Virus record (IMG/VR): IMGVR_UViG_3300010354_000103 | Location: 1 to 58,168 of that record | Origin: a virus | DNA: 58,168 nt | Reading direction: 5' to 3' (one strand) | Part shown: positions 1-58,168 of the stretch, in pieces | How the letters are laid out: each line of letters opens with the position of its first letter | Position numbering within the stretch: position 1 is the first letter of the stretch | Position numbers and translations under genes: made by a program | The notes under the pieces: model-generated | Databases searched by the model: none | The model's input: the letters and a program-made list of their open reading frames with translations, nothing else | Told to the model about the DNA's origin: nothing

Positions 1-4
1 GGTT

Positions 5-94
5 TTAGGTTTCATCATCTTGTAAAGAAATAAGTTTACCAGTTAAGATTGCTGCAGGAATACTGAGAATAAACCAAATAATAAGAAAAGTCAT
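5..94 (-). CDS. 29-aa single-span membrane peptide
   Basis: This very short ORF encodes 29 residues that are almost all hydrophobic (MTFLIIWFILSIPAAIL...), followed by a short polar acidic tail, so one membrane span is likely. Its ATG overlaps the stop of the preceding gene as ATGA. A strong ribosome-binding site, GGGAGGTGATTGA, lies directly upstream. The overlap and the site support translation despite the size. I recognise no family. By position it belongs to the early-type small-gene operon, and an action on the host membrane is only a guess. Confidence 0.6.
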   Translation of the reverse strand: MTFLIIWFILSIPAAILTGKLISLQDDET

Positions 95-306
95 TCAATC
101 ACCTCCCAGTGTGCGTCAGCTTTATCACCGAAACGATTAGTGCCAGTGCGAGTGCTGACCCAGAAGAAGTATTTGCGATTCTCAGCAGCGAGAAACAACT
201 CACCACCAGTATCCTGTTCTACAATACAGACAGGATTGCCTTCCATTGTGTTAGCAAGACGATTCTTTGCCTTACTACTCTTAGGTTTTACAGTGACTTT
301 CCTCAT
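91..306 (-). CDS. Hypothetical 71-aa early-type protein
   Basis: This is a small soluble protein with a basic start (MRKVTVKPKSSKAKNR) and a compact, mixed remainder ending in HWEVIE. I recognise no domain and assign no function. The ATG overlaps the stop of the upstream 46-aa gene (ATGA), and its own stop overlaps the ATG of the downstream 29-aa gene, so it is translationally coupled on both sides. The opposite-strand ORFs here are shadows. It is one of a run of about a dozen small genes at the left of the window. Confidence 0.75.
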   Translation of the reverse strand: MRKVTVKPKSSKAKNRLANTMEGNPVCIVEQDTGGELFLAAENRKYFFWVSTRTGTNRFGDKADAHWEVIE

Positions 307-443
307 GATTTTAGATGTTTGATCAGTTCGGGGAAGTTTGCTTTACCATGTAATAATACACCAGCAACCACACCCATGTCAAGCAGGAAAAGGATTACTA
401 AAAATAATATGACGTATAACTTATCCTTATCGCTCTTCTCCAT
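303..443 (-). CDS. 46-aa single-span membrane protein
   Basis: A 46-residue ORF has a charged N-terminus (MEKSDKDKL), one clear membrane segment (about residues 9-31, YVILFLVILFLLDMGVVAGVLL) and a short basic tail, suggesting an N-in small membrane protein. Its start overlaps the end of the upstream 90-aa gene by 17 nt in another frame. Its stop overlaps the ATG of the next gene as ATGA. I recognise no family. The overlaps and the composition argue that it is real. Confidence 0.65.
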   Translation of the reverse strand: MEKSDKDKLYVILFLVILFLLDMGVVAGVLLHGKANFPELIKHLKS

Positions 444-699
444 GATTCCAATTCCAAGTCGGTGCTAAAATATCAATATCAACAGCAAATTTATGAACAA
501 AAAATATCAAACCAAACAATCTTCCTTGTCCCATGTGTATTTGTAAATACGGTCCACATGGATAATCCATCCATCCTAATGATAGTTGTAACAAAGAAAA
601 ATTTTTAATTATTTTTGGATAATGCTTATTCGTGTTTAATAACTGAATAGACCAGTCATGTCCATAGTCAATTCTATGTGTCAGTTTGATTAGTTTCAT
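427..699 (-). CDS. Hypothetical 90-aa protein
   Basis: This small protein is rich in aromatic residues and has a hydrophobic central patch (GRLFGLIFFVHKFAVDI). I recognise no motif. It starts at an ATG preceded by AAAAAGAG and overlaps the end of the upstream 124-aa gene by 26 nt. Its 3' end overlaps the downstream membrane-peptide gene by 17 nt. The function is unknown. The tight overlaps are the main evidence that it is a gene in the same operon. Confidence 0.6.
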   Translation of the reverse strand: MKLIKLTHRIDYGHDWSIQLLNTNKHYPKIIKNFSLLQLSLGWMDYPCGPYLQIHMGQGRLFGLIFFVHKFAVDIDILAPTWNWNHGEER

Positions 700-1048
700 C
701 TCTTTTTATATCTGGGTGGGGGGCGTATAATGGTCCTTCATAATTACCAGCAAATTCACCTTTAATTTCTTCCCATGAATATGTTTTGACCTTACCAGTC
801 TCAACATCATTTGCCATTTGTAGAAGATACTCAAGAAACTCTTTATCATATACATCATCTTCATTCAAACTTGCCCAGAACCATTCAATACATTCTGTTT
901 CTGGGTCATCTTCTTTCATAAGAGCATAATTATCATAATTGGATGTCATCAAGTCAGTCCAAATACGAAATGTCATTCTCATACTCTGCCATCCTGTCAT
1001 CCAGCAATGACCAATCCAATATTCCCACCAGTTAAGTTTAGTTTTCAT
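674..1048 (-). CDS. Hypothetical 124-aa acidic protein
   Basis: I place the start at the ATG at 1048 (MKTKLNWWEYWIGHCW), not at the TTG nine codons earlier, because this ATG forms an ATGA overlap with the stop of the upstream 216-aa gene. The protein is tryptophan- and tyrosine-rich at the N-terminus and acidic in the middle (DDPETECIEWFWASLNEDD). No catalytic motif or membrane span is evident and I do not recognise the family. It is part of the leftward small-gene operon. Confidence 0.7.
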   Translation of the reverse strand: MKTKLNWWEYWIGHCWMTGWQSMRMTFRIWTDLMTSNYDNYALMKEDDPETECIEWFWASLNEDDVYDKEFLEYLLQMANDVETGKVKTYSWEEIKGEFAGNYEGPLYAPHPDIKRDETNQTDT

Positions 1049-1695
1049 AGATTTAAATATTTTTTTATTGGACAAGTACGATTTTCGAATAAACGTTTAT
1101 TCATTCCTTGAGACCCAACAATTTTGGGATCATTAGATACTCTTTGTTTGTGTATATTAGGTGGTATGTATTCATTTTTTATTAATTTAAATCCATCATT
1201 TAAATTATTACTATAAAATCTAACTCTGTACAGAGGATCTCCTTTTTCAATAATTACTGGTTTATTATTATCTACTATTTTTATAGCAACACTTATTGAT
1301 CTAGGATAATCAGCAAGATTCCACCATCCACCAATAACATACATGTTATTATTTAATGATGACATTGGATGATCTAACATTTCAAACCAAAGATTGTCAG
1401 CATCAGTCCAAAAATAATATAAAGGAAATTTTAATTGTATAATTGGATGATTTGATTCTAGTTCTGTAGCATCACTAATGACAACTGGAAAATGTTTTGG
1501 TATATCATATACAAGTTTCCCATTCTGTACGAATATAGAAAAATGTATGGGAGAATTAACGACGAACGTTCTATTAAATTTATGTTTCCAGACTGGACAC
1601 TCTTGGTATGTATGGTATTCTGTTTCTACTTCTCTTACAATATCATAACCATCAATTTCTGGTGGTTTTAATGGACAATAATGAACTTTAATCAT
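1045..1695 (-). CDS. Hypothetical 216-aa protein
   Basis: This mixed alpha/beta-looking soluble protein is the largest of the small-gene block. It has an aromatic-rich centre (FPLYYFWTDADNLWFEML) and a basic C-terminus (ENRTCPIKKYLNL). I see no recognisable active-site motif, signal peptide or membrane span. The ATG at 1695 overlaps the stop of the upstream 59-aa gene as TAATG, and its stop overlaps the next ATG. The function is unknown. Confidence 0.75.
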   Translation of the reverse strand: MIKVHYCPLKPPEIDGYDIVREVETEYHTYQECPVWKHKFNRTFVVNSPIHFSIFVQNGKLVYDIPKHFPVVISDATELESNHPIIQLKFPLYYFWTDADNLWFEMLDHPMSSLNNNMYVIGGWWNLADYPRSISVAIKIVDNNKPVIIEKGDPLYRVRFYSNNLNDGFKLIKNEYIPPNIHKQRVSNDPKIVGSQGMNKRLFENRTCPIKKYLNL

Positions 1696-1874
1696 TATAT
1701 AATTCCCATATATTTTAAGTATCTACGATACGCATGATATCGACCAAGTTTAGGCTGGTCTTTAACTCCCAACTGATGACAAATCTCACAATACATCAAA
1801 AACTCATACCATGGCGTAGTTGGGTCTAGCTCATGGTATGGGTAATCTTTAGAGTTTTCCACCGACTTTGCCAT
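1695..1874 (-). CDS. Hypothetical 59-aa protein with CxxC
   Basis: This 59-aa ORF begins MAKSVENSKDYPYHELDPT and contains a YCEIC pair followed by a basic tyrosine-rich tail (RYHAYRRYLKYMGII). The start at 1874 lies inside the end of the upstream 81-aa gene, and a GAGTAA motif lies about nine bases before it. The stop overlaps the ATG of the 216-aa gene as TAATG. The CxxC and a nearby His could bind metal, but there is only one pair. I recognise no family. Confidence 0.65.
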   Translation of the reverse strand: MAKSVENSKDYPYHELDPTTPWYEFLMYCEICHQLGVKDQPKLGRYHAYRRYLKYMGII

Positions 1875-2094
1875 CGTTCATTACTCTACTGGTTTCAGCA
1901 TCCCATCCTTCTTGTCTACCTTTTAGATAGAATCGTGTGCCATCAATACATTGTTGCTCAGTCATAGCAGTAACTAGTTCTTCACCGTCTTTTGCTGCAC
2001 TGTGCCACAAACCATATTTTGTTTTATATACACGGAAGGCATCATCATACCATTCGTGTTCTGCAATCTCAGGATGCTCGTTTTGGGGGTTCAT
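1849..2094 (-). CDS. Hypothetical 81-aa protein
   Basis: An 81-residue soluble acidic protein beginning MNPQNEHPEIAEHEWYDD. It looks like a compact alpha/beta domain but shows no motif I can name. The ATG at 2094 overlaps the stop of the upstream 108-aa membrane-protein frame (GAATGA). Its 3' end overlaps the start of the 59-aa gene by 26 nt. The function is unknown. Confidence 0.7.
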   Translation of the reverse strand: MNPQNEHPEIAEHEWYDDAFRVYKTKYGLWHSAAKDGEELVTAMTEQQCIDGTRFYLKGRQEGWDAETSRVMNDGKVGGKL

Positions 2095-2221
2095 TCAAAT
2101 TCTCCATTACGATTACTGATTTCTGCTGTGCTATATACGCCTTCAATTCGGGTGTTTCTTCCCATTCCCAGATTGTTCCATCCTTCTGAGTGTAAGACTT
2201 CTGAGTATTTTGGAGTTTCAT
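2069..2221 (-). CDS. Possible 50-aa protein overlapping membrane gene
   Basis: A 50-residue ORF (MKLQNTQKSYTQKDGTIWEWEETP...) lies in a different frame inside the 3' half of the 2091-2417 gene. It then runs 26 nt into the next gene. Its protein looks natural: polar, with a DGTIWEWEETPE core. The competing frame in this stretch is low in structure. A longer form could start at the ATG at 2251. No good ribosome-binding site is seen for either start. One of the two overlapping frames may be spurious here. Confidence 0.45.
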   Translation of the reverse strand: MKLQNTQKSYTQKDGTIWEWEETPELKAYIAQQKSVIVMENLNEPPKRAS

Positions 2222-2417
2222 AGATTTCAATGTTAATAGTTTGTTTGTCATTCCAGTGACGAATTACACCAGCGACAATAAAGCAGTTAGTGAGAAGATA
2301 AGTGATAAAAATTAATGTACGAACAATAGCAACTTGATCAGCTTCCTTGTCGTTTTTTCCTGCTTTTTGTCCCAGTGCCTTTGCCCACCAGCGCCACACC
2401 ATTCGTGGATACTTCAT
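2091..2417 (-). CDS. Small membrane protein, 108 aa
   Basis: The ATG at 2417 (MKYPRMVWRWWAKALGQKAG) is preferred over a TTG ten codons upstream. The N-terminus is basic and tryptophan-rich. It is followed by an acidic turn and one or two membrane spans at about residues 30-52 (VAIVRTLIFITYLLTNCFIVAGVI). The polar C-terminal half shares DNA with another reading frame (2069-2221). The stop overlaps the next gene's ATG as ATGA, which supports this frame to the end. I recognise a small cyanophage-type membrane protein of unknown role. Confidence 0.65.
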   Translation of the reverse strand: MKYPRMVWRWWAKALGQKAGKNDKEADQVAIVRTLIFITYLLTNCFIVAGVIRHWNDKQTINIEIYETPKYSEVLHSEGWNNLGMGRNTRIEGVYSTAEISNRNGEFE

Positions 2418-2553
2418 AATTTTTAGGATTAAGATTTTCTCGTTCAATAAGTTTATTCAAATGATCTTCATGCTTAAACCAACATACCCTATTTTCGTTT
2501 TTAATATCTAGTCGAATTGGAAAAGACTCGTGTGGAAATTTAGAATTAGTCAC
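2338..2553 (-). CDS. Hypothetical 71-aa protein, GTG start
   Basis: The ORF starts with GTG at 2553, six bases after a GGAG in the sequence AATGGAGAGCAAGTG. That start overlaps the last codons of the upstream 61-aa gene. The protein begins MTNSKFPHESFPIRLDIKNE, has a core with CWFKHEDHL, and ends in a very basic tail (TKSRKKRQGS). The last 80 nt overlap the start of the membrane-protein gene in another frame. No domain is recognised. Confidence 0.6.
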   Translation of the reverse strand: MTNSKFPHESFPIRLDIKNENRVCWFKHEDHLNKLIERENLNPKNYEVSTNGVALVGKGTGTKSRKKRQGS

Positions 2554-2731
2554 TTGCTCTCCATTGTGAAACTTTAGTACGAACAGTTTGAAACTCTTCT
2601 ACATGCTGAAGAATACGATGAGCTGCTTCTTTTGCAGTCTCTTGATCATCTTCATTCCAACTGGAAATTTCAGTCCACACATAGTAGATTTCATCAACAA
2701 TAGAATCAATCAGTTTGTCGTAATGAGTCAT
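2546..2731 (-). CDS. Hypothetical 61-aa helical protein
   Basis: A short, acidic and probably all-helical protein (MTHYDKLIDSIVDEIYYVW...). It overlaps the end of the upstream 84-aa membrane gene by 26 nt and the GTG start of the next gene by 8 nt. There is no metal-binding or catalytic motif and the function is unknown. Its regular amphipathic spacing and the gene packing make it a credible gene. Confidence 0.65.
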   Translation of the reverse strand: MTHYDKLIDSIVDEIYYVWTEISSWNEDDQETAKEAAHRILQHVEEFQTVRTKVSQWRASD

Positions 2732-2960
2732 TTTGTAGTTCTTTTTGTAATTGACTTGCCATTCTATTAATTTTTCTTTCCATTATCCATGCCGCTATTT
2801 TATTATTTGGATGATAAGCAGCAAGATAATAAAATCGTTTAATATTGACAACTACCATTTTTCCCATCAATTCAATAAATTTGCCAACATTAGGATCCAC
2901 CACAATCATGTATGCTAATACAGCAAAAATAATAAAGATGGCATAGTAGTATGTTGTCAT
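2706..2960 (-). CDS. 84-aa membrane-anchored protein
   Basis: I start this gene at the ATG at 2960, which forms an ATGA overlap with the stop of the upstream 62-aa gene. An in-frame TTG at 2975 is less likely. The product begins MTTYYYAIFIIFAVLAYMIVV, a strong N-terminal membrane anchor. An amphipathic, basic helical remainder follows (NKIAAWIMERKINRMASQL). It could be a small inner-membrane protein. No family is recognised. Confidence 0.65.
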   Translation of the reverse strand: MTTYYYAIFIIFAVLAYMIVVDPNVGKFIELMGKMVVVNIKRFYYLAAYHPNNKIAAWIMERKINRMASQLQKELQNDSLRQTD

Positions 2961-3145
2961 TCTTCTAATTCCCAATCATCTTTTTCTTTTTTACGAAGTT
3001 TTTTAAGTTCTTTCATCATAGTTTTAATTTCTTGATAAGCATCTTCAGGATTCATCCTGTTAGTGATTTCAAGACCTATGACATATTGAACTTTATCTCC
3101 AAAGCGAGCAAGTGCTCGCTCAAAAGCAGTTAAATCTTCATACAT
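2957..3145 (-). CDS. Hypothetical 62-aa helical protein
   Basis: A 62-residue charged helical protein (MYEDLTAFERALARFGDKVQ...) with a lysine/glutamate-rich C-terminal helix (MKELKKLRKKEKDDWELEE) that could form a coiled coil. It begins 3 nt downstream of the adenine methylase stop and its own stop overlaps the next ATG (ATGA). This looks like a conserved small cyanophage protein, but I assign no function. Confidence 0.7.
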   Translation of the reverse strand: MYEDLTAFERALARFGDKVQYVIGLEITNRMNPEDAYQEIKTMMKELKKLRKKEKDDWELEE

Positions 3146-3147
3146 AT

Positions 3148-3993
3148 TTAGACCTCAACTAGAAACGATTCTAGCACGGATTTTGGTTTTTGTGTCGGAT
3201 GTTTGGGATGCTTGACAATCACCAACTCAGTTTTTTCGTACCGTTTGGTGCCAGACATTTGATAAGGAAATGTTAAATACCTAAATTCAGTCCATCCCTG
3301 GTACAATTCACGAACAGCATCACTGTTGTCATAAGACATCACGAACCCACCTTTATGATGCTTCAAGGTATCACAAAACTGTTCATGATCAAATGATTTG
3401 TGGAGAGCACCATCTTTGCCATAATAGTGGCTAACAGTCTCATAATATGGAGGATCCAGGTATAAAAAGTCATTTTCGTGCTTCGGGATGGTGTCGAAGC
3501 AACTGCCGTAGGCAAACGACAGGTTGGGGTTGTGAAAATTCCTAAGTTTATCGATTCCAGCAATTCTGAACTCTGCTCTAGATTTAACAGTGGAACATCC
3601 GATCTTACCTGAGTACGAACCCTTAATTGCAATGTAAAATGACCATGCTCGGGTGAACTTATCCTCACTATCTAACAACGGAAGGAAAGATTTGTAGTGA
3701 TCGCTATCAATCAAGGGGAAGTGCTTGGTAACCTCGTCAGCGATGCCAGGAGCGCCTCCAGCGGTCACAATCTCCCAGAAGTCGGCAAGGGGTCGAAAGA
3801 TGTCATATGCCTGTACCTTGACGCCCTGAGACGCCAGCAGCATCTCTGTGGATCCTCCTCCCATGAATGGAGACACGATCTCAGTGATGCCAGGATTCAC
3901 ATCACGAATGATCTGAATTAGATCTTTTTTCATCCTGTTCTTACCACCAGCGTAGCGATACAGGGAATGGTCAGTTAGTTTAGATGAGGCCAT
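3148..3993 (-). CDS. dam: DNA adenine methyltransferase, Dam/D12 class
   Basis: This is a 281-residue SAM-dependent N6-adenine methyltransferase of the D12 (T4 Dam/MboI) class. The order of motifs fits the family: YAGGKNRM near residues 14-21, PFMGGGSTE at 42-50 (SAM-binding FxGxGs type) and the catalytic DPPYY at 180-184. The length is close to T4 Dam (about 259). The likely target is a short GATC-like site, but specificity cannot be read from sequence. It overlaps the HNH gene by 19 nt and is the last member of a helicase-HNH-methylase unit. The role could be self-marking against a host or phage nuclease. Confidence 0.9.
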   Translation of the reverse strand: MASSKLTDHSLYRYAGGKNRMKKDLIQIIRDVNPGITEIVSPFMGGGSTEMLLASQGVKVQAYDIFRPLADFWEIVTAGGAPGIADEVTKHFPLIDSDHYKSFLPLLDSEDKFTRAWSFYIAIKGSYSGKIGCSTVKSRAEFRIAGIDKLRNFHNPNLSFAYGSCFDTIPKHENDFLYLDPPYYETVSHYYGKDGALHKSFDHEQFCDTLKHHKGGFVMSYDNSDAVRELYQGWTEFRYLTFPYQMSGTKRYEKTELVIVKHPKHPTQKPKSVLESFLVEV

Positions 3994-4964
3994 GAATAGT
4001 TGTTACGAGTGACGTTACGGATGAACTTTTCTCTATTATAACCTGGATAGATGTGATTTGACAACTCTATGATCTCTGTGTTAAGAAGGGCATAGACATC
4101 ACGTTGAATCTTTCCATTCAAATAAGTGCTACGAAAGAGTCTGGCAGATTCGTAGATCTCCCGTGCTAGATCAGGATCACCAAACAAATATTCAGCAGCA
4201 ATAGTGCTCAGAATATCCACATAATTACCTTGTGTACCGCCAGCACGATCCTGTCCCGTTTTCACATGAATACGAAACTCACTAAGAGATGACATACCAA
4301 TATTTCTCCACACATATTTGTCGTACTTTGTAGTTGAACGTGTTTCCCAATATGTTCGTAGTTCGTCATCTTCCATAGAAAGAATCACAGATTTCTTTTT
4401 GTGACCTCGTTTCACAGCATCTTTCATATCCTTATACCATTTGGTATACTCACGTTCTCCCATATCATATCGATATTGGCAACGTTCCAAAAAGTTTTCA
4501 ACAGATTGCTTTTTATTTTCATTCACATTAGCTAGTACCAGCACCATATTATCTGGTCGATCTCCACCATTAGGATCAATATGTTCCACCTGAAAATCTA
4601 AAATATGGTAGGGACCATCACCTGTGTAAGCACAACAACGATCTTGGTTTAGATACATTTGAGTAATGAAAATGCCCCTAGAATTGGTAGGATTGACGCC
4701 AGGAGCATCAATAGATTGAATTTCTGGATTCCAGTAACCCTGCCTCAACTGCTGACCAGATTTACGAATATCTGCTCGCTCATCAGTCCTAAAGGTAGAA
4801 TACGCCTGCTGTGCTGATCCCCAACTGAAATCGTGGATTTTTGCTTGTTTGATAATTTCACTGGCAGGACCAGCGAGAATATGCTTACGAGCAACGACAC
4901 CTTCCAACTGTTTGTATGTCAACAGTTGGTCTTTGTAGTCAATTTTACGGGTGAGTTTAGTCAT
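3975..4964 (-). CDS. Putative HNH endonuclease
   Basis: The 329-residue protein has an HNH-like core at about residues 110-151: CCAYTG, then VEHIDPNGGD with His128 and Asp130, then DNMVLVLANVNENK with the expected asparagines. That matches the beta-beta-alpha-metal nuclease pattern. The N-terminal 100 residues and the C-terminal half are not recognised and may bind DNA or partner proteins. The start ATG overlaps the helicase stop (ATGA), so it is coupled to the helicase, and its end overlaps the methylase. It could be the cleaving subunit of a restriction-like system or a stand-alone nuclease. HNH is my reading, and activity is not shown. Confidence 0.65.
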   Translation of the reverse strand: MTKLTRKIDYKDQLLTYKQLEGVVARKHILAGPASEIIKQAKIHDFSWGSAQQAYSTFRTDERADIRKSGQQLRQGYWNPEIQSIDAPGVNPTNSRGIFITQMYLNQDRCCAYTGDGPYHILDFQVEHIDPNGGDRPDNMVLVLANVNENKKQSVENFLERCQYRYDMGEREYTKWYKDMKDAVKRGHKKKSVILSMEDDELRTYWETRSTTKYDKYVWRNIGMSSLSEFRIHVKTGQDRAGGTQGNYVDILSTIAAEYLFGDPDLAREIYESARLFRSTYLNGKIQRDVYALLNTEIIELSNHIYPGYNREKFIRNVTRNNYSWPHLN

Positions 4965-6199
4965 CGGTTAACAACAGAAATAGCGGGTTTGCCTTGAACG
5001 AAAATAGTATCAACCAGATTCTGGAGACGTTGAATAGTACGCTGACCGTAGTTCTTGAAGACAGGAACAGTCACGAAACCAGTGGGTTTACGATACATGG
5101 AGAAGTTGCCAGCAGCAATCTTACCACTGGAGAGGTCAGCAGCGTCATCTTTGTTAAGACGGATAACCCTACCGATAGTCTGTGCCATCTCGATCACATC
5201 GAGAGTACGAAGAAGAATGGTGTGGGTGAGACCATGAACGTTGATACCCTCAGCAAGAATGCTATAGTGGAAAATTACAAATTTACGATTAGGATCTTTG
5301 CCCCACAGATTAAAAGTGTCAAAGAATACCTCACGATCAACCTTGTCACTGTTGACCCAAGCACCATACTTGCTAGTGATGTGAAGAACATCAAATCCAC
5401 GATCTTGCAGATCTTGAATAGCAGTAGTTTGAGACAACAGATTCCACATAACCTTGCTGCTAGGAACTGCCACAAGAATCTTGTGATTGACATCAGCATC
5501 CATCTCGTCAATCATGTTGATGAGAGTGACGTGATCAGTGTTACAAGCAAGATCACCCTTGAGACGTTCGTAGTCAACGATATAAGGGACAACAGTGGGA
5601 GGAAGGATATAACCTTGCTCAACCATTTCTGGGGCAGGAACATCACAGATTACTTTACCATACACATCGGCATCATTCATGCCAGGTTTAGCAAAGGTAT
5701 TAGAATGCTTGGGGGTAGCAGTAAAGAAGTAACAACGATCAGCAGCGGCAGAAAAGTATTCTGTGGCAGGAAAGAAGTTACGTTTTACAGAATTGTGTGC
5801 CTCATCGAAGTAGATAGTGTGGACATCTACACCAGACTGCTGTACCCGAGAGAGGGAGTTATAAGTTGTGAAAATCAGTTTGTTGTAGGAGTTATGACTC
5901 TCCACCCACTGATTAATGACATTAGGACGAGTCGTGCTGAAGTGATGAGTTTCACCACTGTGAACATGAAGAACCGAAGCATTAGTAATATGCTCAAGAA
6001 ATTCAGCAGACAGTTGCTCAGCAAGCAAAATGCGGGGAGCAACCACGACAATAGTGGCAGCATTCACCGTATCAAAGATACGCTTACAGTCAAAAATCAT
6101 GGTGGGAGTCTTACCAGCACCAGTGGGCATGACAAGTTGACCAATGTTATGCTGCTCCATAGCAGCACAACCACGCTGTTGATGGGGTCGAAGCAACAT
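4961..6199 (-). CDS. SF2 DEAH-box helicase, ResIII-like
   Basis: This is a 412-residue superfamily 2 helicase core. PTGAGKT (residues 25-31, Walker A), DEAH (132-135, Walker B), TATP (160-163, motif III) and QTIGRVIR near residue 350 (motif VI) are all present. The start is placed at the ATG at 6199, because the upstream in-frame TTG would lie inside a terminator hairpin. The protein lacks the T4 UvsW N-terminal domain, so it resembles the motor part of type I/III restriction or ResIII-type proteins more than UvsW. It is first in a unit with HNH and Dam genes. A long opposite-strand ORF here is a shadow. Confidence 0.85.
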   Translation of the reverse strand: MLLRPHQQRGCAAMEQHNIGQLVMPTGAGKTPTMIFDCKRIFDTVNAATIVVVAPRILLAEQLSAEFLEHITNASVLHVHSGETHHFSTTRPNVINQWVESHNSYNKLIFTTYNSLSRVQQSGVDVHTIYFDEAHNSVKRNFFPATEYFSAAADRCYFFTATPKHSNTFAKPGMNDADVYGKVICDVPAPEMVEQGYILPPTVVPYIVDYERLKGDLACNTDHVTLINMIDEMDADVNHKILVAVPSSKVMWNLLSQTTAIQDLQDRGFDVLHITSKYGAWVNSDKVDREVFFDTFNLWGKDPNRKFVIFHYSILAEGINVHGLTHTILLRTLDVIEMAQTIGRVIRLNKDDAADLSSGKIAAGNFSMYRKPTGFVTVPVFKNYGQRTIQRLQNLVDTIFVQGKPAISVVNR

Positions 6200-6224
6200 A
6201 AAGAATACGAATTTCAATACACAT

Positions 6225-6253
6225 AGTATGGCATAAAAAAAGGGGTCAGTCAA
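6225..6253 (-). promoter_or_regulatory. sigma70-type promoter for helicase unit
   Basis: On the minus strand TTGACT (6248-6253) and CATACT (6225-6230) are separated by exactly 17 bp, close to the bacterial TTGACA/TATAAT consensus. The box lies 26 bp upstream of the helicase ATG. The six -35 bases are exactly the loop of the terminator hairpin that ends the fibre operon. The -10 is only 4/6, so strength is uncertain. Confidence 0.55.
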
Positions 6254-6260
6254 GACCCCT
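6234..6260 (-). terminator. Rho-independent terminator of the fibre operon
   Basis: The minus-strand sequence forms a 7-bp stem, AGGGGTC/GACCCCT (6254-6260 with 6241-6247), with a 6-nt loop, followed directly by seven T residues. It lies 7 bp past the stop of the last gene in the leftward fibre operon and just before the helicase gene. Confidence 0.85.
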
Positions 6261-6267
6261 GTGACAG

Positions 6268-6651
6268 TTATTCAACTGGTTGTGGTGACGGTATCAAATA
6301 TGAATATCCGTTTAAAGAATCATTAGCATATGCCAAACATCCACTACTAAAAATAAAAAACTGAACAAAATAGTCTGGATCTCCACTTTTATTTTGAGGA
6401 AAATTTTCTAATCCAAACTGATAAGCATCTTCTTCACTATCAAATTCTAAGAATGTAAATTCATTATACATGAATTTATCAAAGAAATCAACTCTATCAG
6501 AATCAAAATTAGATTTATAAACTGAGTAAATCTGATTTAGTTTTTCGGCATCCTCAGCAGCATCTGGACCTGTGGTTCTAATAATCATCACAGTTGTATC
6601 CAATCTTTCTGTGACATTCATAATAAATTCAATAAAATCTCTTGCTATCAT
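6268..6651 (-). CDS. Hypothetical 127-aa protein, end of fibre operon
   Basis: An acidic soluble protein beginning MIARDFIEFIMNVTERLD. It has no recognisable motif. Its ATG overlaps the stop of the putative tail-fibre chaperone as TAATG and it is followed by the operon terminator, so it is the last gene of the fibre transcription unit. By position it may help fibre folding or attachment, but nothing in the sequence shows this. A SEEDAYQFGLENF stretch resembles small alpha/beta domains that cannot be named. Confidence 0.7.
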   Translation of the reverse strand: MIARDFIEFIMNVTERLDTTVMIIRTTGPDAAEDAEKLNQIYSVYKSNFDSDRVDFFDKFMYNEFTFLEFDSEEDAYQFGLENFPQNKSGDPDYFVQFFIFSSGCLAYANDSLNGYSYLIPSPQPVE

Positions 6652-7598
6652 TATTCTTCTCCTACAGTGAATTTAGGGAAATCTTCAATATCATTTAGTA
6701 AAGAATACTTTTCAATCACATCATATAATTGTTTTGGAATGGGAACACCACCTTCTTTTGCTCTTACATATTCGTTAAGTGCTACTTTCAGTTTAGCGTC
6801 AACTTTACTCATTGCTGAAGAAGTGTTTAAATGAGTTTCATAAGGAACAAATTGATCTGGAGTTTCTAGATAATTAGATCCATCATTATTTGGATATTGT
6901 AATTTATATTCTTCAGGGTTAATAGGCCATTTAAAATCTTCTTTATAAATTAAAAAATCAATCTCTTCTTCGAAATCTTCTGGTTTTTTTGGAGAATTTC
7001 TAACAAATTCTCTCCATTTAATCCACAAATCTTTTTCTCCAGGAAATGATTCTGGAGCATCTGGTAGAATTCTCCAATCAGTTTCTCTAAGCATTCTTTC
7101 TGATGTAGAAAGAATATCTAAGTACATACTATCCAAAAACTCTTGTTTTCTAGCAATAGAAACTAATTGCTCATATTGTTTAATCTCTTCGTTTGTATTG
7201 TGAACAAATACTGCTGCTTTTAAAGCCTCAAAAAGTTCTTTAGCATTTTCCTGAGTGAAATTCTTATACGAATAATTTACCCAATATGTTTCTTTGGTTT
7301 CAAAATTATATTTTAGTTTTTCTTTTTCTAAGATAACTTTCCCATTTTGATGTACAGCAAATAATATAATTCTATCATTTTCATTTGTCCACTCATCAGG
7401 TAAATATTCCAACAAATTTTTATTTACAGTATCATTTAAATGAACTGCCTGGTATTCATATTCCTTAGTGGCAGGATTTACTACCCTCACATAAATCAAT
7501 CTTGCTTTTGCATCATACTCTATCAAAGTTGGATTATCTTCTGGCAATTCCAACTTCTGAAAGACAAAATCTTCAGGATTAAAAACAGGTTTGCTCAT
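6651..7598 (-). CDS. Putative tail-fibre assembly chaperone
   Basis: The 315-residue acidic protein contains, at about residues 165-200, the pattern R-x-TDW-x-x-LPD-then-W-x-x-W/Y-R-x-x-x-R (LRETDWRILPDAPES ... LWIKWREFVRNSP). This is the signature of the phage tail-assembly-chaperone domain (Phage_tail_APC type) found downstream of fibre genes. A second, weaker segment follows (EDFKWPINPEEYKLQYP). It lies 25 bp downstream of the 1948-aa fibre gene, the classic location. It probably aids folding or trimerisation of one or more fibres. The N-terminal 150 residues are not recognised. Confidence 0.6.
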   Translation of the reverse strand: MSKPVFNPEDFVFQKLELPEDNPTLIEYDAKARLIYVRVVNPATKEYEYQAVHLNDTVNKNLLEYLPDEWTNENDRIILFAVHQNGKVILEKEKLKYNFETKETYWVNYSYKNFTQENAKELFEALKAAVFVHNTNEEIKQYEQLVSIARKQEFLDSMYLDILSTSERMLRETDWRILPDAPESFPGEKDLWIKWREFVRNSPKKPEDFEEEIDFLIYKEDFKWPINPEEYKLQYPNNDGSNYLETPDQFVPYETHLNTSSAMSKVDAKLKVALNEYVRAKEGGVPIPKQLYDVIEKYSLLNDIEDFPKFTVGEE

Positions 7599-7623
7599 TG
7601 TTATCGTTTTTTTACTATTTATT

Positions 7624-10600
7624 TTAGTATGCTTTGATTAACCACTTAACCCAAGTATATGCCGTCATCAATGGAACTTTTTGTTGAGGTGATAAACTAG
7701 GAGTAGGAATTAATTGTTTATTAGCATTTAATGTAAATTTACCAGGAAGTACTTCAATTCCAAGATCAGCAGCTGTTTTAATAATAGTAACCGAAGTTGT
7801 TGAAGGAGTTCCAGTATATGCCGTTCCATGTTCATCTACGTTTCCATAGCTGAATGTAGTGTTAATATTAGTGATTGGACTTAAAGATAGATAATGGTTG
7901 TGATTATTTTTAGTTGTAGGATTCCATTGTACAACACTCACACTTCTTCCAGGAATATCAATGGCAGCGACAAATTTGTATATACCACCACCAGCAGAAA
8001 CATTGCCAACTGAAGTCGTAAATGGTGTAGTAGTTAAATTGATATAAGAATTAATTTCATTATAATTTGTGTCGCCAATATTACCAATATTGGTTTGCTG
8101 ATAAGCAACTTGATCCCAAACTGCTGTAATATGAGTTCCATTATAACCTGGAGGTCCATATGTCAAACATCCACTTGTTGAAGGAGCCCATGGTTCGGCA
8201 GTTTTTAACCATACTGTGCTTGTATCTAATTGACTTAAAATAGTATTTTCATCAGTTAATGCTACAGAGTTAGCAAAACCATTCACAGATGATGAAGGTT
8301 TAACCATATAACCCCAGATATTAACTGGACATGAGGCAGAAGAGTTTGTTGGAGATCCTCCTAAAGTAATACCTGAACTAAAAGCACTAGTTCTACCTCC
8401 ATTACCATTCCAGTAAATAATACCTTTTGATCCAGTTCCTCCAGTTGTTGGATCTGGTTGTCCAGATACTAATAAATGTGTATGTGATGGAACTTCTGTT
8501 AATTTTGCCTGTTTTGTTTGAATAGCAGCAGAAATTTGACCACCAGTAGTAAATTCTACTTGACCAGTAACATCAGTATATCCTGTGGTTGCTATAGTTC
8601 CAATAACAAAATAGTCACTTTCTAAAGCAGTTAATCCAGTGCCAGGAGTTTCTACCTGTGGAATTGATTGAGCACTAGGAACTGCTATTTGATCAATATA
8701 CCATAATCCACCATGAGATCCAGGAATTGTATTTGACTTATTAGCACTAGATTTTGCTGGACCATAATCAGGAATTAAAGCTGGAGATGACGAAGCATTG
8801 CCATCTACAGGACCAGTACCAACAACTTTTTTATTCCTCATGTCTGGTAGTCTAAACTCACCACCAACATTTGCACCATATGTAGTTCCAATAATACTAT
8901 ACAGCAAAGGATAATCAGTAGGACTTACGTATGATCCATCACACAAAATCCATCCTGGATATCTAGAATCAGCTTTGCCATTTAAGTTGCCCCAGTTATC
9001 ATTATAACTAACATCTTTGAATATAGGCATTATTGCTCCAATAGGAAGACCATCCATCTTGGTTTCAAATTTAATTTCATTACCACCAGCAACTTGTACC
9101 ATATTCAAACTGCTATACCATTGTCCCAATATTGGATCTGGTGTTGGTGCTGGACTGACAACGGTAAACGTAGTTGTATAAGAACCAACCGTCACATTCG
9201 AACTAACAGAAAATCCTGCTATACCACTAGACAATAATCTAATAGTAAGAGTATCACCATTGCTAACCAATATTGGTAAAGCAGAAGTATATTGGTTAAA
9301 AGCAGAACCATTTTTGCTTATTAAAGCACCATTAGTAGCATATGCTCCAACTGTAGTCCCTAATCCAGCTACAGTAATAGTATTACTATTTGTGTTTGTA
9401 CTTACTGCTGTAGCAATAACAGTTGGGAATAAAAATGGAGTTGGAGATGTTCCAAATACGCCAGCATTTGTAACAGTCCATGTAGTGGAATAATCACCAG
9501 CGGCAATATTCCATGTTTTCGATTCTCCAACTACATTTGATGTAGTATATTTTAATTTTATAACATCATAGAGAGATACTGTAGTGCTGGATAATCCAGT
9601 ATCTACGTCATTTAAAACAATGGTAGGTAATGTGCCAGTTTGACCACTAGTATTCGTTATACTAAACGGAATAGTATCATCAACATTTTGAATAGTTACA
9701 CTATTACTATAATAAGTGGTATTTAAATTTCTATTACTTAAATCGATAAAACTAAATGAAGTGGGTGTGTTGTCTGGTTGAACACCAGTAGCAACGGTCC
9801 AAGTTTGTGAAGCAGAACTACCTACCGTGACTAAAGATGAAACCTGAGCAGAATAAGAAGATGATGTTAATATCCTTAGCTTAAATCCTTGACCATTAGT
9901 AATTGTTCTTGGCGAAGCAGAAAAAGTATCACATGTTGTTCCATTACAGATAGAAATTAAAGCTCCATTACCAGCTGTAATTGGAACGGAAGTATTAATA
10001 CCTGTGATTTGTACAATATCACTATCTACTAAAGTATTAATTGGTTGATTATTTAAGTTTGGTATAGTAAAAGTATTTGGAACATCATCTGGAACTGAAC
10101 CAGTCTCTACAGTCCAATATTGAGTTACAGTACCAACAGTAATAGTTAGTGTATACACAGTAAAATAAGAATCACCTGTAGTCATTCTCAACTGAATATA
10201 TTCATTATTTTTTACAACTCCCCCTTGACTCCATGACCCACACCCAGTTCCCTGTCCAGTACATACTCTCACTGCTTGAGAAAATCCATTACTGGTAACG
10301 CTAACTGGAACTTCACCAGTAATTCCAGTTATTTGTACATAATCGCTAGTATATTGTACACTTGGATTAGCATTAGTTACTCCAGTAAAAGAAAATGAAT
10401 CTGGAGTAAAATCTTGTGGTGGCCATCCAACAGTAACATATCCATCTAAATTAGTTCCTGCTCCTAAATTATCTGGAGTGGCAGCTACTGTAACAATGGA
10501 TGAATTGTAATAAGATCCACCACCGATACCACCATTAGCATCCAAGTCAACTGTAGCAATTACCCCACTAAATTCGTCAACTAAACTCGTATTTAATGTT

Positions 10601-13470
10601 CCCGCTGTTCCAAAACCACCGCCAGCACCACCTGCACCACCGCCGCCAGATACAGTAGCACTAGCTCCAGCAGGACCAGTTAAATTCAACCCAGTTAAAC
10701 TATCTATTTTTACAGGTCCAGTTCCAGCATTATTACCATTTTGTGATGGTTTTTGAATAACTGTATCATCACCAGCGCCACCACCACCTGCTCCTCCACC
10801 AGCTAAAGCAAGAAGAGTTCCGTTAGCTAACGTAATAGCAGCAGCACCGCCACCGCCACCACCAGATCCAGAATATTCTCCAGAATAAGTAGCACCACCT
10901 GCTCCACCTGTAGCATAACCAAATCCACCTGTTCCGCCAGCAGCACCCTTACTAAAATTAACCCCATTATTTCCTCGCTGAGGAGAGAATATTCTAAGTA
11001 TTTTATTTGTAGGATCAGGCCAAGTAACAGCTTCTAAATTCATTACTCCATAAAATATATTTCCATTTCCACCTCTACCACCAAAACTATTTGGATAATC
11101 GTTACCACCATTTCCACCTCCAGCACCCATTAAGTAGAAATCTAATGTATTTGCCCAAGAAGGAACTTGGAATTCATAATATGAACCAGCTGGATTGAAA
11201 TTTTGATATGTATATGATTGCTTTTTAGTAGTAACTCTAATAGTATCTTGAGTTTGTCCCACACGATATGTAACAGTTTGTGTTGTATAATTACTTGTAG
11301 AAGAAGTTACTCGTACATAAATCTGTGTTGTGCTGGCAGGAACAGTAGCAATTAATGAAGACCAATTTGTTCCATCTAGACTAAGTTGGGCATTAGCGCC
11401 AAAAGTTTGAGTAAGAATAGCAGCATCAGTAGTTAAATCCAGACCTTGAATTGGTACAGATCTAATATATTGAGTACCTAAATCAGCTTGATAGACATGC
11501 TCAGCTCTAAAAGGATATGGACTTGTTCTGGCATTTCTTGTCTTAATTGTAATTGTAGCGGTTTGATTTGCAAATGAAGGATCTGAAGGTCCAGCAGTTG
11601 GGTTACCATTTGGTCCAGCAGATGGAGGACCTTGAAGTGTTATTTGACTTGATAAAGTAGTATTATAACTTGAAGAAGCAGTTTGTTTAATAGTTACAAC
11701 ATCACCATTTTGTACATATACACTAGTTCCCCAAGTTCCAGATCCATTTTTCCTAATTAAACCAGCACCTTGAGTGACATTGCAACTCATTTGTACAGTT
11801 TGTCCGCTAATAGATGCTGGGACTGTAAATGGTAATGTATAACTAGTTGTTCTTGTAGAAAGAGGTACTTCTAGATCACTATAAGTTCCTGTGGTATATT
11901 CTGTTCCCAATCCACTAATATTAATATCAGAATAATAAGTTACTCCAATTTCAGCATTATTTAATGTATTTGTAGAAGAAACATTGACTAATCGATATTG
12001 TATTAGTTTTAATGATGCTGTAGTTGTACCACCAGTAACAGTCAATATATCATCAATTGCATATGGTCCAGTTCCTCTTTCCACTGTTTCAACAGCTTCA
12101 ATAGCACCAGTTAAACTGTTAACTTGTAATACCTTTACAGTCAATCCAACAGCTGTTGGATGTGTAGTATTTACTGTTGGATAAACACTATTTACAGTAT
12201 ATCCACTTCCACCCGAACTAACAGAAGATAAAGGTAAAGAATCTGTATTAGTGTAAATTGGAGCAAAATTTACTGAATTAGGATATCTATCAACTTCTGT
12301 CCATATCTGCCAAGAATCAGAAGTAGTGCCTAAAGTTTGTGTTACAGCATAAGTTCCCGATCCATAAGTACCTGAATTATTATTTTCATAAGATTGACCA
12401 CTAATTGTAGCAGTATCTCCACCTTGAGCAAAAACAGTAAGACTACCCGTTGTTTTTGTAGTATATCCGTTTCCAATCCTCAATCGAGTATATAATGTAT
12501 CACCTAATTTTAATTGTGTTAATGATTGTGACCAATTAGTGCCATCTTTTGATATTTGTAAATCAGTAGTTGAGGTTGCTCTCAATACAGCATCATTATC
12601 AATACCAGATATAGTAATATTCTGTGTCTTATATCCATTAAATTCTGTCGGTCCAACATCAACATAATCAGTAAATGTTGCTGATGTTAGAGTAGAAATT
12701 TGCTGTGCTTGAGCTCTTGTAGTGATACTCCACGTATCGGAACGAGCATTACCAGCTCCCCAATAATTATCAGATATAGTAAGAGTTACATTACTATTTG
12801 TAGTGTACCAATTTTCAGTTTGAATTCTTAATCTTACTGTATCATTGTTAGTTACAGTAAAATATTGTGTTAGAGTATGAGCAGTAGAAGTAGCAGTCGC
12901 TCTATTTGTTAATGTTACAGTAGTTCCAGCAATACTTAAAATTTCACCAGAAATATTTGTACTGGAAATATATCTACCAACAACTAAATTAGCAGTGCTA
13001 CTTACATTTGTAATATCCCTACTACCATTTGTAGTATTGCCAGTAACAGTAACAGATTGAGTAGCAGTGGTAATATATGGACCACCATTAATTGAAAAAC
13101 CAGCTGTCGAAAGATTTGGATAAGATCCTTTTGGTCCAGATCCAGAAGTAGCAATAGAAATAGGAACTCTTAATTCTAATCCACTTACAGTTATTGGGGC
13201 AGAATAGTATGTAGTATTTTTTTGAAATGTGCTAGTGAAATCTGCAGGAAGAGTTGCCGTGGCATTTGTAGATCCACTATTATCAGTAAAAGTAAAAGCA
13301 GCTGGCTGAGAATCTGGTAATCTAGTACCTAACGTAACTCCAGTAGGATCTGTTCCTGTACCTATTTGTACTTGAATTGTTACAGATGTATTCCACGTTA
13401 CTGGGGTTGGGTATCTAATTTCTACCTGATCTCCAGCACCAACATATACTGGCGTGCTACTAAATGGCAT
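7624..13470 (-). CDS. Large tail fibre with Ig-like repeats and collar domain
   Basis: This is a 1948-residue adhesin-like virion protein. The first ~780 residues and residues ~1030-1450 are tandem beta-rich repeats of about 100 aa, recognisable by a TNG/SNG..NGD..R...T.......VTVG pattern. Residues ~785-970 are glycine-rich (GGGAGGGGAGD and similar), like polyglycine adhesin tips. Residues ~1470-1550 form a phage tail-collar domain (GWILCDGSYVSPTDYPLL ... GEFRLPDMRNKKVVG), as in T4 gp12-type fibres. The C-terminal ~400 residues resemble a fibre tip. The protein probably extends from the baseplate and contacts the host. The downstream gene is a chaperone candidate. Confidence 0.8.
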   Translation of the reverse strand: MPFSSTPVYVGAGDQVEIRYPTPVTWNTSVTIQVQIGTGTDPTGVTLGTRLPDSQPAAFTFTDNSGSTNATATLPADFTSTFQKNTTYYSAPITVSGLELRVPISIATSGSGPKGSYPNLSTAGFSINGGPYITTATQSVTVTGNTTNGSRDITNVSSTANLVVGRYISSTNISGEILSIAGTTVTLTNRATATSTAHTLTQYFTVTNNDTVRLRIQTENWYTTNSNVTLTISDNYWGAGNARSDTWSITTRAQAQQISTLTSATFTDYVDVGPTEFNGYKTQNITISGIDNDAVLRATSTTDLQISKDGTNWSQSLTQLKLGDTLYTRLRIGNGYTTKTTGSLTVFAQGGDTATISGQSYENNNSGTYGSGTYAVTQTLGTTSDSWQIWTEVDRYPNSVNFAPIYTNTDSLPLSSVSSGGSGYTVNSVYPTVNTTHPTAVGLTVKVLQVNSLTGAIEAVETVERGTGPYAIDDILTVTGGTTTASLKLIQYRLVNVSSTNTLNNAEIGVTYYSDINISGLGTEYTTGTYSDLEVPLSTRTTSYTLPFTVPASISGQTVQMSCNVTQGAGLIRKNGSGTWGTSVYVQNGDVVTIKQTASSSYNTTLSSQITLQGPPSAGPNGNPTAGPSDPSFANQTATITIKTRNARTSPYPFRAEHVYQADLGTQYIRSVPIQGLDLTTDAAILTQTFGANAQLSLDGTNWSSLIATVPASTTQIYVRVTSSTSNYTTQTVTYRVGQTQDTIRVTTKKQSYTYQNFNPAGSYYEFQVPSWANTLDFYLMGAGGGNGGNDYPNSFGGRGGNGNIFYGVMNLEAVTWPDPTNKILRIFSPQRGNNGVNFSKGAAGGTGGFGYATGGAGGATYSGEYSGSGGGGGGAAAITLANGTLLALAGGGAGGGGAGDDTVIQKPSQNGNNAGTGPVKIDSLTGLNLTGPAGASATVSGGGGAGGAGGGFGTAGTLNTSLVDEFSGVIATVDLDANGGIGGGSYYNSSIVTVAATPDNLGAGTNLDGYVTVGWPPQDFTPDSFSFTGVTNANPSVQYTSDYVQITGITGEVPVSVTSNGFSQAVRVCTGQGTGCGSWSQGGVVKNNEYIQLRMTTGDSYFTVYTLTITVGTVTQYWTVETGSVPDDVPNTFTIPNLNNQPINTLVDSDIVQITGINTSVPITAGNGALISICNGTTCDTFSASPRTITNGQGFKLRILTSSSYSAQVSSLVTVGSSASQTWTVATGVQPDNTPTSFSFIDLSNRNLNTTYYSNSVTIQNVDDTIPFSITNTSGQTGTLPTIVLNDVDTGLSSTTVSLYDVIKLKYTTSNVVGESKTWNIAAGDYSTTWTVTNAGVFGTSPTPFLFPTVIATAVSTNTNSNTITVAGLGTTVGAYATNGALISKNGSAFNQYTSALPILVSNGDTLTIRLLSSGIAGFSVSSNVTVGSYTTTFTVVSPAPTPDPILGQWYSSLNMVQVAGGNEIKFETKMDGLPIGAIMPIFKDVSYNDNWGNLNGKADSRYPGWILCDGSYVSPTDYPLLYSIIGTTYGANVGGEFRLPDMRNKKVVGTGPVDGNASSSPALIPDYGPAKSSANKSNTIPGSHGGLWYIDQIAVPSAQSIPQVETPGTGLTALESDYFVIGTIATTGYTDVTGQVEFTTGGQISAAIQTKQAKLTEVPSHTHLLVSGQPDPTTGGTGSKGIIYWNGNGGRTSAFSSGITLGGSPTNSSASCPVNIWGYMVKPSSSVNGFANSVALTDENTILSQLDTSTVWLKTAEPWAPSTSGCLTYGPPGYNGTHITAVWDQVAYQQTNIGNIGDTNYNEINSYINLTTTPFTTSVGNVSAGGGIYKFVAAIDIPGRSVSVVQWNPTTKNNHNHYLSLSPITNINTTFSYGNVDEHGTAYTGTPSTTSVTIIKTAADLGIEVLPGKFTLNANKQLIPTPSLSPQQKVPLMTAYTWVKWLIKAY

Positions 13471-13495
13471 TGATAGATTTCACTACAGTTTTTAG

Positions 13496-13503
13496 TATTT
13501 ATG
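13496..13503 (-). promoter_or_regulatory. Candidate late promoter, CATAAATA
   Basis: CATAAATA on the minus strand differs from the T4 late box TATAAATA at one base and lies 26 bp before the ATG of the 1948-aa fibre gene. It overlaps the stop codon of the preceding gene. One mismatch in an AT-rich genome makes this only a candidate. Confidence 0.35.
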
Positions 13504-13690
13504 CTTCTTCAATAGATCTTATATCAACCCATTCTCCGCCATTAATTCTGACCTGAATAGGTTCTGATGCCTTTATTTCTACTTTATCTTTCTTTTTTAT
13601 GTGATTCATTTTTACCATAGCTGAGGTATAGTAACTATCATTAATAGAAAGATTATTATCGTCTATAAAATTAATTTTTTCTTTTTTCAT
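13499..13690 (-). CDS. Hypothetical 63-aa protein
   Basis: I start this gene at the ATG at 13690 (MKKEKINFIDDNN), which forms an ATGA overlap with the stop of the upstream 95-aa gene. The TTG nine codons earlier is unlikely. The protein is lysine-rich in the middle and ends RINGGEWVDIRSIEEA, a small beta-like unit. The function is unknown. It sits between the modular fibre genes and the large fibre gene and is probably a structural accessory. Confidence 0.65.
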   Translation of the reverse strand: MKKEKINFIDDNNLSINDSYYTSAMVKMNHIKKKDKVEIKASEPIQVRINGGEWVDIRSIEEA

Positions 13691-13974
13691 GCCACGTTTC
13701 CTTCGTAAGTATCCCAATAATGTCTAATGAGGTTTTGAATAAATTCAGGTTCTCCAGAAATATCTTGCTCTGGAAATTCTAGTTCAACTTCATTACCATT
13801 AATATCAGTTGTTGTGTATTTACCAGCTCTTTTATATGTAACTATTGAAGTATTTGTATTCAATACATTACCAGTTTCTTTATTAGTTGTCACTGTATCT
13901 GTATAAACTGTTGCTTGACAATTTACCGCCGAAAAAATTATATGACTAACAAATGTTTTGGTTTCTAGTTCCAT
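13687..13974 (-). CDS. Hypothetical 95-aa protein in fibre operon
   Basis: A 95-residue protein beginning MELETKTFVSHIIFSAVNCQA. It has a threonine-rich, beta-type first half and an acidic helical end (ISGEPEFIQNLIRHYWDTYEG). I recognise no domain. It follows a modular fibre gene and is coupled to the downstream 63-aa gene by an ATGA overlap. It may be a small virion or fibre-accessory protein. Confidence 0.65.
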   Translation of the reverse strand: MELETKTFVSHIIFSAVNCQATVYTDTVTTNKETGNVLNTNTSIVTYKRAGKYTTTDINGNEVELEFPEQDISGEPEFIQNLIRHYWDTYEGNVA

Positions 13975-13989
13975 TTTTTTAAATATTTA

Positions 13990-15585
13990 TTATATCTCTC
14001 TAGTATTTAACCATGATCCAAATGTAGAAGTTCCTGCTTGCTTAACTCGAATTTGAGCATCTGGAGTATTTGTTTTAATTTCCACATCTATCTCAACATC
14101 ATCGACAGTAATTGTTGTATTACTTTCAGTGTATTGTACTGGAGTATTAGCAATTTGATCAATATCTGGATAAGGAAAATATGTTGTATTGTCTCCAAAA
14201 TCAAATGTTTCGTTTACATCAGGTGCTCTAGTTCTAGCAGTAAAAGATGATGATACTGTTCCAATACTAAAATTATAAGTTCTAGAATTTGTCAAACCAG
14301 ATGGATCCGAATTGAAAGGTTGAGAAGTAAATCTTAAATAAACATTCTGACCATTTGAAATATATCTAGTACTGCCATAATTTACTTGATTCAATGTAGC
14401 ATCTAATCCAGCAGAAATACAATTAACTGCTGTAATCATATCAATGCCTTGTATCGGTCCAATAAGTATTTGATATGTAGTATCTGGTTCTAAGTTATTT
14501 AAAGAAACCCCAGAAGTAGTGGTGGTAGGAATTGAAAATGAATTTGGAGTATTATCATTATATACTTGTACAGTTATAGTTGAAGTAACACAAACTGTTC
14601 CAGCACAAGCAGTTAATGTATATGATTTAGTTGCTGGAGAATTACTACCTGCTACTGATTGTAATCCAGTGTCAACATCAATTGAACCACTAACATTTAC
14701 TGACCCAACTCCTTGATTAATTGAAACACTTGTCACAGCATCAGTAGTAGACCATCCTAATGTAACTGTTTTAGTAGGATTGCCTAATGTTCCACTAGTT
14801 TGTGGAGCTGGAGTATAATAAAATGAATTTATTACTGGCGTGAATAAAGTATATGAAACATTAATATATGGAGTGTTTTGAAATGGACCGTCACTACCCA
14901 CATATTGTAAAACACTAGAAACATATGCGCTACCGCCGCCTCCACCGCCACCCGAACTAAAATTTTGATCTCTTCCTCGGCCACCACCACCACCGCCTGG
15001 AGCTCCGCCACCACCGCCGCCGCCGCCTCCACCGTCAGTAGTTGCATCTGTTCCTTGAGCACCATTGCCTGGTGATATAGATCCAACAGCAGAAAATCCA
15101 CCAGCATCCCCGCCAGGACCACCTAATCTATCCCAAGACCCACCACCGCCGCCTCCTCCGCCTCCAGCGAGAAGAATTGTAGATCCACTATTATTTGTAA
15201 CGCCAGTGGCACCTCCACCACCACCTCCTCCTCCAGAGTATCCTGGATCATCATCACCCGCTGCTTGAGTACCTGTATTACCTCCTCTACCTCCACTACC
15301 AAGACTACTAGATCCACCAGCAGCGCCTCCACCACCGTATGAATTATTTCCACCATTTGATCCAATAGCACCAACGTATAAAGTTGGTGTTCTAGCAGTA
15401 AATTCTGTTATGTATTTAAATACACCTACTCTACCATTTCCAAAACTACCCCCAGCAGTTGCTCCATCAGTACCACCAGTACCACCTCTACCACTTGCTA
15501 CAGTAAGTTGTATATTTCCAGCATTCGATGGGATAGAAATACTAGTACTGCTTGTATAAGTATTGGATACGTTTGTCTGACTCAT
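13990..15585 (-). CDS. Modular glycine-rich fibre protein (paralogue A)
   Basis: This 531-residue protein has two parts. Residues 1 to ~245 are a beta start (SISIPSNAGNIQLTVASG) followed by dense glycine runs, such as a GGGGGGGGGG tract, resembling polyglycine-helix adhesin domains. Residues ~247-531 are a conserved module shared with four neighbouring genes: an Ig/PKD-like domain beginning PVINSFYYTPAPQTSG, a second beta domain, and a signature ARAPDVNETFDFGD...PYPDIDQ ending FGSW-x-x-TREI. The shared C-terminus and variable N-terminus suggest interchangeable adhesins. A 150-bp stretch is nearly identical to the neighbouring paralogue. Confidence 0.75.
   Translation of the reverse strand: MSQTNVSNTYTSSTSISIPSNAGNIQLTVASGRGGTGGTDGATAGGSFGNGRVGVFKYITEFTARTPTLYVGAIGSNGGNNSYGGGGAAGGSSSLGSGGRGGNTGTQAAGDDDPGYSGGGGGGGGATGVTNNSGSTILLAGGGGGGGGGSWDRLGGPGGDAGGFSAVGSISPGNGAQGTDATTDGGGGGGGGGGAPGGGGGGRGRDQNFSSGGGGGGGSAYVSSVLQYVGSDGPFQNTPYINVSYTLFTPVINSFYYTPAPQTSGTLGNPTKTVTLGWSTTDAVTSVSINQGVGSVNVSGSIDVDTGLQSVAGSNSPATKSYTLTACAGTVCVTSTITVQVYNDNTPNSFSIPTTTTSGVSLNNLEPDTTYQILIGPIQGIDMITAVNCISAGLDATLNQVNYGSTRYISNGQNVYLRFTSQPFNSDPSGLTNSRTYNFSIGTVSSSFTARTRAPDVNETFDFGDNTTYFPYPDIDQIANTPVQYTESNTTITVDDVEIDVEIKTNTPDAQIRVKQAGTSTFGSWLNTREI
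14195..14344. repeat. Near-identical block shared with 15794-15943
   Basis: A 150-bp block within the conserved C-terminal module aligns without net indels to 15794-15943. The first 35 bp and the last 36 bp are identical by eye. It marks recent duplication or gene conversion between adjacent fibre genes. Confidence 0.75.
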
Positions 15586-15588
15586 ACT

Positions 15589-17259
15589 TTAAATACTCCT
15601 AGTACTTTGCCAACTACCAAACGTTTGTGCTCCTAAAGGTTTAATTCTAATCTGACTATCGGACTGATTAGTTTTAATTTCCACAGGAATTTCTGTATCA
15701 TCAATTACAACAGTTGTTGGACTGGTGAGATATTGAGTTGGAGAAATTACAGATTGATCAATTTCTGGATACGGAAAATTTGTATTACTATCCCCAAAAT
15801 CAAATGTTTCGTTTACATCAGGTGCTCTTGTAATAGCGGTAAAACTACCAGAATAAGTACCAATAGTAAAATTATAAGTTCTTGAATTTGTCAATCCAGC
15901 TGGATCTGAATTGAAAGGTTGAGAAGTAAATCTTAAATAAACACTTTGATTGTTTGAAATATATTGAATAGCAGAAAAAGAAGTGCCATTTAAAGTAGCA
16001 TCCAATCCAGCAGATTGACTACAATTCACTGCCGTAATCATATCAATACCAGTTACTGGTCCAATAAGTATTTGATATACAGTGTCTGCTGCTAAATTAT
16101 TTAAAGATGCTCCAGAAGTAGTTGTTGTAGGTATAGTAATTGTATTTGGGGTATTATCATTATAAACAGCCACAGTAATCGTAGAATTTACACATGTAGA
16201 TCCAGCACAAGCAGTTAATGTGTAAGATTTTGTTGCTGGAGAAGTAGTTCCAGCTGTTGATTGTAATCCAGTGCTGACTAATACTGATCCACTAGTGTTT
16301 ACTGTTCCAACTCCTTGATTGATTGAAACACTAGATACATCACTTGTTGACCATCCTAGCGTAACTTGATCTGTCGGATTGCCATTAATTCCACTTGTTT
16401 GTGGATCTGGTGTATAATAAAATGAATTTATTACTGGCGTATATGATACGTAGGAAATGTTTATTTCTGGAGCAGTTTCCCATACCGTAGATGAATTTAA
16501 AGTTAAAACACTACTATTGTATCCTGAACTACCTCCAGCGAAAGCAGCTGCGCTAGTTCCGCCTACACCACCACCGCCGCCGCCTGTTCCGCCATTAGAT
16601 CCTCTATTTGATCCATTAGATCCAGAAGAAACTGGAGTTACGGTAGTTGACCACGATCCTCCATCTGATCCGTTTCCAAGTCCAGCACCACCGCCACCAC
16701 CACCACCGCCGCCAGCGACAATTAGATTGGTAGATGTTGAGTTATTAATAACAGCGGATGCTCCACCACCGCCTCCGCCACCACCAGTATTTACAGTGGC
16801 AAAACATGTCTGTGGACAAATCCATCTATTTCCACCTTCAGCACATCCTGAACCACTAACATATCCACCACTACAAGGAGCAGAGTTACTACAAGGTTTA
16901 CCACAACATGTCGGACAAGTACAAATACTAGGATAGGAGCAATCGTAAGAATATGTATACGATCCAGACCCGCCAGTTCCACCAATAGCAACAGTACTAG
17001 TGCCCCCATTGCCACCACCTGGACTAGAACCATCAGATCCTACACCACCAACAACAAGTTTTAAATTTCTTTGTACAAAATTGTTGATAAAAGTGAATGA
17101 TCCTGTTCTTCCCTTACCATAAAAACCAATTCCACTATAATTTCCACCATTTCCACCTCGAGCTCCTCTCACTGTCACAGTAACATTTGAGGTGTTATCA
17201 GGAATAGTAATTTGATTTTGATTGGATGTGTATGTATTAGATACGTTGGTAGTAGACAT
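15589..17259 (-). CDS. Modular glycine-rich fibre protein with Cys-rich insert (paralogue B)
   Basis: This 556-residue protein has the same plan as its neighbour: a glycine-rich N-terminal part (to ~residue 270) and the conserved C-terminal module (~272-556, ending FGSWQSTRSI). Between two glycine blocks, at about residues 105-152, lies an insert with ten cysteines (CTCPTCCGKPC, then SGCAEGG and CPQTC) that its relatives lack. Such spacing suggests a disulfide-knotted or metal-binding knob on the fibre. The start overlaps nothing, with a 3-nt gap to the upstream zinc-ribbon gene. Host recognition is inferred from the modular layout. Confidence 0.75.
   Translation of the reverse strand: MSTTNVSNTYTSNQNQITIPDNTSNVTVTVRGARGGNGGNYSGIGFYGKGRTGSFTFINNFVQRNLKLVVGGVGSDGSSPGGGNGGTSTVAIGGTGGSGSYTYSYDCSYPSICTCPTCCGKPCSNSAPCSGGYVSGSGCAEGGNRWICPQTCFATVNTGGGGGGGGASAVINNSTSTNLIVAGGGGGGGGGAGLGNGSDGGSWSTTVTPVSSGSNGSNRGSNGGTGGGGGGVGGTSAAAFAGGSSGYNSSVLTLNSSTVWETAPEINISYVSYTPVINSFYYTPDPQTSGINGNPTDQVTLGWSTSDVSSVSINQGVGTVNTSGSVLVSTGLQSTAGTTSPATKSYTLTACAGSTCVNSTITVAVYNDNTPNTITIPTTTTSGASLNNLAADTVYQILIGPVTGIDMITAVNCSQSAGLDATLNGTSFSAIQYISNNQSVYLRFTSQPFNSDPAGLTNSRTYNFTIGTYSGSFTAITRAPDVNETFDFGDSNTNFPYPEIDQSVISPTQYLTSPTTVVIDDTEIPVEIKTNQSDSQIRIKPLGAQTFGSWQSTRSI
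15794..15943. repeat. Near-identical block shared with 14195-14344
   Basis: This is the partner of the block at 14195-14344. The two lie at the same place in the conserved module of adjacent fibre genes. Identical stretches of 35 bp and 36 bp sit at its two ends. Confidence 0.75.
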
Positions 17260-17262
17260 TAG

Positions 17263-17439
17263 TTACCATTTACCTTCTGGACAATTTAAACCTGGAACTA
17301 AAACTTTTGCTGGCATAAAACAATTACAAACGGAACATTGTTTTGTTAATGATCTAAACTTATCACATTGTATACATGTTTTCATTCGCTGAACTGCTTC
17401 TTTTTTATAAGCATCAAAATCTCTAAAAGCACTTTCCAT
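17263..17439 (-). CDS. Small zinc-ribbon protein, 58 aa
   Basis: A 58-residue protein with CIQC at residues 22-25, CSVCNC at 35-40 and a final NCPEGKW, a typical small zinc-ribbon arrangement (CxxC...CxxC plus a last Cys). This matches a small family I know from cyanophages, ending in CP-x-GKW with a CF-MPAK motif. The ATG overlaps the stop of the upstream 127-aa gene as TAATG. Its place inside the fibre operon suggests a structural or folding role, but this is not established. Confidence 0.75.
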   Translation of the reverse strand: MESAFRDFDAYKKEAVQRMKTCIQCDKFRSLTKQCSVCNCFMPAKVLVPGLNCPEGKW

Positions 17440-17822
17440 TATACTTCTCCCTCTATTTCTTTCATAGCTTCATTATAGATTAATTCTTGTAAGTCTTCAT
17501 CTTGTGTATAATAATTCATTTGTAAAGCCATATCAATATCATTGATAATAGTTTCTGGAGTCATTTTATAAGTTTTTATAAATGTAGAGACTACAGATAC
17601 AATTTTATCTTTTATTCGTGTATCACCTCTATCAGCAAAATAATTAGCAAAAATAAAATTTTGTGGTGTAGCAACAACCATAAGTTTACGAAAATCTTCT
17701 TGAAATTGTTCTTCGATTGTTGTAAGTTCTGGGTTTTCAGGATAATTTAAATCAGTAGGAAGTTCGCCAGTTTCTGGATCAACAGAACCTCCATTATAAG
17801 TTCCACTTATTGGTAAAGTCAT
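17439..17822 (-). CDS. Hypothetical 127-aa fibre-operon protein, paralogue of 22269-22523
   Basis: The start is placed at the ATG at 17822 (MTLPISGTYNGGSVDPETG). An upstream in-frame extension would overlap the preceding fibre gene in another frame. The C-terminal half (VATPQNFIFANYFADRGDTRIKD...) resembles the small protein at 22269-22523 (ATTPFNLILNRYFQKCGDNKLND...). These two genes are therefore distant paralogues, each beside modular fibre genes. The protein is acidic and helical and could be a fibre-specific chaperone or connector. The function is unknown. Confidence 0.65.
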   Translation of the reverse strand: MTLPISGTYNGGSVDPETGELPTDLNYPENPELTTIEEQFQEDFRKLMVVATPQNFIFANYFADRGDTRIKDKIVSVVSTFIKTYKMTPETIINDIDMALQMNYYTQDEDLQELIYNEAMKEIEGEV

Positions 17823-17856
17823 ATTTCTATTATATTTTATAATATTTAGATTATTT

Positions 17857-19356
17857 TCAAATACTTCTTGTAGATTGCCAATTACCAAAAGCAGCAGAAC
17901 CTTGTGGTTTGATTCTAATTTGAGCATCAGAATTATCGGTTTTAATTTCAACTGATATGTCTACATCATCAACAGTAACTGAAGTAGGACTAGACAAATA
18001 CTGATTAGGTGTATTGGATACCTGATCAATATCTGGATACGGATAAGCACCAGAATTGTCACCGAAATCAAAAGTTTCTTCTACATCAGGTGCTCTAGTT
18101 CTTATAGTTATTGAACTACTACATGTTCCTACGGTATAACTCAAAACTTTAGGAGAAGTTTTCAATCCAGATGGATCTGTATTAAAAGGGTCTGATGTAA
18201 ATCTCAACCAAAAACCTTGACTATTTGTAATGTAAACAACTTGAGAAAAATTGCTATTATTTTTTGAAACTTGCAATCCAGAAGATACTGCTGTAACTGC
18301 TGTTGTCATATCAATTCCTTGTATAGCAGAAACAAAGACAGAATAAGTTGTATTTGGTTCTAAATTTGTTAAAGAAACACCACTAGTAGTTGTAGAAGGG
18401 GCGCTACAACTAGTCGGAGTATTATCATTATATACATATGCCGTAGCATTGCTAGTAATTGTTCCACCTGGACCAGTGGCAGTTAAAGTATAAGTTTTTG
18501 ATGCTGGAGAATTTGTACCAACTACGGATTGCAATCCAGAATTAATAGTTTTTGTTGTTAAATTAGTAACACTTCCTACTCCTTGATTGATACTCAAACT
18601 ATCAGCATATTGTGTTGACCATGTGAATGTAATTTCATCACTAGGAACACCTGTAGTTCCACTAGTTTGTGTACTGGCAGTAAAAAAGTCTATTACAGGA
18701 GCGTAATAATCCCACACAAGTCTTGCCGCTCCATCCGCGCCTGCACCAGCTTCTCCACCATTGTTGTTACCAGCACCTCCGCCCCCATAAAATCTACCAT
18801 TTCTCCCCCCTGGACACCCATTACTACTACCAGCTAAATTTGTTCCTGCACCTCCAGTATTTGATCCACAATATCCAGAATTATTATTTTCATTTCCAGC
18901 GCCGCCACCTTCTTTTGTGCTGTCATCATCTCTACCAACACCACCATTATTATAGATGTCGCCAGGAGCAGATCCTGAAATAGATCCACCACCACCAGCA
19001 ACACCACCATTATTATCTGTTCCTCCGTTACCGCCATCAGCATATAAACTAAGATTTCCCCCAATTACACTAGTTCTTTTTCCTGGATTTGAATTATTAT
19101 TCCCAGGTTGAGCACCTCCAGATCCAACTCTTATCGTAATATTTGTTCCACCAGGAATAGTTCTAGTTGCTCTGGCAAATCCACCACCACCTCCACCAGT
19201 TCCATCCTCGTCACCATTTTTATCTTTATATCCAGATCCACCACCACCAATACAAGTAGCAGTTACATTTTTACAAGCAAAAGGAGCAGTCCAAGTATAT
19301 TGAGTTTGATTGTTGCCAGTGTTATCACCACCGTAAGTAAAATCTTGACTAGGCAT
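17857..19356 (-). CDS. Modular glycine-rich fibre protein (paralogue C)
   Basis: A 499-residue protein. Residues 1 to ~215 begin with a short beta unit (YTWTAPFACKNVTATCIGGG) and continue as a glycine/asparagine-rich domain. Residues ~217-499 are the shared module (VIDFFTASTQTSG ... APDVEETFDFGD ... FGNWQSTRSI). The N-terminal sequence is clearly different from those of paralogues A, B and E, although equally glycine-rich. The start overlaps the stop of the lectin-bearing gene (TAATG). It is likely a virion adhesin. Confidence 0.75.
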   Translation of the reverse strand: MPSQDFTYGGDNTGNNQTQYTWTAPFACKNVTATCIGGGGSGYKDKNGDEDGTGGGGGGFARATRTIPGGTNITIRVGSGGAQPGNNNSNPGKRTSVIGGNLSLYADGGNGGTDNNGGVAGGGGSISGSAPGDIYNNGGVGRDDDSTKEGGGAGNENNNSGYCGSNTGGAGTNLAGSSNGCPGGRNGRFYGGGGAGNNNGGEAGAGADGAARLVWDYYAPVIDFFTASTQTSGTTGVPSDEITFTWSTQYADSLSINQGVGSVTNLTTKTINSGLQSVVGTNSPASKTYTLTATGPGGTITSNATAYVYNDNTPTSCSAPSTTTSGVSLTNLEPNTTYSVFVSAIQGIDMTTAVTAVSSGLQVSKNNSNFSQVVYITNSQGFWLRFTSDPFNTDPSGLKTSPKVLSYTVGTCSSSITIRTRAPDVEETFDFGDNSGAYPYPDIDQVSNTPNQYLSSPTSVTVDDVDISVEIKTDNSDAQIRIKPQGSAAFGNWQSTRSI

Positions 19357-20669
19357 TATGCTGTTGTATTAATTGAATTTAGAGTTCCAGAATTTCTGGT
19401 ATTAAATTGTGTGGGAGTTGTATTTGTAACAAGACCACTTCTAGCAGTTATAGATCCAAATGAGATGGTCAAAAATCCCTGTCTTAAATATACCCAACTA
19501 CCAAAAGATGAATTACCAAAAGTTTTAATTCTAACTTGTGTTTCTGAATTATTAGAAACCATTTCGGTTCCTTCTGGAGTTGCTAATTCAACATTATCAA
19601 CTGTCAAAGTAGTAGGACTAGTAATATAAGGTGTAGGACTATTAGAAATTTGATCAATATCTGGATATGGGAATACAGTAGTAGAATCTCCATAGTCAAA
19701 TATTTCATTTATATTTGGAGCTCGAGTTTGTACATCAAAATATCTTCTCACTGGACCAATATCAATATAAAGATTTTTAGTATTAACAAGACCATTTGGA
19801 TCAGTATTAAATGCTAATGTAGTAGATCTCACAAAAAATGACTGATTATTAGTAATAAAGATATTATTAGACCAGCTAGTAGCAGTTAATGATAATTCAC
19901 ATCCAGAAGATGCTTGAACATATGTTGGCATATCAATTCCGCTAATAGGCCCAACAGTCCATTGATATGTTGTATTTGGTTCTTTATTTAATTGAGACTG
20001 AACAGTATAATCATTACAAACATTATCATTATAAGCAGAAACTGTAATAGTTGAAGTTACAGACTCATTTATTTCATTTTTTACTGTAAGAGTATATGTT
20101 CTAGTAGCAGGAGAAGTAGTTCCAGTTGTTGATTGTGGTAAATTAGTAATATTTAAATTACCACCCAACGAACTAACATTCCACGTTTCACCAGATCCAC
20201 TAGTTATAGTGGCACTTCCTCCACTACCATTTGTAGTTGTCCAAGTTAATGTTGTTGTATAAAGAGGAGAACCTCCACTACTATTTTGAGGATTCGGGGA
20301 AGCAGTAAAAGTATTAATTACTGGTACAGGAACAAATACTTGCTGAGTGCCACTAGCAGTTAATTGAATATAAAGTCTCTTATAAGTTCCTACACAAGGA
20401 TCGCCAAAAGTTCCATTTGATGGATTAACAGATCCCGAAGTTTTGCCAATGAAAGCATTAGAAACTACACCAAATGAAGATCCAGCATGGCATCCACCAT
20501 AACTATATGATCCACAAGAACCATTTGGTGTGCCATAACTAGCAAAATTTACTGAAGTAAAAGTTGTAGAATATGTAGCATCATTAGGAGCACTTAAAGA
20601 TATAGCTCCACAGTTTTCACAATTACTTCCACAAACTGTAGTTGAATAAGGTATTGATTTAAATCCCAT
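19356..20669 (-). CDS. Modular fibre with SUEL/rhamnose-binding-lectin-like domain (paralogue D)
   Basis: A 437-residue protein. Instead of a glycine-rich domain, residues ~10-100 show the hallmarks of the SUEL/Gal_Lectin fold: a start ISLSAPND, then VNFASYGTP, cysteines at NGSC and GGC, a VV-x-x-x-x-x-GK segment, and the diagnostic FGDPCVGTYKRL. Residues ~116-437 are the conserved fibre module, ending FGSWVYLRQG plus about 36 unrelated residues. SUEL domains bind L-rhamnose or galactose, sugars common in cyanobacterial O-antigen, so sugar binding is plausible. A VCGSNCENCG motif precedes the domain. Confidence 0.7.
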   Translation of the reverse strand: MGFKSIPYSTTVCGSNCENCGAISLSAPNDATYSTTFTSVNFASYGTPNGSCGSYSYGGCHAGSSFGVVSNAFIGKTSGSVNPSNGTFGDPCVGTYKRLYIQLTASGTQQVFVPVPVINTFTASPNPQNSSGGSPLYTTTLTWTTTNGSGGSATITSGSGETWNVSSLGGNLNITNLPQSTTGTTSPATRTYTLTVKNEINESVTSTITVSAYNDNVCNDYTVQSQLNKEPNTTYQWTVGPISGIDMPTYVQASSGCELSLTATSWSNNIFITNNQSFFVRSTTLAFNTDPNGLVNTKNLYIDIGPVRRYFDVQTRAPNINEIFDYGDSTTVFPYPDIDQISNSPTPYITSPTTLTVDNVELATPEGTEMVSNNSETQVRIKTFGNSSFGSWVYLRQGFLTISFGSITARSGLVTNTTPTQFNTRNSGTLNSINTTA

Positions 20670-20671
20670 GT

Positions 20672-22282
20672 TTATATTCCTCTAGGTGTTTGCCAAGATC
20701 CAAATGTAGTTTCTCCCTGTTGTTTAACTCTTATTTGAGCATCAGGATTATCTACTTTAATTTCAACGTCTACATCAACATCATCAATAGTAACAGTTGT
20801 CGGACTTACTATATATTGACTTGGTGTATTAGACATTTGATCAATATCTGGATATGGATAATCATTTGTATCATCACCAAAATCAAATGTTTCTGATGTA
20901 TCTGGAGCTCTAGTAGTAGCATAAAAACTAGAGTTCGTAGACCCAATTGAGAATTCAATTAATCTCGGATTAGTTATCCCAAATCCATTTGAATCAGTAA
21001 GATATGAATTAGCAAAAAATCTAATATAAACATATTGGTTAATTGTTGGATAGATAACATTTGACCAATTAACTTTATTTACAGAAAGGTCTACACCAGA
21101 AGTGAAAGATTCTGCCTTAACAATCATGTCAATACCAGTTATTGGACCTATACTAACAATATATTTTGATGAATTAGGTTCTAATTGATTTAAAGGATAT
21201 GAAACTCCAGTAGTCTGAAGTTCAGCAGTACTTGGTATAGTATATGTATTTGGTGTGTTGTCGTTGTAAACTTGTACCGTAACGGTTGTTGATGTAGTTA
21301 TAGTAGGAGTAACAGATGAAGAAGCATATGCTATCAATGTATAAGTTTTTGATGCTGGAGAATTTGTACCAGTTACTGATTGTAATCCTGTATTCACACC
21401 AGTTTTAAAACTATTGAGATTAGTATCTTGATGAATGAGAGTTGCTCCATCATATATTCGTATGTAAGCAGCATCAGAAACTTGCCATATAAGTTTAACT
21501 GTGTTGTCTGGCACCCCAACAGTTCCACTAGTTTGTGGTATTGGATCGTAAGTAAAAGTAGTTATTACTGGTGTAATAGCAGTATATGAAACTGTAATAT
21601 ATCCACCACCATTATAACTATCTTGACCAGTTAAAGTAGTTTGAGCAGCTCTATATTGACTTCCTCCAGCACCGCCACCCGAAGCTGATCCACCATTATC
21701 ACAACCACCGCCGCCACCACTACCACCTCCAGCACCACCGCCGCCACCACCACCTCCAGATCCATCACCACAGGAGGCTCCATTGCCATCGCCACCTCCG
21801 CTAGCACCAATACCACCCACATTAGAAAATCCACCAGAAGATCCACCGCCGCCGCCGCTACGATTCCATGCTCCGCCACCACCACCGCCACCGCCACCAG
21901 CGACAATGATATATCCATTTACGGTAGAATCATATACGCCAGATCCACCTCCACCACCACCACCCGATCCAGAACAACCGCTGGCAGATCCACCTCGACC
22001 ACCAGAAATACTACCACTACTACGATTAGTTCCTCTACCAAAACATCCTGGACCACCTTCACCAGCGCCGCCTGGTTGTAAAGTTAATGTCCTAGAAACG
22101 TAATTAGGAAGAGTAAAATATCCTCGTCTAGCAGATCCACCACCACCGCCACTACCATTTGAATCAGATCCACCACCTCCACCAGATCCTCCAGCAACAA
22201 CTAATGATATATTGAAAGCATCAGAAGGAATGGTGATAGTAGCATTTGATGTATATGTTTGATTAAAATTAATTGATGACAT
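20672..22282 (-). CDS. Modular glycine-rich fibre protein (paralogue E)
   Basis: A 536-residue protein with a ~230-residue glycine-rich N-terminal part (GGGGGSDSNGSGGGGGS and similar) and the conserved C-terminal module from ~234 (PVITTFTYDPIPQTSG to FGSWQTPRGI). The opening SSINFNQTYTSNATITIPSD is similar to the openings of paralogues A and B, so the first ~25 residues are also partly conserved. It overlaps the upstream 84-aa gene by 14 nt. It is probably an adhesin of the same set. Confidence 0.75.
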   Translation of the reverse strand: MSSINFNQTYTSNATITIPSDAFNISLVVAGGSGGGGGSDSNGSGGGGGSARRGYFTLPNYVSRTLTLQPGGAGEGGPGCFGRGTNRSSGSISGGRGGSASGCSGSGGGGGGGSGVYDSTVNGYIIVAGGGGGGGGGAWNRSGGGGGSSGGFSNVGGIGASGGGDGNGASCGDGSGGGGGGGGAGGGSGGGGGCDNGGSASGGGAGGSQYRAAQTTLTGQDSYNGGGYITVSYTAITPVITTFTYDPIPQTSGTVGVPDNTVKLIWQVSDAAYIRIYDGATLIHQDTNLNSFKTGVNTGLQSVTGTNSPASKTYTLIAYASSSVTPTITTSTTVTVQVYNDNTPNTYTIPSTAELQTTGVSYPLNQLEPNSSKYIVSIGPITGIDMIVKAESFTSGVDLSVNKVNWSNVIYPTINQYVYIRFFANSYLTDSNGFGITNPRLIEFSIGSTNSSFYATTRAPDTSETFDFGDDTNDYPYPDIDQMSNTPSQYIVSPTTVTIDDVDVDVEIKVDNPDAQIRVKQQGETTFGSWQTPRGI

Positions 22283-22523
22283 TATTATTTTTCTGTATTA
22301 AATACTCAGAATATTCTTTTTCAATTTGATTAATTACATCTTGGGAAGTAATATTGTGAGATTCAACCAACTCCTTCGCTAATTTATCTAGATAATCATT
22401 TAATTTGTTATCTCCACATTTTTGAAAATAACGATTTAAAATAAGATTAAACGGCGTAGTAGCGTAATAAATTTTCTGTAGTAAATCGATATTTCCGTTT
22501 CTAGTTCCTTCTGGTATCATCAT
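22269..22523 (-). CDS. Hypothetical 84-aa fibre-operon protein
   Basis: A helical 84-residue protein (MMIPEGTRNGNIDLLQKIYYATTP...), with two adjacent ATG codons as possible starts. It shares an ATTP-x-N-x-I-x-N-x-YF-x-x-x-GD pattern with the 127-aa protein at 17439-17822. Its stop lies 14 nt inside the next fibre gene. It is likely an accessory of the fibre set. No domain can be named. Confidence 0.6.
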   Translation of the reverse strand: MMIPEGTRNGNIDLLQKIYYATTPFNLILNRYFQKCGDNKLNDYLDKLAKELVESHNITSQDVINQIEKEYSEYLIQKNNNVIN

Positions 22524-22528
22524 ATTTT

Positions 22529-23422
22529 TTAAATTTTTATAATATATTCCATTATTATGTATGGCATAGAAGCATTATCAAGTTTTAGAACATTTTCGAC
22601 AGACAAACTAATTGTTGTTTCAAGTCCATTGGGATCTATAATTTGATTATCAAGATATTGAAAATTAAAAGTAGTATTAGATTTTAACTGAGTTGCTGTT
22701 GGAAAAACTATTTGGTGGTTATGACTAGGATTATTAGAAGCATTTGAAGGAGCACTTATAGTAACTAAGTTGTTAGAACCTTCTGTTTTTCCTGTGCTAG
22801 CACCAGATCCACCATTTTCTTCCCAACCACTGTCTTTCCATTTACCAAGATATGTAAACACACCAACATCAGCATCATGTCCGTGAGCCTGAAAGTTATC
22901 TTCTGTTAAAAAGTCACTCGGAGTATATCCACTATTGTCTCCAGAAAAAAATGGATTACCATTAAATTTTATTTGTGTCGCTCCAGAAAGTTCAAATTCT
23001 CCAGAATAAGTGATCGTCACTTGATCCCCGACTAAACTATCAACTTCGGTCTCAATTCCAACTTTTTGTAGTGACGTATCTTGAGCAGTAGTAAGATTTA
23101 AATATTGTCCAGAAGCATTTGAACATCTAATATATTTTGATCCTAAGTCAGGTAATTGTATTTCATCTGCTGCTATTGCGCCTGCCCCAGAAGTTATTTT
23201 AGCAAATCTACAACTTGTTCCAACACCAATTACAGATGCTAATACAGGAAATAAATCTGCTTTATAAATTGCTCCATCACATCGTAAAAATCCAGCTGGA
23301 AGATATGTTTTCCACGATCCTTGATCGGGAAGATTTGTTGCTGGTAATTGTCTAGTAAAAGGTAGGATAGTTCCTGTAGTACCACCAAACTTTGCTTTTT
23401 CGTTAGTATAATACTTTGCCAT
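22529..23422 (-). CDS. Tail-collar domain fibre protein, 297 aa
   Basis: A 297-residue protein with a phage tail-collar motif. GFLRCDGAIYKADLFPVLASVIG near residues 44-66 is followed by IQLPDLGSKYIRCSN near 88-102, matching the W-x-x-CDG...YP.L...G...F.LPDLR layout of T4 gp12-type short fibres. The rest contains HGHDAD and NPSHNHQI histidine clusters, which in gp12-like proteins can hold a metal ion along the trimer axis. It lies 1 nt downstream of another collar protein. It is likely a baseplate-bound short fibre component. Confidence 0.75.
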   Translation of the reverse strand: MAKYYTNEKAKFGGTTGTILPFTRQLPATNLPDQGSWKTYLPAGFLRCDGAIYKADLFPVLASVIGVGTSCRFAKITSGAGAIAADEIQLPDLGSKYIRCSNASGQYLNLTTAQDTSLQKVGIETEVDSLVGDQVTITYSGEFELSGATQIKFNGNPFFSGDNSGYTPSDFLTEDNFQAHGHDADVGVFTYLGKWKDSGWEENGGSGASTGKTEGSNNLVTISAPSNASNNPSHNHQIVFPTATQLKSNTTFNFQYLDNQIIDPNGLETTISLSVENVLKLDNASMPYIIMEYIIKI

Positions 23423-23423
23423 T

Positions 23424-25055
23424 CTAGAATGCCCTGATTAGATTAGTGATAGCTAATGAAGCTGTTGGTATAGTAAATATAATTTGAAATGCCGAAGGCA
23501 CGTTATCTGGAGTTAAATTTGGAACTACACTAGCAGTAATTGACTCTGGAATAAACAAACTACCGTTATTATAAGTAATATTCATAGATCCTTGGTGATC
23601 ATGTGGTTGAATTACATCAAGTACTGTCAAATTAGTTCTAGTTGTTTTAGTAAAACTAGTTGCTGATGTATTAAAAAGAACTTTTTGTGGAGCCTGTGTT
23701 AAATCACTACCCAATCCACCAGCTAAACCATCATCATAATTTATATAGTAATTCAAAGCTTTATCATCGGAAAAAGGTATATAAGTTCCTTCTCGTATCT
23801 TTCCATCAGCAATTAATGTTGCTAAAGCATTGCTACCAGAGCTAACATTATTATTACCATCTCTCAATTTTATAGCATCAGTAAACCAGTTTTTACCTAT
23901 ACCATGACCAGATGATGCTGTATATAATGGTGTATGAGTTCTTGCTGGCAAAGTTCCAGCGACAGATCCCAGAGCATATCTACCAACTCCAGTTTCAAAA
24001 GGAGAACTAATAGTAACTCTTCCAGTAGATTTTGATTGTCCCCATTCATTGTATCCATCTAGGTGTCCATTTGTTCCACATTCAGAATCTTTTCTTTGGC
24101 AAAAAATACCATAAATGTTATATAAACAGTAAGCATAATCACCAATTGTGACTTGAGCATTTTCAAAAACTCCAACCCCACTACCAGGAGCGTCAGCAGC
24201 ATCATTTTTATTAGTTGTATAATAAGATCCTGGATGTAAATGCTGAGGGAAATGTTGTCTACCTAATTTTCTAGGAACAATATAGACTGGCGTAATATCA
24301 AAACCTGGAGTAAATCTTAAATTAGTGCCATCAGTATGTTTAATTAATCCTTGGAAAAATCCATTACCAATTCCAGTTACAGTAATAGTAATATTATTAG
24401 CACTAGAAGAACCGCCAATTAAATTAAAAGGAATGGTCAAAGTATTTCCAACAGCATATCCAGATCCTTTTTGTTTTAAAATAACCGTATATGTTTGGTT
24501 GGTATTTTTAACTACATTAAAAAATGCTCCAGTACCATTCCCTGTAGTTGTAGTAGCAGCAATATTACTATAAAGAGTTGTAGTAGTAGCTGTTGGAGCA
24601 GTTCCAGTGTATGTAAATGTGGTGATAATACCATCAGGATCTGGAGTATAACTAAAATTTAAATCTGTTCTGGCATATACAGTCTGTGGTGGACCTAAAT
24701 CTCCTTCATCTCCAATATATTGACTCACAACAGCAGCAGCTGCTGGAGTGTCTACATTTATTGTTGGTTGTGCTAATGTATTTGAAGTAAAATAAGATAC
24801 AGAAATATCAGCCAGTCCTTTCTGATTTATGGTCGGCAATTTGAAAGTTCCAGAATAATTCGGAAATGTTCCACTAACGTTTCCACCATAACTATCTTTT
24901 AATTTTCTTGCCAGTAAAGGATATTCATTAGCATTTAATTCTGCTCCATTACATAGTAACCAACCTTTTGGAATTTTAGTTAATGCTCCCACCCATGGCA
25001 CAACCGATCCAATTGGTTGTGCCTCTGCTGTACGTACTATGTTGTATGATGTCAT
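23424..25055 (-). CDS. Tail-collar domain fibre protein, 543 aa
   Basis: This 543-residue protein starts almost directly with a collar domain: IGSVVPWVGALTKIPKGWLLCNGAELNANEYPLL (about residues 16-49), then FKLPTINQKGLA. It continues as a beta-rich shaft with HFPQHLHPGSYY and PHDHQGS histidine motifs like those in gp12-type short tail fibres. It follows the 3673-aa structural gene by 1 nt. It is likely a baseplate fibre that contacts the host surface. Confidence 0.75.
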   Translation of the reverse strand: MTSYNIVRTAEAQPIGSVVPWVGALTKIPKGWLLCNGAELNANEYPLLARKLKDSYGGNVSGTFPNYSGTFKLPTINQKGLADISVSYFTSNTLAQPTINVDTPAAAAVVSQYIGDEGDLGPPQTVYARTDLNFSYTPDPDGIITTFTYTGTAPTATTTTLYSNIAATTTTGNGTGAFFNVVKNTNQTYTVILKQKGSGYAVGNTLTIPFNLIGGSSSANNITITVTGIGNGFFQGLIKHTDGTNLRFTPGFDITPVYIVPRKLGRQHFPQHLHPGSYYTTNKNDAADAPGSGVGVFENAQVTIGDYAYCLYNIYGIFCQRKDSECGTNGHLDGYNEWGQSKSTGRVTISSPFETGVGRYALGSVAGTLPARTHTPLYTASSGHGIGKNWFTDAIKLRDGNNNVSSGSNALATLIADGKIREGTYIPFSDDKALNYYINYDDGLAGGLGSDLTQAPQKVLFNTSATSFTKTTRTNLTVLDVIQPHDHQGSMNITYNNGSLFIPESITASVVPNLTPDNVPSAFQIIFTIPTASLAITNLIRAF

Positions 25056-25056
25056 C

Positions 25057-28000
25057 TTAGATCTCCATTAACCACCAACCTTGTTGAGTAGTAGGGGCAC
25101 CAGTAGCAGTGCCATCATAATTTGTAGCTCCAATAAAGATTAAACCAAGAGCAGCATTTGGTGTTTGAACTATTAGTTCCCCTCCATTATATGTAGATCC
25201 TGGATCAGGTGAACCACCAGAGTTGGTAGAATCTCCCTGAATTTTAATTCCAGTTGGAGCTCTAAACTTCAACGAAGTATTGTAAGTTAATAATCCACCA
25301 ACATCTACAACTCGAATCATATCTCCAGTAGTTGGAGCAATTGGCAACTTGATAACTGTATTAGCGGAAGCAGCAACAAAGTAATTAACGTTAGAAACAG
25401 CTTCGATAATTTCTACACCACCACCAGCATAAACCCACTTTCTAGCACCAGTAGGAGTAAAGAATCCAGATTGTCCAGCAAAATCAATAGCGCCAGTATT
25501 ATTAACTTTAAATATGTTAGTTTCTGTAGTTACGCCGCCATTTGTTACTAACTTATTGACAGTAAGATCACCACCAGTAAGTCTTATATCACCGCTGAAA
25601 ACGTTTTCTCCTGTACCATTTGAAGTTAAAGTTCCACTAATTGTTAGATTACCAGTTGAATTTTGTAGTGTTAATCTATTTGTAGTTCCATCGCTGGCAG
25701 TAATCGTTAAATTACCACCCTTCATTAAAGTGTTTCCTGTAGAACCAGTTACAACAAATTTATCAAATGACTGACCACCAACATTTAGATTACCTTGTAA
25801 GAAGGTATCTCCATTAGAACTTTCGACAATAAATTTAGCATTATTTGATCCAGAAGTGCCATCAGTAACTACTAACTTATCTACACCTGTAGTCGTAGAA
25901 CCAGATAATGTAATTGTTTTATAAGCAGTTGTAGTTCCGTAAATACTAGTATTACCAGTTGTAGATTCAACCACAAATAGTTCTGTTGCTGGAGCTCCAC
26001 CATCATTAACAACAAATCGCTGAATAGATGTTTCTGTAACCCCATTTACATATGTCAATTCTCCTAAGAATCCTTCAGCATTTGGAGATAATCTGAAGAT
26101 GTCACCAATCGTTACAGTTCCACTAAATGTACCAGTAGTGGCGTTTTGGAGTGTTCCATTAATAGGAGCACTTAATGTAGTAGTTAAATAGCTAACATTT
26201 CTAGAAAGGTTATATCTAACAAGTACAGCATTATCTGGGTGATCATGTCTTAAGAACTTATATCCACTAGGAGCAGTGCCATCAGTTACCATTCCTCCAC
26301 TAGAAGTTAATTGATTTCTTGCTCTCTTAACTTTCAATCTTAGTGATGGTGGACCAGAAACGTTATTGATATTAGTAATTTCAACGATTTCAACAAGTTC
26401 GCTGTATTGCTCACCAACTGGAGATAAAGTTGTATTTTGTCCAAGAACTTGTACAGATCTGTCGATAAGTAGATAAGCTCCAACTTCATATTCTAGAGAA
26501 GTTGCTGTTTCTCCTAGTGGCAAATAATATATCTCTTGGTTGGTAGGATCGACTCTCCAAGTAGTATTACCATATGCTGCTAATCCTTCAGTATCAATTG
26601 TCTTATTAATGACTTGTCTCTTAAACAGATCAATATTAAAGTTAGTTGTGTTGTTTCCAGCATTATGAGTTTGTGTAGAAACACCAAATGAACCTCTTCT
26701 TAGCTGGAACTGACCAGAATTTAAACCACCTGCTAAGGTAGTATCGCCATTCATCTGAGTATTGGCGAGAACTAATAATGAGTTTTGAATGGTTGTTGTT
26801 CCACCCAAAGCGCCAATATTAACAGTAGCAGCAGATGTAGCAATATTTGCCTTAGATGTAGTTAGAGTTAAGAAATCAACTTGAGCAGCGTTAGATTGAA
26901 TTCTAGCAATACCAGTAGAGTTTGTTAGTCCTCTACCAAAAGCAATATCACCATCAAATTCAGCATATCTATTATAGACTTTTAAGATACTACCATTTTC
27001 TAAACTGTTACTATTTTTAGCATAACCACCACCAATTCTGACTACGCTAGTTGAAGTTGCTGATGTATTATCAGCCGTTCCAAGATTAACAATTGAAGAT
27101 GTGCCAGCAGAATGAATGTTTAAAGTACCAGTCTGACTAAAAGCACCGAGATTTATAGTTGAAGTGGCAGCAATATTACCGAAGTTAATTGTCTGTGCTG
27201 ATGTGGTAACGCTAGCAATGTTTAAGCTAGTAGCAACGTCAAAAGCATTGACAGAAAGAGCATTTGTTGGTATTAAATTAAAGAATGTAGAACTTGTACT
27301 TAAAGTACCGCCGTTAACTTCAAGATTTGATTGTAATTTAGTATCTTCGGTAATTCTAGCATTTCCAACAACAACAAATGTTCTGTCAAGATCAGTCGAT
27401 AAAGTGCCATTATTTGTCGTATTGATACCGAATCTACCACTATTTGTGGTCATAACACGAATAGTAGCAGCACTATTTGGAGTTGTGCTATCACCACCAA
27501 TCAGTAAAGCATTATCTTCAGAATTAAATGTTCTAGCAGCAAGTGCTGTGTTAGAAATGAAATTATTTGGAGACGTTGAAAGAGTTTTACCACTAATGAA
27601 TACTGTACCCACAACATCTAGATTTGCTCTAGGTTGAACAGCACTCGAAACAAATCCGTTTACTTGATCTCCACCAGCGCCGTGCTGTGCTCTAGCAAGT
27701 GTGTTAATACCTAATCTAAAGTCACCCCAATTATCAGTATTTGTTCTAAGTGCTTCTCCACCTAAAATACCTGTTTCTTTCCAAGCATTTCTAGAAATTT
27801 CTATAGTAGAACCAGTAACCACAGTTGGGTCATTGGGACTTGTAGTAATAACAAACGGACAGATTACAGTAAAGCTAGTAGATGTTTTAGCAGTTACTGC
27901 TCTAATACCATTTACATTAGTAAATCTTCCAGTCAAACCAGCAATTCTTAATACCGATCCAACCACAATATTTACAGCAGCATCTGTAGTTAATACTCCA

Positions 28001-31000
28001 GGTTGTAAGTCAAACCTAACCGAAGTATTACCTAGAGCAGTTACAGTAAATACATTAGAACTAATATCAGCATAATAATTAGAATAAATCCAACCTAAAG
28101 ATCCAGTAGATCCTACTTCTCTACCCTTTAATAAAATATCTCCTGGTTTTGGTGATGAAAGACCAAATTGTACAGCAAATCCTAGAGTACTTAATTCCTG
28201 ATTTGGTGTATGATTCGATGGTGTATTGCCATCAGTTTGATCTACATGAGTTCTAATGCTATAGTCTTGACCACTGAGTAGAGTATTTCCTCTTGGATTT
28301 AAATTGAAAACACCAGCCCAAAGTTGATTCTTATGTAGTACAATATTACCATTGGAAGGAATGGTGCTTAAATCAAATGATTGACTATCTAGTGCTAAAT
28401 CATCTCCAGCAGTAGAAGAAACATTAGATACTACTGTTAGAGCATTTGGTTCATTTGCTTCAACATTAATTGTAACAGGATTGTTAAAGTTAGCATTACC
28501 ATCTACTGTAATATCTTTTTCAAATACTACAGGTAGTTCAAATGTAGTTACAAGACCGCCAATATCACCAGTTTCATCAGCAGAATCAACTAAAACTGCT
28601 TGCTCTAAGAAAGTTTCTTCACCTGTAATAGCATTGATCTTACGGTTACCAATGTAAAGATCACCATTAGAGTTTAGACCTGTATAGAATACAATACCAC
28701 CATCTTCTTTCTTCGATTGAGCATAGAAGTCTTGAATGTCGGAAAGAACAACTTCTTGGCGGAGTGGGAAACCAGTTGAGTAGTTACCAGGACCAAAACC
28801 TAGATATTCGAAAGTATGGTTACCAGAACGAGCAATAGATGGTCTACGTAGTTCAACATAAAGTTTACGCTCAGTTGGATATGGAGAATCACCACAAATA
28901 GCAATTTTTCTATCTTCAGACCCAGAAAGAGCATTTCCTTCTTGTGCTGAAATTGGAGTGTCAATATATTCATAACGTGATAAAGCTGGATTTTCAACTA
29001 GATCAAAAATAACTTCTTTTGTTTCGCTGTTTTTAGAATCGTTTGTAGTTACAAGTCCATGTACATAGTTGTTAGCAGCACAAACAGTAGCAGGAGTATC
29101 TTTAATTGATGTATTTCTGCTTCCATCCTGTTCAATCTGGAACCAAAGTGGATCATTTTTGTAGTTGAGTGGATATAATTGTGAAATCGGTTGAGAGAAT
29201 CTATAATTTCTAAAGTTCTCTCCAACACCTGGACCAGTTGGATATGGGGAAATATTACCCTTGATACAAGTCAAGTAGTAAATACCTTGCTGCTGATTTG
29301 GAATTCTTCTTTGAATCTCATCAATGTCAAAGATATAGAAAGTATCTTCAATTTCTCCAGCATCTTCAACAGAAATAACTCTATATTGTACACTATCATC
29401 ATCTTCAATAATGTCACCAGGAGTTACTGTTAAGACATTAGCATCCTTATTGCTGTAAAGGTAATCTTTTTTAGCAGACTTACTTAATGAATTATTATTG
29501 CTTCCAACACTATTCTCTTTTGCTAGTAAATCAGCATAAATCAATACAGGATTTCCGTTTCCATCAAATACTGGATTGTTATTAGCATCAAGTACTGGTT
29601 GAGAGAATCTTGTATTAACAAGAGAATTGTAATTAATATTCTTATTGTCATCAATATTCTTGATAATTAAATAATGCTCACCAGTTTCTTCAATATTAAA
29701 GTACCCCTGTAACCATCCACCACCTACTGAATAACCAGACCAAGTAATTCTACTTAAATCAGTAGTTGTAGAAGAGTTAACTCTAAATGATCCTCCTTGA
29801 GGAGCACTAATTTTTACAGTAGTAAACTTATCATTTTTAAGAGCATCATTGGTAATAGTGTGATCAAATACCGTTAATTCTAGCAAATCAGATCCACTAA
29901 TATTAACTTTTCTAGCAGACTGAATTGTAAAGGCAATCTTACTAGATGTTTTATCACTAGTAATTTGTTTTGTTTGACTTAATTTGTATGGATCATAATC
30001 AAAATTATCATTTAATTCATCGGCAGTTAAACCTAATTGCTGAGTAATTGTACCACCCGTTGGATTTGGTATTTGTGTCTCAAAATAAGCAATATTTGGA
30101 CTACCACTAGCAACTTTCTTAAGTACAATACGCTGTGGTAATAGTTTTCTTGTTTCGTCAGTTCTTGCTTTGATGACAAATCCATTAAGGGGATCACGTA
30201 CACCATCAGCATATTCTGGGATTACATAACGTAATCTATAAATTCTATCATTAGCTTCTCTTTCATCAGTAAGTCTTCTATAGAAAGTATTTTTACTTCT
30301 CTCATCCTTTAATGTTGATCCAAGTTCATGTAATCTTCTAATGATATTATACTGTTCTGTTGTTTCGTCTTTAACATTAATATACCATAAACCAGTTGTA
30401 GCAATATTTGTAGTTGTGTCAACAGTTTGTGCTGCCACATCAAATCTAACTGGACTTACTCTCTTATCAGCAAATACATAGAAATTTTTACCATATCCAG
30501 AAGTAAATGTAACTCTAGGTGTTCCAGCTAAAGCTTCTGCTGCTGAAGTGTGAACGCTAAAAGATTTAGAAGAAACGTATCTAGCATAATAGTATTGGTC
30601 AGTTTCTACTGGTTGACTTACGCTATTAACTGTAATTTGTGGCAATTCAGAATCATTAGGATCTCCAAATGTTCTGAAGAATATTCTTTGTACTTGATTG
30701 ATATTTCCTGGAACATCAAAGATGTGAGGAACATCTGTCTTGATTTCATCAGTTATCTGATTTTGGAAATTACATGTATATTGGTGTAGATCATATGTAG
30801 AATCTAGCGTATATTGCTGTAATTCAATTTCAACATTTGGATCAACAGCATCAGTTTCTGACGAATAGATGTAAATGCCAGAAGCAGCATTCTCTTTTGT
30901 GCTAGCAAGCATCAACTTAGTTGATGAAGTAGGACCAAAAATATTTGGATATTTAGTAGAATCTGAATAATCTTCTGGATATGTTCCTCTTCCTGGGGCA

Positions 31001-34000
31001 ATTACATAATAAATTGTGTTAGTATCAAATCCTCTAGGAAGTCTAATAACTCTCTTATCTGGATTTGTTCCTGCTTTTGCTCTAGGAACAAGTTTTACTG
31101 GAGTTCCTGTTTCGAAGTTATGTGGATTCGATGTGCCACCACCAGTATTAACTGTGAATATCGTCGATCTAGTGGCAAGGTTAGCAGTATCTAATGTTGG
31201 TTCTACCCTAATAATATTTGTAAATTGAGGAGTTGTTTTTGTAATTCCAGTTAAATTACCAGGAATTTCTTCTGTGCCAATTGATTGAACAATTATTCCC
31301 ATCAATGTGTTAATATTAGAAGCAATATTAGCACAGGTTGGACTTGAAGGATCAACAATAATTGAAAGATCTGTATATTGTTCTAATGAAGATCCAATAA
31401 TAGTAATAGGTTCGTTTCTCATGGCTTCGATAGCCATGAGTGCTACTTGGTTGTAAACATAGACAGATTGCTCTCTTTCACCAACTAATAAAGATGGTTG
31501 AGTAGCATAAATCAAGGCAGCTTCGTAGATTTTGCTGTTAGATCCATACTTAATGTTAAATGCTAAAGCATCAATAACTTGTAGAACATCATCAATACAA
31601 TTTTGGTTACCACCAGGAACAGAGAATCCTGGGTATTGTTGTAACATTCTAGCAACAGCAACTTCAGCAATAAGTTGTTTATTTGATGTAATTAAATTTG
31701 AAGCATCAATATATCTACCACTTAAAGGAGTTAGTCCTTGATTTAAAATTAGATTGACATTACTAAAATATCCCTGAATAGTAGTTTCAATATTATTACA
31801 CTCTGGATAACCTTTATCTGTTCCATCCCAGGTGCTGGTATCTTGAATGATAGAAGGATCTTTTGTGGCAAACTGTGCTGCCCATACACCCTGTAAATTA
31901 TTTTCACTATCAGTCAATGATCCTGTCTTAGGCAATTCAAAGTAGAGATATGTACCACCACTAGTAGTTGTAAGAGCATTTACTGGTGTGCCGCTGTTTA
32001 ATTTGCTGCCTTGAGTACCAATTTCTATTTGAGTAGCATCAACAATCCTCTTAACATAAACATTAGAAGGAATAGCAGCATTGCTTGTAACTTCTACTGC
32101 TCCAGGATTTAATCTTCCATCAGTGAAATTAGTAGTATTATAAGCATATTGTGTTACTTTCATTCCAACAAGAATACCACTAGTATCACCAATATCAATA
32201 ATAGCCGATCCAGCATTAGTAGAGCAATTTCTAACTAAGTAATCAAAATTTCTCATTGCTGAGATACAAAGATTTTTCACATAGTCAAGTGCTTCAATTG
32301 TTTCATTCAATTCATTTGGAATATAAGCAAGTTGACCACCTACATAGTATCCTTCGGCGGCTTGAATAGTATTAATATTTCCACCCAATCTCAAATCTTG
32401 AACAACAGCATCTACAAAATAACCAATATCTCGTTGACACTTGGAAATAGTAATATTAGTATTAGTTAAAAGATCTGGATACTTCTCGGTAATATAACCG
32501 TATGCTTCTTGCTGAATGAATAACTTATTATCTTCTACTCTATTAGCAGCATCCTGGGCAAGATTATCAATAGAAATACCATCTGGATTCAAAGTGTCCA
32601 AAGATACAGTATATCTCTTAAATCCTGATGGTTCTAGTGTACAATTATATTCTTCAGTAGCGCCAGTTGTTGACTTAAGTTTCAAATAAATCTTTTCATC
32701 GCTCTTAGCACCTAATCTATATCCTTCAATGGTAGTAGTTGGTTTTGTGAAAGGATCTGAAGCATTGTCAGCACCATAATACAACTTAGTATTATTAGAG
32801 TCAAGTTTTGTTGGTTGTAAAGCAAGTGAATAGTACTTTAATGTATTTTCATTGAAAGCACTATCATCAATTTCTTTAACTGGAATAATATCAGTAATAT
32901 AACCACCTTTGTCTTGGTTAAAGGCAAATCCTTTAAATCCAGTGGCATGAAGTGAAGTATTACCGAAGTTAGAGTTAGAGTTGGTGATAGACATATCACC
33001 ACCAGACTCCATCAAAAAGTGATCATGGAAACCTACAGCGAATACAGATACACACTGAATGAAAGCATCATTAGAAGCACGGATGTGGAAGTTTCTCCAA
33101 TCATCCTTCCAGTAAGCATCTCCTTTGGTGTGGTAAGGTACTGTAGCAAAAGCATCAGTCAGTGATGCCTGATTCCAAGTGTTAGTAAATTCATCATAAC
33201 GAATGAATGCCCTATCGTCCTTCTGTAGAGATACACCAGTGTACTGGGCAACAACCATTGAGCGGAAACCAGTTGATTTGGCACCATCCGCCCACATTCC
33301 ACAAATACCCCAAGTAGAACGAATTGAACAGTTAAAGACATATGGAGAAGCAGACTCAACGGAATCAATTTCTGCCTGTGAACGAGCGTTAATGCTTAAT
33401 GAAGGAGTTGTTCCTGTGCTATATCCATCTGTTGTAATGTCTAATCCCAGAATAGCAGTAGTAGAATTAACTACATACTCAAATACTTTAGGATTTCCTC
33501 CAATATTCGTTCCAGTAACTTTAAATGTACCATTTAAAAGATCACTAAGACCATTATCAATAATGGCAACATACTGATCTTTAAAATATCCGTGAGCAAT
33601 TTTTGTAGTAACTCTTACGGTAGTCTTCTCTGGATTTTCGTTAGTAACTAACTTAATATTGACAATGCTTCTTGTATCAGAAAGAGGACCAACAATTCTA
33701 TTTTCTTGTGGTAGTGGTTCAAAATCTCCATCATCAATAGTTGGTTGGAATAGAGCAAATGCTCTTGCTACTTTCTGATAGTAACGATCCAGTTCTTCAT
33801 TTTCTGCATATTCCATGATGCAGATTTTATGGTGAGAATACTCTGGAACAGCAAGTTGAGAAACGTTACCTTTCTGGAAGTAAACTTTACCTACATTATC
33901 ATCAGTATCAAATAGAGGAGAATTTGATGACAAATCTCCATCTTTAATCGTAAATTGCCAAATATAGCAACCACCAGTTAAATTAAAGATTGATGTTCTT

Positions 34001-36078
34001 CCTTGTGTACCATCGGCAGGATCTGGAACATAAAGAGGACGAACAATAGTTCTACGAAGGTCATAACCAATTAAAGAACAACCTCTAGGTACAATAGCAC
34101 CACCAGTAGAAGCATTGAACTTATAAAGAACGTTATCTGGATTAGAAAGATCTAATACAGAATTATCTTGCCACTCCTCAAGTGCTTTACTATAATTAAA
34201 TACTGGAATTGTTCCTGTAACTTGAATATCAGCAAGTTCGTCTAAATTACCAGCAGTAATAGTTTCAGTTAAAATAGCAACTAAGGTATCAATATTAGTT
34301 TGAACATCAGTACATGTAGCAGCATTTCCTGAAGGTCCATATGTAATGATTGCTCCACCTTCGTCATAATCAGCTGGACCAGTAGAAAGAGTTAAATCTT
34401 TTGAATACAACTGATTTGTAACTGCCTTTTTCATCATATCTCTGGCAGCATTAAAAGCAACCACAGATTGAGCAGTTTCTCCAACTAATCCATTAGAAAT
34501 CGGTACACCAGATTTAGTAAAATATGACTTGGTGGAAGCAATAATATTAGCGTTTCCTCCATTTGCCAAATCAGAAGCTACAGCATCAATAATATATCCT
34601 AAATCTCTTTTACAAATTTCTTCTCCAGGAGTTACATCAGCAAATGTTTCTGGAGGAAGATTTGTTAAGTTTCCTTCTGTAATAATAGAAGAAACTAATG
34701 ATGCCAGAGTATCAATTGATGTGCGTACATTAGCACAAGATGCTGGATCGATATTCGAACCAGTAGTAGGATCTGGAGTTAAAGTATAATCTTTATAGTA
34801 AAGCTGATTAGTAACAGCTTGTTTCATCATGTCTGCTGCTTTTGAGAAAGCAACTAAAGATTGACTTTCTTCTCCTTGAAGACCTTGTGATATCCAAGAA
34901 GTTCCAGCAGCATTAAAATAGTTTTGTAGGAACTTTCTAGTGTATCTATTTCCTTCTCCTAAAACAATATCTAAAGAAATAGCATCTATAAAATATCCGA
35001 TATCTCTTCTACAGAAATTTTCTCCTGTTAAGAAAGTACCATCATTAATAGGATCAGGTAATCCAGCAATAGATCCATTACTAATAGCATTAGTTACAAT
35101 ACCAACTAATGTATTTACAGACAACCTAACGTTAGCACAAGAATTATCATCTACATTAGATCCAGTCACTGGATCAGGGGTAATTGTCAAATCTCTTATG
35201 CTTAATTGATTTGTCAAAGCAGAATTCATCAAGTCTCTTGCTTTTTCAAAAGCAAATACTGATTGTGTTTCTTCACCAACTAATCCATCATTAATTGGAG
35301 TTCCGTTATTAAAATATTGTAAGGTAAATTCTCTAGAATATCTATTACCTCTGGTAAATACATCCAAAGAAATAGCATCTACAAAATAACCTAGATCACG
35401 CTTACACTTGGTTTGTGTGGGAGCAGCTACTGGATAAGAAGCAACTGTTTGTGCCCAGGCAGTATCAACAATTTCTTGCTTATTTTGTTGAATTAAACGA
35501 TAAGCATCAGCAAAACGATAATTATTATCTGTAGAAGGATCTCCAGGAAAATAAAAATCTGGGTATTGAATAGCAACTTCAGCTAATGCTTTATCTTGAA
35601 TGAAAGTTTTATTTTTTTGAATTAAACGATACGAATCGTAGTATCTGTTCTTATCTTGTGTTACCTCATCACCAGGAAGAACCCAATTATTACCCCAAGC
35701 AACTTCATTGTATTCAATAGCTATCTGAGCATATGCTCTGTCAATAATCTCTTGTCTATTAAGAGTAATTAAATTTTGAGCATCATAATAACGCTGTCTG
35801 CCCTGAGCATCAAAATCAACTAATCCTGGTCTATTGTCAATGTAATGATCACCAGGCATCAACATGATGCTAAACTGGTCAAAACGATCATTATCCTTAC
35901 CAGGAAGATATGAGTAACGTGCTACCTCAATAAATGCCCTTTGAATTGTCTTAAAAGGACGTAGTGGAGAATTTCCCCTATTGTCTAACTCGTCAGTAGC
36001 ATTAAAATCGTCTGGCGATACATATAGATACTTTCCAGTCTTGCTTGAATAGAGATTATCAAGTCTTGTAAGAGCCAT
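25057..36078 (-). CDS. Giant virion structural protein, 3673 aa
   Basis: This is the largest gene in the window. The N-terminus (RPFKTIQRAFIEVARYSYLPG...IMLMPGDHYI) resembles the entry of a beta-helix. A ~130-residue unit beginning C-x-RD-x-GYF-x-DA occurs at about residues 224, 356, 488 and 1214, with a divergent copy at ~1494. Each copy contains a VGE-x-x-QS-x-x-x-F and an NQL-x-x-x-D-x-T-x-x-P segment. Shorter repeats with R-Y-x-D-A/S-x-x-LI-x-x-N-K precede them. The last ~900 residues are repetitive G-N-T/TL-x-G fibre-shaft units ending in a compact tip. It heads the fibre operon behind a TATAAATA promoter and is probably a long tail fibre or baseplate appendage. Confidence 0.8.
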   Translation of the reverse strand: MALTRLDNLYSSKTGKYLYVSPDDFNATDELDNRGNSPLRPFKTIQRAFIEVARYSYLPGKDNDRFDQFSIMLMPGDHYIDNRPGLVDFDAQGRQRYYDAQNLITLNRQEIIDRAYAQIAIEYNEVAWGNNWVLPGDEVTQDKNRYYDSYRLIQKNKTFIQDKALAEVAIQYPDFYFPGDPSTDNNYRFADAYRLIQQNKQEIVDTAWAQTVASYPVAAPTQTKCKRDLGYFVDAISLDVFTRGNRYSREFTLQYFNNGTPINDGLVGEETQSVFAFEKARDLMNSALTNQLSIRDLTITPDPVTGSNVDDNSCANVRLSVNTLVGIVTNAISNGSIAGLPDPINDGTFLTGENFCRRDIGYFIDAISLDIVLGEGNRYTRKFLQNYFNAAGTSWISQGLQGEESQSLVAFSKAADMMKQAVTNQLYYKDYTLTPDPTTGSNIDPASCANVRTSIDTLASLVSSIITEGNLTNLPPETFADVTPGEEICKRDLGYIIDAVASDLANGGNANIIASTKSYFTKSGVPISNGLVGETAQSVVAFNAARDMMKKAVTNQLYSKDLTLSTGPADYDEGGAIITYGPSGNAATCTDVQTNIDTLVAILTETITAGNLDELADIQVTGTIPVFNYSKALEEWQDNSVLDLSNPDNVLYKFNASTGGAIVPRGCSLIGYDLRRTIVRPLYVPDPADGTQGRTSIFNLTGGCYIWQFTIKDGDLSSNSPLFDTDDNVGKVYFQKGNVSQLAVPEYSHHKICIMEYAENEELDRYYQKVARAFALFQPTIDDGDFEPLPQENRIVGPLSDTRSIVNIKLVTNENPEKTTVRVTTKIAHGYFKDQYVAIIDNGLSDLLNGTFKVTGTNIGGNPKVFEYVVNSTTAILGLDITTDGYSTGTTPSLSINARSQAEIDSVESASPYVFNCSIRSTWGICGMWADGAKSTGFRSMVVAQYTGVSLQKDDRAFIRYDEFTNTWNQASLTDAFATVPYHTKGDAYWKDDWRNFHIRASNDAFIQCVSVFAVGFHDHFLMESGGDMSITNSNSNFGNTSLHATGFKGFAFNQDKGGYITDIIPVKEIDDSAFNENTLKYYSLALQPTKLDSNNTKLYYGADNASDPFTKPTTTIEGYRLGAKSDEKIYLKLKSTTGATEEYNCTLEPSGFKRYTVSLDTLNPDGISIDNLAQDAANRVEDNKLFIQQEAYGYITEKYPDLLTNTNITISKCQRDIGYFVDAVVQDLRLGGNINTIQAAEGYYVGGQLAYIPNELNETIEALDYVKNLCISAMRNFDYLVRNCSTNAGSAIIDIGDTSGILVGMKVTQYAYNTTNFTDGRLNPGAVEVTSNAAIPSNVYVKRIVDATQIEIGTQGSKLNSGTPVNALTTTSGGTYLYFELPKTGSLTDSENNLQGVWAAQFATKDPSIIQDTSTWDGTDKGYPECNNIETTIQGYFSNVNLILNQGLTPLSGRYIDASNLITSNKQLIAEVAVARMLQQYPGFSVPGGNQNCIDDVLQVIDALAFNIKYGSNSKIYEAALIYATQPSLLVGEREQSVYVYNQVALMAIEAMRNEPITIIGSSLEQYTDLSIIVDPSSPTCANIASNINTLMGIIVQSIGTEEIPGNLTGITKTTPQFTNIIRVEPTLDTANLATRSTIFTVNTGGGTSNPHNFETGTPVKLVPRAKAGTNPDKRVIRLPRGFDTNTIYYVIAPGRGTYPEDYSDSTKYPNIFGPTSSTKLMLASTKENAASGIYIYSSETDAVDPNVEIELQQYTLDSTYDLHQYTCNFQNQITDEIKTDVPHIFDVPGNINQVQRIFFRTFGDPNDSELPQITVNSVSQPVETDQYYYARYVSSKSFSVHTSAAEALAGTPRVTFTSGYGKNFYVFADKRVSPVRFDVAAQTVDTTTNIATTGLWYINVKDETTEQYNIIRRLHELGSTLKDERSKNTFYRRLTDEREANDRIYRLRYVIPEYADGVRDPLNGFVIKARTDETRKLLPQRIVLKKVASGSPNIAYFETQIPNPTGGTITQQLGLTADELNDNFDYDPYKLSQTKQITSDKTSSKIAFTIQSARKVNISGSDLLELTVFDHTITNDALKNDKFTTVKISAPQGGSFRVNSSTTTDLSRITWSGYSVGGGWLQGYFNIEETGEHYLIIKNIDDNKNINYNSLVNTRFSQPVLDANNNPVFDGNGNPVLIYADLLAKENSVGSNNNSLSKSAKKDYLYSNKDANVLTVTPGDIIEDDDSVQYRVISVEDAGEIEDTFYIFDIDEIQRRIPNQQQGIYYLTCIKGNISPYPTGPGVGENFRNYRFSQPISQLYPLNYKNDPLWFQIEQDGSRNTSIKDTPATVCAANNYVHGLVTTNDSKNSETKEVIFDLVENPALSRYEYIDTPISAQEGNALSGSEDRKIAICGDSPYPTERKLYVELRRPSIARSGNHTFEYLGFGPGNYSTGFPLRQEVVLSDIQDFYAQSKKEDGGIVFYTGLNSNGDLYIGNRKINAITGEETFLEQAVLVDSADETGDIGGLVTTFELPVVFEKDITVDGNANFNNPVTINVEANEPNALTVVSNVSSTAGDDLALDSQSFDLSTIPSNGNIVLHKNQLWAGVFNLNPRGNTLLSGQDYSIRTHVDQTDGNTPSNHTPNQELSTLGFAVQFGLSSPKPGDILLKGREVGSTGSLGWIYSNYYADISSNVFTVTALGNTSVRFDLQPGVLTTDAAVNIVVGSVLRIAGLTGRFTNVNGIRAVTAKTSTSFTVICPFVITTSPNDPTVVTGSTIEISRNAWKETGILGGEALRTNTDNWGDFRLGINTLARAQHGAGGDQVNGFVSSAVQPRANLDVVGTVFISGKTLSTSPNNFISNTALAARTFNSEDNALLIGGDSTTPNSAATIRVMTTNSGRFGINTTNNGTLSTDLDRTFVVVGNARITEDTKLQSNLEVNGGTLSTSSTFFNLIPTNALSVNAFDVATSLNIASVTTSAQTINFGNIAATSTINLGAFSQTGTLNIHSAGTSSIVNLGTADNTSATSTSVVRIGGGYAKNSNSLENGSILKVYNRYAEFDGDIAFGRGLTNSTGIARIQSNAAQVDFLTLTTSKANIATSAATVNIGALGGTTTIQNSLLVLANTQMNGDTTLAGGLNSGQFQLRRGSFGVSTQTHNAGNNTTNFNIDLFKRQVINKTIDTEGLAAYGNTTWRVDPTNQEIYYLPLGETATSLEYEVGAYLLIDRSVQVLGQNTTLSPVGEQYSELVEIVEITNINNVSGPPSLRLKVKRARNQLTSSGGMVTDGTAPSGYKFLRHDHPDNAVLVRYNLSRNVSYLTTTLSAPINGTLQNATTGTFSGTVTIGDIFRLSPNAEGFLGELTYVNGVTETSIQRFVVNDGGAPATELFVVESTTGNTSIYGTTTAYKTITLSGSTTTGVDKLVVTDGTSGSNNAKFIVESSNGDTFLQGNLNVGGQSFDKFVVTGSTGNTLMKGGNLTITASDGTTNRLTLQNSTGNLTISGTLTSNGTGENVFSGDIRLTGGDLTVNKLVTNGGVTTETNIFKVNNTGAIDFAGQSGFFTPTGARKWVYAGGGVEIIEAVSNVNYFVAASANTVIKLPIAPTTGDMIRVVDVGGLLTYNTSLKFRAPTGIKIQGDSTNSGGSPDPGSTYNGGELIVQTPNAALGLIFIGATNYDGTATGAPTTQQGWWLMEI

Positions 36079-36116
36079 AATTACTCAAACCTAAGGTTAC
36101 TTTGTCTTCTTAGGAA

Positions 36117-36124
36117 TATTTATA
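36117..36124 (-). promoter_or_regulatory. Late promoter TATAAATA
   Basis: A perfect T4-type late box, TATAAATA, on the minus strand lies 39 bp before the ATG of the giant structural gene and just past a terminator hairpin. It would be read by host RNA polymerase with the phage sigma gp55 (not in this window) and gp33 (present at 56151). Confidence 0.75.
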
Positions 36125-36130
36125 AACAAT

Positions 36131-36153
36131 AAAACCCCCTTAGGGGGGGTTTT
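36131..36153. terminator. Bidirectional terminator hairpin
   Basis: AAAACCCCC pairs with GGGGGTTTT around a 5-nt loop. Each arm carries T or A runs, so it can act in either direction. On the minus strand it separates the tRNA(Asn) region from the giant structural gene. Confidence 0.8.
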
Positions 36154-36193
36154 AAAGTCACACGGAAGGGTTGGTTCTTGGCAGTATCGCCAA

Positions 36194-36265
36194 CTGGGGC
36201 GGCGGGATTCGAACCTGCAACCGATCGGTTAACAGCCGATAGCTCTGCCGTTGAGCTACACCCCA
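36194..36265 (-). tRNA. tRNA-Asn(GTT)
   Basis: The minus strand folds as a full cloverleaf: acceptor TGGGGTG/CGCCCCA, D arm GCTC...GAGC, anticodon arm ATCGG-CTGTTAA-CCGAT with anticodon GTT, and T loop TTCGAAT. The discriminator is G, as expected for Asn. The T stem has one A:C mismatch. CCA is not encoded. Confidence 0.9.
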
Positions 36266-36271
36266 TTGTTT

Positions 36272-36442
36272 TTAAGATTGTATACAGTTCATCATATATT
36301 CCACAGTAATTGCTATGTCTTCCATAGCATCACGCAAAAATGGTTGCTGACCAGATTCTTGTCTAACAATAGGACGATGATCATCAGTAAGAGACCAACG
36401 CCATTGTTTCATCGTTTCACAATACCAAAGATTAATTTTCAT
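36272..36442 (-). CDS. Hypothetical 56-aa protein
   Basis: A 56-residue ORF (MKINLWYCETMKQWRWSLTDD...) with aromatic residues at the start and a helical end (RDAMEDIAITVEYMM). It lies between the 2OG oxygenase gene and tRNA-Asn, with short spacers on both sides. It looks like a conserved small cyanophage protein with no assigned role. No metal or catalytic motif is seen. Confidence 0.65.
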   Translation of the reverse strand: MKINLWYCETMKQWRWSLTDDHRPIVRQESGQQPFLRDAMEDIAITVEYMMNCIQS

Positions 36443-36448
36443 TGTTAT

Positions 36449-37063
36449 TCAAAAATTATTAGCGTGTAAAAATTGAGTGATACAAAATCTGCCCAGTTTT
36501 TTGTTCACATCATCTGTATTCATAGAAATACAACTAACCTTATGTTTCATCATAGATGGAAATATTACTGTTCTATTGTTCATCACATCGATCATACGTT
36601 CGTCTTCAAAATAAAGATCTCCACCAGAAAATTTTCTAGGTGTTTTGTAAATCCAAGTTAAAGATGTTATACAAGCATCGTCACGATGAAAATCATAATA
36701 GTCTTTATCTTCATAATATGACAACATTGTGAAATCGGCAATACAATTAAAATTTTTAAAAAACCAACTATTATTTTCTGATATAATATCATCCCAATAA
36801 TTAAAAAGTTTTCTATTTACTTTTAAAATATTAGAAAAATTTCTATCAGAAAAAACATGATCTAAAAATAAAGAATAGTTACTTTTTAATGGTACACCAA
36901 ATTCATCTAATGCTGATCCAGATTCACAGTCAGAACCCAAATGCCAAGCAGTTGGTTTAAGAATAAAATTTAATTCTTGCCAAATTAAACTTATTTCTTC
37001 TTCACTGTAATAATCATCAATTATTATTAATGGAAAATCAGAATCAACGTGATTAATTTTCAT
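36449..37063 (-). CDS. 2OG-Fe(II) oxygenase (prolyl-hydroxylase-like)
   Basis: A 204-residue member of the 2-oxoglutarate/Fe(II) dioxygenase superfamily. The facial triad can be read as HRD at 126-128 and His164 in MMKHKVSCI. Arg182 in GRFC is positioned to bind 2-oxoglutarate. A GGDLYFED segment before the second His is typical. Such enzymes are common in marine T4-like phages and may hydroxylate proteins or nucleotides. The substrate is unknown. The start overlaps the end of the upstream 53-aa gene by 11 nt. Confidence 0.8.
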   Translation of the reverse strand: MKINHVDSDFPLIIIDDYYSEEEISLIWQELNFILKPTAWHLGSDCESGSALDEFGVPLKSNYSLFLDHVFSDRNFSNILKVNRKLFNYWDDIISENNSWFFKNFNCIADFTMLSYYEDKDYYDFHRDDACITSLTWIYKTPRKFSGGDLYFEDERMIDVMNNRTVIFPSMMKHKVSCISMNTDDVNKKLGRFCITQFLHANNF

Positions 37064-37214
37064 GTTTGAAATGTTCTAATCGTATCCAGTTGAGAAGAGT
37101 GTTGTATTGAGAAAGACGGTTTTCATCATGTTTGGGGTCAGTTTTCAAAGAAAGACAAAAATACTCTAATGCTGTGATGACCATTTCTCGGTCTTGTTGT
37201 GAAAGTAGTGACAT
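37053..37214 (-). CDS. Hypothetical 53-aa protein
   Basis: A 53-residue helical ORF (MSLLSQQDREMVITALEYFCLS...) with a ribosome-binding GAGGG five bases before its ATG. The GAG of that site is contributed by the end of the 68-bp repeat. It overlaps the oxygenase gene start by 11 nt. No family is recognised. Confidence 0.6.
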   Translation of the reverse strand: MSLLSQQDREMVITALEYFCLSLKTDPKHDENRLSQYNTLLNWIRLEHFKHEN

Positions 37215-37220
37215 TATGCC

Positions 37221-37288
37221 CTCAACTTTTTTTTCGATTTTTTGTCGGAATTTTTTTTTCCGAAATCATGGATTTCAATATTGAATTT
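37221..37288. repeat. 68-bp direct repeat, left copy
   Basis: This copy aligns without gaps to 38613-38680, with 57 of 68 positions identical by hand count. It contains a poly-T tract framed by CGGA and CCG and the palindrome TTCAATATTGAA. With the following bases it forms a longer hairpin, GGATTTCAA/TTGAAATCC. The two copies bracket a 1.3-kb tRNA block. Confidence 0.8.
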
Positions 37289-37298
37289 TGAAATCCAG

Positions 37299-37380
37299 TG
37301 TCGATGAGAGGACTTGAACCTCCACGAATTACTTCACTGGAACCTAAACCCAGCGCGTCTACCAATTCCGCCACATCGAC
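37299..37380 (-). tRNA. tRNA-Leu(TAG)
   Basis: This is a class II tRNA with a long variable arm: acceptor GTCGATG/CATCGAC, anticodon stem CTGGG/TCCAG around TTTAGGT (anticodon TAG), T loop TTCAAGT and discriminator A. It reads CUA and probably other CUN codons. Confidence 0.9.
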
Positions 37381-37429
37381 AGTGACCCCTCTGTTTGAGC
37401 ATCGTTGATAGGCTTGAGGGGTGTTATTT

Positions 37430-37501
37430 GCTTCTGTCTAGGAATCGAACCTAGTTTCCATGTGTGTTGTCCACCCGTCCTTACCAATAGACTACCAGAA
37501 G
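37430..37501 (-). tRNA. tRNA-like gene with degenerate anticodon arm
   Basis: The acceptor (CTTCTGG/ACAGAAG, one mismatch), D arm (GTCT...GGAC) and T arm (CTAGG-TTCGATT-CCTAG) are good. No standard anticodon arm forms, however. The best fit, GGGTG-GACAACA-CACAT, has a G:A mismatch and A instead of T at position 33, giving a nominal CAA. It may be a decayed or atypical tRNA, and I do not assign an amino acid with confidence. Confidence 0.5.
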
Positions 37502-37503
37502 TT

Positions 37504-37606
37504 ACGGGGGTGATCAAATCCCCGACCTAAGTAAACTTAGGATTTAGCAGGTCGGATATGATGATCCCGACTAATATGATAGAATCGGATATTTCCAACC
37601 CTACCA
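37504..37606. other. Structured non-coding segment, possible tRNA remnant
   Basis: No ORF or clean tRNA was found between the tRNA-like gene and tRNA-Thr. The segment holds a perfect hairpin CCTAAG-TAAA-CTTAGG. This is nested with a CCGACCT/AGGTCGG pairing and a T-arm-like CGGGG...CCCCG. On the minus strand it contains CTGCTAA, which matches a tRNA-Ser(GCT) anticodon loop. It may be the remains of a class II tRNA. Confidence 0.3.
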
Positions 37607-37607
37607 A

Positions 37608-37681
37608 AGCCCACGGTCGGACTTGAACCGACGACCTACGGTTTACAAAACCGTTGCTCTATCCAGCTGAGCTACGGAGGC
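37608..37681 (-). tRNA. tRNA-Thr(TGT)
   Basis: A clear cloverleaf with anticodon arm ACGGT-TTTGTAA-ACCGT (anticodon TGT), D arm GCTC...GAGC, T arm GTCGG-TTCAAGT-CCGAC and discriminator T. The acceptor stem GCCTCCG/CGTGGGC has a C:T mismatch at position 5 and a T:G pair at position 4. It begins 1 nt after the stop of the 88-aa gene. Confidence 0.85.
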
Positions 37682-37682
37682 A

Positions 37683-37949
37683 TTAGTCATCCTGAGGTAA
37701 TAACTCAGGATTTTCTACTTGTAATTCAAACATCAAAGGATGCATTTCTTCCATTACTAAGTAGTTAGACCACTTATACAAATCTTCATCATCATAGTCT
37801 GGATGACATAATGCTTCTGTTTGAACAGAAGGATGATCTTGAACTAATTGTGGTAGTTCATCAAATGTATAAGGCAGTCCTTGTATGAAATACATACGAA
37901 CAACTTGCCCCATGTAAAAACAATAGTGCTGTGAAAGTGTGTATTTCAT
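37683..37949 (-). CDS. Hypothetical 88-aa protein inside tRNA array
   Basis: An acidic protein (MKYTLSQHYCFYMGQVVRMYFIQGLPYTF...) lying between tRNA-Thr and tRNA-Leu(TAA). Its stop is 1 nt from the first base of tRNA-Thr, so the mRNA must be cut for the tRNA to mature. It has a short hydrophobic start and an acidic C-terminus ending LLPQDD. I recognise no domain, and no function can be given. Confidence 0.65.
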   Translation of the reverse strand: MKYTLSQHYCFYMGQVVRMYFIQGLPYTFDELPQLVQDHPSVQTEALCHPDYDDEDLYKWSNYLVMEEMHPLMFELQVENPELLPQDD

Positions 37950-37980
37950 TACGTTCCCACTACATTATATTTAGTGGGGA

Positions 37981-38064
37981 TAGGGAGAGGGGGACTTGAA
38001 CCCCCACGGGCAAATGCCCAACAGATTTTAAGTCTGGTGTGTCTACCGATTCCACCACCTCCCC
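37981..38064 (-). tRNA. tRNA-Leu(TAA)
   Basis: This is a class II tRNA with a GGGCATTTGCCC variable hairpin, anticodon loop CTTAAAA (anticodon TAA), T arm GGGGG-TTCAAGT-CCCCC and discriminator A. The acceptor GGGGAGG/TCTCCCT uses G:T pairs at both ends. It reads UUA, a frequent codon in AT-rich genomes. Confidence 0.9.
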
Positions 38065-38107
38065 TGGTGATGAGACAATCATAGCATGATCTGCTCAGAT
38101 TGTCAAG

Positions 38108-38179
38108 TGGGAAATACTAGATTTGAACTAGTGACCTTTCGATTATCAGTCGAATGCTCTACCACTAAGCTAATTTCCC
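38108..38179 (-). tRNA. tRNA-Ile(GAT)
   Basis: The acceptor GGGAAAT/ATTTCCC is perfect. The anticodon arm is TTCGA-CTGATAA-TCGAA (anticodon GAT), the T arm ACTAG-TTCAAAT-CTAGT and the discriminator A. It decodes AUU/AUC. Confidence 0.9.
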
Positions 38180-38183
38180 TAGG

Positions 38184-38256
38184 TGCTCCTTGAGGGGATC
38201 GAACCCACCTGAGACCGATTATGAGTCGGTTGCTTTCACCAGATAGCTAAAGGAGC
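38184..38256 (-). tRNA. tRNA-Met(CAT)
   Basis: The acceptor GCTCCTT/AAGGAGC is perfect. The anticodon arm is ACCGA-CTCATAA-TCGGT (anticodon CAT) and the discriminator A. The T stem has one T:T mismatch. A paired first base argues for elongator Met. A lysidine-modified Ile role is possible but unlikely because an Ile(TAT) gene is adjacent. Confidence 0.85.
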
Positions 38257-38258
38257 AA

Positions 38259-38330
38259 TAGGAATACTGGGAGTTGAACCCAGACTAACCCGTTATAAGC
38301 AGGCCGCTCTAACCATTAAGCTATATTCCC
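38259..38330 (-). tRNA. tRNA-Ile(TAT)
   Basis: The acceptor is GGGAATA/TATTCCT (first pair G:T), the T arm CTGGG-TTCAACT-CCCAG and the discriminator A. The anticodon arm is GCCTG-CTTATAA-CGGGT with anticodon TAT, which reads AUA directly. Bacterial hosts normally read AUA with lysidine-modified CAT, so this is a less common phage tRNA. Confidence 0.8.
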
Positions 38331-38362
38331 ATGAAGCGATTAATTAACTATAATCGCTTCAT
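38331..38362. other. Perfect 12-bp inverted repeat before tRNA array
   Basis: ATGAAGCGATTA and TAATCGCTTCAT flank an 8-nt loop. The hairpin abuts the 5' end of tRNA-Ile(TAT) and covers the stop of the 41-aa gene. It has no T tract, so RNA processing or mRNA-end protection is more likely than termination. Confidence 0.7.
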
Positions 38363-38484
38363 ATTCGCTCAAATAATCGAATCTTTAGAGCTTGTCTACG
38401 TCTTTTAGCATCTCTCATAGCTTGGGGCTTGAGGTGCCTTTTTTGTTCTTTCTTGCTGTGATGCTGCCAATTTGGAACTTTCAT
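38359..38484 (-). CDS. 41-aa highly basic peptide
   Basis: A 41-residue ORF (MKVPNWQHHSKKEQKRHLKPQ...), with about a third of residues Lys, Arg or His, preceded by a strong GAGGAAAGC ribosome-binding site. A TATAAATA late box and a sigma70-type promoter lie just upstream. It is the first gene of the tRNA transcription unit. The composition suggests RNA or DNA binding, but no family is recognised. Confidence 0.65.
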   Translation of the reverse strand: MKVPNWQHHSKKEQKRHLKPQAMRDAKRRRQALKIRLFERI

Positions 38485-38505
38485 GCTTTCCTCGACCCGT
38501 GTATG

Positions 38506-38539
38506 TATTTATAGTAGCACCATGGAGAGTGTCTGTCAA
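38506..38539 (-). promoter_or_regulatory. Overlapping sigma70-type and late promoters
   Basis: On the minus strand TTGACA (38534-38539) and TACTAT (38511-38516) have a 17-bp spacer. The -10 overlaps a perfect late box TATAAATA (38506-38513). The 41-aa peptide and the tRNA block follow, so this unit could be expressed both early and late. Confidence 0.7.
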
Positions 38540-38553
38540 CCCCCATGTGCCAC

Positions 38554-38582
38554 TTGACATGCTGCCACAAAATCAGTACAAT
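38554..38582 (+). promoter_or_regulatory. Consensus plus-strand sigma70-type promoter
   Basis: TTGACA (38554-38559), a 17-bp spacer and TACAAT (38577-38582) make one of the best sigma70-type promoters in the window. It points away from the tRNA promoter and into the 3' end of a minus-strand gene, where no plus-strand gene is seen. An AGCTC/GAGCT hairpin with T residues follows at 38611-38633. Confidence 0.6.
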
Positions 38583-38612
38583 AACTCTGTCAGGGTTCAA
38601 GAGATATTATAG

Positions 38613-38680
38613 CTCAACTTTTTTAGAGCTTTTATGGCGGAGATTTTTTTTCCGAATTCATGTAATTCAATATTGAATTT
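38613..38680. repeat. 68-bp direct repeat, right copy
   Basis: This is the partner of 37221-37288 (57 of 68 identical by hand count, same orientation). This copy contains the 16-bp palindrome AATTCAATATTGAATT and touches the stop codon of the beta-helix spike gene. Confidence 0.8.
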
Positions 38681-39873
38681 CAGTTTAGGTAAATAGCAGT
38701 CGCTTCAATAGATATCTTTGCTGGATTAACAGAAACTTTAGATGTCTTTCCAAAAGCAATTACCGTATCCTTTTCATTAATTTCTATGGATCCTAAAGCT
38801 TTACCTATGCTTGTTTTAAAAGTCTTTTCTGATAAATCTAATACTCCTAATTGTTTCCCTATCTCAACAGTAAAGTTTCCAATAGTAGAAGATATTTTTG
38901 CTCCACTGCCTGATAAAACACTATAAGCTGGAATAGTTTTGCTTTTTCCTGCTCCAACTTTAAGTAAATAATTTTCTTGTTGAGTTGATGCTGGTTTAGT
39001 TTCTAAACCATTGACTTCTACTTTATATTTTCCTTGTACTTTATCTGATCTATTTCCAGTAACTGATTCAGCATAATCTCCTGTGACACTGAGAGAATAA
39101 TTTTTTGTTACGGTGGATTTATAGTCACCAGTAACACCAACTTCGTAATTTCCATTTACAGTATATTTAATGCTACCTGGAGTATTAATGCTTGTAGAAG
39201 CACCAGGATGATACTGTTCATTGGAAACTTCTCCAGCACCTTCTGTAGACTCAACCCCAGTAATAGTTTTTTTGAATTGAGCAACGTTGAGATTTAAAGC
39301 ACCACCATTTATGTTAACTCTACCACTTTTACCTCCAGCTTCTATATTAATATCCTTTCCAGATTTTAAATTTAATGTACTAGCAGCATTAAGTGTGATA
39401 TTATCTCCTTTAATTGCTACTTCACCACCAACACATTCAATTAAAATGTCTCCATATACTTTAAGAGAGTATGCTGGTACTTTTTTCTCTTCTGTTGTTC
39501 CTTTGTCTGTTTTGGTTTTTGATATTTTACCGTCATCTTGTCTACCAGTAACCTCAATAGATACTGAAGAGTGTTTGTCAATTTTACCGCCCTTAGAGAC
39601 GTTAATCATCTTACCGCCACATCCAGACTGACCTGGAGCTCCAGCAGTAAAAATCATATTGTTTAATGTGTCGAAATGGATTGCCATTTCTCCATTAGTT
39701 TTTGCCCAACCATATTTTCCATCTAATGTATAACAACAGTTTAACCATCCAGCACCTTCTATTTGAGACCAAACTATTTTTGGTACTTCGCCATAACTAG
39801 GAACGTCACTTGAAGGTACTGAACCTTGTGTCTTTGATGGATCTGATTGAGGCTTGTTAGTAGGAGCAGTCAT
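38680..39873 (-). CDS. Baseplate spike beta-helix protein (gp5 C-terminal-like)
   Basis: This 397-residue protein has a long run of short repeats typical of a gp5/VgrG triple beta-helix: GDILIECVGGEVAIKGDNITLN, LKSGKDINIEAG, then NGNYEVGVTGDYKSTVTKNYSLSVTGDYAESVTG. The N-terminal ~90 residues contain an IHFDTLNNMIFTAG segment seen in spike adaptors. In T4 this helix is part of gp5, but here it is a separate gene overlapping the gp5-like OB-fold gene by TAATG. It probably forms the membrane-puncturing needle. Confidence 0.75.
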   Translation of the reverse strand: MTAPTNKPQSDPSKTQGSVPSSDVPSYGEVPKIVWSQIEGAGWLNCCYTLDGKYGWAKTNGEMAIHFDTLNNMIFTAGAPGQSGCGGKMINVSKGGKIDKHSSVSIEVTGRQDDGKISKTKTDKGTTEEKKVPAYSLKVYGDILIECVGGEVAIKGDNITLNAASTLNLKSGKDINIEAGGKSGRVNINGGALNLNVAQFKKTITGVESTEGAGEVSNEQYHPGASTSINTPGSIKYTVNGNYEVGVTGDYKSTVTKNYSLSVTGDYAESVTGNRSDKVQGKYKVEVNGLETKPASTQQENYLLKVGAGKSKTIPAYSVLSGSGAKISSTIGNFTVEIGKQLGVLDLSEKTFKTSIGKALGSIEINEKDTVIAFGKTSKVSVNPAKISIEATAIYLN

Positions 39874-42800
39874 TATGGGCAGTCAATATATTTACCAGTT
39901 CCGATCTTGGCATAACCGTTACGCTCAAGATCTGCTATATCTAGGCAAGTTAGAGAAGCAATAACTCTAGCGCCAGATCCACCACCACCAATAATAGTAA
40001 CCGTTGGTAGTTCTTTATATTGTGTAACTCTATCTATAATTTCTATACTATAGAGGTATCCTTTCTCATTGATTCTTGCTCTTGCTCTTCCAGCAATGCC
40101 ATCAACATAAACATCTGGTTCTGATGTGTAACCTCTACCAGGATTTAATAATGTAAATGAATCAATAACACAATTTAAATTAGAATCAAAGGCAGTATTT
40201 TTACGGTATCCAATTCCGCCTCTAGTGACTCTCACCTCAGATACTTTTCCTTTCTCATCCAATAATGCTATAGCAGAAGCACCATAACCAGCACCTGTAA
40301 TAATAATCTTTGGTGGTTGTTGATATGGACAACCAGAATCTATAACAGGAATACTGATGATAGATCCCTTTTCATCTGTTATAGCAGATCCAAATGTTGG
40401 TGGATCGTAGCAAGGTTCTAGAATTATTTTTTCTTTTGGAGTAGTATCAGTTTCTCCTGTATTAACATTACCCAATATAATTACATCAGCAAAAGCATTT
40501 GTTCCACTAATAACACAACGTAAAGATTCATCTTTCTCTACAATCATGTCATCATTCAATGTTACATAAAATTTTGCTTGATTATTTGTGATTACAAAAG
40601 TTCCAGATAATGTTCCTCCTGTGATATCATTGCTATCAATATTTTCTCCAAATAAAACATACTGTAATGCCGAACCATCAGATATATTAGTTGTGGTAAC
40701 AGTGTAGATTACGGTTTCACTTTCTTTATAGTAGAATTTATCTGTCTGTATACTATATGTGGGTACATCAGGCGATGATGCTGGAGTTTCTGCTTGTGGA
40801 TTTATTATAACAATTTCAGAAGCACTGGTGTCATCAATAGTAAATGTTAATAATTCTGCTCCTTCTATTGTTGAATCTTCGGCAACTACTACTTCAACTA
40901 TTGCTTGATTATTTTGAATGACAAATGATCCAGTCAAAGATTGTCCTTCTATATCTGTATCTGAAACACCAGATAATGTATAATTTAATGTAGTATCATC
41001 ATCAACATTTGTTGTTGTAATTGTATATGTAATCGTTTCTCCTTCATCGACCGAAGCTTTATCTGCTTCAACAGAATATGATGGAGATGTTGATTCTTCT
41101 CCTAAGATAACTACTGATGTAAAGGCATTTGTGTTATCAATACTAAAGAACAATGTCTCATCAAAATCAATAGCGGGTCCAACATATGTATACACTGCTG
41201 TTCCCTCGGTGGCGGTCGTAGATTCTTGTGACACACCACTAAATGCTTCTGTACCACTAGTACCAGCAGTAATAATTCTATAACGATTAGATCCAACATA
41301 AACAAAATCATCTTGATCATATGTTTCATTAGCAGACCATTCAACTTGATCAAAATCTACATTGATTGCTAGAGGAACACTAACACTTGCTTTGTTATTG
41401 TTTATTGTAAATGTACCTGTCAAAGATCCACCAACTATATCAGATGAATTTATATTTTCACCGTCTATAGTGTAATTTAATATAGTACCATTAGAAACAT
41501 TTGAAGTGACAACATTAAAGATTATTGTTTCGCCTTCTTGATATGCAGTTTTCTTTGTTGAAACTGAATATAGTTGTAATGCTGGTATTGGATCTGGATA
41601 TATTGGAGGAGCAACAACTGGTTGTGTGCTAGTATTAATTGGAGGAACGATTGGTGGCGTGGTAGGTGGTGGAACTCCTGGTACTGTTGGGGGAACAGTA
41701 ATCACAGGTGCCCCAGAATAATCTAAAATTTCACATGTAAATGTTTGCCCTTCTGGGTAGTAATTAACATGCCCTGCTGGAATAGTTCCATCACTTAAAG
41801 AAAGTGTAAAGCTTTCTGTACCTTCTTCTGGTGAAGTAACTGGATCGAGCAAAGTTAAATATGAAACTTGTTTTGATGTTTCTCCTGGAGCAAAACCTAA
41901 AGTTCCTGAACTGGAAGTAACTGGTTGGAAATCTGTACCTAATGTCGCTGTACCATTTACCGTCGTGTAACTTACACTTGAAGATACAGTTGTGTTTCCA
42001 CTCCTTAATATAGTAAACGTTGCTGTAGTTCCTTCTCTGGCAATAATATTAGAGCATTGATATATAATTACTTTCTCTTGAGGTACTTCTGGATCAGTAT
42101 CTGATGGATTGTCTGGTGGTTCTTGAATACCACCAATAGGAATAATACTTGTTGATGTTTCTGGTGGTGCTTCTTGAGCATCTTCACATACAGAACCAGC
42201 CTCAGTTGGACCATCTTCTAACTGAGCAATCAAATCATCCAGCCAATCTCCTTTCTCATCAGTGCCACAATCTGTACATTCCTTCGTAACTTTTTCACAT
42301 TGAGATCCAGGACCATCACAAGATATCCCAAGCAACTCAAACACAGCATTGATAGCAGAACCAATAATATTTAAAGGGTCTGCTAATATTGAAAGCAATT
42401 CTTGAAGAGGTCCTAGAACAGAAGCCAATAACTCTTCAATCAAAGATAAAATTTGATTAATAATTCCTTCAACTAAAGAATCAACTAAACAAGCAGCAGC
42501 ATTATAAGCATCCATCAAATAACCCAAAAGTAAATCAGTTAACCACTGTGCTAATTGATCTGTAAGATCTGCTATACTACAACCAAGATCTTCTAATACT
42601 TTATTTACAGAATCTAAGATTGGTTTTAATCTACTTTGTTTTTTTGTAATCGGTGTGAAAGGTTTGATTCCTAAGTCTGGATTAACTGGTCCAGTATTTT
42701 TATTACCTAAATCATCTGTAGCTGCTACGTCCTCAGTTAATAAAAGTTGTACTAATTTATCTACACCATCTCTAATTAGTTTAACAATCTCTCCTTTCAC

Positions 42801-43631
42801 TCTGCTCATAAAGCTAGTCAATAACCTAATAGCTTTATTGACATATTCCATTCCATTATCAATGTATTTTGTCAACTCACCATTGATTTTGCTTACATAA
42901 TAATCTCCGAGTTGACCTCCTGACTGTTGATTGGCAGCAAGCATGTCACCGAGAATAGTAGTAAGTCCACCTTTTAAATCAGATTCTGATCCACATTTTG
43001 GGTTGGCAATTTCTACACAAACTTTAGAACCAGTTGGATTAGTAGCAGTGTTTTCCGAAAACAAACCATAAAAAGCTGCTGGTGGTGTATCTGTAGCGAT
43101 TGCTGGCAATCCAGCTTCACCAACCTTAGTATATTTTGTTTTATCTTTTGATGTATCTCCACCTTTCTTATCTTTTTCCTCGATCGGAGCATGGAGATAT
43201 GGATTAGAACTTGGATCTAAAAATGTCGTGAAAGATTTACAAGTTGAGTTTGGAGATGGATCTTTCTCTACATTTTTCTTTAAAGTAGCACCAGATGTAT
43301 GACCAACCGATCCCATAATGATTGGTTTTTGCTTGTCATTATCTAGATAAAAACCTACTACCCAATTACCTAATTTTAAATTTACAGTTCCCCCTGTTGT
43401 TCCACCATCAGTAAAAGGAACTGTAACAGGCATCATTACGTTTGCCCATGGCAAATCTTTGGATGCTGTAGCATCACAATCTTTTAAATGTTGACCAACG
43501 ATTCTTACCTTATAACGTCCAGATTTTTTAGGATCGTCGCCACTATTAGATTCAATCTGACCAACCCACCAGTTGAAACCATCAGAACCTATTTGATGTA
43601 TTGGAAATAGCGTAGATAATACTTGATCCAT
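39873..43631 (-). CDS. 5: gp5-like baseplate hub spike with OB-fold and adhesin-type repeats
   Basis: A 1252-residue protein. Residues ~15-115 match the OB-fold of T4 gp5 (FNWWVGQIE, KKSGRYKVRIVG, LPWANVMMPVT, GNWVVGFYLD, PIIMGSVGHT). Residues ~230-480 are helical with hydrophobic heptads. Residues ~525-620 resemble a Calx-beta domain, followed by a proline-rich linker (~640-685). Three related beta repeats (YQEGETIIFNV type) and a C-terminal domain with G-x-GY repeats follow. A ~60-residue insert interrupts the first repeat. No T4-type lysozyme domain is seen. It is likely the central spike trimer. Confidence 0.75.
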   Translation of the reverse strand: MDQVLSTLFPIHQIGSDGFNWWVGQIESNSGDDPKKSGRYKVRIVGQHLKDCDATASKDLPWANVMMPVTVPFTDGGTTGGTVNLKLGNWVVGFYLDNDKQKPIIMGSVGHTSGATLKKNVEKDPSPNSTCKSFTTFLDPSSNPYLHAPIEEKDKKGGDTSKDKTKYTKVGEAGLPAIATDTPPAAFYGLFSENTATNPTGSKVCVEIANPKCGSESDLKGGLTTILGDMLAANQQSGGQLGDYYVSKINGELTKYIDNGMEYVNKAIRLLTSFMSRVKGEIVKLIRDGVDKLVQLLLTEDVAATDDLGNKNTGPVNPDLGIKPFTPITKKQSRLKPILDSVNKVLEDLGCSIADLTDQLAQWLTDLLLGYLMDAYNAAACLVDSLVEGIINQILSLIEELLASVLGPLQELLSILADPLNIIGSAINAVFELLGISCDGPGSQCEKVTKECTDCGTDEKGDWLDDLIAQLEDGPTEAGSVCEDAQEAPPETSTSIIPIGGIQEPPDNPSDTDPEVPQEKVIIYQCSNIIAREGTTATFTILRSGNTTVSSSVSYTTVNGTATLGTDFQPVTSSSGTLGFAPGETSKQVSYLTLLDPVTSPEEGTESFTLSLSDGTIPAGHVNYYPEGQTFTCEILDYSGAPVITVPPTVPGVPPPTTPPIVPPINTSTQPVVAPPIYPDPIPALQLYSVSTKKTAYQEGETIIFNVVTSNVSNGTILNYTIDGENINSSDIVGGSLTGTFTINNNKASVSVPLAINVDFDQVEWSANETYDQDDFVYVGSNRYRIITAGTSGTEAFSGVSQESTTATEGTAVYTYVGPAIDFDETLFFSIDNTNAFTSVVILGEESTSPSYSVEADKASVDEGETITYTITTTNVDDDTTLNYTLSGVSDTDIEGQSLTGSFVIQNNQAIVEVVVAEDSTIEGAELLTFTIDDTSASEIVIINPQAETPASSPDVPTYSIQTDKFYYKESETVIYTVTTTNISDGSALQYVLFGENIDSNDITGGTLSGTFVITNNQAKFYVTLNDDMIVEKDESLRCVISGTNAFADVIILGNVNTGETDTTPKEKIILEPCYDPPTFGSAITDEKGSIISIPVIDSGCPYQQPPKIIITGAGYGASAIALLDEKGKVSEVRVTRGGIGYRKNTAFDSNLNCVIDSFTLLNPGRGYTSEPDVYVDGIAGRARARINEKGYLYSIEIIDRVTQYKELPTVTIIGGGGSGARVIASLTCLDIADLERNGYAKIGTGKYIDCP

Positions 43632-43632
43632 A

Positions 43633-45048
43633 TCACTTTACTTTACTCGAATAGTCCTTGATGCCATAAGTATCTCTAATCAATTCTAATTTTGTCATAC
43701 AGTTAAAAGTATTTAGAAACATATTGTTATGAGATAATTTAGATATCAAATATGTACCACTATTTTCCTCATCATATTGCTGAGTTTTTCTAGTTTCTTC
43801 TGCTGCTACGTTCGGAATTAATACTTTGATTTTATCCCCTACCTTTAAATTCATATTACCTGGAACAATTATTTCCATTTTTTGATTTTCCATTAAGTAT
43901 CTTCGTGCTATTCCCTGTGATACATAATACTTTTGATAGTCTGGGAAGTTTGATCCACCTGTAGTGCTATCTTTCCCCCTATCCTTTTCCTCATTTGATC
44001 CTGGTCCTTCACCATCGAACCATGTTTCATGATCTAAAATCATTGACATAACTCTAGTTGGATATTGTGATAAATCATTTTGAAACTGTGGTAGTTTTGT
44101 CTGACTACCTAGGTGAGACATTGCTTTAAATGTATCCGCCAAATTAAAAGTATATTCTTCATAGGCACCAGTAGAATAGTTATAGAAGACCATGTAAGTG
44201 GAATAGATTCCATTTCTCATTTGATCTACCATGTCAAGTTCATCGGTAAAAGTATACTCTTCTATAACATATAAGTTATTTTTATCTGCTTGATCTAAAG
44301 TTGGTTTGTAAGTATACGTCGCTACTGGTGGAGATCCTCCAAAAGTATCTGTTCCATCTGAGCATAATAAATCCATAGATTTAAATACAAATCCATCTTT
44401 ATTTTCAAAGAAAAGATATCCAGCAGTTCCCGATGCTGTTTCTGTATTAGTTGGTATAGAAGATTTGGAATCTGTTCTTTTACTTTCAGTTGATTTTGTT
44501 TTACTTGTCTTTGAATTTTTTGGAACTGCTTTGTATTGTATTGTTTGAATAATAGAATGAGCTTTCTTTCCGTTTGGATAAAAGTTTACATTATACTTTG
44601 CTGTTTCTGTATCAATTTTTTTCTTTGTATTGAGATACTTTGTCATAATATCTTTTACTATCTTGTCTGGCAATCCAGAAAGTTTTTCGGTAACTCTTAC
44701 ACCCTCATTGTATAATCCTTCTTTGGAAATCAAAGCGAGGTTATATGTCTGAACACTCTTTGAAAATTTTCTGTCATATACTTTCCATACATGTAATTCA
44801 TACTCAAATGTTTTTTCTTGTACATCTTTTATTTTTACATATACTTTTTCACCACCTTGTATAGGCATAGTACCAATTAAGTTGGATCCACTATCAACAA
44901 CATGTAAAACAGCAGAAACAAATGGAGAGAATATATCTTCATAGTAAGCAAAGGCAACACAAATTTTTGTGATGTCATACTCTTTTCCTTTGACATCTGC
45001 TATGGTTGCCTTTACTAAATTAATACTTTTATTACTAACGTTTGCCAT
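43633..45048 (-). CDS. 27: Baseplate hub protein, gp27-like
   Basis: A 471-residue protein beginning with a tube/hub-like domain (LVKATIADVKGKEYDITKICVAFAYYEDIFSPF...), as in T4 gp27 and other hub proteins that mimic the tail tube hexamer with a trimer. A variable serine/lysine-rich linker (~residues 180-200) follows, then the second hub domain, ending with IIVPGNMNLKVGDKIKVLIPNV, a typical hub beta-strand pair. It lies 1 nt upstream of the gp5-like gene, the T4 partner of gp27, which supports the assignment. Confidence 0.75.
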   Translation of the reverse strand: MANVSNKSINLVKATIADVKGKEYDITKICVAFAYYEDIFSPFVSAVLHVVDSGSNLIGTMPIQGGEKVYVKIKDVQEKTFEYELHVWKVYDRKFSKSVQTYNLALISKEGLYNEGVRVTEKLSGLPDKIVKDIMTKYLNTKKKIDTETAKYNVNFYPNGKKAHSIIQTIQYKAVPKNSKTSKTKSTESKRTDSKSSIPTNTETASGTAGYLFFENKDGFVFKSMDLLCSDGTDTFGGSPPVATYTYKPTLDQADKNNLYVIEEYTFTDELDMVDQMRNGIYSTYMVFYNYSTGAYEEYTFNLADTFKAMSHLGSQTKLPQFQNDLSQYPTRVMSMILDHETWFDGEGPGSNEEKDRGKDSTTGGSNFPDYQKYYVSQGIARRYLMENQKMEIIVPGNMNLKVGDKIKVLIPNVAAEETRKTQQYDEENSGTYLISKLSHNNMFLNTFNCMTKLELIRDTYGIKDYSSKVK

Positions 45049-45050
45049 TT

Positions 45051-47378
45051 TTACCAGGGATTATAATAGTTGGGAGCTACTGGACTTCTTGTTGAAAGAG
45101 TAAGAGCACTTGTTGCTCCAATAGGAGATAGAGTAGAAGGTGATGATGCTGTTGATGAAAAACCTTTTCCTAGAAGAATGTTAGTTGCTGCTTGTTGTGC
45201 TTGTTGTTTGGTTAACTTTTGATTTGGTTTTACTGGTTGTTTTGCTGGTTGTGGAGTGTTTTGAACGGGAGTTCTAGCAAGAGATGGAGAGGTCACTTGT
45301 CCAGTTGTTGCTCTTCTTACTCCATCAATTTTAGACAAAGCAATAGAACCTTTAGTTACCTTGCCGCTTTGATTACCTCCAATTATATCTACATAACCAT
45401 CTTTAGGTGTGCCAGCAGCAAACATAACATGTGTTCTAGATCCGCCGCCATAGTCCCCAACAATTACATCTCCTGGTTGAATTTGCTGTTTATCCACAGG
45501 AGTACCCCAATTCAAAAAACTATCAGCCATAGCTGAACCAGATCCTTGAATACCATTTCTTTTAAGTTGTGAATTTACATAAGCAGCACACCATGGCTGC
45601 TGAGTTGGATCCACGGTTCCTGTAGCACCACTAGCAATAATTTCATCTTTCATATCAGATGCTCCTTTACCAACATCTGCTTCTAGATCAGCCATTAAAC
45701 TACCAGGAGTGGCACCAGGAGGATTAGATCCACCTCCACCACCCCCTCCTCCTTTTGCTTTCGCTTTTTTGGGAGGTTTACCACCACCAAGAAAATCTGC
45801 TATGCCCTTCATATCCATGGTAGCAGCAGATGCTTCTCCTCCACCTAATAAGGAACCAACAACAGCAGCAGGTAACCCGAATACTCTAGCTAATGGAGTG
45901 AATAGTTGTGTTAAGAATGGAGCAACAAGTTTTCCAATGCCACCTAATCTTTTAAATACAGATGACATTATAGAAAGCAATAATCCTCCAGCAGCTTGAG
46001 CAGGTAATTGTAATGCTTTAGCTAGATTTTCTCCCATAGTTTTTCCAGCAGAATCTTTCTTCCCTGGTTGGTTTTGCTCCTTTTGCTGACGGAATATATT
46101 TTTTAGTGGATTATTTCTATTGAGAGGTATTACTGATTGACCAGGGCTTAACAAAGTATTTGTAGGGTTATCAACAATTCCACCTCTAGATAATTTTGTT
46201 TGTGACTTTACATTTGACTGTGGTTTTAGTGTAGGTTTTGGTTCAACAATTTTTGCTAATGGTTGAACATTATTTACTGCTGCTGGGGTATCAATATTGG
46301 TTGTCGCTGATTGATTAATATTATTTGTAGATGTTGATGACTGATTAATATTATTTGTAGAAACGGAAGGTGATACTACACCACCCTCAGACATTTTAAA
46401 TCTTTTAAGTGCCCTACCAAACCCTACCTGTCCTCTTCTACGTAATCTTGTTGTTCTTCTACCTAATCCACGTTTAAAATTATTAAACTTTCTTCTTGCT
46501 AATCTTCTTTTTGCCCCTCTTCTCATTCTTCCACGTCTTCCTGGGAGATCAAAATCAAACATCCTACCAAACATATTTCCTCTGTTGCCATCACTTCCTT
46601 CTTCTTCATCATCCTGAGCATAAGGATCTTCAACGCTCATAACGGATGAAAGGTCACTACCTTTTTCTAAATCAGATTCTTTCTGCTGCATTTCCTCAGC
46701 ATTAGCTTGATCAAAATTAAATTCTAACTGCTGAGACTCTGTTTTGTTTTCCTCTTGTTTTAATTTATTATTTTTATTAAAGAAATTCTTAACCGTACTA
46801 AGACCAGAAGTAATCTTTGATACTACAGTAGTAGTTTTAACTTGCTCGTCAGATGATTCTTTTTCTTTGTTAGATAATCCTGTTAACTTATCTGCTATTG
46901 TCTGGTATGATTTTTCTATACCATCAAATGCCACAGTCAACCACGATTTTAGTTTTTTATCTTCTACATTAACTTCTTTACCATCAGCACCTTTCCCAGT
47001 ACCATTTAAATCTAATTCTAGTTGCTTATATGGTTGTGGTGTTACAACAGATTCTCCTCGTATTAGATTGGAAAATCTTTGCTGCTTTGTTAATGCTGGA
47101 TCTTCTGTATCTGAAGGATCATTAGAGAAAGTTCCTTTAGTTCTTCTGAGTAAGTCTCCTCCAAACTCATGTGATAATGCTTTACCAAAGAAATATCCTT
47201 TGCCAGGTTTTTTTATTTCTTCTTCTGGTACACCTTCTTTTCTTTGCTTCTCTGCTTGTTCTTTAGCATATTTTCTTTCCTCCGCTGCCATACTCGCAGC
47301 AGATTTAATCTTATCTCCAACCCATTTCCCTAGATTGCCGTGATTTGCTTTAGTATATGAGACGGATCCGTGTGCCAT
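45051..47378 (-). CDS. Tail-interior protein with CHAP-like peptidase domain
   Basis: A 775-residue protein. Its first ~350 residues (KGYFFGKALSHEFGGDLLRRTKG, later RRGAKRRLARRKFNN) are paralogous to the adjacent 952-aa protein. Residues ~590-693 form a peptidoglycan-hydrolase domain of the CHAP/TIGR02594 kind: PWCAAYVNSQL with the catalytic Cys, PGDVIVGDY, THVMFAAG with the catalytic His, and a GGNQSGKV turn. A SRGGIVDNPTNTLLSPGQSVIPL motif is like tape-measure tails. It may be carried inside the tail tip to open the cell wall. Confidence 0.75.
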   Translation of the reverse strand: MAHGSVSYTKANHGNLGKWVGDKIKSAASMAAEERKYAKEQAEKQRKEGVPEEEIKKPGKGYFFGKALSHEFGGDLLRRTKGTFSNDPSDTEDPALTKQQRFSNLIRGESVVTPQPYKQLELDLNGTGKGADGKEVNVEDKKLKSWLTVAFDGIEKSYQTIADKLTGLSNKEKESSDEQVKTTTVVSKITSGLSTVKNFFNKNNKLKQEENKTESQQLEFNFDQANAEEMQQKESDLEKGSDLSSVMSVEDPYAQDDEEEGSDGNRGNMFGRMFDFDLPGRRGRMRRGAKRRLARRKFNNFKRGLGRRTTRLRRRGQVGFGRALKRFKMSEGGVVSPSVSTNNINQSSTSTNNINQSATTNIDTPAAVNNVQPLAKIVEPKPTLKPQSNVKSQTKLSRGGIVDNPTNTLLSPGQSVIPLNRNNPLKNIFRQQKEQNQPGKKDSAGKTMGENLAKALQLPAQAAGGLLLSIMSSVFKRLGGIGKLVAPFLTQLFTPLARVFGLPAAVVGSLLGGGEASAATMDMKGIADFLGGGKPPKKAKAKGGGGGGGGSNPPGATPGSLMADLEADVGKGASDMKDEIIASGATGTVDPTQQPWCAAYVNSQLKRNGIQGSGSAMADSFLNWGTPVDKQQIQPGDVIVGDYGGGSRTHVMFAAGTPKDGYVDIIGGNQSGKVTKGSIALSKIDGVRRATTGQVTSPSLARTPVQNTPQPAKQPVKPNQKLTKQQAQQAATNILLGKGFSSTASSPSTLSPIGATSALTLSTRSPVAPNYYNPW

Positions 47379-47408
47379 GTAATAGTATTACCCCACTTAA
47401 TATTTAGA

Positions 47409-50267
47409 TTAATTATTAGCAAGTCTCATTTGTTGTAGAGTAAGATAAGCATTATATGGTGTCTGTGGTTGATATGTTCCTGAAGTATCTCCATAACCAG
47501 TAGCTGCTGGTACAGTCAATCCTCTAGCACCAGAATTCATATTAAATAAATTCATAGAACCAGCACCACTATTCTGTTGAATAGCTGGTATAGGAACTAT
47601 TGGTGTAGATCCAGACTGTGTGTTTGATTTTGTCGATACATTTCCTCTTGATAAAGAAGACAATGGATTTGGCGTATTAGAAGGATTACTTGCTGGCATT
47701 GGTTTAGCAGGAGATCCACTAGTAGTAAATGTTCCTTGCTCTCCCCTCAATAAAGCAGCATGAATTTGTTTAGAATACTCCCATCTAGCACCAGTATCTC
47801 CCCATCCAATATATTTGTAGGCAGCTTCTTTTAATTGTTGCTCAGATGAATTTGGATTCATAAATTCATCCAACAAACCGTATTGTCTAAGTTCTTCTTT
47901 GATCCACTTTACTTGTTCTCCATTGGTAGCTGTTTCTAAAGGTTTTCCTAGGAATTTTTCAGCGTTTACAATTCTAGATCGATTCCAACTAATCAATCCT
48001 TTGTTAGTACCAGCTCCATCATTAAGTACCCAAGGAGTTCTTTGCCCTTTCCATCCAGATTCTTGCTGTACATTTCCTGAAAGAATAGCAGCTGCTAAAG
48101 GTGGAAAACCTTCTCCCATAAACAATCTAGCACCACCAATCATATCAGTAGCATCTCCACCTGGAGGAGTTGGTGGTTGTGTGGGAACTTTAGCATCTTC
48201 ATCATCTCCTCCGCTCCCACCTCCAGTAAAAAATCCTATTAGTTTTTTAAATAACCCAAGTATACCACCATCTTTATCTGGCTCTTTTACATTACCTAAA
48301 TTGTTTCCTACTTTTGTATCTAAATTTAATTCAGGTTTACCATATATTTTAGCAAGTGGTGATATAGTTTGTGAGATAAATGGTTTTAGAGCAGCAGCAC
48401 TAGGTCCAGCACTTTCTATAACACTATCAGTTGCTCCTAAAATAGTAGCAATAGATGCTGCTGCTGGATCTCCTCCACCTATTAAATTACCAAGTGATAA
48501 AAATGGATTTGCTGGAGTAATTAATTCTGGTCCCGCTTCCCCTACCATAGCAGGAACCATTCCGCCTTTAGATAATTTTACAACTCCTCCTTCAGACATT
48601 TTTTTCTTTGGTTTGTCTGGATTATCTGGCTTAGAAAAGATATCAAATATATCTTTACCTAATAAAGCAATATCAGCACCCCAAGAAACAGCCGTGGCAA
48701 CAGCTGCTACTGGAGCTCCTATAATAGTGCCAGCGGCTCCTGCTGCCACAGCATCAGCAGCAGCACCAAACCCTGCTATACCTGCTCCAATCTTATCTCC
48801 TCTAGAAGCTCTATAAGCAGCATCAGCACCACCAGTAAGAGCACCGACACCAGGAATCGCTTTAGCACCAAATCCGCCAAATGCTTTTCCTAATTTTACC
48901 ATCTTAGGATTTTCAGCAAAGAATTTTCCAGCTTTGGTGAGACCAGTTTTACCAGCATCTAATGCTTTTCCACCTATTCTCCTACCAAAATCTAATGCTT
49001 TACCACCTTGTCTCTGTATAAACTTACCAGCTCTACCACCTTTCTCAGCAATCTTTTCTCCTGTTCTTCTAATACCATCTGCTATCTTACGTTTACCAGC
49101 ATTAAATTTCCTTCTTGCTAATCTTCTCCTTGCCCCTCTTCTCCTAGGTTTTCCACTAGGACCATCTGGTAAATCTATATCAACTCCTGGTCCACAATCA
49201 CAACTATCATCATCTTCTTCATCATCATTACCAGCAATAAAGTCCCATGCCTTTTCTAATAATCCTTTTCCCTTTTTCTTATAAGGATCTTCAACCATCT
49301 GAACACTAGAATTATCAGCACCCTGTTCTAATGCCGCCTCTCTAGCAGCTGCTTCTCTTTTATCTGCTGCTTGTTTAATTAAATTTAAACTCTTTAATTT
49401 TAAAGTGTTTAATGTTTTTTGTAATACATTACTCTCTTTAATTGATTCTTTTACTTGTATAAATTTTTCTGATAAAATTTCTATAATAGTATTTTCTTGT
49501 GAGACTTGCTGCTTCGCTTTATCTTTATCCAATGATAAATTAGATAGAGATTTATCTACTCGTTCAAAACTGGTTTGTAATTTTTTTACTGCCTTTTGTA
49601 TCTGTTGACCTAAAGAATTATCAACAACAGTGACATACTTGTTAGTATCGAATAGAGATGGTTGTGTATATGGATCTTTTACTGGAGATGATGTTGTTTT
49701 TGCTTTGAGGGGTTCATCAGGTCTCTGTAATTTAGCAGCAAACCTTTCTCCTTTAGAAAGAGATGGATCTTGTTCTGCTGTAGGATCATTTGAAAAAGAT
49801 CCTTTAGTTCGGTTGATAAGATCACCACCAAATTCAAATCCTAATGCCTTCTTTAAAAAATATCCTTTTGGTTTAGGTGCTTCTCCTGCTAACTTAGCAT
49901 TTCTCCTGGCAGTTGCTGCCAAAGAGAAAGAGGACATAATTTTACGTCCTATAAAAGCATTGAAGTTAGGATCCTTTCCTTGAATAGGTTGGTAACGTTG
50001 TAATTTTATTTTAATTTCTTTTACTTTCTTTACCTTTACTCCCTTTACCTTCTTAGGTTTTTTTATTTTAACTGGAGGTGGAGGTGCCTGTACATCTTCT
50101 ATAAGTTTATCTAAATTCTTATCAAAAGCATTTGCCATTCTTTCGGCAAGATCTTCTGATGGAACATCAACATCTATAACAACAGGATCATTTTCATTTG
50201 ATTGCACCTCATTAATAGAAAGTTCTAGACTTCTTTGTTCTAGTTCTGAGTTGCCTTCTTGATTCAT
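47409..50267 (-). CDS. Tape-measure-like protein with tail-lysozyme domain
   Basis: A 952-residue protein directly downstream of the tail-assembly chaperone, the usual tape-measure site. It has an acidic start, lysine-rich basic tracts (KIKKPKKVKGVKVKKVKE), a helical region (~residues 200-320), a hydrophobic Ala/Gly stretch (~480-540, possible membrane insertion) and the tape-measure motif GGMVPAMVGEAGPELITP near 565-580. At about 720-835 is a phage-tail-lysozyme domain: ILSGNVQQESGW with a candidate catalytic Glu, GLISWNRSR, QVKWIKEEL. The start overlaps the -1-frame stop of the chaperone (ATGA). Confidence 0.75.
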   Translation of the reverse strand: MNQEGNSELEQRSLELSINEVQSNENDPVVIDVDVPSEDLAERMANAFDKNLDKLIEDVQAPPPPVKIKKPKKVKGVKVKKVKEIKIKLQRYQPIQGKDPNFNAFIGRKIMSSFSLAATARRNAKLAGEAPKPKGYFLKKALGFEFGGDLINRTKGSFSNDPTAEQDPSLSKGERFAAKLQRPDEPLKAKTTSSPVKDPYTQPSLFDTNKYVTVVDNSLGQQIQKAVKKLQTSFERVDKSLSNLSLDKDKAKQQVSQENTIIEILSEKFIQVKESIKESNVLQKTLNTLKLKSLNLIKQAADKREAAAREAALEQGADNSSVQMVEDPYKKKGKGLLEKAWDFIAGNDDEEDDDSCDCGPGVDIDLPDGPSGKPRRRGARRRLARRKFNAGKRKIADGIRRTGEKIAEKGGRAGKFIQRQGGKALDFGRRIGGKALDAGKTGLTKAGKFFAENPKMVKLGKAFGGFGAKAIPGVGALTGGADAAYRASRGDKIGAGIAGFGAAADAVAAGAAGTIIGAPVAAVATAVSWGADIALLGKDIFDIFSKPDNPDKPKKKMSEGGVVKLSKGGMVPAMVGEAGPELITPANPFLSLGNLIGGGDPAAASIATILGATDSVIESAGPSAAALKPFISQTISPLAKIYGKPELNLDTKVGNNLGNVKEPDKDGGILGLFKKLIGFFTGGGSGGDDEDAKVPTQPPTPPGGDATDMIGGARLFMGEGFPPLAAAILSGNVQQESGWKGQRTPWVLNDGAGTNKGLISWNRSRIVNAEKFLGKPLETATNGEQVKWIKEELRQYGLLDEFMNPNSSEQQLKEAAYKYIGWGDTGARWEYSKQIHAALLRGEQGTFTTSGSPAKPMPASNPSNTPNPLSSLSRGNVSTKSNTQSGSTPIVPIPAIQQNSGAGSMNLFNMNSGARGLTVPAATGYGDTSGTYQPQTPYNAYLTLQQMRLANN

Positions 50268-50449
50268 CTCTGTTGAGCTTTCTGTTGTTCTTCTTTCTCT
50301 TTAAGATATTGATTCAATAGGGAAATATAAATGGTTCTTTCCCATGGCATCATTTCTTCAATCTCTGTCAAGCTATATTTATGGTCCTGCATGAGAGTGA
50401 AGTTTGTTCTATAATAATTCTCAAGAGTATTATAAAACAAACTTATCCG
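50264..50449 (-). CDS. -1 frame extension of tail-assembly chaperone (gpT-like)
   Basis: This open frame begins in the last codons of the gp26-type gene and runs 61 codons (RISLFYNTLENYYRTNFTLMQ...) to a stop overlapping the tape-measure ATG. The first internal ATG (50392) has no ribosome-binding site, so it is best read as a -1 frameshift product, giving a 299-residue fusion. The segment is helical with a YSLTEIEEMMPWERTIYISLL core and a charged tail, similar in style to the C-terminal domain of lambda-type gpG-T proteins that binds the tape measure. Independent translation of a 42-aa peptide is the alternative. Confidence 0.7.
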   Translation of the reverse strand, partial: RISLFYNTLENYYRTNFTLMQDHKYSLTEIEEMMPWERTIYISLLNQYLKEKEEQQKAQQR

Positions 50450-50455
50450 AAAAAA
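50400..50455 (-). promoter_or_regulatory. Programmed -1 frameshift signal
   Basis: On the minus strand the heptamer T-TTT-TTC (50449-50455) is in the correct phase with the gp26-type frame. A 4-nt spacer (GGAT) follows. Then comes a stem-loop whose 17-nt arm AAGTTTGTTTTATAATA (50428-50444) pairs with 50400-50416, with a single G:U and an 11-nt loop. The stem starts at the gp26 stop codon. Confidence 0.75.
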
Positions 50456-51162
50456 GACTGTAATCCCTCCAAAGTATAATTGGATTTAATTCCAGTGTTT
50501 GGATTAGTTACACTAAATTCATGACGTAGTACTGGCATGGTATCAAAAAAATTTTGAATCTTTTCAAACTGTTGCTGTGTAAAAGATTCTATGAAACCAA
50601 GCAGCTCTTTCTTTGAAGTTGTGGCAGCATCCCATACTTCATCACCTTGAAAGATCTGATCAATACAACCAACCAGCATTTCAAATACTTCATCAGTAGT
50701 ATCTAAATCATTCTCCATTAAAGTTACACTAACAAAACTATCCATAGCAGGATACTTCATTACCATACCAATGGTATCATCAATCATAATTTTATTTGTG
50801 TGTCCTTCTGGTTTATATACCTCAACATCATTTAAATTAATCTCAACGTTTACTACGGTTTCATTATCATCTTGGCATGTAACTTTCATTGATACTTCTT
50901 CACCAGCAGAAGCAGCTCTAATTTTTAAAAACAAATATTCCAGATCAAAGGAAGCAAGTTCCTCTGGTTTAATACCTCTAGTCAGAATACAGTTCTTTAA
51001 AATATCTTTAACAGCATTCTTAATTTCATTTTCATCTTCAGACTCCATCGCTAGCAATAGAATCTTTTCTTCTTTAACTAAGAAAGGTCTGTATTTAATT
51101 TTCTTTCCTGTAGATGGCAACTCAAGTTCATAAGTTGGTACAGTAGGCTTTGGTAAAGGCAT
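50443..51162 (-). CDS. 26: gp26-like baseplate hub / tail assembly chaperone
   Basis: A 239-residue protein (MPLPKPTVPTYELELPSTGKKIKYRPFLVKEEKILL...) matching the gp26-type protein of T4-like cyanophages, annotated as a baseplate hub assembly subunit. An acidic helical stretch (LAMESEDENEIKNAVKDILKNC) and a VSVTLMENDLDTTDEVFEML segment are seen. It lies just before the tape-measure gene, where lambda-type phages have gpG, and ends LQSFFG in a slippery TTTTTTC context. I therefore propose that it acts as a tape-measure chaperone in long and short forms. It is likely a late gene. Confidence 0.75.
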   Translation of the reverse strand: MPLPKPTVPTYELELPSTGKKIKYRPFLVKEEKILLLAMESEDENEIKNAVKDILKNCILTRGIKPEELASFDLEYLFLKIRAASAGEEVSMKVTCQDDNETVVNVEINLNDVEVYKPEGHTNKIMIDDTIGMVMKYPAMDSFVSVTLMENDLDTTDEVFEMLVGCIDQIFQGDEVWDAATTSKKELLGFIESFTQQQFEKIQNFFDTMPVLRHEFSVTNPNTGIKSNYTLEGLQSFFG

Positions 51163-51189
51163 AGCAATAAATCACTTTCGTATTAATAT

Positions 51190-51939
51190 TTATCCAGTAA
51201 ATCCAATGATATTATTATGAGTAACGAAGTGCTTGGCATAATAAAAATTAGCAGATACTTTAGTGACTTGAGATGCTCCGTATGACAAAGGAACAGCATC
51301 AATACTATATGGAAAGCAATCGATTAAAGTATAAGAAATAGGTGCCCTACCATTAGGAGCATTTTTACTCCTTTCGGTTTTTGTAATTATAATATTAGAC
51401 AGATATTTTTCTGGGTAATTAAGTCTTACGTTTTTAAATCTATTGATAGCATTACCACCACCAGCACCAGCACCACCTTTAATTTCTTCTAAAGTTTTTT
51501 TCTTTTGATAATTTCCTGTATTGCCAGTTGATCCTATTGAAGTACCTTTAGATGCATCAAACTCCTGAAAAATATAACTATACCAAACTTCCAAAAATTT
51601 TAAAGGTGTCATGTTAGCATCACACATCCACGACAATTGAAAGTCAGAATACATTCTTGTGTGAGGATAATTTACTTGTCCTTCACCGAGCATCATTCCA
51701 GTGAGAGATCCTGTACTGGCTTGAATGTTTGGTAATTGAGCTTCATCACAAAATAATTTTATCACTGCTCCTGGATCACTAGGACCTGTCTTATTAACAT
51801 CAAACCCATATGATTTAAATCGTTCAGCTAAAGTACCTTGAAAATTAAATTGAACATCAAAGCTATTACTGTAAGACATACCACCATTCTTAGCGATAGT
51901 CTCGATAAAACTAGAGATAGATTTATTGCTTGTTGCCAC
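51190..51939 (-). CDS. Tail-tube/gp54-like structural protein
   Basis: The ORF is open from a TTG at 52002. A TATAAATA late box at 51960-51967, however, would start transcription downstream of that codon, so I prefer the GTG at 51939 (MATSNKSISSFIETIAKNGG, 249 aa). Segments such as FCDEAQLPNIQASTG, LGEGQVNYPHTRMYSDFQLSW and CDANMTPLKFLEVWY resemble gp19/gp54-type tail-tube folds. It is read just before the gp26-type gene. A tail-tube initiator (gp54) role fits the neighbours, but a minor tube protein is also possible. Confidence 0.55.
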   Translation of the reverse strand: MATSNKSISSFIETIAKNGGMSYSNSFDVQFNFQGTLAERFKSYGFDVNKTGPSDPGAVIKLFCDEAQLPNIQASTGSLTGMMLGEGQVNYPHTRMYSDFQLSWMCDANMTPLKFLEVWYSYIFQEFDASKGTSIGSTGNTGNYQKKKTLEEIKGGAGAGGGNAINRFKNVRLNYPEKYLSNIIITKTERSKNAPNGRAPISYTLIDCFPYSIDAVPLSYGASQVTKVSANFYYAKHFVTHNNIIGFTG

Positions 51940-51959
51940 GCTAAATATTTGTGGAGGTT

Positions 51960-51967
51960 TATTTATA
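51960..51967 (-). promoter_or_regulatory. Late promoter TATAAATA in divergent gap
   Basis: A perfect TATAAATA on the minus strand lies 21 bp before the GTG at 51939. It is the only intergenic space between the leftward hub operon and the rightward gp4 operon. A weaker CTAAATAT at 51941-51948 on the plus strand may serve the gp4 operon. Confidence 0.7.
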
Positions 51968-51970
51968 TTT

Positions 51971-52408
51971 ATGGCATATTCTGGACAATATAAACCCACC
52001 AACCCCAGTAAGTATAAAGGAAATCCTACTAGGATTATCTATCGCTCAATGTGGGAAAGAAAATTTATGGTTTTTTGTGATCTTAATACTAGTATTATTG
52101 AGTGGGGAAGTGAAGAAATAATAGTTCCTTATCTATGCCCTACTGATGGAAAAGTACATAGATACTATCCAGATTTTTATATCAAAGTTAAAAGTAGGCA
52201 AGGTGCTATTACAAAATATATTATCGAAGTAAAACCAAAGCGTCAGGTACTTGGACCTAATGATAAACCTAAAAGAAAAACTGCTGCTTGGAAAAGAGAA
52301 GTCCTAACTTTTATTAAGAACAAAGCTAAGTGGGAAGCGGCTAAGGACTTTTGTGAGGATCGGCAGATGAAATTTTTGATACTCACCGAAGACCACTTAG
52401 GAGTATAA
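51971..52408 (+). CDS. 4: Head completion protein gp4
   Basis: A 145-residue homologue of T4 gp4 (gp50) head-completion protein. The opening MAYSGQYKPTNPSKYKGNPT, then IIYRSMWERKFM and WGSEEIIVPY, is characteristic. The PDFYIKVK and YIIEVKPK pair looks like a PD-(D/E)XK-type nuclease core, as proposed for this family, which finishes filled heads before tail joining. I start at the ATG at 51971. A GGAGG lies 13 bases upstream, which is longer than ideal. It is first in the plus-strand cluster. Confidence 0.85.
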   Translation: MAYSGQYKPTNPSKYKGNPTRIIYRSMWERKFMVFCDLNTSIIEWGSEEIIVPYLCPTDGKVHRYYPDFYIKVKSRQGAITKYIIEVKPKRQVLGPNDKPKRKTAAWKREVLTFIKNKAKWEAAKDFCEDRQMKFLILTEDHLGV

Positions 52409-52411
52409 CAG

Positions 52412-53089
52412 ATGGCAAAACAAAGAGCAAAATCTTCTGGTATGGGATTCAAACCTGTAACCAGAAAATTAGACACGTCAAAAGGTTATGTGACTCTCTT
52501 TGAAAAAGTAACCAAAGCAACCAACGGGGAAAAGCATGGATTGAGTTGGTATAAACAGACCGTTAATACTATTGCTGCCACTTACAAAAAAGAACCAGAA
52601 CGATTAATCAAAGACGAAAAAAAAGACGACAAAGATCTAGATGAATTTCAAGATCAGAATATGCTCAGACGTAGAGCAATCATGGGACATCTTTACTTCT
52701 TTGAATACGAAGCGAAGATGAAATATTTACCTTACTACGATAAGTTTCCTTTGATATATGTTCTTCGTAGCACTGGAGACTATATCATAGGAGCAAATCT
52801 TCATTACATAGAACCAAAGAAAAGAATACAAGTTATCAATAAACTAAAGGAAGGTAGAATAGATATACCTAAGATATGTATCCATAAATATATCAATGAT
52901 CACGTTAAAAGTTTATTTGTAGATTTGATTGAAGATGAATGGGAAACCTGTATACTATTACCAGTAGAAGATTTTGTGAAAACATCTGGTTCTAGAAAAC
53001 TTCCTTATGATAGACAATTAGTTTGGAATGAAACAAATGAAAAATTTCAAGACAGATTAAAAGCACAAAGAATTATCAAGTCTTACTAA
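52412..53089 (+). CDS. Conserved virion-region protein, 225 aa
   Basis: A basic 225-residue protein (MAKQRAKSSGMGFKPVTRKLD...) with a charged middle and a conserved-looking segment FPLIYVLRSTGDYIIGANLHYIEPKK. A strong AGGAG site precedes the ATG, 3 nt after the gp4 stop. The NLHY motif is shared by a family of T4-like phage proteins, but I cannot assign a T4 gene number with confidence. DNA-end protector gp2 is possible from its place beside gp4. It overlaps gp48 by TAATG. Confidence 0.6.
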   Translation: MAKQRAKSSGMGFKPVTRKLDTSKGYVTLFEKVTKATNGEKHGLSWYKQTVNTIAATYKKEPERLIKDEKKDDKDLDEFQDQNMLRRRAIMGHLYFFEYEAKMKYLPYYDKFPLIYVLRSTGDYIIGANLHYIEPKKRIQVINKLKEGRIDIPKICIHKYINDHVKSLFVDLIEDEWETCILLPVEDFVKTSGSRKLPYDRQLVWNETNEKFQDRLKAQRIIKSY

Positions 53090-54129
53090 TGACAACTCAA
53101 ACAATTAGTTTTAATCAAAAAAAGGATCCAGGGCAAAATTCTGGTACAACTTATAGATATCCAACTCAACTAGTTGGCGATCACACTGATTATGTTCGTT
53201 TTGATTTTTACAACTATAAACCACCATTTAGTGCTGGTGGAGGCAGTGCCAATATAACTACAGATGGCGTAACATTTTCAAAATCAGGATCGTTAAGTTA
53301 TTATAATGCATCAACCCAAAATTTAACAGAAGCTTCTGATTTAAAAACCATATTATTGTATATGCCAGAAGACTTGAGTACTGGTACACAAATCGAATGG
53401 GCAGGAAAAGGATTTACTAATTCTGCTACGGATATTTTAAGAAGTGCTGGTCCATTTGTACAAGGAGATGTTGGAGGAACTGCTAAAGGTGTAGCAGATG
53501 CTCTCGGAAGACTCACTCAAAGAGGAGCTAGTGTAGGAGCACAATTAATTTCTGATGCAATTAATAAGCTACCAGGGGGAATTGGTGGTGATGTTGGTAT
53601 TCAAGATGTCCTAGGTGGTATTGGTGGTGTTATCTTAAACCCAAACACTGAACTTATGTTTGGTGGATTTGGGTTGAGATCATTTGATTTAAATTTTAAG
53701 ATGTCTCCTCGTGATGAGAAAGAAGCAAAACAAATTAGAGCGATTTGCAATACCTTTAAGAAGGCTTCTTTACCTAGTTACTCCACAGCCCCAGATGATT
53801 TGTGGAATAATTCTGCCGAAAAGGTTAAGAAATGGTTTAACCCTGATGGAAAAGAAGGAGAAGATCAAAATAGTAATTACATTGGAGTTCCTAATCTATG
53901 TCAAGTAACTTTCATGACAGGTTCTGAAGCTCACCCATACATTTCTCAGTTTAAAGTTTGTGCTATCACTAAAGTTGATATCAACTACACACCAGATGGA
54001 GCGTATGCTACCTACGGTGGTGCTGGTACTGGAGAAAAATCTCCAGTAGCTACTGAATTATCCATTGGATTTACAGAAACAAAACTACTCTTCAGACAGG
54101 AAGTAAACATAGAAGGAGCATCATACTAA
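53089..54129 (+). CDS. 48: Baseplate tail-tube cap gp48
   Basis: A 346-residue protein recognised as cyanophage-type gp48 by the NPNTELMFGGFGLRSFDLNFKMSPR region near residues 184-208. An acidic helical stretch (DEKEAKQIRAICNTFKK) and a tube-like C-terminal domain follow. In T4, gp48 caps the baseplate hub and starts tail-tube polymerisation. A glycine-rich hydrophobic middle (~125-180) is likely an insertion. The stop overlaps the gp53 ATG (TAATG). Confidence 0.75.
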   Translation: MTTQTISFNQKKDPGQNSGTTYRYPTQLVGDHTDYVRFDFYNYKPPFSAGGGSANITTDGVTFSKSGSLSYYNASTQNLTEASDLKTILLYMPEDLSTGTQIEWAGKGFTNSATDILRSAGPFVQGDVGGTAKGVADALGRLTQRGASVGAQLISDAINKLPGGIGGDVGIQDVLGGIGGVILNPNTELMFGGFGLRSFDLNFKMSPRDEKEAKQIRAICNTFKKASLPSYSTAPDDLWNNSAEKVKKWFNPDGKEGEDQNSNYIGVPNLCQVTFMTGSEAHPYISQFKVCAITKVDINYTPDGAYATYGGAGTGEKSPVATELSIGFTETKLLFRQEVNIEGASY

Positions 54130-54794
54130 TGTATTTTTCTTTCATACCATATGTAAAATATGATAACAAACCAATAACATATCCATTTTCAGAATCGGAT
54201 TATGTTGTTGCTAAAAACTTTTTTAGAAGATACAAAGTAAATGAAGATGCTTTTTCTTACAGTGTAGTCTTCAAAAAATATTCAATTAAAGATGGAGAAC
54301 GTTTAGATACCATAGCAGAAAAAGCATATGGCAATTCATTTTATGATTGGGTTATTATATTAACAAATAATATGATAAATCCTTTGTTTGATATGCCAAT
54401 GACAGAACAAGAATTAAGAAAGTTCTGTGAAGCACAATATGATGATCCTTACTCAACAGTACATCACTACGAAACTATAGAACGTAAAGCTGGTTATCAA
54501 GTTGGTGGTGTTGATGTACTTGCTTTGAAAGGTGGATTAATTGTTGATGAAAATTTCTATAATTCTTCATACAAATATTGGAATGGAACTCAAGTAGTAT
54601 CACTTCCTGGTAATCAATTATCAAAAGCAGTTTATATATTTGATTATGAAACAGAACAGAATGAAAAGAAGAGAGAATTATACCTACTCAAACCTAAGTA
54701 TCTGAATGCTTTTATAGAAGATTTTAGAAGAACAAACTTATATAAAGAATCTAATGATACTATAACTTCAATATTAAAAAAATCTGGAAATTAA
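54129..54794 (+). CDS. 53: Baseplate wedge protein gp53
   Basis: A 221-residue homologue of T4 gp53, which joins neighbouring baseplate wedges. The N-terminal FSFIPYVKYDNKPITYPF and the LysM-like segment KKYSIKDGERLDTIAEKAYGNSFYDWVI (~residues 50-80), followed by NNMINPLFDMPMTEQEL, are typical. It is the last gene of the plus-strand cluster, ends at a strong terminator, and is convergent with gp32. Confidence 0.85.
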   Translation: MYFSFIPYVKYDNKPITYPFSESDYVVAKNFFRRYKVNEDAFSYSVVFKKYSIKDGERLDTIAEKAYGNSFYDWVIILTNNMINPLFDMPMTEQELRKFCEAQYDDPYSTVHHYETIERKAGYQVGGVDVLALKGGLIVDENFYNSSYKYWNGTQVVSLPGNQLSKAVYIFDYETEQNEKKRELYLLKPKYLNAFIEDFRRTNLYKESNDTITSILKKSGN

Positions 54795-54795
54795 A

Positions 54796-54822
54796 AAAGG
54801 GGGCATATGCCCCCTTTACTTT
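54796..54822. terminator. Bidirectional terminator between gp53 and gp32
   Basis: A perfect 16-bp palindrome, GGGGGCATATGCCCCC, is flanked by A and T runs on both sides. It ends the rightward gp53 operon and the leftward gp32 transcript. Confidence 0.9.
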
Positions 54823-54824
54823 TA

Positions 54825-55730
54825 TCAATCTTCTTCAGCAAGACGAGCAAAGTAACTCAAAGCATCGTCATCATCATCTACACTAGTGGATACTTTAGGA
54901 AGAGAAGGTTCACGACGTACAGGAGCAGCAAAGTCCTCATCTTCTTCATCATCCATTCGGTTGACTACAGTAGCAGCACGGGCAGCAGCAGGAGTCTGAG
55001 TAATACCCAGCACCAGATTCAGACGCTGTTCAAGTTCTTCATACGTTTTGAATTGATCGGGAGAAGTGAAAGCTTCAAGACTATATTCTTGATTGTAGAT
55101 TTCCTCAAGAACATCATCATCAACAGACAGAGCAGTAGGTGAATCAAATTCAGAACTGTCATAGTTCCAATAACCAGCAACAGTTTTGATCTTCAGTTTG
55201 AAATTAGCACCTTCCCAGAGATCAAATACATTCACAGGAGTTTCATCTTGGAACTCAGGTTGCATCGCTGCTTGAATCTTGTCAAAGATCTTCTTGCCAT
55301 ACTTGTAAAGGAATACTTTACCGTTGTTGGCAGGATTCTTAGGATCCTTCACAACATAGATGTTGCTGTAGTAAGCAAGTTTACGCTTCTGCTTACGAGC
55401 AGTTTCTTTATCTTCATCACTACCACTGTTCCACAGTTTACGATTGACTTCACCAACAGGATCTTTACCACCAGTAGTAGTAAGGGAGTTTTCAATATAC
55501 CAACCACCAGGACCTTGGAAGGCATGAGAATACAGTTTTGCCCAGGGAATGCTCTCACCTTTAGGGGCAGGAAGGAAGCGGATAACAGCGTAACCATTAC
55601 CAGAAGGATCAAGTTCTGGTTTCCAGAAACGTTCATCAGCACCACCACCAGTGGATACGGTCTTCTCAAGTTCCTTCTGGAGGAATTCAAAACTGTTCTG
55701 GGACTTACGCTTAAGATCTGCAAAAGACAT
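54825..55730 (-). CDS. 32: Single-stranded DNA-binding protein gp32
   Basis: A 301-residue T4 gp32 homologue. The N-terminus MSFADLKRKSQNSFEFLQKEL is the cooperativity domain. A core with YAVIRFLPAPKG, SHAFQGPGGWYIENSL and YYSNIYVVKDPKNPANNGKVFLYKYGKKI matches the T4 OB-fold. The tail is acidic (DDEEDEDFAAP and a DDDDDALSYF end). The T4 zinc-finger cysteines are absent: the region reads GKDPVGEVNRKLW. A GAGGT ribosome-binding site and a sigma70-type promoter precede it. It binds ssDNA in replication and recombination. Confidence 0.95.
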   Translation of the reverse strand: MSFADLKRKSQNSFEFLQKELEKTVSTGGGADERFWKPELDPSGNGYAVIRFLPAPKGESIPWAKLYSHAFQGPGGWYIENSLTTTGGKDPVGEVNRKLWNSGSDEDKETARKQKRKLAYYSNIYVVKDPKNPANNGKVFLYKYGKKIFDKIQAAMQPEFQDETPVNVFDLWEGANFKLKIKTVAGYWNYDSSEFDSPTALSVDDDVLEEIYNQEYSLEAFTSPDQFKTYEELEQRLNLVLGITQTPAAARAATVVNRMDDEEDEDFAAPVRREPSLPKVSTSVDDDDDALSYFARLAEED

Positions 55731-55785
55731 AGGATTACCTCGGATTAAATAGGATTTGGTTTGTGTGACGCCTGATCACCTAGTC

Positions 55786-55814
55786 ATCATACCACGGGCA
55801 GGGGGCGGCGTCAA
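55786..55814 (-). promoter_or_regulatory. sigma70-type promoter of gp32
   Basis: On the minus strand TTGACG (55809-55814) and TATGAT (55786-55791) are 17 bp apart, with TGG directly before the -10. The -35 overlaps the stop codon of the DUF1825 gene. The promoter is 55 bp upstream of the gp32 ATG. Confidence 0.8.
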
Positions 55815-56149
55815 CCCTCTGCCTCTAGTTTTTGTTTCATGTTGTGGACTTTCTTTAATAGATCATCAAAGACTCCAGTTAAATTTTGATTGGGACTAGC
55901 ACCCAACATTATGGCAGCTTGTCTCATACTATCTGCCATATCAACTGCTTCTGGATCATCGCTTAATGTTAGACGAGCAGTAAAAATCTTTTGTTTTTCA
56001 ATTAGTTCTTCAAGAACATCAAAGTATTCTTGCTTTTTTTCTTTATTTAAAACAGGAAAAGCAGCAGCACATTGGAAACAGTACTGTTGAAGTTCCATTA
56101 TATGTTGAACTTCACCACGTACCATTTCAGATTTAAAAAATTCTGACAT
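55811..56149 (-). CDS. DUF1825-family protein
   Basis: A 112-residue helical protein that I recognise as the DUF1825 family, otherwise typical of cyanobacteria: it starts FFKSEMVRGEVQHIMELQ and has LLEELIEKQKIFTARLTLSDDPEA and a C-terminal LKKVHNMKQKLE helix. Its function is unknown. Its presence supports a cyanobacterial host and probable host-to-phage transfer. It lies 1 nt downstream of gp33, and its 3' end carries the -35 box of the gp32 promoter. Confidence 0.75.
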   Translation of the reverse strand: MSEFFKSEMVRGEVQHIMELQQYCFQCAAAFPVLNKEKKQEYFDVLEELIEKQKIFTARLTLSDDPEAVDMADSMRQAAIMLGASPNQNLTGVFDDLLKKVHNMKQKLEAEG

Positions 56150-56150
56150 A

Positions 56151-56369
56151 TCAAACCAACATTAATTTTGCTCTAGAAGTTTTCTTCATGTAGTTAAGTT
56201 TTTGGGCATCATACTTAAGTTTATCTTTCAATGGTTTTGAAATTAGTTTAGGTACAGACTCCAATTCAATTTCATTTTTCTCACAATAATGAATAATAGC
56301 ATCAATATAATTCATTGAATAATCGATAGCAATTTTTTCAACATCCTGCGAGAATTTCGCAGTAGTCAT
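56151..56369 (-). CDS. 33: Late-transcription accessory protein gp33
   Basis: A 72-residue protein recognised as cyanophage gp33, the co-activator that links host RNA polymerase to the sliding clamp for late transcription. MTTAKFSQDVEKIAIDYSMNYIDAIIHYCE, then KLISKPLKDKLKYDAQKLNY and the basic end TSRAKLMLV are typical. I choose the ATG at 56369, which has GGAGG eight bases upstream, over the ATG nine codons earlier. Its likely targets are the TATAAATA promoters in this window. Confidence 0.8.
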   Translation of the reverse strand: MTTAKFSQDVEKIAIDYSMNYIDAIIHYCEKNEIELESVPKLISKPLKDKLKYDAQKLNYMKKTSRAKLMLV

Positions 56370-56373
56370 AAAT

Positions 56374-57066
56374 TTATCCTCCAATACGTCTATCATTTTT
56401 GTCTTTATATTCCTGGATGTACTCTTGTAGCCTCAAGAAGTATTCTTTTTTAGGTGGTTGTATACTGACTTGACTATCTCCGTCCTCACAAGAAACAATA
56501 GTAACCAGTTTTTTTACTGTGAGACCATAGATTTCTTGTAGCATACAAGCGTATGCACATTCTTGAACGTAGTAATCGTAGAGATGGTTTTCTTCTTTTA
56601 CTTTCGATGAAGTTTTAAAATCGATGATGGAAAGTTCACCATCAAACTCAGCAATACAATCAACCCTTCCAGCAATCCCTAAAGTGTCAGAATATAATGC
56701 TGCTTCCTGAAGATATATGTTATTTATACGATCCAAAATTTTGATCGTAGAATTAAACATAAGAACTGGAAGAGGTTGATCCTTATATCGTTCTAGATTC
56801 AATTCGTTATTGAGATAATCCTCAACAAGTTTGTGGTATCTAGTACCTCTTCCAGAAGCACGAGTAGAAATTTGTTGGGCTTTATCTTTCCCAACTCTAC
56901 GTCTCCATTCAGCAAGAACTTTTTGTTTCCTACTATTATTACTAATCACAGTGGTAACCGATGGATGTTTAAATCCAGTTGGTGTGACATAATAACGTTT
57001 CCCATCGATAGTTACGGTATCCATTTCGATGGGATCAATAATACCAGTGTGATTAAATGTTTTCAT
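56374..57066 (-). CDS. PD-(D/E)XK nuclease, RecB/Cas4-like
   Basis: A 230-residue nuclease of the RecB-like PD-(D/E)XK superfamily. The core reads GTRYHK (His78), QEAALYS (Glu121), AGRVDCIAEFDGELSIIDFKTSSK (Asp136, Asp149, Lys151) and YYVQECAYACML (the Q-x-x-x-Y motif). Such nucleases in T4-like cyanophages are annotated as exonucleases and probably work in recombination or host DNA breakdown. The ATG overlaps the PhoH stop region (57066). Confidence 0.85.
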   Translation of the reverse strand: MKTFNHTGIIDPIEMDTVTIDGKRYYVTPTGFKHPSVTTVISNNSRKQKVLAEWRRRVGKDKAQQISTRASGRGTRYHKLVEDYLNNELNLERYKDQPLPVLMFNSTIKILDRINNIYLQEAALYSDTLGIAGRVDCIAEFDGELSIIDFKTSSKVKEENHLYDYYVQECAYACMLQEIYGLTVKKLVTIVSCEDGDSQVSIQPPKKEYFLRLQEYIQEYKDKNDRRIGG

Positions 57067-57818
57067 TACAAACCGAGATTAATTTTAGCAATAATATAGG
57101 ACTTGATCAAACCAGATCTTACGATATCCTCAACACCAAATTCAACAAGAGAAACTTCTTTCATTTGCTGAAGAATTTTTTGGAAATCAATGATACCAGT
57201 TCTTTCATTTGTTTTTTGTAGGTCAGACTGACTAGCATCACCACAGAACATGATCTTAGTATCTTCACCAACCCTAGTAATAATAGAATCTAGCTCATGG
57301 AAGTTTAGATTCTGACATTCATCCACAATTACAATTGCTTTGTCTAGGGTAGTTCCTCTAAGGAAAGAAGTAGACCAGAAAGAAACTGTTTCTTGATGCT
57401 TGAGATTCTCATAGAGCATATCAAATGAGGCATCATCTGGCATCTCAAACATGTATTTTACCATATTTTTATATGGTATCTGATAGAGAGATGCTTTATC
57501 TTCATGTGTTCCAGGGAGGAATCCAATCTCTCTAGTAGCAACTAGAGAACGAACAACATATACTTTTTCATATGGTGTGTTTTCATCTAACACATCACGA
57601 AGGGCAAGATACAATGCTACAAATGTTTTACCAGTACCAGCAGCACCATAAACAAACAGATGTTGTCCCTTACCATACTCCTCAAACATAACACGTTGGT
57701 TATCAGTAAGAGGTTCAATGTTTAAAAGGTAGTCGGCATTAATAGGCTTCCTCCTTTTCATTTGTTTGATACTCATACCATTGATGTCTGGTTGATTTCT
57801 TTTTCTCGCTCTAGGCAT
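57066..57818 (-). CDS. phoH: PhoH-like ATPase
   Basis: A 250-residue P-loop NTPase of the PhoH family, widespread in marine phages. The Walker A GAAGTGKT is at 58-65, VRSLVATREIGFLPG (~105) is a PhoH hallmark, and the Walker B IVIVDECQN is near 167. The N-terminus is basic (MPRARKRNQP). It is sometimes linked to phosphate stress, but the function in phages is not settled. It lies 1 nt downstream of the 79-aa gene and overlaps the nuclease gene. Confidence 0.95.
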   Translation of the reverse strand: MPRARKRNQPDINGMSIKQMKRRKPINADYLLNIEPLTDNQRVMFEEYGKGQHLFVYGAAGTGKTFVALYLALRDVLDENTPYEKVYVVRSLVATREIGFLPGTHEDKASLYQIPYKNMVKYMFEMPDDASFDMLYENLKHQETVSFWSTSFLRGTTLDKAIVIVDECQNLNFHELDSIITRVGEDTKIMFCGDASQSDLQKTNERTGIIDFQKILQQMKEVSLVEFGVEDIVRSGLIKSYIIAKINLGL

Positions 57819-57819
57819 A

Positions 57820-58059
57820 TTACCACTCCACTTGTGATCCAGGTACGTTTTTCATTTTGGTCATGATTTCACTCCACCCAGGATGGGTTTTGTTCATTTT
57901 GTTTCTCCAGTCACCGACTTCACCGAACCCTCCGATTCCAGCTTGCCAGTCTTTATCCCATTCAGGATTATCTTTTCTCCACTGATCGTACTCTGCCATT
58001 GTCATGTAGAGTTCTTGTTTTTCTCCAGTTTCTTTATTAATAACAGGATATGTTGGCAT
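57820..58059 (-). CDS. Small conserved cyanophage protein, 79 aa
   Basis: I start at the ATG at 58059 ([21 protein letters not shown]), which has GGAG eight bases upstream and overlaps the preceding stop as TAATG. A GTG three codons earlier is less likely. The opening resembles FmdB-type proteins (MPTY...) and is followed by MTMAEYDQWRKDNPEWDKDW, but the zinc-ribbon cysteines are missing. It is a conserved cyanophage protein of unknown role. Confidence 0.7.
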   Translation of the reverse strand: MPTYPVINKETGEKQELYMTMAEYDQWRKDNPEWDKDWQAGIGGFGEVGDWRNKMNKTHPGWSEIMTKMKNVPGSQVEW

Positions 58060-58168
58060 TAGTTCCACTCCAAAGCTTCAGCACAAATTGGGAATTGTTC
58101 GACAAAGATTTGCTTACAAGCGTTAGCAATATCCATGTGTTCTTTTTGAGTACCATGAGCACTCCGTA
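58059..58168 (-). CDS. C-terminal fragment of a gene cut by window edge
   Basis: Only the last 35 codons are in the window ([20 protein letters not shown], then [15 protein letters not shown] and stop). The helix with a [12 protein letters not shown] pattern and a closing FPIC is reminiscent of the C-terminus of a flavin-dependent thymidylate synthase (ThyX), but the fragment is too short to be sure. The stop overlaps the ATG of the next gene (TAATG). Confidence 0.6.

Follow-up and report, generated by a model that had tools for sequence, protein, structure and literature searches.

A slippery T run near the end of a gp26-type gene very probably yields a short and a long tail assembly chaperone in a cyanophage-like virus

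How many proteins are made from the end of a gp26-type gene in an uncultured, cyanophage-like virus, and how is the short open frame beyond its stop codon translated? The window analyzed here, a 58,168-base IMG/VR virus record, carries all features of this locus on the minus strand. A sequence-only reading had suggested that a programmed -1 frameshift fuses the two frames. Comparison with relatives indicates that a slippery heptamer at the end of the gene is functional, and on this comparative footing the T run very probably makes ribosomes step back by one base, so that one gene gives rise to a short and a long chaperone.

The arrangement that had been proposed for the window was confirmed base by base (Table 1). 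A heptamer of the X_XXY_YYZ type lies in phase close to the end of the upstream gene; TTTTTTC is followed by GGA TAA, the TAA being the gp26 stop. The four nucleotides GGAT separate the heptamer from a stem, whose arms are AAGTTTGTTTTATAATA (50444-50428) and TATTATAGAACAAACTT (50416-50400). The -1 frame starts with CGG ATA AGT and remains open up to a TGA stop (50266-50264) that overlaps the ATG of the next gene at 50267 (ATGA). The predicted fusion of gp26 and the -1 segment comprises 299 aa and reads ...LQSFFRISLFYN... across the junction.

Table 1. Features of the chaperone locus in the window and the basis of their assignment
Feature	Position	Strand	Details and basis
Tail-tube-type protein, upstream of gp26	52002-51190	-	PF23849 Phage_TTP_2 E 1.2e-51; PHROG 45 tail tube
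gp26-type gene, probable short tail assembly chaperone (TAC-N, G-like)	51162-50443	-	239 aa; PF12322, PHROG 150
GGAGGGA, Shine-Dalgarno-like element 5' of the heptamer (candidate stimulator)	50470-50464	-	GAG codon bias
Slippery heptamer T_TTT_TTC	50455-50449	-	sequence; comparison with relatives
-1 frame segment, T-like domain (TAC-C; cyanophage gp51)	50449-50264	-	61 codons from CGG to stop TGA; PHROG 634
Stem-loop, candidate stimulator	50444-50400	-	17 bp, one G:U, 11-nt loop; begins 4 nt past the heptamer
Probable tape-measure protein with tail-lysozyme domain	50267-47409	-	952 aa; Phage_lysozyme2, weak PHROG matches, position; putative role

Both parts of the locus belong to the T4 gp26/gp51 family, with a PF12322 domain followed by the C-terminal domain of gp51. 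The gp26-type open reading frame (ORF) matches PF12322 (T4_baseplate) with E 5.7e-74 and PHROG 150 with E 7.3e-78. The -1 ORF matches PHROG 634, named 'baseplate hub assembly catalyst' (E 1.3e-26), and additionally the C-terminal end of PHROG 150 (positions 240-281). The 299-aa fusion aligns unbroken to positions 5-281 of the 282 positions of PHROG 150, and its score amounts to 303.7 bits versus 262.8 bits for gp26 alone; full-length members of this family thus exist. Annotations of S-PM2, P-SSM2, and many others list this -1 segment as gene 51. Aeh1 (3259-3426 of the retrieved piece), S13 (3229-3393), VmeM-32 (3244-3458), and ORM_20 (3169-3364) lack an annotation of the -1 domain, although it is conserved and its frame open.

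The sequence-only reading had named conservation of heptamer, stem, and -1 frame among cyanophages as one of its checks. The first-round relatives consisted of S-PM2 and 80 IMG/VR loci at about 52-66% identity. Every one of these 81 has the heptamer at position -10 relative to the gp26 stop, followed by a -1 frame of about 60 open codons for the same domain wherever the contig extends far enough. In a wider set of 92 loci, 89 harbor T_TTT_TTC and three T_TTT_TTT (Cr30, represented twice, and phiN3). Among 71 distinct 3' ends with the heptamer in place, the codon preceding Phe-Phe specifies S, N, D, or A and always ends in T; Phe-Phe is encoded by TTT TTC in all of them, and adjoining codons drift freely. 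From codon usage, the heptamer would be expected at 14% of loci. The same layout, with either T_TTT_TTC or T_TTT_TTT, is found in KVP40, Moby, Cr30, phiN3, and Desulfovibrio phage 7757, as well as in Aeh1, S13, VmeM-32 (T_TTT_TTT), ORM_20, and IC12; pattern searches of IMG/VR with Cr30, KVP40, and T4 gp51 queries delivered few new loci. Two Vibrio phages, Kuja (Ackermannviridae) and K364 (an unclassified record), show the -1 domain past gp26 (about 2888-3123 and about 3179-3405 of the retrieved pieces, respectively) with CTT TTT replacing T_TTT_TTC, and may use another slippage or a reinitiation route.

The domain combination predicted for the long form is found in frame in T4. T4 gp51 matches PF12322 over residues 1-201 (E 3.9e-52), and aligning the gp26 family profile to T4 gp51 gives a probability of 96.5%. 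A profile of the -1 segments matches T4-type gp51 proteins directly past the PF12322 domain, at about residues 206-247 (213-247 in one protein); against T4 gp26 it produced no match. The predicted fold of gp51 shows the order of elements of gp26 plus three further helices. Since T4 gp51 corresponds to a gp26-type protein with the C-terminal domain in frame, T4 encodes the short and the long form as two genes. Phages of enterobacteria and Acinetobacter and some Aeromonas phages are the main carriers of T4-type gp51 and of the gp29 tape measure; the frameshift form is found in phages of the cyanophage, KVP40, and Aeh1 types.

Two elements flanking the heptamer are candidate stimulators. In the window, a folding energy of -20.4 kcal/mol was computed for the 81-nt region (z = -4.3), a stability that none of 200 dinucleotide shuffles reached. 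Across 70 loci, the 68 nt past the heptamer were compared with shuffles that left codon usage and the -1 protein unchanged; the mean folding z was -2.24, with 84% of loci below -1. Perfect helices of at least 8 bp were present in 74% of loci versus 20% of shuffled sequences. Three main stem sequences, mutually unrelated, occupy registers 39, 40, and 52, typically 4-10 nt past the heptamer. The expectation of a conserved stem thus held for most loci; as a universal element the stem was rejected, several distinct loci lacking it and about a quarter of the representatives being devoid of a notable one. Upstream, GAG makes up 45 of 50 Glu codons at codon -24, whereas the rest of gp26 uses it for 518 of 1,838 (p 2.7e-19). 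The next codon is mostly GGA or GGG, so that a GAGG ends 10 nt ahead of the heptamer. The stem (p 6.6e-6) and the Shine-Dalgarno-like pairing (p 1.5e-4) remained significant when the loci were reduced by clustering to 23 representatives below 65% identity, kinship among the representatives making these p-values optimistic. We tentatively put forward, at somewhat less than even chance, that the signal in cyanophage-type T4 relatives is a three-part, dnaX-like one, consisting of GAGG, the unvarying heptamer T_TTT_TTC, and a stem whose sequence was re-formed in different registers on three or more occasions, and that T4 later swapped this device for duplication of gene 26 and in-frame domain fusion.

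If the -1 ORF were instead a separate gene (gp51), translated from its own start or by termination-coupled reinitiation, the heptamer would be incidental. The annotations of S-PM2 and P-SSM2 follow this view and place a start directly after the gp26 stop, and TAATG/TGATG-type overlaps occur in KVP40 and Moby. An ATG, GTG, or TTG is located at the gp26 stop in roughly half of the loci, in the window a TTG at 50440. In the stretch of -1 frame that precedes the conserved domain, however, 23 of 70 distinct loci lack any ATG, GTG, or TTG, and 41 lack an ATG. The loci therefore cannot all depend on separate initiation, which was rejected as the general route. Furthermore, a separate gene leaves an invariant heptamer amid synonymous drift unexplained, the distance of more than 20 nt between GAGG at -24 and the start is too great for GAGG to serve that start, and the fusion exists naturally in T4 gp51. 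Taken together, a purely separate gene is extremely improbable. A combination of both routes, in which lineages with an ATG at the stop produce the frameshifted long chaperone and additionally some free gp51 domain, is rather unlikely: an in-frame ATG is situated near the stop in 29 of 70 loci, some with fair Shine-Dalgarno pairing, but the start codons are not conserved, and to our knowledge no role of a free gp51 domain has been described.

The family names in Pfam and PHROGs and the annotation of T4 would make gp26 and gp51 parts of the baseplate hub or catalysts of its assembly, with a fusion whose role is unrelated to the tape measure. The predicted fold of gp26 points elsewhere. The model (pLDDT 87.6) was compared with PDB chains, and matches were realigned by VIA-align 2. 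The best match was the tail assembly chaperone gp13 of HK97 (2ob9; Z 6.9 over 84 residues, 4.3 A), followed by YqbN (3klu, Z 6.6) and 3fgx (Z 6.4), both of which we take to be phage chaperone-type proteins, a role not named in their PDB titles; the fourth match had a Z of 4.2. The match to HK97 gp13 covers gp26 residues 1-86, and the top three fall within residues 1-95 of the 239 aa, so that a chaperone-type fold with middling Z is predicted for the N-terminal domain. A Z below 8 can reflect a common arrangement of elements; that three chaperone-type proteins head the ranking of this model by accident is unlikely. A Foldseek search of the gp26 model against the PDB gave no significant match, both HK97 chaperone chains standing among the first six, and a PDB sequence search with gp26 and gp51 profiles returned nothing. 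The predicted model of T4-type gp51 retrieved no chaperone from the PDB, and an NCBIfam search nothing useful.

Gene order also argues against a hub function. The gp26-type gene is located between the gene of the PF23849 protein and that of the 952-aa protein, in the order tail tube, gp26, gp51, and probable tape measure. The latter assignment is a cautious one, the Phage_lysozyme2 match being at the cut-off and the matches to tape-measure PHROGs weak. Moreover, a hub-assembly phenotype would equally follow from failed loading of the tape measure, and chaperones of T4-like phages were identified in 2022, as stated in two later papers (PMC10885494, PMC12846349). A role confined to the hub is thus very unlikely.

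Several observations were made on the neighboring genes. The 952-aa protein and a 775-aa protein (45051-47378, minus strand) are paralogs along a stretch of about 290 residues (33% identity, E 1.8e-31). Their wall-cutting domains differ, a tail lysozyme in the former and CHAP in the latter; either protein could be the tape measure. In S-PM2, a 1167-aa protein encoded past gp51 (5886-9389 of the retrieved piece) combines an N-terminal ADP-ribosyltransferase-like domain (PF01129, E 1.3e-05) with a tail lysozyme. KVP40 encodes a tail-tube-type protein before gp26 (annotated as duplicated gp19; 3213-3959 of the retrieved piece), as does the window.

The invariant heptamer, the conserved -1 frame, missing starts in a third of the loci, the in-frame fusion in T4 gp51, and the HK97-like fold jointly support the view, put forward earlier, that gp26 is a short chaperone accompanied by a frameshifted long form. 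We consider it highly probable that a -1 frameshift yields a G/G-T-like pair, in which gp26 acts as the short TAC-N and the 299-aa TAC-NC as its long partner, and that both coat the tape measure; slippage, its rate, the roles of the stimulators, and tape-measure binding are what we infer from these data. Most ribosomes would stop at the gp26 TAA. A fraction would pause at T_TTT_TTC, where the stem further downstream and base pairing between the 16S rRNA and GGAGGGA, on the upstream side, probably help. The two tRNA-Phe would then slip from UUU-UUC to UUU-UUU, and reading would proceed in the -1 frame for 61 codons, giving a long form that carries the gp51 domain. The product of the next gene, the tape-measure protein, would be coated by many short and few long forms, which would guide polymerization of the tail tube.

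The sequence-only reading had held that no such case existed among T4-like phages. This was mistaken, as far as can be judged from the papers citing the original work: chaperone genes of T4-like phages were identified by Vladimirov, Gautam and Davidson (2022, Virology 566:9-15; via PMC10885494, PMC12846349). According to these papers, some T4-like phages dispense with frameshifting and have a short chaperone gene plus a longer, fused one (PMC10885494, citing Vladimirov et al., 2022), and poly-T -1 frameshift signals are present in TAC-N genes of T4-like phages (PMC12846349, citing Vladimirov et al., 2022). By these accounts the core idea was already published in 2022, and what the present analysis adds is detail on the stimulators and on the range of lineages. 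A literature search on cyanophage frameshifting returned no paper on this locus, and neither the upstream GAGG 10 nt before the heptamer nor the rebuilt conserved stem was found in the literature examined, in which the study of Vladimirov et al. (2022) is represented through citing papers. Hundreds of marine phage genomes list gp51 as a separate gene or miss it, and its annotation would be corrected to the C-terminal part of a frameshifted product. For T4 genes 26 and 51, long regarded as hub-assembly genes, a simple function would follow, and the family offers a test case for a frameshift replaced by gene duplication.

The locus resembles several known systems in part. With gpG/gpG-T of lambda it shares a short form, a slippery site near the gene end, a -1 extension, and the tape-measure gene next to it; the slippery sequence of lambda differs from T_TTT_TTC, and the tail of the present virus is of the contractile T4 type, the likeness resting on layout. 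The -1 signal of Escherichia coli dnaX is composed of a Shine-Dalgarno-like element about 10 nt upstream, the heptamer, and a downstream stem; the three-part layout is the same, whereas the heptamer differs and the protein is unrelated. T4 gp26 and gp51 possess the same two domains, but they are encoded by two genes on opposite strands, and with the in-frame fusion in gp51 a frameshift is not needed. The chaperone locus of Vandenendeviridae and Andersonviridae shares the conserved -1 frame and a poly-T motif before the tape measure, but the motif is GTTTTT and the phage families are others (PMC12846349).
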